Origin: Pseudanabaena sp. FACHB-1998
GTDB lineage: Bacteria; Cyanobacteriota; Cyanobacteriia; Pseudanabaenales; Pseudanabaenaceae
DNA length: 45,237 nt
Assembly: GCF_014696355.1 (NCBI RefSeq)
Contig: NZ_JACJQA010000054.1
Location: forward strand, 1 to 45,237
Reading direction: 5' to 3'
The notes beneath the pieces are model-generated. The model was given only the letters and a program-made list of their open reading frames with translations, made no database searches and was not told where the DNA came from. The position numbers and the translations under genes are program-made. This document shows, in pieces, positions 1 through 45,237 of the stretch. Numbering within the stretch: the first letter of the stretch is position 1; each line of letters starts with the position of its first letter.

Positions 1-94
1 CTATCAGCAGGATTTGCCATAATTCATCTCGCCTTCCTTTTGCCTTGCGCGGATCTGGTATCTCTTTGAGATAATCAACTAGACTATTACTCAT
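1..94 (-). CDS. Partial ISAs1-family transposase (N-terminus only)
   Basis: The window edge cuts this gene. Read on the minus strand from an ATG at 94, it encodes about 31 residues containing YLKEIPDPRKAKGRRDELW, which is the start of the DDE_Tnp_ISAs1 family (H-repeat associated transposases, with a conserved 'IPDPR' followed by a basic stretch). Nothing can be said about whether the rest is intact. It lies head-to-head with a second IS remnant, so this end of the window is an IS-rich boundary. Assignment rests only on the short motif. Confidence 0.6.
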   Translation of the reverse strand, partial: MSNSLVDYLKEIPDPRKAKGRRDELWQILLI

Positions 95-204
95 TTTCTG
101 GCTTATTTAACTTTATTGGATTAAATTATTACAAAATACCTCTACGTCTGTCACTAGCCTTTTTCTGGTTCCTCCTAACCTTTCTTGAAATAACCCTGCC
201 CTTC

Positions 205-486
205 CAAGATTGGGGCTATGCACACAAAACTGTTTGTCATGGGGTAGGTGAATATGCAAGAGATGAAGATGGTGATGGCTTTTGTGAAGTTCATGTCAAT
301 ACGATGGAAGGCTTTTGGTCGCTTTTGCGTTCTTGGTTACGTCCTCATCGTGGTATTTCTCAAGAAAAGTTGCCTGTATATTTGAGCTTCTTTGAGTTTG
401 TTCATAATGCTAGGAGAAGAGGTAAAGCTTTGCTCTGTGCTTTGCTTCAATCTCTACTTGCTTTACCTCCCCGTTTCACCTATTGA
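205..486 (+). pseudogene. IS1595-family transposase, C-terminal remnant
   Basis: An open frame from about 205 to the TGA/TAG region at 486 encodes WGYAHKTVCHGVGEYARDED followed by HVNTMEGFWSLLRSW and an FFEFVHNARRR tail. This is the C-terminal catalytic end of IS1595/ISXO2-type transposases, which have a conserved 'HvNt.EgfWs' block near the last acidic residue. The N-terminal half, with the zinc ribbon and the first catalytic Asp residues, is absent. The internal ATG at 304 is therefore just a methionine within the old protein and not a real start. Dead remnant. Confidence 0.75.
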
Positions 487-1138
487 GCCTTAATTTTTTC
501 CTTTAGTCAGTTCTACATCCCATTATCTCCCCACTGACTAAGCTTTTCATGGTAGTGAAAACACTACTAACACGGGCAACCTTTATAAATGACATCATCT
601 ACATTTGCTCATTACTGTCTAATTTGTGTCACAGGTGACAGTATCGATGCTTGTCAGCAAAATTGAGGTTTATTTCAATAAAATTTTGATCTTTTGTCGA
701 TCAGATCTTAAGCGATCGCTGTATGCTTAAATTGCAGTTTTTTATCTACAGGAGATTACTTACCTAGTTTTCCCCCTTCAGATACAAAAAAGCCAGTGAC
801 TTCGACCTCACCAGCTTTCTTGTAAACCCGAAGGTTTTTAAATTTAATATCCGAAAATGGACAGATGTTGCTTTGGAACGGCAATTTTGTTCAGCGCTTC
901 TCTATATCTTAACGCAAGATATAAGTTTAGCAATAGTTTTTGCTGCGAATTTTTTTAATTTTTTGCAAAAACCAATAAGTGATTATTGAACTGAATTCAA
1001 AAAGTCTGTCTGTTTTCTGATTGAAGTCGCTACAAACCTTACAATCAGGACAATCTAGATGTTTTTAATTTTGCAACTCTTGCAGGCGCAGATCTTTGTT
1101 GAGATCTCCCTTAGCAAGCTCATGGGAGGTCAAAACTA
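487..1138. other. Non-coding stretch upstream of the Rep-like gene
   Basis: No convincing gene. The stretch is AT-rich with one HIP1 site (GCGATCGC) near 713, flanked by TTAAGC and GCTTAA as a short inverted repeat. The sequence just before 1139 holds GGAGG as a ribosome-binding site. If the downstream gene is a plasmid initiator, this is one place to look for the replication origin. I see no regular iterons. Confidence 0.35.
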
Positions 1139-4100
1139 ATGGCTTCCTTAAATAATCAGTATTCTTCTCGTAAGTTTTCACCAGCCAAGTCAAATAATCC
1201 TTGTCCCATCTGCGATGACATCAAGGGCAAATGTAGAATTGCTTCGGATAATCAAGATTTTGTTTTGTGCATGACCCATCCCAGTGATGTTGGTCTGACG
1301 GATTGGAAATATTGGGGCGAAACTAATGGCAGCTACTTTGCGGGTAAGTATGTCCGCAAGCATCCTGAGTCTGAGTTGGAGCGCCAAGAGCGTCACAATA
1401 GCAATTTAAGACTGCGGCTGGCTCAGCAAAAGGCGAAGCGAGATGGTTTGGCGAAGTTGCCTGATGTGACTCAACGCGATCGCCTTTATCAAGGTTATTT
1501 ACACAAACTTAATTTAGATAGTTTAGATAGAGCGGATTTAGTTAGCCGTGGTTTGTCTGAGCTTGAGATTAATCATTTAGGGGCTAAATCAACTAATTCT
1601 GGCTATATTCTGCCAATTAAGCATCCTCAAGGACAAATACTCGGTTTTCAAATCCGTTTACGTGATGCAAATTCTGGGCGCTATCGCTGGCATAAGCCTT
1701 TTGGCATCTCGGCGCAGCAACAAAATGGTGAATTGCCTCTTGCCTTTCACGGTGATATTCAGGTTGATTGTCAGCGTGTAGTTTTAGTCGAAGGTACTGG
1801 CGTTAAACCCTATCTTGCTTCTAAATTGCGTGGTTGTGTGGCAATCGGCGCTTCGGGTGGTCAGTTTGTCGCTAGTAAAGAAACTTTACAAAGTTACTTT
1901 GACGCGATTGGGGCTAAACCTGAGTTAACTCGTTTGGAATATGCAATCGATGCGGGTGATGCGGCTAATCCGTCCGTGATGCGTCGCCATGAGAAAAATC
2001 TTGATTTTCTAGCTGAGCTAGATTTTGCAATTGACATTCTCTGGTGGGGTCAGTTTACTAAAACTGATGATGATATTGATGAGTTATCTGGTGAGGTAGC
2101 GATTCAGCTTTTGACGGTTGAGCAGTTTTTCCAAATTGCTAATTATCAAACCAAACCCAAGTTTTCACCGTTTCAATGGTTGAAAGATAGGCTTTTTCCA
2201 AAGAAGACTGCCAAGGGTTTTACTAATAAATCTCAAGTTAGGCGATCGCCTCAATCGGTCTTACCCCAATTTGAATATGAGTCGGGGACAAGATTAGAAT
2301 CTTGGCGTGATTCATTACTAACTCAAAAACATGTCCTTGATGCTTCGGCGACGGGTACGGGCAAAAGTTATGATGCAGGGCGCTTGCGTCCTGAAATGTT
2401 TGATGGTGTTGAAAGAATTATCTATATATCTAATGATTCGCGTAATGTCACGACTTCCACTTTGCAGGATTGGGCGATTCTGCCTGCTCGTCATAACGGT
2501 CTAGTTTCCAAGTCAGGTAAGTTACGTCGTGCTAAATCGGGTGAGGATTTGCATACTCATGCGAATTGCTCTCGGACCGGGGCGATTTCGGCTCTGCGCG
2601 ATAAGGCAATTTCCGATACTAAGGTCATTTGTGAGACTTGTCCTTTGCTTAATGCTTGTCGTGGTAGTTCGGGTGATGGGTTTGGGTTTCGTCATCAAAG
2701 GGCGATCGCTTTTAATTCTAAGATTTTACGTTCTCATCCCATGAGTTTACCTAGTCCTGATGAGTTTGATTATTCAAAGACTGTATTAATCTGGGAAGAG
2801 GTGTCAGAAAGTTTGACAACTATGCGTCAGATTTCGGTTAGTCGAGATGATGTGGATAAAGCGATCGCCCTTTTGTCTCGTTCTCATCTTGACCATAAGC
2901 AGCAAATTATTGATGTGCTGAATAAGTTACATGAGTTGCTGGGTGATAAGTCATACCACGGGCTAGATTTTCATGGAATTAAATCGGCTATTCCTGAAAT
3001 TATTGATACGACTTTGCTGGCTGAATTGCTAAAACCCAATCTATCAATTCTCGATACGGTTGATGGAATTGCCGATTCTGAGTTTGAAAATGCTAAGGGT
3101 AAGGATAAGCGAGAGTTAGCGAAACTTCATGCTTTGCTGAAACGAGAAACTACTTTCCATGCTGATGAAATTAGACAAAAGATTGACCATGAGGTTCTAA
3201 AACAATGGCTAGTGGAGTTTTTAGATGTTCTCTCTGGGGCTATTTCCCACGGTGATCTGCATATTCAATATGAAAGGTTAACAGTTTCTCTGGGCGATGA
3301 GCGCTTACGGGCGATCGCTCACAAGTCGGCTGCTAATCTTTATCTGGATGCCACGATTGATGTCACAGATCTAGCAATGCGCCTCAATGCTCCTGTTCAT
3401 ACGATTAAGCAATCTGGTGAATTGGTGATGCCGCCGATTTTTCAGGTCAATAATCTAGGACGTTTGGGAATGCAGCGTCGTGAGGAAAAGACGGCTAAGG
3501 TTGAGGCGATTATTGCTCATCTTACTGAGCTTGATCCCACGACTAGGGTGATTGATTTTAAAAAGTTTGCTAAGTCGGATACTCATGGCTTTTGGTTCCG
3601 TGATTCCCGTGGCTCCAATGATTTCAAAGCGGCTAAAACTTTTGTGATTGTCGGCACTCCTTGTGCCAATATTGCCATGCTTCGCGCTGATTATGTTGCG
3701 ATGACGGATTTGCATCCAACTGAGAAAGATCCCGATTTTGCGGCGTTTGTCGATCGCCATATTTTGGCTACCGTTATGCAGTGTTTTGGTAGGAAGGCTG
3801 GCGATCGCTTTCGGAATGGTGATGCTATTTACTTTTTGTCAGATTTTGATTTGGGTGATATGCCCCATACGCTCATCAAATCTGGTGATATCACTGCTAA
3901 GGCGATGTCTAATTTGGAGCTTTTGCAGCTTAAGGTAGCTCAGGTGATTGATTCTGTTGCCGATGGTGGGTTTGATTTGCTCAATGCTTCTCAACGACAG
4001 CTATGCCAGTATTTTGATATTTCCCGTGGTGCTTTGCTACATCATTTTGATTGGATCAATTCGTTATTAGATACTCTATATAACCAATTGATCCATAGTT

Positions 4101-4336
4101 TTAATGAAAATCTGTTTGCTCTTAATGATTCTCATGAGCTAGCAATTGTCGATCTTTGGGCTGGGACAACTGAGTTATTTTTGGCTGAAGATATACCGAT
4201 AAAAGATACCTTGTTTGGGATTTTTGAGTTCTTTGCCAAACATATTCCAAACTATTTACATAGTCATGTTTTGGTACGGCTCTCTGCTGACGCTCGTCAT
4301 AAGTTGTTCTTAAATTTAGCTGTTTTGGCGTTCTAG
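1139..4336 (+). CDS. Large Rep/primase-helicase-like protein, CyRepA1-like plasmid replication protein
   Basis: A 1065-residue protein. Near the N-terminus PCPICDDIKGKC plus a later Cys forms a zinc-ribbon-like cluster (about residues 21-44). Around residues 214-265 RVVLVEGTGVKPYLASKL and LEYAIDAGDA resemble a TOPRIM/DUF3854 module. A Walker A motif, ATGTGKSYD, sits near residues 402-410, with LIWEEVSE as a probable Walker B near 547. A Q-x-x-GR motif follows near 880. Between the helicase motifs, CETCPLLNAC with one earlier Cys gives a C-x(n)-C-x2-C-x5-C spacing like the Fe-S cluster of XPD/DinG helicases. The layout matches large cyanobacterial plasmid initiator proteins (CyRepA1 family). 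The GGAGG at 1124-1128 supports this start. Inferred role: melting and priming the plasmid origin. The parAB genes nearby fit that role. Alternative: a primase-helicase of an integrated element. Confidence 0.65.
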   Translation: MASLNNQYSSRKFSPAKSNNPCPICDDIKGKCRIASDNQDFVLCMTHPSDVGLTDWKYWGETNGSYFAGKYVRKHPESELERQERHNSNLRLRLAQQKAKRDGLAKLPDVTQRDRLYQGYLHKLNLDSLDRADLVSRGLSELEINHLGAKSTNSGYILPIKHPQGQILGFQIRLRDANSGRYRWHKPFGISAQQQNGELPLAFHGDIQVDCQRVVLVEGTGVKPYLASKLRGCVAIGASGGQFVASKETLQSYFDAIGAKPELTRLEYAIDAGDAANPSVMRRHEKNLDFLAELDFAIDILWWGQFTKTDDDIDELSGEVAIQLLTVEQFFQIANYQTKPKFSPFQWLKDRLFPKKTAKGFTNKSQVRRSPQSVLPQFEYESGTRLESWRDSLLTQKHVLDASATGTGKSYDAGRLRPEMFDGVERIIYISNDSRNVTTSTLQDWAILPARHNGLVSKSGKLRRAKSGEDLHTHANCSRTGAISALRDKAISDTKVICETCPLLNACRGSSGDGFGFRHQRAIAFNSKILRSHPMSLPSPDEFDYSKTVLIWEEVSESLTTMRQISVSRDDVDKAIALLSRSHLDHKQQIIDVLNKLHELLGDKSYHGLDFHGIKSAIPEIIDTTLLAELLKPNLSILDTVDGIADSEFENAKGKDKRELAKLHALLKRETTFHADEIRQKIDHEVLKQWLVEFLDVLSGAISHGDLHIQYERLTVSLGDERLRAIAHKSAANLYLDATIDVTDLAMRLNAPVHTIKQSGELVMPPIFQVNNLGRLGMQRREEKTAKVEAIIAHLTELDPTTRVIDFKKFAKSDTHGFWFRDSRGSNDFKAAKTFVIVGTPCANIAMLRADYVAMTDLHPTEKDPDFAAFVDRHILATVMQCFGRKAGDRFRNGDAIYFLSDFDLGDMPHTLIKSGDITAKAMSNLELLQLKVAQVIDSVADGGFDLLNASQRQLCQYFDISRGALLHHFDWINSLLDTLYNQLIHSFNENLFALNDSHELAIVDLWAGTTELFLAEDIPIKDTLFGIFEFFAKHIPNYLHSHVLVRLSADARHKLFLNLAVLAF

Positions 4337-4352
4337 CTGACTATAGTTGAAC

Positions 4353-4955
4353 TCATCTTAAAACCCTAAATTTAGCTAAATATTCTTCTCCACTGCGTGA
4401 GGAGATTGAATTGCTCACTAGTGAAATGTTGGATGTGTCAAAACTAGCTGAGAATAAATCTTGGATTTCCTCAATTGTTGTGCCGAATGGCGGTCCATCA
4501 GGTTGATTGTGCGCCCAGAATAAGGCAATTAATTCTCCCGTTGATTTTAAAATTGACCGCACCATTTTCACATAATCGCGGCGTTGTTCGGGACGAATCG
4601 CGCAGAAGCAAGTATGTTCGATCGCATAGTCGAAACTGTTTGGAAATTCTTGAGGCAATTCAAAAATATCTCTTTGCAGAAATTGCATTGATATTTCCAT
4701 TGTTTGGCTTAGCTTTTGCCCAAGGGCAATTGCGCTTAGCGCAAAGTCAAAACCAATCGTATCAAAGCCATGTTTGGCAAATAAAATCGCATCATGTCCT
4801 TGACCACAGCCTATTACTGCGGGTTTTCCCGCGATCGGCGCTTCACTTGATGCTAATAAACTTGCCAAGGGAGGGGCTGCCATGCCGATATCCCATTGGG
4901 CTGTATTTTCTTGATAACGTTGTTCCCAATATTGGGGATCGGTTGTTAATAGCAT
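4353..4955 (-). CDS. SAM-dependent methyltransferase, TPMT-like
   Basis: A 200-residue class I methyltransferase. The N-terminus YWEQRYQENTAQWDIG is the 'W.xRyxx..t.WDiG' block of the thiopurine/halide-thiol methyltransferase group. Motif I follows as PAVIGCGQGHDAILFA (about residues 46-61), with GFDTIGFDFA as the acidic ribose-binding strand. IEHTCFCAI is the family's post-catalytic block. Such enzymes methylate thiols, halides, tellurite or thiopurines, and the substrate here is not predictable. It converges on the Rep-like gene (16-bp gap) and diverges from the next methyltransferase with a 39-bp gap, so a shared promoter region is likely. Length is normal for the family. Confidence 0.75.
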   Translation of the reverse strand: MLLTTDPQYWEQRYQENTAQWDIGMAAPPLASLLASSEAPIAGKPAVIGCGQGHDAILFAKHGFDTIGFDFALSAIALGQKLSQTMEISMQFLQRDIFELPQEFPNSFDYAIEHTCFCAIRPEQRRDYVKMVRSILKSTGELIALFWAHNQPDGPPFGTTIEEIQDLFSASFDTSNISLVSNSISSRSGEEYLAKFRVLR

Positions 4956-4994
4956 AGACTTGGTTAGACCGAGAATGTTCAGGTAAGTGACTTA

Positions 4995-5507
4995 ATGAAA
5001 CTATTGTCAGATTGGGGTATCACTAGCGATTGGTGGCGTGGTTTACGTGGTGAATACTGGGTGATTGCTCAGGGTATTTTATTGTTCTGCTTTGCAATTT
5101 TACCGAATGCTCAACCTAGTTTCATCAATGTAGATTCACCTGTTGTGCCCTATGTAAGTTTAGGGCTAACTGCTGTTTTTGGTGTTGGCGCAATGATCTT
5201 GTTAGGGCGATCGCTTTTCGATCTTGGTCAAAATCTGACTCCATTACCGCATCCTAGGGATGATGGACAGTTAGTGCAAACGGGTATCTATAGTTTGGTG
5301 CGACATCCTTTATATAGTGGTGTTATTTCTCTTGCCTTTACTTATGCCAGTTGGCAAATTAGTTGGGTACATTTTCTGGGTGCGATCGCTCTATTCCTTT
5401 TCTTTGATGCTAAAGCGAGAAAAGAAGAAGTGTGGCTTACAGAAAAATTTCCTGCATATTCCAACTATCGCACTTCTGTAAAAAAGCTAATCCCTTGGAT
5501 TTATTAG
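4995..5507 (+). CDS. Isoprenylcysteine carboxyl methyltransferase (ICMT)-like membrane protein
   Basis: A 170-residue membrane protein with about four hydrophobic segments. It carries the ICMT/PEMT signature in LVQTGIYSLVRHPLYSGV (about residues 91-108), where RHP-x-Y is the SAM-binding core, followed by a hydrophobic stretch and KEEVWLTEKFPAYSNY. This is the C-terminal half-motif of bacterial ICMT-like enzymes, which methylate small lipophilic substrates rather than prenylated proteins. The substrate is unknown. It ends one base before the parB stop codon on the opposite strand (convergent). Length and motifs are typical, with no sign of truncation. Confidence 0.75.
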   Translation: MKLLSDWGITSDWWRGLRGEYWVIAQGILLFCFAILPNAQPSFINVDSPVVPYVSLGLTAVFGVGAMILLGRSLFDLGQNLTPLPHPRDDGQLVQTGIYSLVRHPLYSGVISLAFTYASWQISWVHFLGAIALFLFFDAKARKEEVWLTEKFPAYSNYRTSVKKLIPWIY

Positions 5508-5508
5508 T

Positions 5509-6441
5509 TTATGAGGGTTCTTCCTGCTCGATTAAAGCTTCAATCTGAGCTACAAGTTTTTCTAAAGACTTTTGCTTTTTCTTGTCATTCCAGACCGATG
5601 ACTTTTTGAGTTTCTGCATAGATGTGGTAAATCTAGTTTTTAATGTGACAGGTTTCTCAGTAGTTTGACCTGCTTTGATATAGCGAATTTTTTCCTTGAT
5701 CTGCGCTAGAGATAGACCCTCGTTAATAGTTTCAGTTAGTAATGATTGCCGAAGATCGGCATCCTTAATCGTGGCGATCGCGGTTGCTTTGGTATATTCG
5801 ATTTGTCCTTGGCGTAGTGACTCTAGTACTTCTATCGGCAAATTTAGTAAAGGCAATCGATTAACGACAAATGACTCCCATTTAACAGTCTGCAATGATT
5901 CAAAGATACTGATAACTTTATTTGAGATCTCAGATAAAAGGTCGTCACGATCTGATTCAGGAGTTACTCGCATTTTGTAAAGATTGGAGATTACTGATTT
6001 CTCAGGAATTGCTAATCTGAGCGATAGGATCTGAAGTATTGCCTCCGTCTCTTCAACTGGGTTTAAATCTTCGCGTTGTAAATTTTCTACAAGTGCAATT
6101 TCATAGGCTTGCTCATCAGTTAACTGATGGATTACAGTAGGAATCTTTTCCAGTCCTAATTCCTTCGCTGCACGAAATCTACGTTCGCCTGCAACTAATT
6201 CATAGCCAGTATTTACAGATCGAACAATAATTGGCTCTAAAATTCCATGATGACTAATTGACTCTTTCAACTCTACCATTTTGGCAGGATCAAAATAACG
6301 TCGGGGTTGCTGTTTGGGTAAAGAGATATCACTGATTAAGATTAATCCGTCTGTTGATATATTATCATTTTCGTTGTCGTCATCATCAAAAAGAGCAACA
6401 TTTGACAGTTTAGTTTGGACTTTTGTTGGTGGTTTTCTCAT
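5509..6441 (-). CDS. parB: ParB/RepB/Spo0J-family partition protein
   Basis: A 310-residue DNA-binding CTPase-type partition protein. ISLPKQQPRRYFDPAKMVEL begins the ParB/Srx fold (about residues 38-57), GERRFRA (84-90) is the nucleotide-contacting box II, and ENLQREDLNPVEE is box III. A helix-turn-helix region follows in about residues 120-230. The C-terminus is basic and then acidic (KKQKSLEKLVAQIEALIEQEE), a likely dimerisation helix. The start ATG overlaps the parA stop as ATGA, so the two are translationally coupled. ParB should bind a centromere (parS), and the two palindromes upstream of parA are the best local candidates. A plasmid or element partition role is inferred from the replicon context. 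Confidence 0.9.
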   Translation of the reverse strand: MRKPPTKVQTKLSNVALFDDDDNENDNISTDGLILISDISLPKQQPRRYFDPAKMVELKESISHHGILEPIIVRSVNTGYELVAGERRFRAAKELGLEKIPTVIHQLTDEQAYEIALVENLQREDLNPVEETEAILQILSLRLAIPEKSVISNLYKMRVTPESDRDDLLSEISNKVISIFESLQTVKWESFVVNRLPLLNLPIEVLESLRQGQIEYTKATAIATIKDADLRQSLLTETINEGLSLAQIKEKIRYIKAGQTTEKPVTLKTRFTTSMQKLKKSSVWNDKKKQKSLEKLVAQIEALIEQEEPS

Positions 6442-7226
6442 AGTTTTTCCATTGTCTCAGATACTTCATCAAAAATTTTTAAAATCGTACCATTGCTTCC
6501 CTTTTTGTTGTTGCTGATAAATGCGCCAAAAGGTTTAAGAGCTTTTGTTGCTTCTGCTAATGCTGTAGCGCGAGGCAGTGGTGAAAATACTTGAGCAATA
6601 GACGCAAGTTGTTCATTAATATCAAACAATGTCTGTTGATCCATTGCTGTCGAAGAAGCATACATCGTAGGCAAAAAACCTGCCAACTTCAGATTTTTAT
6701 TCAGCCTTTTTTGAACCTTCTTGATCGTGCCAAGTAATAGGTCAGTTCCCATTAAAGCTTTAAATTGTGTTTGAATTGGTACAAGTACATGGGTTGCTGC
6801 TACCAAGCTAATTACACTTAAAATGCCTAAACTTGGTGGGCAGTCAATGATAATAAATTCATAGATATCAAGGAAAGGTTCAATGGCATCTTTGAGCTTA
6901 AATTCTCGTAATTCCTCAAGAACTAGCTGCTGCTCGGCTTTTGCAAGATTTAGGTTGGCTGGGCATAAATCCATCGAATAAAGATTACCAATAATTGGTA
7001 AAGCGATTGGCGATTCTCCTTCATCTTCAGCAATTAAAGAATTATAGACACTTAATTTCAATGTCCTTGTATTAATACCCATGAATGCGGTGAGTGATGC
7101 TTGAGGGTCCATGTCTATCAATAGGGTTTTATGTCCTCTGCTGGCAAGGTTGTAGCCAAGATTTTGGGCTACAGTTGTTTTCCCCACGCCTCCAGCTTGA
7201 TTAAATACCGCGATTACTCGGCTCAT
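6438..7226 (-). CDS. parA: ParA-family partition ATPase
   Basis: A 262-residue ParA/MinD-type ATPase. The P-loop near residues 9-18 reads NQAGGVGKTT. The family's deviant Walker A is KGGxxKTT, and here the signature lysine position is A11. The LLIDMDPQASLTAFMG block (about 37-52) and IIDCPPSLG (Walker B, about 126-134) are normal. There is no N-terminal helix-turn-helix extension, so this is a type Ib/chromosomal-like short ParA. It is the first gene of parAB, with parB overlapping by 4 bp. Two identical-core palindromes lie 88-230 bp upstream and could be operator and/or centromere. Function: ATP-driven DNA segregation with ParB. Confidence 0.9.
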   Translation of the reverse strand: MSRVIAVFNQAGGVGKTTVAQNLGYNLASRGHKTLLIDMDPQASLTAFMGINTRTLKLSVYNSLIAEDEGESPIALPIIGNLYSMDLCPANLNLAKAEQQLVLEELREFKLKDAIEPFLDIYEFIIIDCPPSLGILSVISLVAATHVLVPIQTQFKALMGTDLLLGTIKKVQKRLNKNLKLAGFLPTMYASSTAMDQQTLFDINEQLASIAQVFSPLPRATALAEATKALKPFGAFISNNKKGSNGTILKIFDEVSETMEKL

Positions 7227-7314
7227 TCTATCTCCATTTACTCTAGTCTTAGGGGTGCTAAATTTTAAAAACTATATAACATAGCTGGAGATTTTCAGCA
7301 GGTTTAAGCACTGA

Positions 7315-7346
7315 TAATTCTTATCATAACGTTATGATAAGAATTA
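7315..7346. promoter_or_regulatory. Perfect 32-bp palindrome upstream of parA (candidate parS/operator, copy 1)
   Basis: The core TTATCATAACGTTATGATAA is extended by TAATTC on the left and GAATTA on the right, giving a 32-bp perfect palindrome. It lies 89 bp upstream of parA and shares its 20-bp core with a second palindrome at 7427-7454. A ParB- or repressor-binding role is inferred from position and symmetry. Confidence 0.7.
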
Positions 7347-7426
7347 AATGATATGTTTTTACGTCTATTTAGATTGTTTAAGCTATAGAAAATATAGCCT
7401 GAAATTATTTCGTTTTAAGTGGCAAT

Positions 7427-7454
7427 ATTTTTATCATAACGTTATGATAAAAAT
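7427..7454. promoter_or_regulatory. Perfect 28-bp palindrome upstream of parA (candidate parS/operator, copy 2)
   Basis: It has the same 20-bp core, TTATCATAACGTTATGATAA, flanked by ATTT and AAAT. Its centre is 110 bp from the centre of copy 1. The arms outside the core differ between copies, so the core is what is conserved. The rest of the 7227-7584 intergenic stretch is AT-rich and holds no gene I can support. Confidence 0.7.
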
Positions 7455-7584
7455 CAAGCAAAATCTTTTTAAAGTGTATTTCGTTGTAGAGCGTAGCACG
7501 ACTTATCAAGCTAAACATTGAATATCATCGTTCATTGCCATCTCAATTATTGATGATCGCATAAAAAATTTAAACCTAGAATCT

Positions 7585-7911
7585 ATGCCGAATATATTCG
7601 AACTATCCCAAGAAGTATCTCAGCTAGAAAAATTTGAGCAAATTGTTGCTGGTAAAAATATCCAGATTGAGCGCATTATTTCCACAGGACAAACTACGAC
7701 CTCTGGGCAATGGTATGACCAAGTACTTGATGAATGGGTGATTTTATTGCAAGGTGAAGCAGACCTTTCCTATACGGACGATACGAGAATAAAACTAAAA
7801 GCAGGAGATTATCTGCTCATTCCCGCTCATACAAAGCATCGTGTTGAATATACCAGCGTCAAGCCAGCCTGTATTTGGCTTGCTGTACATGGCAATTTTC
7901 ACCTTAGCTAA
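7585..7911 (+). CDS. Small single-domain cupin protein
   Basis: A 108-residue cupin. The barrel motifs are visible: GQWYDQVLDEWVILLQGEA (motif 1 region, about 47-65) and LKAGDYLLIPAHTKHRVEY (motif 2, about 73-91), with the Gly-Asp turn and a His in PAHTKHRV. The usual paired His residues of motif 1 are replaced by D/E, so metal binding may be altered. Cupins of this size are often annotated as phosphoribosylaminoimidazole carboxylase-like or simply 'cupin domain'. No substrate can be inferred. Its last 8 bases overlap the end of the next, convergent gene. Confidence 0.75.
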   Translation: MPNIFELSQEVSQLEKFEQIVAGKNIQIERIISTGQTTTSGQWYDQVLDEWVILLQGEADLSYTDDTRIKLKAGDYLLIPAHTKHRVEYTSVKPACIWLAVHGNFHLS

Positions 7912-8566
7912 TCCAAATCTCGTTGGAATCATAAAAGTTTCCGCGTTGTTTAAGTTTGAAATCGCCCAAAAGTAAACCCAGCCAAATTTCCACGATTGGT
8001 AAAGGCAAATTTGCTTGTAAGTTTATCAAGCGGATAGGAGAAGAATTATTAGCTATGCAATGCCCGATCGCCTCAACCCAACTCGATACATCCTCCGCAT
8101 GAGCCGTACTAATCGCTCGCTCAAATTCCTCCTCAAAACTAAGCAAACTTTCCTGCTCCAAAGATTGACTCAAAATCTCTTTATCAATTTCGCCAACAAT
8201 TGAATTACCATTTTTTGCCTGTTCAGGAATTTTCCTACTCAGACTCGGCAACGTTTCAATAAACTGGTCAAAATCAACCATCATAGACTGACGTACATAA
8301 CGATCAAACGCATCATCAGCCATGATCGGCTCACCCTTTGCCGCAGGAGAATGTAACTCCTCAAATAAAAAATTAGAGCGATCGCAAAACAAATCAGCAA
8401 TTTGACATACTGCTTCCCCTGCTACTCGCAACTGCGATCGCGTATCGAGATCGACCAGAGTCAGATCTAAAAGCTCAAACACCCTTGGCAAATTCGCATC
8501 TTCAGGAGTCTGTCTAGCGATTGAAAGGACATCCCACAAATCCAACTCAAGCTGTTTAACTTTCAT
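7904..8566 (-). CDS. Hypothetical protein (unrecognised family)
   Basis: About 220 residues. I prefer the ATG at 8566 (MKVKQLELDLWDVL) over the in-frame GTG two codons upstream. I do not recognise the family. It is soluble and acidic-helical, with repeated leucine-rich amphipathic stretches (EQESLLSFEEEFERAI) and a C-terminal IVEIWLGLLLGDFKLKQRG segment. No signal peptide, membrane segment or catalytic motif is evident. It is the downstream gene of a two-gene minus-strand unit: only 14 bp separate it from the stop of the upstream Cys-motif protein. Several HIP1 octamers suggest a long-resident cyanobacterial gene. Confidence 0.65.
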   Translation of the reverse strand: MKVKQLELDLWDVLSIARQTPEDANLPRVFELLDLTLVDLDTRSQLRVAGEAVCQIADLFCDRSNFLFEELHSPAAKGEPIMADDAFDRYVRQSMMVDFDQFIETLPSLSRKIPEQAKNGNSIVGEIDKEILSQSLEQESLLSFEEEFERAISTAHAEDVSSWVEAIGHCIANNSSPIRLINLQANLPLPIVEIWLGLLLGDFKLKQRGNFYDSNEIWIS

Positions 8567-8580
8567 AACCACTCTGAAAA

Positions 8581-9072
8581 TTAGTTAGGATGACAAGGGC
8601 AAGGACGCAAAGGACAAAGCCAAGGATCGAGACGTTCTTGGCTAGCAAATTTCTTAATCCCATAATTTGACTCTAGCAAAACCAATGCTTTCTGAACATA
8701 AGTATGCACTTGCGTCGCAACCATCCCCGCACAATGAATTGGTGGAACCGCCGCAAACTTTTCTTGCCCTTTCCAAACTTGAACAGCGATCGCATGAATT
8801 GGTGTATCAGTTCCCGATGGTCGATAAACTACAAGCACAGCCCAAAATACTGATGCAAACTCATCAATATTCACAACTAAGTCTTGATTAGCCTCAACTC
8901 GTTGACGAGAGCGAATCAGATTTCGGCGATCGCGATGACGGGCATAGGAGCGGCGACTATAGCAAACATTAGGATTCCAACAGCGATCGCCATCATTGCC
9001 ATGAAGTTCTTGAGCTTGAGCCGCCGAGAGCATCGCACACTTTCTACACTTTTCGGGAATACCTTTAGTCAT
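8581..9072 (-). CDS. Hypothetical Cys-motif protein
   Basis: About 163 residues from the ATG at 9072 (MTKGIPEKCRKC). An upstream in-frame start exists but adds an unlikely leader. The N-terminus has C-x2-C at residues 9 and 12, then Cys at about 31 and 37 in DGDRCWNPNVCYSRRSYARH, a zinc-finger-like arrangement followed by a strongly basic stretch. The remainder is a compact alpha/beta-like segment (FWAVLVVYRPSGTDTPIHAI) with a C-terminal Cys/Pro tail (CPLRPCPC). I know of no assigned function. It is probably co-transcribed with the 7904-8566 gene and is divergent from the 9128 gene. Confidence 0.6.
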   Translation of the reverse strand: MTKGIPEKCRKCAMLSAAQAQELHGNDGDRCWNPNVCYSRRSYARHRDRRNLIRSRQRVEANQDLVVNIDEFASVFWAVLVVYRPSGTDTPIHAIAVQVWKGQEKFAAVPPIHCAGMVATQVHTYVQKALVLLESNYGIKKFASQERLDPWLCPLRPCPCHPN

Positions 9073-9127
9073 GTGGAAAATAAATGTGTTATGAATACAT
9101 ATCATTCACTAGGTATACAGTACAAAT

Positions 9128-9439
9128 ATGGCAATACAAGGAAAACTGGAATTAACTATCAAAATTAATGAATTTCCTTCTGATGTGTCCGTTGATAAAA
9201 ACGGGTGGAAGTCCTTTGATTTAGATTGTGATGGTCAAATCTTTAGTGTTACTGTAAAACCCAAAGTATTTAAGAAGTTGGAAGACGCACAAGTTAATTA
9301 TCCACAGTGGGTAGCGGCGATTGCGGGCAAGATGGGTGAAGCTACTGGGACAGGATTTGTTTTGCTTGAGCCAAATATCCAAGTGTTTGAGAAAAAACCT
9401 AAGGAAGCCAAACCTGCTGAAGAAGCAAGCTCCAACTAA
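9128..9439 (+). CDS. Small cyanobacterial protein, 'FinO-like' annotated family
   Basis: A 103-residue protein with two beta-rich segments (KLELTIKINEFP, SFDLDCDGQIFSVTVKPKVF) and a conserved core, NYPQWVAAIAGKMGEATG. It ends in a Lys/Glu/Pro tail (KKPKEAKPAEE). I recall similar ~100-residue cyanobacterial proteins carrying the label 'fertility inhibition FinO-like', which would imply RNA binding, but the label is not verifiable here. It lies 45 bp upstream of the DrmD-like helicase in the same orientation, so it could be the first gene of the island's transcription unit. It could also be an independent housekeeping gene. Confidence 0.65.
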   Translation: MAIQGKLELTIKINEFPSDVSVDKNGWKSFDLDCDGQIFSVTVKPKVFKKLEDAQVNYPQWVAAIAGKMGEATGTGFVLLEPNIQVFEKKPKEAKPAEEASSN

Positions 9440-9484
9440 ATCTCAATCTCTTTGAAAGTTTTCTAATTTTGGGATTTCTCAAAT

Positions 9485-12355
9485 ATGCCTAGTTATAACA
9501 TTGGTTCTGTAGTTACTTGTCGCGATCGCCAGTGGGTTGTTTTGCCGCCCGATCATGCTGATGTGGTCAGATTAAGACCTTTAAGCGGTAATGAGGATGA
9601 GGTTTGCGGTGTTTTCAAGAAATTGGGATTAGAAATAATTGAGTCTGCCGAATTCCCTGCGCCACAACCTGAAGCGATTCAAGATCGCCAAGCGGCTTTG
9701 TTATTGATGGATGCAGCAAGGCTAAGTTTGCGGAATGGGGCGGGACCTTTTCGGAGCTTGGGGAGATTGTCGGTTTATCCGCGTCCTTATCAGATGGTTC
9801 CTTTGTTGATGGCTTTGCGGTTGTCGACAGTGCGATTGTTGATTGCCGATGATGTGGGGATTGGCAAGACGATTGAAGCGGGATTGATAGCAAGGGAAAT
9901 GCTCGATCGCCAAGAAATTAAGCGACTCGCTGTTTTATGTCCGCCGCACCTATGCGATCAGTGGCAACGGGAATTACGGGAGAAGTTTCATATTGAGGCG
10001 GTGGTGATTCGTTCGGGGACAGTGGGAAAATTAGAGCGATCGCTACCTGCGGGAAATCATCATGTATTTGGCTACTATCCCCATATCATCGTTAGTTTGG
10101 ACTATGCCAAGTCCGATAAACGGAGAGCTAGTTTTTTAGTTCATTGTCCAGATCTGGTAATTGTCGATGAGGCACATACCTGTTCGCGTCCGAGTGGACA
10201 AAGTGCTTCGCAACAGCAGCGTCATCAGTTAGTTAATGAGATTGCGGCAAAGCAGGATCAACATTTAATGCTGCTATCGGCAACGCCCCATAGCGGTATT
10301 GAAGAATCTTTCTTGTCGATTTTGGGCTTGGTTAAACCAGAATTTGCGGCGATGAATTTAGAACATCTCTCGGAACAAGAACGGACTAAATTAGCCAATC
10401 ATTTTATCCAACGTCGTCGCGCTGATGTGAAGCAATGGCTAGGCAATGAGACCCCGTTTCCTGAAAGATTATCCACGGAGCTTAGTTACAAGCTAACGCG
10501 AGAATATCGCGAATTATTTAATGAGGTTTATGATTTTGCGCGAGGTTTGGTTAAGGGTGTTACCGATGAAATGTCCTATGCCCAAAAGCGGGGACGTTAT
10601 TGGGCGGCGTTGGCGCTGATTCGTTGTGTGATGTCTTCACCTGCGGCGGCGGTGGCGACCTTGAGTAAACAGGTGGAAAAACGTGAGGTGGGGGAGCAAT
10701 TAGAGGAAGAAGCAATCGATGAAGACTTGATGGCCTCCTATATTTACGATCCGACAGAACAGGAACAGTCTGCCGATGCTCAACCCACATTAGCGATCGA
10801 GCAGGGACAGCAACAATATCGAGATAGCGATCGCCGTAAGCTCAAAGCATTTGTAGTAGTTGCGGAAAAACTTTATGGAGCTAAGGATGCCAAACTGCAA
10901 CAGGCGATCGCCACAGTACTCACGCTTCTCACTGAAGGATATCATCCGATTATCTGGTGTCGCTATATTGCCACGGCGCAGTATGTCGCGAAATATCTGG
11001 GCGATGTGCTGAAGCAAAAGCTTGATAAAAAAGGTGATCGCTTGCGGGTGTTGGCAATTACGGGTGAGCAGTCGGAAGATGAACGGGAGATATTTTTAAA
11101 AGAATTAGCAAGCTACGAACAAAGAGTCTTAGTGGCAACGGATTGCCTCAGTGAAGGTGTGAACTTGCAAGAGCATTTCTCGGCAGTGCTGCACTATGAC
11201 TTACCTTGGAATCCGAACCGACTGGAACAGCGTGAGGGTAGAGTCGATCGCTATGGTCAAAAAGCATCGGAAGTCAAATGTGCTTTACTCTGTGGACAGG
11301 ACAACCCCATCGATGATGTGGTGTTAAAAGTATTGATTCGCAAGGCAGTAAAAATCCATCGCTCTTTGGGAATTACTGTCCCAGTACCAATGGATAATGC
11401 CAATATTACCGAGAGAATTTTTAACTCCTTATTTGAATACGAATCGGCAGGCGTACAGCTTTCTATTTTTGACTCTGGTTCACAGTTAGCGCTACTAGAT
11501 GCAGAAATGAATCGAATTTGGGAACAAGCCGAAGAAAAAGTTAGCCGTACAAGGTTTGCTCAGAGAGCGATTACTTCGGAAGATGTGCAACAGGAATTAA
11601 TTGAGTCTGATCGCGTGTTGGGAAGTGCGACAGAAATCGAGCGCTTTGTGCGATCGGCTTGTGGGCGCTTGAATGCTTCTCTAATTCCCAAAACCATTCA
11701 AAAACGTCCTTGTTGGCTATTGCCGAACATCCCCTCCGAAATTGCGTCCATGCTAACGCCTACATTAGGCGATCGCCAAAAGTTAAGCCTTTCTTTTGTT
11801 AGTCCTACTCCCGATGGAGTGGAATTTATTGGGCGCAATCATCCCTTAGTAGAAAGCTTGGCGAGATATCTATTAGAGGATGTCTTGAGTAATACCGTTA
11901 ATCCTGTGGCGGCGCGATGCGGATTTACGGTTACGGATGCTGTTACTAAGCGCACGACTTTATTACTATTACGCTTGCGGCATTTGATTGACAGCCCTAA
12001 ACAAGGACTTAAAGAGGATAAAAGTTTATTAGCTGAAGAATGCTTAGTCGTTGGTTTTACAGGCTCAACTTCAAATCCGATTTGGCTAGAGCAAAGTGAG
12101 GCTTTAAGGTTAATAGAAACTGCTGAACCTGTTGCCGATCCGCCTAGTTTGGGACTAGTGCGATCGGATATGCGTGACTTGTTAGAAAGTATGGAAGATT
12201 TACAGGAGGAATTGGAATTAATTGCGAAGGCGCGATCGCAAGATTTAGCCCAATCTCATCGTAGAGTTAGAGCAATTACGAAGGAGGGACAGGTCAAAGT
12301 GAAGGCTCAGTTACCGATGGATTTGCTCGGAGTATATGTTTTGAAACCAAAGTAA
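9485..12355 (+). CDS. drmD: SNF2-like helicase, DISARM DrmD type
   Basis: A 956-residue superfamily 2 translocase. The N-terminus YNIGSVVTCRDRQWVVLP and the block GAGPFRSLGRLSVYPRPYQ match DrmD of class 1 DISARM as I remember it. Motif I is ADDVGIGKTIEAGL (about residues 121-134), the Walker B box is VIVDEAHTC (about 225-233), and motif III is LLSATPHSG. The C-terminal helicase domain shows CLSEGVNLQ and NRLEQREGRVDRYGQ (motifs V and VI). The last 300 residues are a family-specific tail without obvious nuclease motifs. In DISARM the helicases act with a methylase to restrict unmodified phage DNA. Next gene block is 109 bp away. The gene looks intact. Confidence 0.8.
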   Translation: MPSYNIGSVVTCRDRQWVVLPPDHADVVRLRPLSGNEDEVCGVFKKLGLEIIESAEFPAPQPEAIQDRQAALLLMDAARLSLRNGAGPFRSLGRLSVYPRPYQMVPLLMALRLSTVRLLIADDVGIGKTIEAGLIAREMLDRQEIKRLAVLCPPHLCDQWQRELREKFHIEAVVIRSGTVGKLERSLPAGNHHVFGYYPHIIVSLDYAKSDKRRASFLVHCPDLVIVDEAHTCSRPSGQSASQQQRHQLVNEIAAKQDQHLMLLSATPHSGIEESFLSILGLVKPEFAAMNLEHLSEQERTKLANHFIQRRRADVKQWLGNETPFPERLSTELSYKLTREYRELFNEVYDFARGLVKGVTDEMSYAQKRGRYWAALALIRCVMSSPAAAVATLSKQVEKREVGEQLEEEAIDEDLMASYIYDPTEQEQSADAQPTLAIEQGQQQYRDSDRRKLKAFVVVAEKLYGAKDAKLQQAIATVLTLLTEGYHPIIWCRYIATAQYVAKYLGDVLKQKLDKKGDRLRVLAITGEQSEDEREIFLKELASYEQRVLVATDCLSEGVNLQEHFSAVLHYDLPWNPNRLEQREGRVDRYGQKASEVKCALLCGQDNPIDDVVLKVLIRKAVKIHRSLGITVPVPMDNANITERIFNSLFEYESAGVQLSIFDSGSQLALLDAEMNRIWEQAEEKVSRTRFAQRAITSEDVQQELIESDRVLGSATEIERFVRSACGRLNASLIPKTIQKRPCWLLPNIPSEIASMLTPTLGDRQKLSLSFVSPTPDGVEFIGRNHPLVESLARYLLEDVLSNTVNPVAARCGFTVTDAVTKRTTLLLLRLRHLIDSPKQGLKEDKSLLAEECLVVGFTGSTSNPIWLEQSEALRLIETAEPVADPPSLGLVRSDMRDLLESMEDLQEELELIAKARSQDLAQSHRRVRAITKEGQVKVKAQLPMDLLGVYVLKPK

Positions 12356-12357
12356 AC

Positions 12358-12398
12358 CCTCACCCCCTAGCCCCCTCTCCCATTAAGGGCGAGGGGGG
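12358..12398. repeat. GC-rich palindromic repeat, left half-unit (copy A)
   Basis: CCCTCACCCCCTAGCCCCC, then a hairpin closing with GGGCGAGGGGGG, starts two bases after the drmD stop codon. It matches the left half of the 94-bp units found inside the methyltransferase gene. Here it is intergenic and could form a hairpin in the transcript. Confidence 0.75.
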
Positions 12399-12464
12399 AC
12401 AGGAAAAATTTAAATAGGTGTAAATGCTAAACTCTTCACTTAATTACAATGCAAGGATAAAGCT

Positions 12465-12698
12465 ATGTTAGCCAATGCAATTAATCCCAATTTGCTCAAA
12501 AGGACAGTGCTACTCTATTGTGATGAAGATGGCTATTTTATCGTTGAAGTGCCTAGCTTGACTGGCTGTATTAGTCAAGGCGAAACGAGGGAAGAAGCCT
12601 TGGCAAATATCCAAGAAGCGATCGCCCTGCATATTGAAGTTTTGCAAGATCGGGGCGAACCGATTCCCGATGACAATATTGAGGTAATTTCGCTATGA
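12465..12698 (+). CDS. hicB: HicB-family antitoxin
   Basis: A 77-residue HicB-type antitoxin. LYCDEDGYFIVEVPSLTGC is the partial RNase-H-like HicB fold with the 'P.l.GC.s.G.t..EAl' signature, continuing into QGETREEALANIQEAIALHI. There is no C-terminal DNA-binding domain, so it is the short form, which may rely on the toxin complex for autoregulation. It overlaps hicA by 4 bp (ATGA), the common translational coupling. AAGGA lies just upstream as a ribosome-binding site. The pair sits between the SNF2 helicase and the methyltransferase of the defence cluster. Confidence 0.92.
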   Translation: MLANAINPNLLKRTVLLYCDEDGYFIVEVPSLTGCISQGETREEALANIQEAIALHIEVLQDRGEPIPDDNIEVISL

Positions 12699-12916
12699 GT
12701 AAGTTGCCTGTTGTTTCGGGAGCAGACTGCATCAAGGCATTAGAAAAAATTGATTTTGTAGTTAATCGGCAAAGGGGGAGTCACATTACCTTAGTCCGAC
12801 AAGATCCATCAACTCAATTAACTATCCCAAACCATAAAACTGTTGCTAAAGGAACCTTGCGATCAATCATCCGAGATGCAGGGTTAACTGTAGATGAATT
12901 TATCGCCCTACTCTAA
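12695..12916 (+). CDS. hicA: HicA-family mRNA interferase toxin
   Basis: A 73-residue HicA toxin with a double-stranded-RNA-binding-like fold. The catalytic His is H30 in QRGSHITL, and the family tail HKTVAKGTLRSIIRDAGLT is complete. Family role: translation-independent mRNA cleavage, neutralised by HicB. Normal length with no frameshift. The following 120 bases contain a palindromic dispersed repeat before the methyltransferase gene starts. Confidence 0.93.
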   Translation: MSKLPVVSGADCIKALEKIDFVVNRQRGSHITLVRQDPSTQLTIPNHKTVAKGTLRSIIRDAGLTVDEFIALL

Positions 12917-12938
12917 ACTCAGAAATTTTATTTCTTCT

Positions 12939-12996
12939 CGTAGTCAAGGCTTTAGCCTTTCCTATCTTCAAACTCAAAGGCTAAAGCCTTACTACG
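12939..12996. repeat. Palindromic dispersed repeat (AAGGCTTTAGCCTTT type)
   Basis: Two arms, CGTAGTCAAGGCTTTAGCCT and the inverse AGGCTAAAGCCTTACTACG, pair over about 21 bp with a one-base bulge and a ~15-base loop. This is a dispersed palindrome often seen in cyanobacterial intergenic regions. It could act as a terminator for hicBA. Confidence 0.75.
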
Positions 12997-14539
12997 GGTA
13001 ATCATCTCTTTAAAGTTAATTGTTTATCAAGCATTATGACCACTACTCAAATCGTTAAAAACACTACAGGTTTGCATATCGAAGGTAACTTGATTGCGGG
13101 AGACTTTCTTTCCGATCTGGTTGCGGGCAATGTCAAGGGACAAATGCCTGAAGACTTTGGCTTGGCGAAAGCGGATAAGCTGGCGGATGAGATTGCGACG
13201 GTGTGGGGTGAGGCGAAAAAGTTTTGGGCAGGATTTAAAAAATCCCGTGAAGAATCGAGTTTCTCGGAGTCAGGGACTACGGAAACGCGCAAGGCTTGGG
13301 TTGTGCCTTTACTTTATAACTTGGGTTATTTGCCCACTTTTAGAGGTGAGGCGGAAGTTATCGATGGACAGACTTTTGCAATTTCCCATCGGGCGGGAGT
13401 TGGGGATAGGGGGATTGCTAAAGCAATTACTACGGAAACATCTCCGATTCACATCACTGGATGCAGGATAAGACTTGACCAGAAGCCGCCGAGTGGAAAT
13501 CCGAGGCTGTCGGCTCATGGGCTGATGCAGGAATATCTCAATCGGACTGAGCATCTATGGGGGATTACTACCAATGGTTTGCAGTGGCGGTTGTTGCGCG
13601 ACTCTTCTTTGATGACGAGGCTTACTTATATTGAGTTTGATTTAGAGCAAATTCTCGAAGGGGAAAACTTTGCTGAATTTGGGTTGTTTTATCGGTTGTT
13701 TCACCGATCGCGTTTACCGCAGGGAATGGACGATGCCCATGAGTGCCTTTTGGAGTTTTATCATCAAGAAACTTTGCAACAGGGCGGCAGGGTACGCGAT
13801 CGCCTAAGAGATGGTGTCGAAAGAGCGATCGCCAAACTAGGCAATGGTTTCTTACAGCATCCAAAAAATCAAGCACTGAGGGATAAGTTTGCGGCTAAGG
13901 AAATTAGCGATCGCGATTTTTATCGACAAATTCTGTTGTTGATCTATCGCCTTTTATTCTTGATGGTGGCGGAGTCGCGCAATTTGTTACTGACTGAAGA
14001 AGATCCTGAAAAGGTAAGGATTTATGAGAAGTATTACAGCATTGAGCGTTTACGTGCCCTCGCAGAAAGAGCGATCGTTCCTCGCCGCGAGGGATTTCAA
14101 GACCTATGGCAAGGTTTGCGGGTGACTTTTTGCCTTTTTGATGAAAATTGGCGCGGTGAGTTGTTGGGGCTATCACCGCTAAATGGTGATTTGTTCGGCT
14201 CAATGACTTTGCCAGAGCTAAATGTGAGTGCCTTAGATAATTACGATCTCATGGTCGTCATTCGCAATCTATCGCTCTATGCACCGACCGATAAGGCGCA
14301 ACTGCGGCGGGTTAATTATGCGGCGCTGGATGTGGAGGAGTTGGGTAGTGTTTACGAAAGCCTGTTAGATTTTCATCCACAGGTGAGTTTATCTCAGGGT
14401 AAGTATGAGTTTTTGTTAGTGGCGGGTAGCGATCGCAAAACGACAGGAGCTTATTACACGCCATCGGAGCTTGTGGCGCAGTTGGTGAAGAGTGCCTTGG
14501 AGCCTGTGATTGCAGAAAGGATGAATGAGGCGAAGAATT

Positions 14540-14633
14540 CCCTCACCCCCCAGCCCCCTCTCCCTAGGGGCGAGGGGGAGCAAGACGAATTTCAGAACCC
14601 CTCGCCCTCAGGGAGAGGGGTAGGGGTGAGGGG
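14540..14633. repeat. GC-rich palindromic coding repeat, full unit (copy B)
   Basis: Two hairpin halves separated by an AT-richer spacer. The left half starts CCCTCACCCCCCAGCCCCCT and the right half ends AGAGGGGTAGGGGTGAGGG. The outer ends are inverse complements of each other and each half also folds on itself. It is translated in frame as LTPQPPLPRGEGE, then a spacer, then PSPSGRGVGVRG within the methyltransferase, between YYTPSELV and motif I. Confidence 0.88.
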
Positions 14634-14637
14634 TTCT

Positions 14638-14988
14638 TGGGAAATTTCTGATGATTTGCGGAAGAAGATGCAGGAAGTGGCGCGACAATTTCGTAAAGAG
14701 CCAACTCAAAGTGAAGCAATTTTATGGGAGGCAATTCGTAACCGTAAGCTAGAAAATCGTAAGTTTCGTCGTCAGCATCCTATTGGCACATTTATAGTTG
14801 ATTTTTTCTGTAGAGAAGAAAATCTAATTGTAGAAGTTGATGGACTAATCCATGAATCTCAGCAAGAGCTAGACCGTCAAAGGCAAGGACTCCTTGAATC
14901 TCTTGGGTTACACTTTGTGCGTGTCAGTAGTCAACAAGTAGAAACGTCTTTCTCTAAGACCTTAGAAATTATCAAACAATCTTTCTTG
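14638..14988 (+). other. Embedded DUF559 endonuclease-like domain within the methyltransferase
   Basis: About 117 residues inserted in frame between copies B and C of the GC-rich repeat and just before methylase motif I. The block reads LRKKMQEVARQFRKEPTQSE, AILWEAIRNRKLENRKFRRQ, HPIGTFIVDFFCREENLIVE, VDGLIHESQQELDRQRQGLL. That is the DUF559 (Vsr-like, PD-(D/E)XK-related) family, with the Asp of IVDFF, the Glu-x-Asp of VEVDG and the following His. DUF559 proteins are usually small free-standing proteins of this length, so this looks like a passenger gene. An internal ATG at 14668 (MQEVARQF) is preceded by a purine-rich GGAAGAAG, so separate translation is conceivable. It is bounded on both sides by repeats found elsewhere in the same gene. 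Confidence 0.85.
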
Positions 14989-15026
14989 CCCCCCTCGCCC
15001 TCAGGGAGAGGGGCTGGGGGTGAGGG
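14989..15026. repeat. GC-rich palindromic coding repeat, right half-unit (copy C)
   Basis: The right half only (CCCTCAGGGAGAGGGGCTGG onward, ending TGAGGG), translated as PPSPSGRGAGGEG. It closes the DUF559 insert and directly precedes LQQLQESALLSIKVCDPACG of the methylase. Confidence 0.85.
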
Positions 15027-15745
15027 TCTTCAGCAACTTCAAGAATCCGCACTTCTCTCCATCAAAGTTTGCGATCCTGCTTGTGGGTCTGGACATTTCC
15101 TATTGGCAGCAGCACGGCGGATTGGGAAGGAATTGGCTAAAGTGCGGACGGGTGAGGCTGCGCCTAGTCCCGAACCTTTGCGTGAGGCGACCCGTGATGT
15201 GATTCAGCATTGCATTTATGGTGTGGATATCAATCCCCTAGCCGTTGACCTTTGCAAAGTGGCTCTTTGGATTGAGGGTTTTGCGAAGGGAATGCCGCTT
15301 AATTTCCTTGACCATCGCATTAAGTGCGGTAACTCGTTGGTGGGTGTTTTAAATCTGGATGTTTTAAAGGAAGGGATTCCTGATGAGGCGTTTAAGGCGG
15401 TGACGGGGGATGACAAGGTGCTGTCTAGTATCAAGAAGAAGGCGAATAAGCAGGAAAGGCTCAAGGATCTCACGGGGCAACTCTCGACCGCTGGTCAGTT
15501 AGATAACGATTTGGCGGCGATCGCATCGGCATGGCAAGAGTTAGATCTGATTCCTGAAAATACGCCTGAGTTTGTGAAGCAAAAGAAGGAGCGCTATGAG
15601 GCTAATCAACGCGATCGCAAGTGGTGGCGCAGTCGTTCGGCTTGTAATTTGTGGACGGCAGCGTTTTTTATGCCTTTGACTGAGCAAAATTTGCAGTTAT
15701 TGCCAACTACGGCGGCGTTGGTGCGGTTGTTGAGTGAAGATCTTG

Positions 15746-15785
15746 CTCCCCTCTCCCCCATTGGGAGAGGGGCTGGGGGTGAGGG
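15746..15785. repeat. GC-rich palindromic coding repeat, right half-unit (copy D)
   Basis: The right half (CCCCTCTCCCCCATTGGGAG onward), translated as APLSPIGRGAGGEG, between the LVRLLSEDL and LPAIGVREIVDAANQL segments of the methyltransferase. There is no partner left half nearby. Confidence 0.82.
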
Positions 15786-16486
15786 TCTTCCAGCGATAGG
15801 AGTAAGGGAAATCGTTGATGCTGCGAACCAGTTAGCCTCTGAGAAGGGCTTTTTTCATTGGGCTTTAGAGTTTCCTGATGTGTTTGAGAATGATGGTTTT
15901 GATTGCATTCTCGGTAATCCTCCTTGGGAGATGATACAACTTGACCCAAGAGAGTTCTTTATTTCAAGAAATGTAGAAATTAACAATGCAAAAAACAAAG
16001 CTGAGAGAGACAAGTTAATAAAACTATTGCAACAAACAAATTCTCATTTACTCCAAGAACTTAAAGATGCACAACATGATTCTGATGCTCAAAGTAAATT
16101 TATTCGAGAGTCAGGACGTTTTCCTCTAACTGCGGTAGGAAGAATTAATACTTATGCTGTGTTTGCAGAAACAACTAGAAAAATAATCTCTGATATGGGT
16201 AGGGTTGGTATAATTGTTCCAAGTGGAATTGCTACAAACGACACAACAAAAGAGTTCTTTGGTGATGTAATTAAGCAGGAATCTTTAGTTAGTCTATTCG
16301 GCTTTACTAATTGGGCTTTTATTTTTCCTAATGTTGGTGATAGATTTGCTTTTTGTTTGTTAACTTTAGTAGGTAAAAAAATAAAAAAGATTGAATCAGT
16401 TTTTACTTATCACTGTCATCATATTTCTGATTTGAATGAAGCGAAAAGATATTTTACTTTGTCAAAAAAAGATATTGGCTTGATTA

Positions 16487-17591
16487 GAGTTGTTGGGAAA
16501 CAAAAGCAAGGCACAGTTTCTATTTTACTCTTTCTATCTATTTTCAAGCAGTATCTAAGTAGAAGTTCCATAAACCAGCCGCAATCAACATGAGACGGTC
16601 ATCAAAATCAGGTATACGATTACGATAGGTTGCTGTTACAGAATTATATCGTTTCATCCCCGCATGGGCATGTTCACATTTGACTCGTTGACGGCTAAAT
16701 TCTCGATTTTCCTGTTTCTGAGCTTCAGTCAACTCTTGACCTTTTGGCTTTTTGTGCGGCAGATGTACATTTACAAACTCGTTCTGTAATCCTTGATAGC
16801 CCAAATCCCCCTCAATCGCTACGGCATCAGGAATGTTGCTTACCCAGTCCTCTTCGTCCAGTTGCTTCTTATCGTGGACTTTTCCTGCTTTGGCTTTGCT
16901 CAGTAAAATAATCCGCTTTTTACGGGTGCTACCTGTGGTGTGTTTCCTTGTGTGCCGTTTTTTTTCCTGAGTAATGCTCTTTTTGTCGTGCTGCATCTTT
17001 TGGACGTTGCACTGGTCGTTCTGTACCGTCAATGATTACTGCTTCGACTTCGCCAAACTTTGCTAGAAATTCTTCGATGCTATCAATCTTTCTTTCGGGT
17101 AATGCTTGTCTCTTGCCCAGTGCTGTTTCCAAGATTGGCATCAGTCGATGTACCCAATCGTGAGCGCAGGAGCGGTCAAAACCAAATAAAACACTCATTA
17201 AGTCAAATGTGGGATAGCATTTGCAGTACAACAAGATAAAAAACAATTTGTCGGCACTAGTTTTCAGTGTTGCTTTCCTACCCCCTCCTGCTGCTCGCCA
17301 TCGCCTTTTCTTGGCTAGGGTTTCCTGATATGCTTCTGCAAAACTTGGCAACAACTCATCGAATGCTTGCTGGTTCAATCCTGTAGTTGCTCGTATTTGC
17401 CTATCTTGTTTGAGTATATTTTCAATATTTATCATCTTTTTTATGTGTCTCTTGGCATGATAATACCTGATATCAAACCTCGCTTATGGTTCAATTTATT
17501 GAACTTTTAGCTTTTCTATTTACATATAGATGGAAGTACAGAAATAAATACGAAGTTGCCTTTATAGCTTGCTTTCGTTTCCCGACAGGTC
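16487..17591 (-). mobile_element. IS5-family (IS427-like) insertion sequence inside the methyltransferase
   Basis: The element is 1105 bp. Its left end begins GAGTTGTTGGGAAACAAAAG and the inverse of its right end begins GACCTGTCGGGAAACGAAAG; about 19 of the first 24 positions agree, giving imperfect terminal inverted repeats. It is flanked by a TA duplication (16485-16486 and 17592-17593). Excision with one TA restores the host reading frame exactly. The transposase lies on the minus strand in two overlapping frames. The short target site and two-frame transposase point to the IS427 subgroup. The host gene is on the plus strand, so the element opposes it. Confidence 0.88.
16544..17435 (-). 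CDS. IS5-family transposase in two overlapping frames (frameshift at A8)
   Basis: Frame 1 (17435 to 16929, 168 residues) has the helix-turn-helix region (LFFILLYCKCYPTFDLMSVL, FGFDRSCAHDWV) and the first catalytic Asp in AVIIDGTERPVQRP. Frame 2 (open from 17032 to 16544) continues with HTRKHTTGSTRKKR, the second Asp in AIEGDLGYQG, and the Glu in RVKCEHAHAGMKRYN. A run of eight A residues on the minus strand (16958-16965) lies in the overlap. Joining the frames there (YSGKK to RHTRK) gives an uninterrupted DDE transposase of about 294 residues. The shift needed is +1 relative to frame 1 (or transcript slippage on the A run). Expression as a fusion is inferred from other IS427-type elements. 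Confidence 0.85.
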
Positions 17592-18352
17592 TATTAACCC
17601 TAATACGTTTACTTGTCCCGTTTTTCGTAGTAATCCAGATGCAGAATTAACTAAAAAAATATATCAGAATATTCCTATTTTAGAAAATGAAAAAACAGAA
17701 ATTAACCCTTGGGGAATTTCATCTATGTTAATGTTTATGATGAATACTGATAGTCATTTGTTTTTTAATAGACCAAGCGATGATTTATTACCTTTGTATG
17801 AAGGGAAAATGTTTTTCGTTTATGATCATCGCTACGGATTTTATACTGATGAGATGCTAAATAGTGATCAAGTAGATTTTAAAATTATTCCTACTCCTAA
17901 CATTGAAAACTTACAAGATCCTAGTTTTAAAGTTAATCCTCGTTATTGGATTAGTAATAATGAAGTAAAAAATCGACTGTCTAACTGTAATTGGAAGAAA
18001 GATTGGTTGGTGGTTTTTAGAGGTATCACATCTTCAGTAAATGAACGCACAACAATTTTTAGTTTGTTACCTAAAGTTGGTGTAGGTCATAGTGCGCCAT
18101 TAATAATTTTAGAGCAAAGCAATGTAACTTTAATTTCTTGTTTACTAGCTAATTTTAGTAGTTTACTATTCGATTTTATTGCCCGCCAGAAGCTAGGAGG
18201 AAATAACTTTAGTCTTTTCATTCTCAAACAACTCCCCGTCCTACCCCCCGATCGCTACAGCCAAAACGACATCAACTACATCACCCCCCGCGTCCTCGAA
18301 CTCACCTACACCGCATGGGACATCAAACCCTTCGCCGACGACCTTTGGAATC

Positions 18353-18446
18353 CCCTCACCCCCCAGCCCCCTCTCCCCTTGGGAGAGGGGGAGAAAGAAA
18401 ACTTCTTACACCCCTCTCCCTCAGGGAGAGGGGCAGGGGGTGAGGG
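18353..18446. repeat. GC-rich palindromic coding repeat, full unit (copy E)
   Basis: A 94-bp unit, translated in frame as LTPQPPLPLGEGE, a spacer, then PSPSGRGAGGEG in the C-terminal part of the methyltransferase, between FADDLWN and ASILTQASDKQQ. It has the same architecture as copies B and F. Confidence 0.88.
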
Positions 18447-18625
18447 CGCATCCATCCTCACCCAAGCCAGCGACAAACAACAACTCAAATTTGATCTAGC
18501 GATCGAAATCACAGGCAAACAACAACTCGAACTCACCACCCCACCAGACCCCACCGACCAAACCCACCTCCGCCAGCTAATCCTAGAACAATGGCAAGCC
18601 AACCGCGCCGCCTTTGAGCAAGATG

Positions 18626-18719
18626 CCCTCACCCCCCAGCCCCCTCTCCCAAGGGGCGAGGGGGAGCAAGAAGACTTCTTACACCCCTCGCCCTCTGGGA
18701 GAGGGGCAGGGGGTGAGGG
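18626..18719. repeat. GC-rich palindromic coding repeat, full unit (copy F)
   Basis: A 94-bp unit about 180 bp after copy E, translated as LTPQPPLPRGEGE, EQEDFLH, PSPSGRGAGGEG, between NRAAFEQDA and LGIPLPPFIWHETRRAQIRA. It is nearly identical to E and B, including the spacer start GAGCAAGA shared with B, which suggests recent spread. Confidence 0.88.
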
Positions 18720-18988
18720 TCTTGGCATCCCCCTTCCCCCCTTCATCTGGCACGAAACCCGCCGCGCCCAAATCCGCGCCGAACTCGATGCCTACTACGC
18801 CAAACTCTACGGCTTAACCCGTGACGAACTGCGCTACATCCTCGACCCCGCCGACATCTACGGCGCAGACTTCCCCAGCGAGACATTTCGAGTCCTAAAA
18901 AACAACGAAATGAAGAAATATGGAGAATACCGCACCCAGCGCCTCGTTTTAGAAGCATGGGATAAACTTGGATATTAGGAGGAAAATC

Positions 18989-19456
18989 ATGTCAGCCCGC
19001 GATCTATTTCACCAAGTTGTCAGACACGCCCTTGAAAAAGAAAATTGGCAAATAACCCATGATCCCTATGGACTGCAAACAGACAGCTTTGACCTAGCAA
19101 TTGACCTTGGAGCCGAAAAAATTCTTGCAGCAGAACTAGGAGAAACTAAAATTGCTGTAGAAATCAAAAGCTTTCTCGGATCTTCTAAAATTTCTGAATT
19201 TTATGGAGCATTAGGACAATTTATAACCTATAGACTTGCCCTACAAAAACTAGAAAGCGATCGTATCCTCTATCTAGCCGTCCCCGAAAACCTCTATGAC
19301 AAATTTTTCGCCACTTCCCTCGTCCAAGAACTACTTCAACAGAACACCATTTACCTAATTACCTACGACATTGAACAGGAGAACATAGTCAAATGGATAC
19401 CCTCACCCAATACCGTCAACATATCCAAAACCTCCTCAAAGAACATGCCAGCCTAG
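18989..19456 (+). CDS. xisH: XisH-family protein (fdxN-element excision controlling factor family)
   Basis: About 155 residues from the ATG at 18989. AGGAGGA at 18978-18983 fixes this start over the upstream in-frame ATG at 18968. MSARDLFHQVVRHALEKENW and the AVEIKSFLGSSKISEFYGAL block are diagnostic of XisH. The fold is related to restriction endonucleases: the Asp in SFDLAIDLGAE and E-x-K in VEIK correspond to a PD-(D/E)XK-like core. XisH/XisI pairs were named from heterocyst excision control but occur widely in cyanobacteria, often as stand-alone mobile pairs. It starts 10 bp after the methyltransferase stop and overlaps xisI by 64 bp. Confidence 0.92.
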   Translation: MSARDLFHQVVRHALEKENWQITHDPYGLQTDSFDLAIDLGAEKILAAELGETKIAVEIKSFLGSSKISEFYGALGQFITYRLALQKLESDRILYLAVPENLYDKFFATSLVQELLQQNTIYLITYDIEQENIVKWIPSPNTVNISKTSSKNMPA

Positions 19457-19725
19457 TTTGGGATACTCGTATTCGCGCAGAAACAATCTTTGACACCGAA
19501 CACGACCATTATCAACTCGTCTATGTGGGTTGGCGCAACTCCAAACGAGTCTATGGCGTTGTTCTCCACCTTGACATCATTGACCACAAAATTTGGATTC
19601 AGCAAGACGGCACAGAAATTGGCATAGCCAATAAATTAGTAGATCTCGGCATTCCCAAAGCAGATATTGTCCTCGCCTTCGATCCGCCCAACCTCCGCAA
19701 ATACACCGATTTTGCCGTTAGTTAA
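19393..19725 (+). CDS. xisI: XisI-family protein
   Basis: A 110-residue XisI. The signature is complete: TLTQYRQHIQNLLKEHASL at the N-terminus, FDTEHDHYQLVYVGW in the middle, and IWIQQDGTEIGIANKLVDLG, then KADIVLAFDPPNLRKYTDFA at the C-terminus. It overlaps the end of xisH in another frame and has its own ribosome-binding site (CAGGAG before 19393). XisI is the constant partner of XisH. The molecular role is not settled, and a toxin-antitoxin-like or regulatory function is only an inference. There is no fdxN-type excision site that I can see nearby. Confidence 0.93.
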   Translation: MDTLTQYRQHIQNLLKEHASLVWDTRIRAETIFDTEHDHYQLVYVGWRNSKRVYGVVLHLDIIDHKIWIQQDGTEIGIANKLVDLGIPKADIVLAFDPPNLRKYTDFAVS

Positions 19726-19742
19726 ACAGGAGAATACATACC

Positions 19743-19985
19743 ATGCCCAACCTAAACACGATTCAACAAGACATCGCTGAACTTACCCCTGAAGCACAGC
19801 AAATTATCTTTAACTTAATCGATTTACTGAAAAACCACCCCAAACCAAATCAGCAAAGCAATCTAGCAACCCCAAAACAAGACTGGTCAGACTTTATCGG
19901 TTGCATGGAAGCAGAGCCAGATCTATCCAAAAACTACAAAACCTACCTGAGTAATGAACTCGAACAAAAGTATGCTAATCGTTGA
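19743..19985 (+). CDS. Putative antitoxin partner of the downstream PIN toxin
   Basis: An 80-residue protein starting MPNLNTIQQDIAELTPEAQQ and followed by IIFNLIDLLKNHP, the N-terminal helix pair common in short cyanobacterial antitoxin-like proteins that precede VapC. It has a hydrophilic linker (KPNQQSNLATPKQDW) and an acidic C-terminus that would suit toxin wrapping. There is no clear DNA-binding fold. The C-terminal 14 bases overlap the PIN gene start at 19972. CAGGAG lies upstream. The antitoxin assignment is based on size, position and overlap rather than on a recognised domain. Confidence 0.7.
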   Translation: MPNLNTIQQDIAELTPEAQQIIFNLIDLLKNHPKPNQQSNLATPKQDWSDFIGCMEAEPDLSKNYKTYLSNELEQKYANR

Positions 19986-20391
19986 TACTGGCTTTTGGTT
20001 AGCTCTGGCAAATCGGAAAGATGCTGCTCATCAATCTGCTACTCAACTATTTCAAAAACTAGAGAACGAAGAATTTATTACAACTTGGTGTGTAGTTACA
20101 GAAACCTGTTACCTCATGCAAAAAAGAGTGGGGATAGATGCACCAAAACTCTTTATCCGCAAAATTGCAGCAGGAATGGTAAAAATATTTGATCTCGATC
20201 CAACCCATTGCCCTCGTATCGAACAGCTTATGGAAAAATATCGAAACTTACCAATGGACTTAGCTGATGCTTCCCTAGTTATCCTCGCCGAAGAGCTAGG
20301 GCATGGTCGTATTTTGTCCGTCGATTATCGAGACTTCAACACCTATCGCTGGAAAAATACAGAACCATTTGAAAATCTATTTCAAAAATAA
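19972..20391 (+). CDS. PIN-domain ribonuclease toxin (VapC-like)
   Basis: About 139 residues from the ATG at 19972 (MLIVDTGFWLAL). An upstream in-frame ATG at 19954 adds only MNSNKS. PIN acidic residues are visible: D5 in IVDTGFW, E44 in VTETCYLM, the Asp pair in PMDLADASLV, and the C-terminal Asp in ILSVDYRDF. It belongs to the VapC-like metal-dependent RNase family. The preceding small gene is the likely antitoxin. Spacing to the following giant helicase is 24 bp, so the pair lies within the defence array's transcription unit. Confidence 0.88.
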   Translation: MLIVDTGFWLALANRKDAAHQSATQLFQKLENEEFITTWCVVTETCYLMQKRVGIDAPKLFIRKIAAGMVKIFDLDPTHCPRIEQLMEKYRNLPMDLADASLVILAEELGHGRILSVDYRDFNTYRWKNTEPFENLFQK

Positions 20392-20415
20392 ACATCAGTA
20401 AATGCAGAATCGAAA

Positions 20416-23400
20416 ATGAAACCTAACGCACTTAATATCTTTGCTCAACGCGATCGCATCATCAATGAATATCGCAGCTACATCGAAAGCTTTCTCAAAA
20501 TTGCCGATCCGCGACTCAAGGAATTTGTCGAACAACAATTAGATAACGGGCATCTCTGGACACCACCCTTACTCCAACTTACCCCTGCTTACAAAAATGG
20601 ACGCAGCACCGATCAGCTAATTGCATCGGGGATTCTGCATTCTGATTGCGCTAAATATTTTTGTTTTGAAGACTCAGAGAAACAGAAACATCCTTTCCAA
20701 TTTCGCTATCACCAAGAACAAGCCTTTGCGATCGCCCATCGTCAAGAAAACTACGTTGTCACCACAGGCACAGGATCGGGCAAAAGTTTAACGTACATCG
20801 TGCCAATTTTTGACGACCTAATCCGTAATCCTGATCAAACAGGCGTTAGGGCAATTTTGGTATATCCCATGAATGCCTTAATTAATTCCCAAGAAGAAGA
20901 GTTAAAGAAGTTTCTCAAAAATGTCCCAGATACCCATATTCGCGTTGAAAAATATACAGGTCAGGAAAGCCAAGCTCAAAAGATCGCCATCCAAAACGAT
21001 CCGCCGCAAATCCTGCTCACAAACTATGTAATGCTCGAACTGATGCTTTCGCGTACCCATGAAGCAAAGTTTGTCAAATCCCCAAATTTAAGATTTCTTG
21101 TCCTTGATGAATTGCATACCTATCGCGGTCGTCAAGGCGCAGATGTAGCAATGCTAATCCGAAAACTGAAGCAACGGTGCGGTCAAAAGCTGATCTACAT
21201 CGGCACAAGCGCCACCATGTCCACCCAAGGCGATCGCCATGATATCCGCAAGACGATCTCAGATGTCGCCAGTAAACTTTTCGGTTCGGAAGTCAAACCC
21301 AATCATGTGATCGATGAAACCCTCAAACGTTCCATTGATCGCCCCGAACCTGACCTTGAAGAATTAAAAGCGGCGATCGCCAATCCCTTCCCCGAACCAT
21401 CAGATCCGCAAATCGATCTAACCCTCTTTCGCCAACATCCTCTCCCCGCTTGGATTGAGATGAACTTTGGACTGAAAAATGACAGTGGACATTTCATACG
21501 TCGTACCCCGATAGCCATCTCTACTGGTGCAAAGCAACTCGCTGAACTGACAGGACATCCGATCTCTGAATGCGAACAAAAACTTACCGATGTATTGCTA
21601 TGGGGCAGCCGTACAAAAGGGTTAACTTTTCGACTGCATCAGTTTATCTCCCAAGGTGGCAGTGTCTATGCCACCCTTGAGCCAAAAGATCAGCGATACC
21701 TTACCCTTGACGGACAATACAGCACCACAGGAGATCGCTTGCTGTTCCCCATCGTCTTTTGTCGCGAATGCGGACATGATTACTACATGGTGCGTTGCGA
21801 TCGCGAAAATCATAAAATTACGCCGCTACTCCCCAATGCGATCGACTTTGACCCCGATAACACCGAAATTCAAGAAGGCTATATCACCCTTGATGAGCCT
21901 GATTTATGGAGAGAGGAAGATTGCGATCGCTTACCTGATAGTTGGTTTAAAGTTACCAAAAGAGGTGGACGGGAACCCCAACAAAAATATATTGATCGCA
22001 TTCCGCAAAAGCTGCGGATTCTATCCAATGGAACGATTACCGATAAATTAACCGCAGGTATTCCCTGTTGGTTTGTCAAAAAGCCTTTTCGCTTTTGTCT
22101 CAACTGTGAAATTCTGCATGATGGACGCAAAGCCGAATTTACCAAGCTCTCTCGACTCAGCAGTGAAGGGCGCAGCAGTGCCACCACTTTGCTCTGTCTT
22201 TCCACTGTTGAAGAACTTAAAGCAAGTCTAGGTGAAAATAATCACGCTGCTAAAGTTCTGAGCTTTACCGATAATCGTCAAGATGCTTCATTGCAAGCAG
22301 GACATTTCAATGATTTTGTGCAAACTACATTTCTGCGATCGTCTCTATGTGCGGCTTTGGCTAAAGCCAAACTACTTACTCATGAGGCTCTGGCTCAAGC
22401 TGTATTCAAGGAAATGAATTTGCCCGAAGAGGAATATGCTAAAGAACCAGCCCCCTTTGATACCAGTAAAAGAAATGAGCGAGTTTTTCGGAACCTATTG
22501 GAATATCGACTTTACGAAGACCTACGACGCGGCTGGCGATTATTACAACCGAACTTAGAACAATGTGGCTTACTAGAAATTCAATATCAAGGATTAAGAG
22601 AAAATTGTAATGATGAAGGACTATGGCAAACTATTGATCATCCTATCCTCAGTAAAGCATCACCTCAAGAGCGCTTTATTGCGATTAAGGAACTTCTCGA
22701 TTTATTGCGGCGCGAACTAGCGATCGATGCCGAGCTATTAGATGCAGAACGAGTAGAACGCCTATACAAAGAAGTTACTCAATCGATTAGCGATCGCTGG
22801 AAATTTGAACTAGATGAAAATCTCTACAAAGCAAAATCGGCAATCTTCATCAAGGATAAGGATGATACTAGTTCAACTAGCAAAGCAAAAAGCAAATCAT
22901 TTAGCAAATCAAATACAAGGGAGACGATCGCCCTGAGTAAACGCAGTCGGATCGGGCGATTCTTGAGCAGCAGTGCTGCATGGTCATGGTTAACTGAATC
23001 ACTCTCAGAGCTAGCCTATCAAGAATTACTAGAAAAATTAATCACAGCTTTACGAGCTTCAGGATTTCTGTCTGGAGATACTAAAACCGTGCAGCTTTGT
23101 CTCGCTAAAATTGAATGGCACGCTGTCACCTTAGATCAAATTCCTGTTAGCTTACTCACTACCAAGCGGCTTCAAGGCAGCACTACTAACCAAACTAACA
23201 CCAATAAATTTTTCCAAACCCTATACACAAGAAACGCAAGCGGCATTAAAAATCTCGAAGGTCGGGAGCATACAGGACAAGTTACTAATGAAAACCGCGC
23301 CAAGCGAGAAGAAGACTTTAGAAATGGCAAAATTGCGGCTCTATTCTGCTCGCCAACGATGGAGCTAGGAATTGATATCTCTGACCTCAATGTTGTACAT

Positions 23401-25557
23401 ATGCGAAATATCCCCCCTAGTCCCGCTAACTATGCTCAGCGTAGTGGACGAGCAGGACGGAGCAATCAAGAAGCTCTCGTAATTAGCTATGCCTCCGTTG
23501 GCAGTGGACACGATCAATATTTCTACCAACGTCAAGGACAAATGGTTTCAGGGGTAGTTGAGCCTCCCAAACTAGAACTTGCTAACCAAGATCTCATGCA
23601 GTCCCATGTTTATGCGATTTGGTTAGCACAAACTGGTGTTGATTTGCAAAATTCCATGAATCAGTTACTAAACATGGATGCGCCAAATTATCCTCTCAAT
23701 GACGATATTCGAGCCAGATTTCAATCCACAAGTACAGGCAATTCGCTAAAACAATGCATTGAATCTGTTCGAGAAGTCCTAGCCGATCAATTCTGTCAAG
23801 CCGATATTAATCGTGCTAGTTGGTACAATGACGACTGGATACGGCGTACCCTTGAAGATGCCCCTAACGCCTTCGACCGTGCTTGCCAACGTTGGCGAGA
23901 TCTATATGCCGCCGCAGTCAAGCAAAGGGAAGAATCCAGAAAGATTAGCGATCGCTTTGCCGCAGGTGGAATTAGCAATGCCGAGAGAGACAATGCTGAG
24001 AATTTAGAGATTGAAGCCAAAAGACAAATAAACTTACTAATAGGGGCAACTAGTAACCAAAATCGCAACTTATCAGAACAGGAGTTTTCACCTTACCGAT
24101 ACTTTGCTACGGAAGGCTTTCTCCCTGGATACAACTTCCCTCGCCGCCCCATTCGCACCTACATTCCTTTTGATGGCGGCAGATTCATTTCTCGCCCTCG
24201 TAGTGTTGCAATCCGTGAGTTTGCACCCTCTAATATTGTCTATTACGAAGGCAGTAAATTCCAAATTGCTAAAACCAAAATATCTGTTGGTGGCATTCAA
24301 GATGAATATACACAAGCTGCTTTTTGCTATTCCTGCGGTTACTTCCACGAAGGACAAGCTGGCTGGGAAAGAGAAACCTGTGAAAATTGCGGTGCAAAAC
24401 TTGAAGATAAAGGTAGATTAAATGCCAAAACCCAGCGTTTACTGGAAATGAATACGGAATCAACCAAACGCCGTCAACGCATTACCTGTGATGAAGAAGA
24501 ACGCCTAAAATATGGCTACACGATGACTTCCCATTTTCGCTATGCCGCTAATAAGCGCGAAGTTGCTAAAGTCTCAGTTCAAAGCGATCAATCTAGGGAA
24601 TGCTTGATAAAACTTAGTTATGGAGAAACTGCCAATTTATGGCGCGTCAATCGAGGATTAAAAAATAACCGCGAAGAGATTGGTTTTAAACTAAATCCTA
24701 AAACAGGTGAATGGGGTGATATTAAAGCAGAAGAAAATCAGGTTAATAACCCTGAAGACTTACCCCATAATCAAGTTCTACTCAAGGTACAAGAAACCTC
24801 CAATATTCTCGTGATCGAACCCCAGAATATGCCTAAAGAAAGGCAGGAGGCATTTCTTGCTACTTTGCAATATGCCTTAGAGAGAGCTATTCAAGCGGTG
24901 TATATGCTCGAAGAGAATGAGTTGTCTTCCGAACGTCTTGGGAATGGTAAATATTTATTGTTCTGGGAAGCTGCCGAAGGTGGTGCAGGTGTTCTATCTC
25001 AAATCATTAGTGACCCCAAAGCATTCCAACGTATTGCTAGAGAGGCGCTAGATATTTGCCACTTTACCGAAGATAAAGACAAGCCTGACTGTGTGAAAGC
25101 CTGTTATGAATGTCTATTGTCCTATAGTAACCAATTGGATCATGCCTTGTTTGATCGCCATCTAATTCATAACTACTTAGATAAGTTAACAACTAGCCTA
25201 ATCGAGCGTCATTCTTCAGATATCAGCAGAGAAGAACAATATCAATCCCTACTTTCCCAAACAGATCCAAACTCCGATTTTGAAAGACAAGTTCTTCAGG
25301 AAATTTACGACCAGCATTACAAGTTACCTGATGCAGCCCAATACTTCATTGAAGAAGCAAATATCAAACCTGACTTCGTTTACTTAAATGAAAAAATTGC
25401 TGTTTTCTGTGACGGTTCCGTTCACGACTCTCCCGAACAACGAAAAAAAGATCGGCGCGATCGCGAAAATCTAAGAGATACAGCAAATTTTTATGTGATA
25501 ACTCTCCGCTATGACCAAGACTGGCGTTCAGAGATAAAAGGCTTAGGGTTGCAATAG
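20416..25557 (+). CDS. DEAD/DEAH helicase with DUF1998 zinc module and C-terminal nuclease-like domain
   Basis: A 1713-residue SF2 helicase. Walker A TTGTGSGKSL is at residues 116-125, the DEAD-box variant is DELH at 231-234, and GTSATMSTQG is motif III. The second RecA domain ends near residue 1020 with ELGIDISDLN and QRSGRAGRSNQ (motifs V-VI). Cys clusters are FCRECGHDYY (about 451) and CYSCGYFHEG, CENCGAKL (about 1305-1335). The DUF1998-type block EAAEGGAGVL and CVKACYECLLSYSNQLDH (about 1558-1575) follows. The last ~100 residues (PDFVYLNEKIAVFCDGSVHD, then a D-x2-RDREN stretch) look like a Vsr/DUF559-like PD-(D/E)XK nuclease. A Ser/Lys low-complexity linker lies near residues 815-840. It looks like DrmA-like helicase and DrmB-like DUF1998 functions in one chain, which would explain the lack of separate genes. 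The ORF is intact. Confidence 0.85.
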   Translation: MKPNALNIFAQRDRIINEYRSYIESFLKIADPRLKEFVEQQLDNGHLWTPPLLQLTPAYKNGRSTDQLIASGILHSDCAKYFCFEDSEKQKHPFQFRYHQEQAFAIAHRQENYVVTTGTGSGKSLTYIVPIFDDLIRNPDQTGVRAILVYPMNALINSQEEELKKFLKNVPDTHIRVEKYTGQESQAQKIAIQNDPPQILLTNYVMLELMLSRTHEAKFVKSPNLRFLVLDELHTYRGRQGADVAMLIRKLKQRCGQKLIYIGTSATMSTQGDRHDIRKTISDVASKLFGSEVKPNHVIDETLKRSIDRPEPDLEELKAAIANPFPEPSDPQIDLTLFRQHPLPAWIEMNFGLKNDSGHFIRRTPIAISTGAKQLAELTGHPISECEQKLTDVLLWGSRTKGLTFRLHQFISQGGSVYATLEPKDQRYLTLDGQYSTTGDRLLFPIVFCRECGHDYYMVRCDRENHKITPLLPNAIDFDPDNTEIQEGYITLDEPDLWREEDCDRLPDSWFKVTKRGGREPQQKYIDRIPQKLRILSNGTITDKLTAGIPCWFVKKPFRFCLNCEILHDGRKAEFTKLSRLSSEGRSSATTLLCLSTVEELKASLGENNHAAKVLSFTDNRQDASLQAGHFNDFVQTTFLRSSLCAALAKAKLLTHEALAQAVFKEMNLPEEEYAKEPAPFDTSKRNERVFRNLLEYRLYEDLRRGWRLLQPNLEQCGLLEIQYQGLRENCNDEGLWQTIDHPILSKASPQERFIAIKELLDLLRRELAIDAELLDAERVERLYKEVTQSISDRWKFELDENLYKAKSAIFIKDKDDTSSTSKAKSKSFSKSNTRETIALSKRSRIGRFLSSSAAWSWLTESLSELAYQELLEKLITALRASGFLSGDTKTVQLCLAKIEWHAVTLDQIPVSLLTTKRLQGSTTNQTNTNKFFQTLYTRNASGIKNLEGREHTGQVTNENRAKREEDFRNGKIAALFCSPTMELGIDISDLNVVHMRNIPPSPANYAQRSGRAGRSNQEALVISYASVGSGHDQYFYQRQGQMVSGVVEPPKLELANQDLMQSHVYAIWLAQTGVDLQNSMNQLLNMDAPNYPLNDDIRARFQSTSTGNSLKQCIESVREVLADQFCQADINRASWYNDDWIRRTLEDAPNAFDRACQRWRDLYAAAVKQREESRKISDRFAAGGISNAERDNAENLEIEAKRQINLLIGATSNQNRNLSEQEFSPYRYFATEGFLPGYNFPRRPIRTYIPFDGGRFISRPRSVAIREFAPSNIVYYEGSKFQIAKTKISVGGIQDEYTQAAFCYSCGYFHEGQAGWERETCENCGAKLEDKGRLNAKTQRLLEMNTESTKRRQRITCDEEERLKYGYTMTSHFRYAANKREVAKVSVQSDQSRECLIKLSYGETANLWRVNRGLKNNREEIGFKLNPKTGEWGDIKAEENQVNNPEDLPHNQVLLKVQETSNILVIEPQNMPKERQEAFLATLQYALERAIQAVYMLEENELSSERLGNGKYLLFWEAAEGGAGVLSQIISDPKAFQRIAREALDICHFTEDKDKPDCVKACYECLLSYSNQLDHALFDRHLIHNYLDKLTTSLIERHSSDISREEQYQSLLSQTDPNSDFERQVLQEIYDQHYKLPDAAQYFIEEANIKPDFVYLNEKIAVFCDGSVHDSPEQRKKDRRDRENLRDTANFYVITLRYDQDWRSEIKGLGLQ

Positions 25558-25623
25558 TTTTTTATATTCCTTTAATTCTTTTACTTAGCAACTAATTTCA
25601 AACTAACAAACGGACTGATTACA

Positions 25624-25947
25624 ATGACACAACCTCCTCTCCCTCAACCCCAACTCGATCGTACTCCAATCACCTTCGAGCAATACGATGAATACACTCC
25701 CCAAAAACTAGAGCTATGGGATGGTTTCTATAACTATGGAGATCAAGACATGACAGGCTTTCACCTTGCCATACTCACCAATATGGGACTACGCGCCGCC
25801 GTTAGCAATGTCCCGATCGCACAATGGTTAGCCGCCATCCAAGAGGTTGCTTTACAAAATCCCAAGCTTGACGATGCTTTGCGCGATCGCATAGTTCGAG
25901 GAATAGCTGAGTTGAATGCCATAACAGGATGTTTAGAATCTGAGTAA
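25624..25947 (+). CDS. Hypothetical protein, Uma2-like N-terminal segment
   Basis: A 107-residue protein lying 66 bp after the helicase. The N-terminal PITFEQYDEYTPQKLELWDG and a later LHLAILTNMGL-like region resemble the leading portion seen in some cyanobacterial Uma2/DUF820-associated proteins, but the catalytic PD-(D/E)XK part is missing. The remainder is helical (QWLAAIQEVALQNPKLDD). It starts at an ATG with a plausible AT-rich leader. No function is known. It could be the last gene of the defence operon or an unrelated small gene. Confidence 0.55.
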   Translation: MTQPPLPQPQLDRTPITFEQYDEYTPQKLELWDGFYNYGDQDMTGFHLAILTNMGLRAAVSNVPIAQWLAAIQEVALQNPKLDDALRDRIVRGIAELNAITGCLESE

Positions 25948-26057
25948 TGTACTTTGTTCCATTGAAATTGTGATGCGATCGGAGTTCATTTGTGAGGCAT
26001 TCGTAAAAATTGGGAAAAGATGTCAGTAAGCCTAAAGCAATCCCAAATTATGCCAAA

Positions 26058-29000
26058 TTATGATTTCAAGGCTCCAAGAGATTGCAGCATCGCGATCGCT
26101 TCAGGAGTGAGTCCCTTCACACCCGTCAGATCCATCCCCTCATACATCCTAGGAGCTTTAAAAGTCTGTAAACATTGCCCCGTCTTCAGATCCCAAATTT
26201 TTGTGGTTTCATCAGCACTGCCACTGATGATATAGCGACTATCGGCACTAACTTGCACCGATAAAACCTGATCGCTATGTCCCGTCAAGGTACGAACTAA
26301 CTGATCGGTTTGGAGGTTCCATAGATGAATGAGACGATCTTGATCCCCTGCAATTAGCCATTTGCCATCGTTGCTAATATCAATACTACGAATCCATTTT
26401 GATAGGGCTGTATAAGTCTTGATACATTGCTTAGAGGTCAGATTCCAAATGGTGATCATATTTGCGGAGGCGATCGCTAGCTGTTCGCCATGGGGATGGA
26501 AGACCACACCCCAAACCCAAGTTTCAAAATCGCTAAAGGTATGAATACAAGCACCTGTAGCCACATTCCATAACTTTACAGTAGCATCCTGTCCCGCACT
26601 GGCTAACCACATTCCATCATGACTAAATCCAATCGAACGAATCCAGTCTTGATGTCCTTCCAAAACTCGTAATAGGTTTCCTTCTGGAACTTGCCAAAGC
26701 CGAATCGTGTAGTCACTGCTGCTACTGGCAAGGATTGGCTCAGTGGGGCTAAACTGCACCGCTAAAACTTGGCTCTTGTGAGCGTTCATAACCTTTAACT
26801 GTCTGCCAGTGCTAGCTTGCCATAGACGCACCGAATTATCACCGCTACCCGTTGCCACCAAGTCCTGATCGTGATCGAAGGCAATTCCTAAAATCCAAGT
26901 GCTATGACCTTCTAGCGATCGCACACATTTGCCTGTCGCTATATCCCATAGCCGCACCATGCAATCCCCACCACCACAGGCAATCATCTGCCCATCCTTG
27001 CTAAATTTCGCGTCCCAAATCCAATTGCTATAACCTATCCAAGTTCTTAGAACTAAGCCTGATCGCCAATCCCATAGGCGAATTGTGTAATCGCTACAGC
27101 CCGATAAAAGGGTGCGCCCATCGGGACTGAACTGCACAGCCCGCACCCAATTTACATGGGAAGTGAGGGTTTTACATAACTTTCCTGTGGCTGTATCCCA
27201 TAGTCGAATCGTGGTATCACTGCTAGATGTCGCTAACATTTCCCCGTCGGGGCTGAACTGCACAAAGAGAATGTGGGCGGTATGTCCTTTGAGTGTATGG
27301 AGAAGTTGGATAGAGAGATTTGATGATTGAGATTGATCTTGAGATTGAGTTAGGGATGGAGATGGAGAAAGACTTGTGAGCAACTGCCATATTTTAACTG
27401 TGTTGTCGGCACTGCCACTGGCAAAAATGTTACCATCAGGATGAAAAGCTACGCCAAAAATCTGATCGCTATGCCCTCCATGCGTTGATTGGGTAATAGT
27501 TTGGACTAGCTTGGGTACTTCCTGCCATTGAGAACCTAATTGCCAAATTCGCACCGTGCGATCGCTACTACAGCTAAGTAACAAATCACCTGCATAGTTC
27601 CAACAAACATTCTGCACTTGGTCGGTATGTCCAGAGAGAAGATGTAAGCATTCAAATTTTTGAATATTCCAGAGGCGAATACTGTGATCGCCACAGGCGG
27701 AGGCGAGGATGGGGTGATGCGGATGGAAGGCGATCGCATGGATTTGATCAGTATGACCATATAGGGTTTGTAAGGCTCTACCAGTGGCAACTTCAAAAAA
27801 AGCAATAGAATGCTCACCCGTACCGATCGCTAAGGTCTGTCCATCGGGGGCAAAAGCGACAGTCCGAATCCAACTGAGAGAACCCCGCACCATCCATACC
27901 AACTGCCCATCAGCCAGCCGCCATAGGCGCAAATAACCGCTTAATTCTCCTGTAGCAAAAAATTGCCCATCGGGACTATAGGCAACGGCAAAGACTGCAC
28001 CAAAAGTTTCCGTTAGTTGGGTATGTTGCAGATCCGCATAGGCAAAGCTGGTGTGGGGCATCGGCACGTTGGGGGCGTAGGCGTGCCATACGGCTAATCC
28101 TGCAAAATTACAACCCGTGAGATCCTGTTTGAGATGACAAAGCAGATTGAGCAGATTGCCTGCGGCATAACTGGCAAAGGGTTGATGATTGGAGGTAGGA
28201 TTTTGCGGACGAATTTGATGGAGAATGGATTTTAAATGCTGGGCGATCGCTTCGGCAGCACCTAATCGCGCTTGCAGTTGACGCACAATTGGTTCAAGGA
28301 TGAGGCGACTCTGGCTACAGCGAATATGCTCTTTGACCGTAGTTTTGAGAAAGGCGTAATGATGCAAAATCGTCAAATCCTGCCGATCTAATAGCTCACT
28401 GCCCGCCTGTTCGGTAAATCGTTCGGTCACATATTCCATTAGCATGGGTTGCTGGGTGTAAAGTCCTGAATTATTCTCAAAACTTTTTTCGATGAGATTT
28501 CGCCAATACAAACTTGCGATCGCCTCTAATACTTTTGAGCGCGAAACCTTGGGCAGTAAATCGGTGCAGAGTGTATCTATATCTGTCCATTCCCGATTAA
28601 TTGCCAACCAAAACATAATCGCTTGTTCTAAGGCGGAAAGCCTTGCAAATTGCTGATCTAAGAGGCGGCGAATCCCACTAAATAGAATGGCATCTTCTTT
28701 AAGAAAAAGGGCAATTTCTCCATCAAATAAATCGCGAATTGTGGCGGCGATAATTTTTATAGCGAGGGGACTATTGCCATAGCGATCGCCCAGAATTTTG
28801 GACTCTTCGGGAGTTCCCTTAATGCCTTTAGACTGCAATAAACCCAGACTTGCCTGATCTGAACCATTGATTGTGAGTGAACATACGGGCAGATCTTCTC
28901 CTTCTAAAAGATTAAATTCACTAGCCTTCTCGCGACTAGTAATAATCAGAGTACTGCGGTGCGGAGTCTCCCCGATTAACCGTAACATTTCTCCATAAGT

Positions 29001-29834
29001 CTCATAGCCTTGACGATAAGCGCCAACAATACCTCCATCTAAAATGGTCTCAAAATTATCTAGTACTAATAGACAACGTTCCCTTTGCAGATATGCCAAT
29101 AGTTTTGGTAAATTAGGCTGAATTTCTTGATGAGCAGATAAAATATCGAGCCAATTTCCTAAAATCGTATCGAAACTCGGCGCATTGCGTAGCGATCGCC
29201 AAATGATGTAACGAAATGGCTCGGAGGAATTTTGCTGCTGTGGGATCACTTCATGTAAAAGCTTAGTGACTAAAGAGGTCTTGCCTATGCCACCCATACC
29301 AAAAATCCCAATTAAGCGTTTGACTGATTCTCTCTTTGCCAGATGATCCTTTGCTAGATGATCCTTTGACGCTAAACCTAGCCATTGCATTAATTGTTGA
29401 ATTTCCTGCTGCCTACCATAAAACATGGAGACATCAGGAGATTCACCAAAATCAACTTCTGTAAAGTTTTGGGGTTTGGATAAAGACAAGCGTTCCTGAC
29501 TGTCAGGCCTTACCAACTCATCATTATCAAAATTTTCGAGAGCCTGATTAGATTGATTAGTCTGATTGGGCAATTGATAATCATCTATCTCTAAAAGTAA
29601 GCCAAATCCATGAAAAAAAGTTTCTAAAGTAGGCTTATCAACAGGCACTTTTGCTTCCAATACTTTCGTAATGGTTTTAATTGATAAACCTGTACGATCG
29701 CTAATTGCTTCAAGGGTATAGCGATCGGCAAAATTTTCCGCGATTTCCTTTTCTCGCCTTGCTTGCTGCAATTTAATTTGACCATGCGGAGTAAGGACGA
29801 CACCTCTTTTCCGCAAATTACGCTTTTCTAGCAT
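26058..29834 (-). CDS. STAND ATPase: HTH + NB-ARC + 14 WD40 repeats
   Basis: A 1258-residue protein from the ATG at 29834 (MLEKRNLRKRG). A TTG slightly upstream is less likely. Residues 1-90 contain a helix-turn-helix-like region (YTLEAISDRTGLSIKTITKV). The NB-ARC P-loop is GIFGMGGIGKTSLV (about 176-189) with LLVLDNFETIL as Walker B. Residues from about 610 to 1235 form 14 WD40 repeats (ending RLWD, KIWQ and similar), enough for two seven-bladed propellers. The C-terminus GLTPEAIAMLQSLGAL is a short conserved tail of this cyanobacterial class. STAND proteins act as ligand-triggered oligomeric switches; the ligand and output here are unknown. It sits beside the defence island, so a sensor role is possible but unproven. 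Confidence 0.9.
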   Translation of the reverse strand: MLEKRNLRKRGVVLTPHGQIKLQQARREKEIAENFADRYTLEAISDRTGLSIKTITKVLEAKVPVDKPTLETFFHGFGLLLEIDDYQLPNQTNQSNQALENFDNDELVRPDSQERLSLSKPQNFTEVDFGESPDVSMFYGRQQEIQQLMQWLGLASKDHLAKDHLAKRESVKRLIGIFGMGGIGKTSLVTKLLHEVIPQQQNSSEPFRYIIWRSLRNAPSFDTILGNWLDILSAHQEIQPNLPKLLAYLQRERCLLVLDNFETILDGGIVGAYRQGYETYGEMLRLIGETPHRSTLIITSREKASEFNLLEGEDLPVCSLTINGSDQASLGLLQSKGIKGTPEESKILGDRYGNSPLAIKIIAATIRDLFDGEIALFLKEDAILFSGIRRLLDQQFARLSALEQAIMFWLAINREWTDIDTLCTDLLPKVSRSKVLEAIASLYWRNLIEKSFENNSGLYTQQPMLMEYVTERFTEQAGSELLDRQDLTILHHYAFLKTTVKEHIRCSQSRLILEPIVRQLQARLGAAEAIAQHLKSILHQIRPQNPTSNHQPFASYAAGNLLNLLCHLKQDLTGCNFAGLAVWHAYAPNVPMPHTSFAYADLQHTQLTETFGAVFAVAYSPDGQFFATGELSGYLRLWRLADGQLVWMVRGSLSWIRTVAFAPDGQTLAIGTGEHSIAFFEVATGRALQTLYGHTDQIHAIAFHPHHPILASACGDHSIRLWNIQKFECLHLLSGHTDQVQNVCWNYAGDLLLSCSSDRTVRIWQLGSQWQEVPKLVQTITQSTHGGHSDQIFGVAFHPDGNIFASGSADNTVKIWQLLTSLSPSPSLTQSQDQSQSSNLSIQLLHTLKGHTAHILFVQFSPDGEMLATSSSDTTIRLWDTATGKLCKTLTSHVNWVRAVQFSPDGRTLLSGCSDYTIRLWDWRSGLVLRTWIGYSNWIWDAKFSKDGQMIACGGGDCMVRLWDIATGKCVRSLEGHSTWILGIAFDHDQDLVATGSGDNSVRLWQASTGRQLKVMNAHKSQVLAVQFSPTEPILASSSSDYTIRLWQVPEGNLLRVLEGHQDWIRSIGFSHDGMWLASAGQDATVKLWNVATGACIHTFSDFETWVWGVVFHPHGEQLAIASANMITIWNLTSKQCIKTYTALSKWIRSIDISNDGKWLIAGDQDRLIHLWNLQTDQLVRTLTGHSDQVLSVQVSADSRYIISGSADETTKIWDLKTGQCLQTFKAPRMYEGMDLTGVKGLTPEAIAMLQSLGALKS

Positions 29835-29995
29835 TTGGCGCAAAATAACATTAACTTACTGCTTAAGTTACCACTTTTAGCTCTTAAGTTACCTTATCTT
29901 CCCTAGCTTTATTTAGCGATCTCCGCAATACTAAAAAACGTGAGGAGTTAGACAATATCTACTAATTAATACCTAATATATCGGAGAAAATCACC

Positions 29996-30463
29996 ATGAT
30001 TCATCATTTATCCATTGCAGTTGCGAATCCCTTTCGAGTTGCCAAAGTATTTGCGGAATTGATGAATGGACAATTTTTTGAGTTTCCCATTCATCAAGGT
30101 ACATACATTTCGATCGCAGATGATGCCTATGGCACTGCGATCGAAATTATGCCGCACAAAGCCGTATGGTTTGCCGGCTTGGCGGAAGGTGAGGTCAAAG
30201 AGATGGAACAAGCTCCAGCCTTGCACTCAGTTCATGCTGCTATCTCTGTTCCCATCAGTCGCGCAAAAATTGAGGAAATCGGTATTCGTGAAGGTTGGCT
30301 GGTGAGATTTTGCGATCGCGGACCTTTTCAACTCATTGAATTCTGGCTAGAAAACAACTTGATGATCGAATTGATTACAGAAGAGATGGCAGCAAATTAT
30401 TTGCAGTTTATGCGTTCTAGCACCTACGCCGCCTTCCTTAACGAAATTAAAGCCACAGCCTAA
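29996..30463 (+). CDS. VOC/glyoxalase-like hypothetical protein
   Basis: A 155-residue soluble protein. MIHHLSIAVANPFRVAKVFA resembles the first beta-alpha-beta unit of the vicinal-oxygen-chelate fold (leading 'h.si.v.dp'), and IEIMPHKAVWF follows as a second strand with a His. The C-terminal half (SVHAAISVPISRAKIEEIG, FQLIEFWLENNLMIELI) could form the second half of the barrel. Metal ligands are not unambiguous. A good ribosome-binding site (CGGAG) precedes the ATG. Function unknown; a metal-independent VOC protein is the best guess. Confidence 0.6.
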   Translation: MIHHLSIAVANPFRVAKVFAELMNGQFFEFPIHQGTYISIADDAYGTAIEIMPHKAVWFAGLAEGEVKEMEQAPALHSVHAAISVPISRAKIEEIGIREGWLVRFCDRGPFQLIEFWLENNLMIELITEEMAANYLQFMRSSTYAAFLNEIKATA

Positions 30464-30490
30464 TATTCTTTCCCGTATCAGGGTCTTTCT

Positions 30491-31432
30491 ATGCTTACCA
30501 AATTAGCTAATTATCACGTAGCGATAGCTGCGATCGTCTCTATTAATCTTCCATGCCTCATCGCTCCAATTAAACCCGTCGAAGCCAGTAGCTTTACATC
30601 GACAAGCCAAGCGACTCTCTTCAATCGTGATGGCGTAAATCTTGGGCAATCATTTAACAACACTGCCGATAATCCTATTCTTTTCTCTGCGAATATTAGC
30701 AATCAAAATGGAAGCGCTAGTGCAAGGAGTTATGCGGGTTTTGGTGTTCTCAAAGCCGAGTATCAGGCTTATGCCTTGGCAAATCAAGTTGATGCTAGAG
30801 CTTTTGCAGGTGCGGCTTTCACCCTAGATGACCTTGTGTTTTCAGGGACTAGTACTTTGCGAACAATTACTACTTCCCTAAATCTCACTATGGATGGGAG
30901 CTTTGATAGCAATGGCGCTCCTAGCAATCCTTTCCCTTCTAATTTTGTATCTATTGGTTTAGGGTTTAAATGGGGCAGTGGTTTTGATGGTGTCACTGCT
31001 CAGGGCAGGATTAGTCGGGTCAATGGCGAAGTTTTTCGGGAAGGATTGCTTGCCAATTACGATCCCAATATCTACAACCTGATCACTACGCCTCAATTTA
31101 CCTTTGATCCCAGTAAATCTCAAAGTGTAAGTTTAAGTCTTGGGTTGCAAGGTCAAGCGGTAGAACGCAATAATACCTATGCTTTTAGTGTGGCTAACTT
31201 TTTCAATACCCTGTCATTTGCTCAGTCGGGTAATGTCTTCAACTTGCCAGAAGGTTGGACAGTGAATTCTAAGGATGGGCAGATTGTGAACAATCGCTTT
31301 GTTGGGTTGCAACCTCGTCCTGTACCGATTGGCGGAGGCTTTATTGGTATTGCGATCGCAGGAGCTTTTTTGAGCAAAAAATTAGCATTTTGTAACACAA
31401 GCCGAAAAATAAATAACCCTATCGGGGGATAG
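30491..31432 (+). CDS. Exported protein with a C-terminal sorting-like segment
   Basis: A 313-residue protein with an N-terminal signal peptide (hydrophobic IAAIVSINLPCLIAP, then PVEASSF as a plausible cleavage site). The mature part is beta-rich and repetitive in Ser/Asn (SFTSTSQATLFNRDG, TLRTITTSLNLTMDG). The C-terminus RPVPIGGGFIGIAIAGAFLS, ending in KKLAF, resembles cyanobacterial PEP-CTERM-like signals: a Pro-rich motif, a hydrophobic helix, then basic residues. The final ~15 residues after the basic patch are unusual for such signals. Role unknown: probably a surface or extracellular matrix protein. It follows the VOC-like gene by 27 bp. Confidence 0.7.
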   Translation: MLTKLANYHVAIAAIVSINLPCLIAPIKPVEASSFTSTSQATLFNRDGVNLGQSFNNTADNPILFSANISNQNGSASARSYAGFGVLKAEYQAYALANQVDARAFAGAAFTLDDLVFSGTSTLRTITTSLNLTMDGSFDSNGAPSNPFPSNFVSIGLGFKWGSGFDGVTAQGRISRVNGEVFREGLLANYDPNIYNLITTPQFTFDPSKSQSVSLSLGLQGQAVERNNTYAFSVANFFNTLSFAQSGNVFNLPEGWTVNSKDGQIVNNRFVGLQPRPVPIGGGFIGIAIAGAFLSKKLAFCNTSRKINNPIGG

Positions 31433-31514
31433 ATAAAAATTGCTGATCGCTAAAATTTTGTGCTAAAATTTCACTTCTTATTCGCCTTGAATATAGGTAA
31501 GTGTAAAAATAACT

Positions 31515-32459
31515 ATGTCACAGTTCTCTCAGCTAACTAAACTAACCAAGTTAGCTACCATCCTTTCTGTAGGAAGTGTAACGATTGCCTTAGCGCAACC
31601 CGTACAATCTCAAAACCAATTAGAAAAGACTGAATCAGCAGAAATTGCCACAAATAAGCCAAGTATGGCAAATGCACCCAGTATAATCACTACCCTCGAT
31701 TTACAAAATCGTAAGGTGCAAATTCCTTGGGGAAAAGTCGTCATTATCCGCGATCCATTTGATGGAGATGTAACCAAAGTATTCGAGCGCCAAGTGGTTT
31801 CTACTTCTAAGAATACTAATCCAGAAGTTAATGCGGAAGATAACGTTATGGGAGCGCCAATGCTTAGTAGTGAAAATGTACTAGTTACGGAATGGTCGCC
31901 CACCTTGGTAAAAGCCTATGTGCTTGTCTCTAGCAGCACCTGTATGCCACAAATCGCCATGCCCAACAACGTTAACTCTGGTGGCTCACCCCTTGATGCG
32001 ATCGGCTCGCTCTCCTCATTAACTTCTATGGCTTCGATGATTCCTGGTGCAGAATCAATCGGCATGATTGGGGGCGCTTTAGATATGTTTAGCGGTATCG
32101 TCGGTAGTGTCGCAACTCCTGAACCCCCATCCCCTAAAATATCTTGTCAAACTTCTACTTCTGAATTTCAAGTTCCAACTCAAGACTTAGAACTGAAAGT
32201 TGGTTCCAAAGTCTTTAAGTTGACTAAAAATAAAGAAGGATTTGCCCTACCTCCTGAAATCTCGCAGGAACTTCGGACGGCTCAACCAAAATCAGTGTTT
32301 GTACGAGCTACTCTCAACTCTGAAGTCAAGGACATGGCATCTGTAGCCTCTGGCAACACTGGCATGGCTTTAAATAGTCCTGTTATTGCCGAAGTCAGTC
32401 CAAACACAGTTACGGCTTGGCGCACGATCTACAGCAATCCTAAAAGTAATCCCAAGTAA
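31515..32459 (+). CDS. Exported hypothetical protein
   Basis: A 314-residue protein with a signal peptide (MSQFSQLTKLTKLATILSVG, then SVTIALAQPVQSQ as h-region and AxA-like cleavage). The mature part contains IITTLDLQNRKVQIPWGKVV, several Cys residues (SSSTCMPQI and KISCQTS) that may form a disulphide, and a Gly/Ser-rich hydrophobic stretch (GSLSSLTSMASMIPGAESIG). The family is not recognised. It is in the same orientation as, and 82 bp after, the other exported protein, so the two may be expressed together. A tandem of unknown exported proteins suggests an envelope role, which is inference only. Confidence 0.65.
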   Translation: MSQFSQLTKLTKLATILSVGSVTIALAQPVQSQNQLEKTESAEIATNKPSMANAPSIITTLDLQNRKVQIPWGKVVIIRDPFDGDVTKVFERQVVSTSKNTNPEVNAEDNVMGAPMLSSENVLVTEWSPTLVKAYVLVSSSTCMPQIAMPNNVNSGGSPLDAIGSLSSLTSMASMIPGAESIGMIGGALDMFSGIVGSVATPEPPSPKISCQTSTSEFQVPTQDLELKVGSKVFKLTKNKEGFALPPEISQELRTAQPKSVFVRATLNSEVKDMASVASGNTGMALNSPVIAEVSPNTVTAWRTIYSNPKSNPK

Positions 32460-32504
32460 ATGATAAAGTGGCGAAAGTACTAAGGAGCTATAGTGTCCTG
32501 ATAG

Positions 32505-32608
32505 TTAAGTAGCTAGGCATAATTAATTACAAACCAAAACCCGTAGATTTGCGCCCCGAAGGGGCGCAAATCTACGGGTTTTGGTAATTTATTTTGCACA
32601 AGCACTTA
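32505..32608. repeat. 104-bp hairpin-containing repeat, left copy of an inverted pair
   Basis: It runs from TTAAGTAGCTAGGCATAATT to TTTTGCACAAGCACTTA. The middle is a perfect hairpin with a stem of about 24 bp (CCAAAACCCGTAG... closing CTACGGGTTTTGG) around a GAA loop. The inverse copy lies at 33285-33387. Confidence 0.88.
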
Positions 32609-32652
32609 TACTTTTATTGATGATGAGCTTGTAAAGTTACCCACAGAAAGTC

Positions 32653-32969
32653 ATGATACAGAAGGTTTCTAGCAAGGTGAATACAGCAATAAAGGTATTA
32701 ATCTTAGGATTTTCTCTTTCAGTTTGCAGTGCGATCTCCTAACCTTTAGCCTCTAATATCTTCCACGAACTCTGACATCACATAAGCAGATTGAGATTGA
32801 GGCTTATCACTATCGTTATAACCGCGCAGATCGACAGCAACAACAACAGCGCATCTTTACCCTCGGTAACATAGTGCAGTTTTATCCCGTTCGTATCAAT
32901 CCTATCGTGATGCCAAAGCTCTGCGATCATAATATTTTGAATGTAACAACTAGTGCAAGTTGGCTCTAG
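32653..32969 (+). pseudogene. Decayed lipoprotein-like gene fragments between inverted repeats
   Basis: An ATG at 32653 opens a 29-residue leader (MIQKVSSKVNTAIKVLILGF, then SLSVCSAIS) that looks like a lipoprotein signal peptide (LSVC as lipobox) but stops at 32740-32742. In a different frame, 32787-32969 is open for 60 residues (QIEIEAYHYRYNRADRQQQQ, then RIFTLGNIVQFYPVRINPIV). The parts read as one broken exported protein with at least one frameshift and stops. The family is not recognised. It is bounded by the 104-bp inverted repeats. Confidence 0.45.
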
Positions 32970-33008
32970 AAAAAAGTTAGAAGTATCAACTACATTATCT
33001 ATCCCCGA

Positions 33009-33284
33009 ATGACGATGATTTTACGTCCTGCGGGACTAATTACATTCTCAGTTGTGGTGCGATCGCTAATCGGCGACAAACCAGAACAGCGATCAAAGAT
33101 CACCAACTAACCAATATCCAAACTCAACCCCGACAAATACTTAATGCCATCATCACCAGATGGGGACAATTTCTGGATAGTTGGCACTCTTGAACAATGG
33201 CTCACCTTGTTGTCGACAGAATTTGAGAAAAGCATGAAGCATCTCCCGAATCTGTTGGTATTGATGGGAACAAAAACACGATCT
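33009..33284 (+). pseudogene. Second degenerate coding fragment within the inverted-repeat segment
   Basis: One frame from the ATG at 33009 (MTMILRPAGLITFSVVVRSL) meets a TAA at 33108-33110. It then stays open (PISKLNPDKYLMPSSPDGDN, then FWIVGTLEQWLTLL) into the right-hand repeat, where a TAA closes it. This suggests a gene broken by a nonsense change. No family is recognised, and the fragment could be unrelated to the one upstream. Confidence 0.35.
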
Positions 33285-33387
33285 AAGTGCTTGTGCAAAA
33301 TAAATTACCAAAACCCGTAAAGTTGCGCCCCGAAGGGGCGCAACTTTACGGGTTTTGGTTTGTAATTAATTATGTCTAGCTACTTAA
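33285..33387. repeat. 104-bp hairpin-containing repeat, right (inverted) copy
   Basis: It is the inverse of 32505-32608, differing by a few bases. Its hairpin stem reads CCAAAACCCGTAAAGTTGCG on one side. The two stem changes relative to the left copy are matched on the opposite arm, so pairing is preserved. One base is missing relative to the left copy. Confidence 0.88.
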
Positions 33388-33388
33388 G

Positions 33389-33421
33389 GTATTTGATTTT
33401 GTTCATAACAAAATCAAATAC
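33389..33421. terminator. Perfect 15-bp hairpin downstream of the giant phosphatase gene
   Basis: GTATTTGATTTTGTT, a CAT loop, then AACAAAATCAAATAC. It lies 10 bp beyond the phosphatase stop codon (minus strand). It is AT-rich without a separate GC-rich stem and U-run, so it may be an atypical terminator or a regulatory palindrome. Confidence 0.5.
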
Positions 33422-33431
33422 GCGAGAAAGA

Positions 33432-36400
33432 TTAACCCAAGAAAACGAAACTAGAAGATGTCAAGCTAGACGTGTCAATGCCAGTTAAAGTCGCAAGGGT
33501 TGAGCCATTCAAACTAATGGTATTGCCAGAACGAGTCAATTGAGCGAAGGTAGCTCCAGAAGCATTTAAGCCAATTACATCTGTCCCAACTTGGAAATCC
33601 AAGATAGTGTTGGTAGCAGTTGGGGCGGAACTATTAAAAATCCAGAACTGGTCAGTACCCGCACCTCCAGACAGCAAGTTATTGCCACCATTACCAACGA
33701 AGAACTTGTCTTTACCGTCGCCTCCAAGAGCGCGATCGCCAAATCCTAAGAAGAAGGTATCATCACCAGCGCCGCCAGACATACGGTTGCCGCCTTTTCC
33801 TTCTTTTGCATCAAAGGTGTCATTTCCTTCACTGCCAAATACGCGATCGTCCTTGCTGACAAAGATAGTGTCATTTCCACTGCCAAGATCTACTCGGTTG
33901 TTACCAACAGCAAAGGAAGCGTTAAACTGTAAATCCACTTCATCTTTACCTGCTCCAGTAAAGAGAATATTGCTACGTCCATCAAAGGTGTTTCCATTAG
34001 TGGCAATCAATAGATCGTCGTTAGGAGTTGCACCTGTGGATACAAGTTTAGAATCAGCAACAACTTGATTGGCTTCGACTTCAAACTGGCTGACGATCGC
34101 AGGCACGCGACTAGTAATCAAACTAGGATCGGCTTCGAGTTCAGCGCGGGTGTAAGGCTTGATACCATAGGTGGTAACGGTCAGTTTCTGAGTGGTTGGA
34201 TCGATATTAAACTCAGTCCAGCCGTAGGTTTGAGTTGCAACATAGTCGCCTTGCAACAGTTTTGCCTTAATCAAGCCATTGGCTTGAGCGAGGTTGTTGT
34301 TCAGACCGAGCGGATCGTAGCCGAGAGGTGCTAAACCACCATCGACAATGGATTTGATAAAGTCATCCTTATCATTGACCGCGCTATCAGCATCATTTGC
34401 CACAGGCAGTGAGTCGTAGAAGGCTTTGCTTTGAGGAGTGATGATTTCAGCAGAAAGAGCAAGTTCGGCGACGGTAGGGCCAAATGGAGCATCAAATGCG
34501 ACAGAACCAGTGGTAATTTCAAAAGCATTGGTAGCAATTTGGGCTTGTCCAGCACCTAATTGATAGGTGAGGTTGTTTACCAATGTTCCGTGAATATCAG
34601 CAGCAATGAAGACAACGTTATTAATTTTGTTCTCATTGATGAACTTGAGGATTTCGGTGCGCTCGGCGGCGTAGCCCTCGTAGCGATCGCTTGCTCCAAA
34701 TACACCAATATTTTGAACAGGTTCTGGAAGGTTGACGAACTTCCAAGTCACGCCATCTTTTTGCGCTTGTAGCAAATCACGCTTGAGGTCTTCAACTTGG
34801 ACTCGGCCTAAAAATGTTCGAGCGGGATTGAATGACTGCGCCAAGAAATTGCCAACTTGAACTTGATCGCCGAGGTTTGTGACGTTAGTTAGCCCAGGAT
34901 CGCGGAAGGAACGAGCATCAAGAACGATATTGATTGCATCGCTACCGTAAGTATTTGCCCGATAGAGTTTGCGTTCACCAGCAGTGCGATCGTCTCCAGT
35001 TGCTCCGTAGAACTGATCTTGGATGGGGTTGTACTCTTGGAACGCTTGCAAACCATTGTTGTAAAGTGGCGAATCATTCACCAAGCCGCTCGTAGCACCA
35101 TACAGAGCCTTGATTTCAGCAGAGGCATTGGCAAGATTCTCACCACCTTGGAAGTCATTGACAACTTCGTGATCGTCGATGGTGGCAAAAACTGAAGTGG
35201 AAGCGCGCAAATCGGCAAAATAGTTTTGACCATAGCGACTGCCGTAGACTTCGTCCTGCTTAATACGGAAATCTTGTAATGTCGTTGCTTGGGCTTTTTC
35301 GTTGCCATTAGCATCTTTCAGCGCTGGAGATGCGAAGTCAGCGTAAATGGTGTCGCCTAGTGCTACGAAGAACTTGAGGTTGCGTTCGTCTGCGTTGGCG
35401 ATCGCTGGGTAAGGAGCGATTTCACCGCGCCAGTCACCAGTGACACCAAAGGTCAATCCAGATTGCTTACCGATCGCATCAGCAGTACTGAATTTACCTG
35501 TCGCAATATCTCCAGCCGCATCGGTGACGCGATAGAAGTAGTTAGTTCCTGCGGTTAGCCCAGTAATATCAACCTTAACGGGTTGAAGCGCATCAGTCAC
35601 AGTAGCTGTTTTTGTGCCAGCGATCGCGCTGAAGTCAGCCTTGGTGGAATATTCAAACTTGACAGAACCCGTAAAGTTGCTGCGAGTCCAAAGTACGGTG
35701 GAAGTTTGGGTCGTATCGCCGCTTGCAACACCATTCAACAAGGAGTTTGCTTTAGGATTGCGAGGATCGAAACTGGTGGTATCGATTTTAAGTGGAGTCG
35801 AGAAGGCATTAGCAATGTTCTCAAAAGGAACAAACTTGAAGTTGCTGCTGATATTTTCTAGTTCGCCATCATCTTCAACTAATACAGCAGGATCGTTGCT
35901 ACCATCTTGGGTAAAGAATGCACCAAATGGGAAGTTATTACCCAAAGGTACGTTAATCACTTCAGCACCATCAGACTCTTGAACGCTGTCGATACTGCCA
36001 TTGTTGCCAACTGAGAATCTTCCGATGAATTCATTACTGCCTTCTCGAGCATATGCAGCAAAGGAGTTGTCACCTTGACTCGAAGCAAACAGATAGCCAG
36101 TGCCATCCTTACCGTAGTAAATAGTCAAACCTTCGACATCTTCAATCAGGTTCTTGCCGCCCAAATCTTTGACTTTATCGATGAGCGTGCCTGTATTGCT
36201 GCTGTTAGGTTCGGCATTGTACTTCCAGATACCGACGTTTTCTTGACCGATATACAAGAAGCCTTTCTCTTGATCGACAACAATTCCTTCCGTTTGAGGG
36301 TCGATGCCATTGATGGTTGGAACGGTGAAGTTACGGACTAACTGATAGCCAATCGTACCGTTACCTTTATCTACAAGCTTGAGTTGGGCAATGTCCCCAG

Positions 36401-39236
36401 TTTGACGGCGGCTTGTGAAAACGTAATAATCGTTAGTTACGGGGCTGCGATAAATCGTTAAGCCGTAGGCACTCCGAGAAGAAGCCGAGAAAGAACCTGT
36501 AAATGGCGCACCTTGGAAAATCGTAGCAGCGCTGGTATCGGTAATGTTGGTTAGGAAATTTCCGCCAGTACCATTGGCATCGATCTTGAAGATCGCCAAT
36601 TTGTCGTTATTGCGATCGCTAGCGACAGCAATATCAACCTTTTGACCGCCGAGGGTAAAGCCATACTGCAAGTCAACGTTGTTGTAGCGAATGTCAGGAT
36701 TGCTAGGATTGATCGTCTGCAACAAATTGCCAGCGAGATCGTAAATCCGCAAGCCGCCATTCTTGACGCTAGTGACAACTAAGCTCTTGTTTGAATCGGT
36801 AGCGTTGACATAAATCGCAGGATCGTCAGCATCAGCACGTTGGCTGAATGGCTTAGTGTCGTCATCTAAAAGGGCTGGACGAGTCTCAACTGTAGGCGTT
36901 ACAGATGGAATCACATCAGCGCTGAGGATGAGGATTTGGGTAAATTGAGTGCTGCTAAAGTTGTTGTCGCTGACTAACACAATTGACTGACGACCATCAG
37001 CAAGCTTAGGACCAAAGGTAATACCTTCGATGTTGTCCGTACCAGTTGGCAAGGCAAGATCATCAAGTTCGAGCAGTAAACGCTTCTGAACTGGGGCGAT
37101 CGCCGCAAGTTGCTGGGTAGTTAAGCTGGACAATGAATCGTTGAAGCTAATGTCAGTCGCCCCTTGAAGCGTGATTTCGTAAATTTTGATCGTGTTGCCA
37201 GTGTTATTAACGGTTCCAACTGCACCAACTGCAAAGGAACGCTCAACTGCCAACAAAGTGCCGCGATCGTCGATCGCCAATAAATCTACTAAGCCGTTAG
37301 TAGCAAATTGATTAGCAGGAATTGGAGGAATTGCAACTTTATCGGTGATGTAGAAGTATTCTTTTTCGGGCTGACCGCTTACGAGGTTGTATTGAACGAT
37401 GCGCGATCGCGAACCATTGTTGATATTCGCTTCAACACCATCTTGGAACAGAGCATTTTCAGTTGCAGTGAATAGAGTTTTTTGATTTGGAGCGAGCGTC
37501 AAGCTTTCAAAAGCAAGGTTGTTGCGAACACCAGCCGTCTGCGTATCGCCAGCATTGACAGTGCCACTGCCATTGGTGTCTACTACCACTGGCAAGAATT
37601 TTTTGGGAACGGGCAGCGATCGCAGTTCTACGCCAGTAACCAGATTAAATTCTTTAATCCAAGGATCACCAACGCGACCGACAGCAGGATTAGCTTCCCC
37701 TTCCGACGATATAAATACTGTACCATTCTTGGTAACAGCAATACCTTCAGGATCGAGGGTATTTGCAACAAAAGGATTACCGTTTATGTCCTTGAGTTGA
37801 ACAACGTTGGTAAAGGTAACTGCATTGGTTACAGGATTGAGAGTAAAGGTGTAGAAACGGGCATTAGACGAGCGATCGTCAGAAATCGCATAGTAGCGAT
37901 TATTAGCCGCGTCATAGGTCACGCCCGACAATCCGCCAACAGGAACATTAGCGCCATTAATTTGCGCGGCTGCGCCTGTCGGTACAAAGCCAGTTGCAAA
38001 AGTTGTATTGCCAAGCAGCTTAGCCTCAGTAACAGTCTTGCCCGCAGGAGTTGCGCCAACTAATGCATCTACATAGATCAAGCGGTGGTCTGAGCTTGGG
38101 AAGGGGAAAGTCCCAACGGGCGCGAAATTAGGATCGCTATTGAGGGGCCAATAGACAGCCGAATTGGTGATTTGCAAATCCGTTGAAGGTAAAGCATAAT
38201 CAGTTCTCAAATTTCCTGGAGCACCATCCGCAAAGTCAGCCGTATCAAAAGCAGGGTTTCCCTTTTGATTAACGTTGGCTCTTCCTTGCAATCCAGCTTG
38301 CTGTATTCCCCCGAGACTCGCAGGAACAGAATTGGTATTGATGTTTGGATTTAGTAGCAATTGACGAATGGCATTATTAAAGCTATCGCCATCCAGAGGA
38401 TCGGCATTCTGATCGCCCATGATCACAAAGCTAGAACCAGTCGCAATACCACCTGTTTTGCCCTTGTCATCATAAATATAACCACCTTTATCAGGAGTAA
38501 TATAGTCTGCCCAAAAACGAATTTCATCAGCATTGCGCTTACCATTACGATCTTCAGTACCGTCAAAAGTGGGCGGCGTAGGATGGCTGAGCAATAAATG
38601 GACAGTCTCACCATTAACTTTAATTGGTACATCCCAATGACTCTTAGAGGATAAGCGCAATACTGCAATCTCTTCAGGAGAATAAAAACCATTCAGGTTC
38701 TCATTTACAGTTGTATTTGGGTTGTCAACCGTAGGATCGTTTGTGAGCAAATTTCCTGGCATATCCTTCCATAGAAAATTCTGGAAAGTGCGGATGTTCG
38801 GTGTATCGATCTCATACTTAGACAATAGCAACATCCCAAATTGTCCGGGAAAGTTACCAAAACCAAAAGCATCGTCACCATATCCAGTTGTACCAGGCGT
38901 TGTAACCGCAACGCCATTGTTATTGAGGTCGAAACCTGAAGCAATGCCAGTATTTGAAGGCGCAATATAAACGAAAGGATAGTTAACAGGTGTTGCCCCG
39001 TTTTGGCTGACACCGAGATAGTTTTGCTGTAGGAGTGTGACTGGCTGAAGTGGACTTGCAGCGAAATAATCGAACTCGTTGATCAGCAGCACGTCAGGAT
39101 TGTTAAGCTGAATGATTTCAGCAACTGCTTTAGCTTGTGCATTGTTTGGTGTAGAAAAATCGGTAACTGTCTGTCCTTCAGCGTTGCGATTTAGAGACGC
39201 ATTAAATTGTGAAAAGCGAACGGATGTAGTTGCCAT
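33432..39236 (-). CDS. Giant secreted multi-domain phosphatase: EEP + phytase-like + PhoD + RTX-like
   Basis: 1934 residues from the ATG at 39236 (MATTSVRFSQFN). A TTG eight codons upstream is less likely. Residues about 1-395 are an endonuclease/exonuclease/phosphatase domain (LLINEFDY, MGDQNADP, SSDHRLIYVDA). About 400-785 is an esterase-like/phytase-like beta-propeller (GGLSGVTYDAANNRYYAISD). About 790-1150 is a second, 3-phytase-like propeller (ADDPAIYVNATDSNKSLVVT). About 1170-1260 is the PhoD N-terminal Ig-like domain. About 1265-1730 is the PhoD metallophosphatase, with FGVTGDWRG, ALGDTIYAD, TIDDHEVVNDF and ADIHGT. The C-terminus has RTX-like Ca-binding repeats (GNDTIF, GSEGNDTF, GGAGDDTF). 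It has no N-terminal signal peptide, so the RTX tail suggests type I secretion. Role: release of phosphate from nucleic acids, phytate and phosphoesters outside the cell. Confidence 0.88.
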   Translation of the reverse strand: MATTSVRFSQFNASLNRNAEGQTVTDFSTPNNAQAKAVAEIIQLNNPDVLLINEFDYFAASPLQPVTLLQQNYLGVSQNGATPVNYPFVYIAPSNTGIASGFDLNNNGVAVTTPGTTGYGDDAFGFGNFPGQFGMLLLSKYEIDTPNIRTFQNFLWKDMPGNLLTNDPTVDNPNTTVNENLNGFYSPEEIAVLRLSSKSHWDVPIKVNGETVHLLLSHPTPPTFDGTEDRNGKRNADEIRFWADYITPDKGGYIYDDKGKTGGIATGSSFVIMGDQNADPLDGDSFNNAIRQLLLNPNINTNSVPASLGGIQQAGLQGRANVNQKGNPAFDTADFADGAPGNLRTDYALPSTDLQITNSAVYWPLNSDPNFAPVGTFPFPSSDHRLIYVDALVGATPAGKTVTEAKLLGNTTFATGFVPTGAAAQINGANVPVGGLSGVTYDAANNRYYAISDDRSSNARFYTFTLNPVTNAVTFTNVVQLKDINGNPFVANTLDPEGIAVTKNGTVFISSEGEANPAVGRVGDPWIKEFNLVTGVELRSLPVPKKFLPVVVDTNGSGTVNAGDTQTAGVRNNLAFESLTLAPNQKTLFTATENALFQDGVEANINNGSRSRIVQYNLVSGQPEKEYFYITDKVAIPPIPANQFATNGLVDLLAIDDRGTLLAVERSFAVGAVGTVNNTGNTIKIYEITLQGATDISFNDSLSSLTTQQLAAIAPVQKRLLLELDDLALPTGTDNIEGITFGPKLADGRQSIVLVSDNNFSSTQFTQILILSADVIPSVTPTVETRPALLDDDTKPFSQRADADDPAIYVNATDSNKSLVVTSVKNGGLRIYDLAGNLLQTINPSNPDIRYNNVDLQYGFTLGGQKVDIAVASDRNNDKLAIFKIDANGTGGNFLTNITDTSAATIFQGAPFTGSFSASSRSAYGLTIYRSPVTNDYYVFTSRRQTGDIAQLKLVDKGNGTIGYQLVRNFTVPTINGIDPQTEGIVVDQEKGFLYIGQENVGIWKYNAEPNSSNTGTLIDKVKDLGGKNLIEDVEGLTIYYGKDGTGYLFASSQGDNSFAAYAREGSNEFIGRFSVGNNGSIDSVQESDGAEVINVPLGNNFPFGAFFTQDGSNDPAVLVEDDGELENISSNFKFVPFENIANAFSTPLKIDTTSFDPRNPKANSLLNGVASGDTTQTSTVLWTRSNFTGSVKFEYSTKADFSAIAGTKTATVTDALQPVKVDITGLTAGTNYFYRVTDAAGDIATGKFSTADAIGKQSGLTFGVTGDWRGEIAPYPAIANADERNLKFFVALGDTIYADFASPALKDANGNEKAQATTLQDFRIKQDEVYGSRYGQNYFADLRASTSVFATIDDHEVVNDFQGGENLANASAEIKALYGATSGLVNDSPLYNNGLQAFQEYNPIQDQFYGATGDDRTAGERKLYRANTYGSDAINIVLDARSFRDPGLTNVTNLGDQVQVGNFLAQSFNPARTFLGRVQVEDLKRDLLQAQKDGVTWKFVNLPEPVQNIGVFGASDRYEGYAAERTEILKFINENKINNVVFIAADIHGTLVNNLTYQLGAGQAQIATNAFEITTGSVAFDAPFGPTVAELALSAEIITPQSKAFYDSLPVANDADSAVNDKDDFIKSIVDGGLAPLGYDPLGLNNNLAQANGLIKAKLLQGDYVATQTYGWTEFNIDPTTQKLTVTTYGIKPYTRAELEADPSLITSRVPAIVSQFEVEANQVVADSKLVSTGATPNDDLLIATNGNTFDGRSNILFTGAGKDEVDLQFNASFAVGNNRVDLGSGNDTIFVSKDDRVFGSEGNDTFDAKEGKGGNRMSGGAGDDTFFLGFGDRALGGDGKDKFFVGNGGNNLLSGGAGTDQFWIFNSSAPTATNTILDFQVGTDVIGLNASGATFAQLTRSGNTISLNGSTLATLTGIDTSSLTSSSFVFLG

Positions 39237-39319
39237 GATGTTTACGACGTTTAAATTCAAATAAGATCAAACGGAAATATAAAGAGATCGAATTGCGATC
39301 GCATTGAGAAATAGATGTC

Positions 39320-39338
39320 ATTTAAAGAGAGTTTTAAC
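39320..39338 (-). promoter_or_regulatory. Weak Pho-box-like motif upstream of the phosphatase
   Basis: On the minus strand GTTAAAAC, TCT, CTTTAAAT gives two imperfect 8-mers three bases apart, about 85 bp before the start codon. Cyanobacterial Pho boxes are spaced 8-mer repeats of the CTTAACCT type, so the match is weak. The rest of 39237-39652 shows no other gene or clear site. Confidence 0.2.
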
Positions 39339-39652
39339 TATTCTTCTCTCATGTAGCGTTTGACACCTTGCTTTTCTACCTTGGGTAAAGTCAGTCAAGA
39401 ATCCTGGTATCTCGTCTTGTTCAAATCCTCCATTTCCATAGATCCTAAGTAGCGAGCGATCGCTATATTTCTTAAGACGTAGATATGCAGATAATACAAG
39501 TACAACCTGCGAAGCAAGGTTTAGAACTGGTTATGCATTAGTTAAGTTTTCAGACAGGTTGTATTAAGTATTCTGTAGTGAAAGAATGTAAGTATGGTTG
39601 CTGCTTCACTCCGCCCATGAGACTGTTAAGCAAAGTGTGTAAAGTCTAGAAA

Positions 39653-40450
39653 CTAGATATGAAGATGATCCTCAAAGAGGATAGCAAAGCGATTAAGAGC
39701 GGGTTTCCAATCACGAATTGGCATAGTACACTTCTTAGAAATATTCCAAATCGCTAAATAAACCAGCTTGAAATCAGCGTCATCAGAGAGAAAGAACTGC
39801 TGAGACTTAATCACTTTTCTCAAACTGCTATTCATCGACTCAATGACATTGGTAGTGGTATAAATTGCTTTGCGAATCTCAGGAGGAAAGCAAAGAAGTA
39901 GATAATATTCACCCAATGACTGTGCCAACACTTGGAGATTGATGGATATTGCTTATCCCATTTCTCAGCAAAGAGTTCGAGATTAAACTCTGCCTCCGAT
40001 TCCGTCGCCTTAGCATGAATCGCCTTGAGGTCAGCACAAACCTGCTTATGTTGCTGCCAAGGTACAAAAGCGACCGAGTTACGCACCATATGAACAATAC
40101 ATAACTCACTGTAGCTGTGTCTAAGGAAATACAGTTTCTATGGCATTAGGAAACCCTGTCAAGCCATCGACGCAAGCAATCAAAATATCTTTCCATGGCT
40201 GCAAATTTCGGTGAGTACTGACAACCAGAATTTAGCACCCTCCCTGGGGAAAATCCACATACCCAGTAATTCCTTGTATCCATCCATATTCATCACCAAT
40301 GCGACCTACAGGGACTTGTTAATTACCCTGCCATTGTCTCGGACTTTGATGACTAGACAGTCCAGAAATACGATTGTGTAGATCGCATTGAGGGGACTAT
40401 AGGACGTATTGCTTTACTTCATCAACTACCTCATCAGTGATATTGGAAAT
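39653..40450 (-). pseudogene. IS256-family (Mutator-type) transposase, degenerate
   Basis: Fragments on the minus strand in more than one frame carry IS256 hallmarks: IRKAIYTTTNVIESMNSSLR (C-terminal catalytic Glu region), FAEKWDKQYPSISKCWHSHW (upstream helix) and NSVAFVPWQQHKQVCADLKA. Further upstream, to about 40450, pieces of the catalytic-Asp region can be recognised only in translation scraps (for instance reading toward NAIYTIVFLDCL). Frameshifts and stops make it non-functional. A separate IS256-like gene start appears at the right window edge. Confidence 0.7.
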
Positions 40451-40467
40451 GAGGGGGGATACTTCTA

Positions 40468-40882
40468 TGATTATGACCATAAGCTTGCCGCCATTAGCAC
40501 CATAAATTTACCGCTACTGAGTTTGAAATACTTATTTTACCGTTGGGTTCTCCTAGATTCGTCTCCCCAGATGGAAGCATAAGTTTGCCGAAAGTCTTGA
40601 ATTACAAGCATAAGCTTGCCGAAAATCGTAAACTCTAGAAGCTGCCAAAAGCCTTGAGTAGCGTTGTGTTATCTGCCTGCTGCATCTAGATTTGACTCCC
40701 ATCGCTGATTTTACCACTCCAGTCACAGACAAATTTTGCATGTGGCTGGGCTAAAGGGCTTAAGGAGACTGGATATAGCGGACATCTACTACCGAAATGC
40801 AGACTGGCTATGTGTTAGAGTCCATTGCCTTGGAGGTTGATACCATAAGTTTGCCGCTGCGGCAAACTTATGGTCATAATCA
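40468..40882. mobile_element. 415-bp element with terminal inverted repeats and repeated CATAAGYTTGCCG motifs
   Basis: The left end reads TGATTATGACCATAAGCTTG and the inverse of the right end reads TGATTATGACCATAAGTTTG: a 23-bp match with one difference through TTGCCG. The 13-14-bp core recurs at about 40477, 40500, 40577, 40608 and 40843 (direct) and 40860 (inverse). No coding frame longer than about 60 residues is inside. Multiple subterminal repeats are typical of transposase-binding ends in some IS families such as IS21, so this may be a deletion derivative or MITE. I see no clear target duplication. Confidence 0.6.
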
Positions 40883-41080
40883 CAAACGCGATCGTTTTCA
40901 AGATCGAAACCTCAATTCGTCTTAGAAATATCTTAGAGCAAATAATCATCAATTATTTGTCATTAGATTTATACGAATAAGTATTTATACTTACTGTTGC
41001 CAACGTGTTTTCAAGGTTTGAGGGCTTTGCTTGGCGCGTTGTTATATATTGAAGGGGTATCTGCTTTGTTAGTTAAACAT

Positions 41081-41278
41081 TTATTGATCTTTGGGTTTGC
41101 GAAAATTTGATGTTGCTATCGCCGAAATGAGTTTAGATATCATCATGACATTAACGAAAAGCTCAACCCAGAATGGCGGGTTATTGCCTTTTGTATTGTC
41201 GCCTTGATCTAATTTCTGCATTTCTTGGTTGTGCTTAGATTTTTCTCCTGCAAATCCTTTAGGCTTTTTTCTAGGCAT
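41081..41278 (-). CDS. Small hypothetical protein
   Basis: 65 residues starting MPRKKPKGFAGEKSKHNQEM. A strongly basic N-terminus is followed by a hydrophobic stretch, FWVELFVNVMMISKLISAI, that could be one membrane segment. A purine-rich GAGAGAAAG precedes the ATG. No family is recognised. It lies next to the 41362-41733 gene on the same strand but with a ~80-bp gap. It could be real or chance; the ribosome-binding site tips it toward real. Confidence 0.45.
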   Translation of the reverse strand: MPRKKPKGFAGEKSKHNQEMQKLDQGDNTKGNNPPFWVELFVNVMMISKLISAIATSNFRKPKDQ

Positions 41279-41361
41279 CTTTCTCTCATCCTCTACACTA
41301 AAGCTAATTTTGATAATTGTTCTATCATGAGTATGTAGATAAAAAACTAGGATGCAGAGGT

Positions 41362-41733
41362 TTAGCTAAACTGAGATACCAATAATTCTTGGATGGGAAT
41401 AAGATTAAACGAGTTAGATTCACTGCCCAGCCATTGAGTCCCATCCCAAATATATACCCACTCTTCGGAACAAATCTCTTGCAGATTTCTGAGTTTGGGT
41501 TTTTCTGTTCCCCATGATTCTTGGGTATCGCGGTTATAAAATAAGCAATTGTTGATCGAGATTCCCAGCACACTCATGTTACCTAAAGCTAGAAGCTGAT
41601 CAACTTGCTCTGTTGTTGCATAATGCGTTTGCAAGAGTACCCCTGCATAATCAACATAGCCGTCACGATGTAAATACACGGATAAATAAGAGTCATCATC
41701 AATTTGTTTACCAATTATCGCTCTCGTAGACAT
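41362..41733 (-). CDS. Hypothetical protein of phage/cyanobacterial MSTRA-type family
   Basis: 123 residues. The opening MSTRAIIGKQIDDDSYLSVY, then LHRDGYVDYAGVLLQTHY, is typical of a small family seen in phages and cyanobacteria that reads 'MSTRA.Ig...d......iYlH.DGY....G.lL..hY'. The C-terminal half (SEEWVYIWDGTQWLGSES) has a WD/G-rich beta segment. Function is unknown. It ends 38 bp before IS30 on the other side of its start and appears intact. Confidence 0.65.
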   Translation of the reverse strand: MSTRAIIGKQIDDDSYLSVYLHRDGYVDYAGVLLQTHYATTEQVDQLLALGNMSVLGISINNCLFYNRDTQESWGTEKPKLRNLQEICSEEWVYIWDGTQWLGSESNSFNLIPIQELLVSQFS

Positions 41734-41771
41734 AGATTTTTTCGGTATTTAGATCGTATTACTTGAAACAA

Positions 41772-42858
41772 CGCCAATTCAAGGATGAAGTGCAACACCT
41801 AGAGATCTTTGCATAAAGGGACTCATAAGGATAATCTGATGATAATCACAACAATCAGGAGATCCTCATGAGCTATATCCAGCTTAGCACCATAGAAAGA
41901 AGTGAACTGTATAAACTGCGAGTAATTGACAAGTTATCCCTATCAGATATCGGTCGTCGGCTAAACCGAAACAAAAGTACGATATCAAGAGAGTTATCGC
42001 GCAATACAGACGAGCGCCAGATTGGCTATTTGCCAGACACTGCGGTTGCCCTGATGAAAGCAAGGCGGAAGAAAGCAAAGGTAAGATTTCAGAGCCTCAG
42101 TGCTGAGACGATCGCCGAAGTAAAACAACGGTTAGAGCAACACCACAGCCCAGAGCAACTAGCAGGGAGAATGGCAAGGGAGGGACTAGATAAAATCAGC
42201 TATGAGACAATTTATCTGATGATCTACGCAAACCATCAAGAGATGGGAATATATCAACAATATCTGAGGCAGAAGCAAAAACAACGACGACGCAAAAGTC
42301 GCAATCAGAAACGAGGTGGGATTCCAAATCGGATTGGGATAGAGAATCGACCCAAGATTGCAGATTTAAAAACAGAGATAGGACATTGGGAAAGTGATAC
42401 GGTAATCGGCTGTAACCACACAGGTATCGTAGTTACACATGTTGATAAAGCCTCGAAGTATTTACTGGCTGGACTAGCTAAGAACAAGACGATGTACGAG
42501 ATAAACAGAGTGACATTCAATCTGTTTGAGCCTATAGAGTCAACATCTCGAAAGACAATGACCTTTGATAATGGAAGAGAATTCTGTGGACATGAGAAGC
42601 TATCTAAAAGGCTACAAATAGACACATTCTTTGCGAATCCATATCATTCATGGGAGCGTGGATTGAATGAACATACCAATGGATTAATTAGAGAGTTCTA
42701 TCCCAAAAGTACGAACTTTAAAATCGTGAAAGAGGAGGACTTTCAGAAGGTGGTGAATTTAATAAATCATAGACCGAGAAAATCTCTTGACTATCGTACT
42801 CCTTACGAAGTATTCTTTGCTTCATCAGAAACTGTTGCACTTTATCCTTGAATTGGCG
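41772..42858 (+). mobile_element. Complete IS30-family insertion sequence
   Basis: A 1087-bp element. The left end reads CGCCAATTCAAGGATGAAGT and the inverse of the right end reads CGCCAATTCAAGGATAAAGT: 26-bp terminal inverted repeats with one mismatch. It is flanked by a 3-bp direct repeat CAA (41769-41771 and 42859-42861). It contains one full-length transposase gene and looks recently inserted and potentially active. Confidence 0.9.
41868..42851 (+). CDS. IS30-family transposase
   Basis: 327 residues, full length for IS30. The N-terminal helix-turn-helix is LSLSDIGRRLNRNKSTISRE. The DDE integrase core is visible as GHWESDTVIGC (first Asp), MTFDNGREFCGH (second Asp) and NPYHSWERGLNEHTNGLIRE (catalytic Glu), ending in YRTPYEVFF. 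It lies inside intact terminal repeats with a target duplication, so mobility is plausible. It starts at the ATG at 41868, about 96 bp inside the left end. Confidence 0.95.
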   Translation: MSYIQLSTIERSELYKLRVIDKLSLSDIGRRLNRNKSTISRELSRNTDERQIGYLPDTAVALMKARRKKAKVRFQSLSAETIAEVKQRLEQHHSPEQLAGRMAREGLDKISYETIYLMIYANHQEMGIYQQYLRQKQKQRRRKSRNQKRGGIPNRIGIENRPKIADLKTEIGHWESDTVIGCNHTGIVVTHVDKASKYLLAGLAKNKTMYEINRVTFNLFEPIESTSRKTMTFDNGREFCGHEKLSKRLQIDTFFANPYHSWERGLNEHTNGLIREFYPKSTNFKIVKEEDFQKVVNLINHRPRKSLDYRTPYEVFFASSETVALYP

Positions 42859-42941
42859 CAATAGTATCTTCTGTGTGGATCGATCAAGTTTACATAGCGC
42901 CTTGTGCTGTATATTTGATCCTATATGAAATTCGGGTAGTC

Positions 42942-43178
42942 CTAAACAAGTAAGGATGAATTGTAGTGATGAATAAAGAACCAGATAGCACCAATGTGAT
43001 TTTCTAGTTTTTTAGAGAAGGAGAGAGTTTTACGAACTAAGCGAGAGACACGTTGCCGCATCGTACAGTTAAAGCGCTCAATATAATTGGTTTTACCCGA
43101 CTCCTTCCCCACAGTCTTGTGACGCTGAGAAGGGAATACAAGAGCATAAGCCCTCCAAAAATCTGTGTAAGGAATGAA
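42942..43178 (-). pseudogene. IS1-family transposase (InsB-type), C-terminal remnant
   Basis: About 78 residues on the minus strand starting FIPYTDFWRAYALVFPSQRH and continuing KTNYIERFNCTMRQRVSRLV, RKTLSFSKKLENHIGAIWFF. This is the C-terminal end of IS1 transposase with the conserved 'YtDfW.aY' Asp and 'IERfN.tlRqR' Glu block. The 5' part is missing: it abuts the ISAzo13 fragment at about 43180. Not functional. Confidence 0.85.
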
Positions 43179-43230
43179 AAACAAATAACTTGTGCAAATC
43201 AGGATAAGCTCAGATAAAGAAAGAAAAGGA

Positions 43231-43410
43231 ATGATTTTGGGATATTACAGCGAAGAACTTGAGATAGAGATGTTGAAATTTTACGATTCACTGCACGAGA
43301 AAGATCAACGCAGATATGCAGCTATTGAAGCAAAAAAGCTAGGACATGGAGGTATAACTGAGATCTTGCACCATTCAAGAAAAGGGGTTGTAGAAAGAGC
43401 AGAAATGTGA
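43231..43410 (+). pseudogene. ISAzo13-family transposase, N-terminal fragment
   Basis: From the ATG at 43231, with AAAAGGA just upstream: MLKFYDSLHEKDQRRYAAIE, then AKKLGHGGITEILHHSRKG. This is the ISAzo13 N-terminus ('L.E.drRr.aA.eA..lG.GGi'). It stops at 43410 after about 60 residues, while the family is several hundred residues long. A C-terminal scrap of the same family at 44679-44735 suggests one original copy split by later insertions. Confidence 0.75.
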
Positions 43411-43499
43411 AAAAAAGGGCGTAGTAGTAAATTCAAATAACGATTATGGAAAGCATCGTTAAGCACGCCTAATGGCTAGTGTATAGTCTTCTGTGTTTG

Positions 43500-43978
43500 A
43501 TGCCAAGTGTGTATCAAAAAGCAAGTCTTAATGCAATATTAGGGCTATTTCTGGAAGCACAAGGGCATCCTTATCCAGAACATACACAGATAAAATCAGC
43601 AAGTGCGCTCAGTCGATTTCTCAATCACTATAACTGGTCAACCAGAGGACTAATTCGAGCAACAAGGCAGGCTATTTTGGCACAAATCGCCAAGCATCGC
43701 CCATCGAAGAGAGGGTCATTAAAGATACTGATAGACTTGACCACCCTAGAAAAATGCGGCAAGTTTTTACATTTGAGTAATCCCACTAAAGACGAACCCG
43801 ACCCATGGGTGAGAATACTAAACGGCAAGCGCGGACTAAATCTGGTTGTACTGTATTTGGTCTATGGTGAGTGGCGCGTACCATGGAGCTTTAGAGTATG
43901 GCGCGGTAAAGGATACCCCAGTCCCTCTGACTTAGCCTGTAAGTTATTGGGGACAGTCCCCAAGCAACTAACCCACAG
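43500..43978 (+). pseudogene. IS4/IS701-like transposase fragment
   Basis: From the ATG at 43500 (MPSVYQKASLNAILGLFLEA): about 160 residues including SASALSRFLNHYNWSTRGLI, LKILIDLTTLEKCGKF (probable first catalytic Asp) and LNLVVLYLVYGEWRVPWSFR. The frame changes near 43975, where sequence of a different transposase family begins. It is therefore a truncated IS cut by another element. Confidence 0.65.
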
Positions 43979-44330
43979 TTGGGATATGTCCGTCGCAATC
44001 TTGCCCATATCGACACCCTAATTGCCGCAGGGGCAAAGCTATCAGAATTGAAGAAGAATCTCTATCGGAACTTACTAGTCGTCAGTGAAGTATATCGGCA
44101 ACAACAATTGATGTACGAGCAAGGTTGTCATCGCATAGACGACCGCATCGTCAGCATTACGCAACCTCATATGCGTCCAATCGTCAGAGGTAAGTCAGGA
44201 ACACCTGTGGAGTTTGGCGCTAAACTCTCAGTTAGTTGTGTGGATGGTCATGCCTTTCTCGACCATCTCAGTTGGGATAACTTCAATGAATCAGGGGATT
44301 TGCAGCAGCAAGTAGAAATGTTTAATACCA
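43979..44330 (+). pseudogene. IS5-type transposase internal fragment
   Basis: About 115 residues starting GYVRRNLAHIDTLIAAGAKL and containing RIDDRIVSITQPHMRPIVRG, KSGTPVEFGAKLSVSCVDG and FLDHLSWDNFNESGDLQQQV. This is a DDE transposase block in which 'hiRPIVRGK...veFGaKl.lS..dG' is conserved. It lacks both ends and is fused to IS4/IS701-like sequence on the left and IS630-like sequence on the right. Confidence 0.65.
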
Positions 44331-44332
44331 AA

Positions 44333-44678
44333 TCACAAAATAGAGGCGACAGATAGAGCATCAAGAATGGAAAGCCAGCCGACAAGAGAAGCAATAACAG
44401 ATTTAGACATTTCAGAGAGACGAATGGTAACAAAAAGCTGTAACTCATTCATATTTTTTGGCAAAGCAAACCGCAATCCTTGCTTCAAGTGAAGCCAAAC
44501 TCGCTCAATGGGGTTTAATTGGGGAGAATGTGCAGGCTGAAAAATAAAAATGATATTGCTTGGCAAACGTAAGCGCTTAGCCCGATGACAACCAGCTTGA
44601 TCAACTTGCATGATTATGATGCTGTCTGCAAATTTCTCGGAAACAAGGTCAAGAAATATTTGAAAACAGCCTCTACAG
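44333..44678 (-). pseudogene. IS630-family transposase, C-terminal fragment (copy 1)
   Basis: The minus-strand open frame continues upstream of the ATG at 44611 into GCFQIFLDLVSEKFADSIII. It then reads MQVDQAGCHRAKRLRLPSNI and FIFQPAHSPQLNPIERVWLH, the 'D.agwH...l..P.Ni...P.hsPeLNPiE' Asp and Glu block of IS630. The N-terminal half is absent. The upstream junction with ISAzo13 sequence is at about 44679. Confidence 0.78.
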
Positions 44679-44735
44679 AAATTGGCAACTGAAATCGGTA
44701 TTGAAATTAGAGTAGCCCACTATCCTCCTTATATA
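44679..44735 (+). pseudogene. ISAzo13-family transposase, C-terminal scrap
   Basis: It encodes KLATEIGIEIRVAHYPPY, the conserved 'iriaHyPPytSKyNPIEhR' block of ISAzo13, cut off after PPY by the next IS630 element at a TA-like site. It is probably the other half of the fragment at 43231-43410. Confidence 0.7.
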
Positions 44736-44751
44736 GCTGTCGCCAAGTGTA

Positions 44752-45120
44752 TTAGGACGCAGAAGCGGCCAGAACAGATTCCATGGCATCACGTAAATTG
44801 TCAGAATTGCGTAAAAGTTTGCCAATTCGATGCTTCAACCAATCCCAACATTTTTCAATGCGATTGAGGTCAGGAGAATAAGCAGGTAGATAGACTAATT
44901 TACATCCAGCCGCTTCAATTAATTCGCGAATTCTACCACCGTGATGAAAGGTAGCATTATCGATAATTACCCACTCCTTGGGTTGGAGTTTTGGGATTAA
45001 ACAAGTTACTAGCCAAATTTCAAAAACGTTGCGATTACAGGCTCCTTCAATAGTGAAGGGAGCAATTATTTGTCCATCCCGATAGCCAGCAATCATATTG
45101 ATACGCTTTTTTCTAATCCC
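44752..45120 (-). pseudogene. IS630-family transposase, 5'-truncated (copy 2)
   Basis: The C-terminal ~120 residues: RINMIAGYRDGQIIAPFTIE, GACNRNVFEIWLVTCLIPKL, EWVIIDNATFHHGGRI (catalytic Asp) and LPAYSPDLNRIEKCWDWLKH (catalytic Glu). Upstream of about 45120 the translation loses similarity, so the N-terminus is missing and the frame is fused to unrelated sequence. The left end sits at a TA site within the ISAzo13 scrap. Its family subgroup differs from that of copy 1. Confidence 0.8.
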
Positions 45121-45205
45121 AGACGAGAGTGTAAAGTGAAATGTGTAAAGTCTGGGATGTATGCAGAGAGATAATCTAGCCACACAATAACTAACACAAA
45201 AACCG

Positions 45206-45237
45206 ATGAATATTCGCAAAGAATTGCTAGATGAATT
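45206..45237 (+). CDS. Possible start of an IS256-family transposase (cut by window edge)
   Basis: The last 32 bases encode MNIRKELLDE from an ATG. This matches the usual first residues of IS256-type transposases ('ELLDELLKdY..pedllG'). It is too short to be certain. If right, it would explain the truncation of the IS630 copy to its left. Confidence 0.35.
   Translation, partial: MNIRKELLDE

Follow-up and report, generated by a model that had tools for sequence, protein, structure and literature searches.

Twin palindromes upstream of a Pseudanabaena parA gene as putative members of a family of cyanobacterial plasmid centromeres

The par genes and the twin palindromes

The window, i.e. the whole 45,237-nucleotide stretch of Pseudanabaena DNA analysed here, carries two partition genes on its reverse strand. 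The gene parA (6438-7226) codes for a Walker ATPase of 262 residues (Pfam AAA_31, 4.9e-50) and parB (5509-6441) for a protein of 310 residues with ParB_N and HTH_ParB domains (2.1e-30 and 5.8e-9, respectively). Two palindromes are located between parA and a divergent cupin gene (7585-7911, forward strand), and ParB is presumed to be their reader. Identity to the proteins of the complete 125.5-kb Pseudanabaena plasmid ABRG53d is 88.9% for the window ParA and 80.5% for the window ParB. Two copies of the 20-mer common to both palindromes are found on a Pseudanabaena contig titled 'plasmid unnamed4', and several Pseudanabaena plasmids match part of the window's flank. Taken together, these likenesses make it likely that the window contig is a Pseudanabaena plasmid. 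The flank at 684-5861 comprises an open reading frame of 1065 residues matching no Pfam or NCBIfam family, followed by methyltransferase-like genes. It is kept in part on several Pseudanabaena plasmids, in some of them beside other parAB genes, a distribution that suggests the exchange of par cassettes between plasmids.

The parA-proximal palindrome (7315-7346) is perfect over 32 bp and the parA-distal one (7427-7454) over 28 bp. Both contain the 20-mer TTATCATAACGTTATGATAA, at 7321-7340 and 7431-7450, so that its two copies are 110 bp apart. Recomputed coordinates thus agree with the preliminary description of two perfect palindromes upstream of parA, and its remark that the outer arms are unlike also holds: within the first four bases beyond the 20-mer, the two palindromes differ at one symmetric position (C/G versus T/A). 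They are the sole gap-free palindromes with a score of at least 10 in the 45-kb window, against a mean of 0.05 in 20 mononucleotide-shuffled windows, and 100 dinucleotide shuffles returned no match to the 20-mer with up to three mismatches. At the same tolerance, a search extended to the whole 4.78-Mb genome found the twin sites alone. The scatter of the 20-mer over unrelated genomes, named earlier as what would speak against a dedicated site, was not seen: exact copies occur on five contigs of the species-genome collection, all titled Pseudanabaena, and on none of the viral contigs. With up to two mismatches, the 20-mer is present in 8 of 97 relatives' genomes, the window's own included.

The parA-proximal copy is also found in four close relatives (L055, L056, L058 and L059), three of which have the second copy as well, at 112 bp (L055), 111 bp (L056) and 290 bp (L059). 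The spacing is therefore 110, 111 or 112 bp in three plasmids and 290 bp in a fourth. Another plasmid (in genome G021) keeps a single copy with up to two mismatches, which indicates that twin sites are not required, and a further genome (G003) has two copies on separate contigs. No terminator was found in the palindrome region, which is flanked by divergent genes. The one match to an RNA element was to a snoRNA model, at 24.2 bits for a gathering score of 46 (Rfam), and such an element was therefore rejected.

A family of AACGTT-centred sites

Related sites were sought in 141 parB loci (the window, L053, L055-L113 and L129-L208), i.e. the window with sets of 60 and 80 regions drawn from part of the listed ParB matches. 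Their par stretches (363 kb) contain 167 gap-free palindromes centred on AACGTT and at most two centred on any other hexamer. In the remaining 641 kb, AACGTT is the centre of eight palindromes and CGATCG of six; five of those eight carry the arms of the locus's own site at 19-20 of 20 bases. An AACGTT-centred palindrome is present in 133 of the 141 loci and lies inside parB in 122, including seven intragenic sites accepted with imperfect symmetry, at 8 or 9 of 11 positions. It is exclusively internal to parB in 92 loci, both internal and outside in 30, and only outside in 11. No site was accepted in eight (L069, L075, L102, L107, L173, L180, L198 and L199), one of which, L180, has an AACGTC version instead. 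The twin palindromes are very probably members of this cyanobacterial parS family, in which the AACGTT centre is constant, the arms are plasmid-specific and the usual location is inside parB.

In every listed case, the intragenic site is read in one frame, with AAC-GTT coding for Asn-Val. In a set of 122 representatives with less than 95% identity, it is located at the column that holds residue 166 of the window ParB in 108 and at a second column in four. Within the site stretch of parB, 132 of 151 Asn-Val pairs are written AAC-GTT, whereas codon use elsewhere in these genes would predict 14%. The corresponding part of the window parB, around codons 163-170 (5932-5955, reverse strand), is without a site. 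The 11 loci with outside copies only comprise the window with the five relatives closest to it (L055-L059) and the clade next to these (L060-L064), and copies in both places are found in L065-L068 and L106. Since most loci have the site in parB only, this distribution suggests that it moved from parB to the region upstream of parA in the window's lineage.

Three contigs of 4.7-4.9 Mb (L094, L095 and L097), apparently chromosomes, also encode a member of this ParB family whose gene contains an AACGTT site, imperfect in L094; no ParA homologue was detected beside these parB genes. The other two ParB_N loci of the window's genome (L017 and L018) are devoid of AACGTT palindromes. Near a second ParB_N gene of this genome, at position 528 of L017, lies a near-perfect palindrome of 44 bp with another sequence.

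The location of the sites bears on the possibility that the palindromes are an operator only, through which ParB or another dimer represses parAB while the real centromere lies elsewhere. Their position upstream of parA is suited to such a role, promoter-like hexamers are enriched around them (8 versus 2.7 +/- 1.6 in shuffles), and 30 loci combine an intragenic site with an outside one, which is compatible with a division of labour. Against this, the absence of any further copy within three mismatches leaves no separate centromere of the 20-mer sequence in the genome, and the 92 loci whose only site near the par genes is inside parB have it in a poor place for an operator. An exclusively regulatory role is thus judged very improbable.

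The footprint of the family was estimated from 87 unique intragenic 24-mers, with the left arm of one locus paired with the right arm of another as background. Positions +/-1 to +/-3 are constant. Arm symmetry reaches 87-100% at +/-4 and +/-6 to +/-10 versus 34-46% in cross-locus pairing, and is 92% versus 73% at +/-5, 64% versus 51% at +/-11 and 44% versus 26% at +/-12, falling to background at +/-13. Being strong to +/-10 and gone by +/-13, it delimits a footprint of about 20 bp, equal to the common 20-mer of the window. The arms are unlike between replicons (mean agreement between loci of 12 of 20 bases) and alike among copies of one locus: in 30 comparisons of internal with outside copies, 20 of 20 bases agree in 24, 19 in five and 17 in one. 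Co-resident sites never have a common core (0 of 64 within-genome pairs, 3.2 expected), which is weak evidence for within-genome distinctness as 3.4% of permutations were as low. In Pseudanabaena ABRG5-3 (G021), four loci have parS sites of four different types.

The outside copies upstream of parA in two Pseudanabaena clades (L060-L068 and L106) are perfect palindromes of 38-62 bp, whose arms beyond +/-10 are plasmid-specific yet symmetric. ParB binding would not account for symmetry past about +/-12. Such arms, changing symmetrically, are what would be expected if the symmetry served a hairpin, a cruciform or an origin, or were a by-product of template-switch repair copying one arm onto the other, instead of protein recognition. 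In line with this is a 74-bp perfect palindrome just upstream of another Pseudanabaena parA, on the P. galeata plasmid pPg_03 (L209, centre 18204), of unrelated sequence; that parA is followed by a gene for a 159-residue hypothetical protein, not annotated as ParB. As an explanation of the sites themselves, however, structure or repair is very improbable: the symmetry of the intragenic copies is gone between +/-11 and +/-13, no Rfam family is matched at its gathering score, and structure alone needs neither a constant AACGTT nor the coupling to a protein residue described below. For the outer arms specifically, such an origin could apply. Near-perfect hairpins with loops of 3-4 bases, looking like short mobile repeats, lie no more than 550 bp upstream of parA in L057, L058, L059, L082 and L106.

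Residue 194 of ParB and the base at +/-4

The arms of the sites vary together with residues of ParB. In the window, codons 192-194 (5860-5868, reverse strand) code for Val-Val-Asn in a predicted helix spanning residues 188-200; across the family, residue 194 tracks the base at +/-4 and residue 192 those at +/-6 and +/-7. Asn at 194 is accompanied by T at +/-4 in 65 of 65 loci, His by C in 24 of 24, Ser by A in 32 of 33 (the exception having G) and Thr by A in 10 of 10. The residue therefore predicts the base in 131 of the 132 loci with one of these four; a single other locus has Val with A. The rule is followed in 45 of 45 cases when outside copies alone are considered, and in 49 of 49 representatives below 60% identity with Asn, His, Ser or Thr, to which the Val locus with A is added. 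Twenty further complete plasmids, hand-picked from 60 listed before their sites were viewed, have no 500-base stretch of parB in common with the first set, although three strains contribute two each and some of the plasmids have a 20-mer in common. A site was present in all of them, inside parB in 19 and as two outside copies in Gloeothece Cy782204, and the rule was correct in 20 of 20 (16 Asn with T, three Ser with A and one Thr with A, His being absent).

The coupling is also apparent along a ParB tree constructed after removal of the site-coding stretch and of residues 155, 192 and 194. The base at +/-4 changes 22 times and the class of residue 194 changes 21 times, of which 16 on the same branch for 1.75 expected (p 8e-17). 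Column 194 ranks first of 253 ParB columns for coincident change (p 3e-12). Next best are two N-terminal columns, 17 (p 2e-6) and 31 (p 7e-6), whose changes likewise coincide with those of the base more often than chance predicts. Once overall ParB similarity is removed, the closest association with the arms is that of residues 158, 192, 194, 159 and 155, followed by others, several of which lie in or adjoin the site-coding stretch. The association of residues 159-173, in or beside this stretch, is consequently in part trivial; residues 192 and 194 lie outside it. Of 48 loci with Arg at 192, 42 have G at +/-6 and 46 have G at +/-7, compared with G at +/-6 in 8 of 85 loci with another residue; despite these strong counts, only three changes coincide on the tree.

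An AlphaFold2 model of the window ParB (mean pLDDT 89) has helices at residues 147-159 and 188-200, with an extra helix-bearing stretch (160-187) in between. The region between these two helices of the helix-turn-helix is the one whose coding sequence holds the intragenic site in the relatives. In the PDB, the model comes closest to chains of ParB and Noc, with a best E of 5e-14 and TM-scores of 0.3-0.5 when normalised by query length. N194 belongs to the second helix. In alignments, this helix matches the segment 'KGQSTIANK' of Noc and the corresponding one of Spo0J, and N194 falls on the conserved Asn of both proteins. Derived from the pairing of Noc Q158 with ParB R173 in excerpts of PMC7383237, N194 would be the equivalent of Caulobacter N178, listed there among the parS-contacting residues conserved in ParB and Noc.

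Dimeric regulators in general are typically associated with perfect dyads, and the palindromes might be an ordinary operator bound by ParA or by an unrelated dimeric regulator. ParA proteins of type Ia are long and bind their own promoter through an N-terminal helix-turn-helix. With 262 residues and its Walker A motif at 9-18, the window ParA is without such an N-terminal DNA-binding extension, does not belong to this type and is an unlikely reader. The arms track the recognition helix of ParB, with column 194 the best of 253, and binding by ParA or an unrelated regulator is regarded as highly unlikely. The preliminary description had offered a ParB centromere or an operator of ParA or another repressor; its ParB part is supported by a family that accompanies ParB and by the code at residue 194, and its ParA part is unlikely for want of the extension.

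Proposed function and comparison with known systems

The locus has the components of a ParABS system: a ParA ATPase gene paired with a parB gene coding for the ParB_N and helix-turn-helix domains, a nucleotide motif GERRxR in ParB and, at parAB, a palindromic site whose variation follows that of ParB. The motif, GERRFRA at residues 85-91, has G85 and R87 invariant and E86 and R88 kept in at least 90% of 62 ParB sequences. We take GERRxR to be the nucleotide-binding motif of ParB CTPases, and nucleotide binding by the window ParB is predicted from it. It is highly probable, judging from the sequence comparisons above, that the twin palindromes are the parS centromere of this system, that N194 reads the T at +/-4, that ParB is loaded there as a clamp and that the sites probably double as an operator of parAB. 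In the proposed mechanism, a dimer of the neighbouring ParB would bind each 20-bp core, 10 bp per half, through its helix-turn-helix; N194 would recognise the T at +/-4, with help for the outer bases from residue 192 and those near 155-158. ParB would load at parS as a CTP-dependent clamp and then spread; movement of the ParB-parS complex, ensuring partition, would be the task of the ParA ATPase. Situated 89-228 bp upstream of parA, the sites would probably also allow ParB to repress parAB, an autoregulation.

Where the site is inside parB, as in the majority of the related loci examined, one gene carries both the site and its reader. More broadly, and with somewhat less assurance, cyanobacterial plasmids appear likely to possess a large set of self-encoded lock-and-key centromeres: parS would reside in the sequence coding for the linker of ParB's helix-turn-helix, its arms would diversify from one replicon to the next with residue 194 and base +/-4 in nearly one-to-one correspondence, and it would have moved upstream of parA in the window's lineage. 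If true, self-encoded centromeres would keep co-resident plasmids distinct and compatibility could be predicted from sequence. From the AACGTT family, the centromere of many large cyanobacterial plasmids can be predicted. Through the residue-base rule, single substitutions become a direct test of ParB-parS specificity and of plasmid incompatibility, for which naturally matched switches and intermediates with the site both inside and outside parB are on offer. Orthogonal ParB/parS pairs could possibly serve for labelling DNA or stabilising engineered plasmids.

In the open-licence literature searched, no description was found of the AACGTT family, its spread over cyanobacterial plasmids or the rule at residue 194, nor of a plasmid parS for large cyanobacterial plasmids. 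In excerpt, PMC6328274 reports a parB-like gene on pANL and gives no parS sequence, PMC10899382 makes no mention of parS, ParB or a palindrome, and PMC12207404 covers cloning steps only.

Both an intragenic parS and specificity switching of ParB by few residues have precedents, as excerpts of the following papers attest. In Bacillus subtilis, parS-359 is located within parB (PMC4442127). A close likeness is with parABSm of the Thermus thermophilus megaplasmid, a plasmid ParB system whose short palindromic parSm, inside parB, is replicon-specific and was bound in gel shifts (PMC4409726). The Thermus site is 14 bp long, AAGGACGCGTCCTT, and described from one replicon, whereas the cyanobacterial sites span about 20 bp around AACGTT at many loci; moreover, those of the window lie outside parB. 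With the chromosomal systems of Caulobacter, Bacillus and Thermus, the window has in common a homologous ParB with the GERRxR motif, the helix-turn-helix and the conserved Asn at 194, the modelled protein differing by its stretch between the helices. The chromosomal parS consensus is TGTTNCACGTGAAACA (quoted in PMC4409726), in contrast with the AACGTT centre and replicon-dependent arms of the cyanobacterial family. The 16-bp middle of the window site, ATCATAACGTTATGAT, does not conform to this 16-bp consensus, so that the sites are not canonical chromosomal parS, as the preliminary description had stated. The pairing of Asn with T fits the consensus one-sidedly, with A at +4 (T on the opposite strand) but N at -4 (PMC4409726). 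Lastly, the switch between ParB and Noc with its NBS site, which relies on residues 173, 179, 184 and 201, is similar in that a few residues of the DNA interface change specificity (PMC7383237). That switch keeps N178 conserved, whereas its cyanobacterial equivalent, residue 194, itself varies between Asn, His, Ser and Thr with the base at +/-4.
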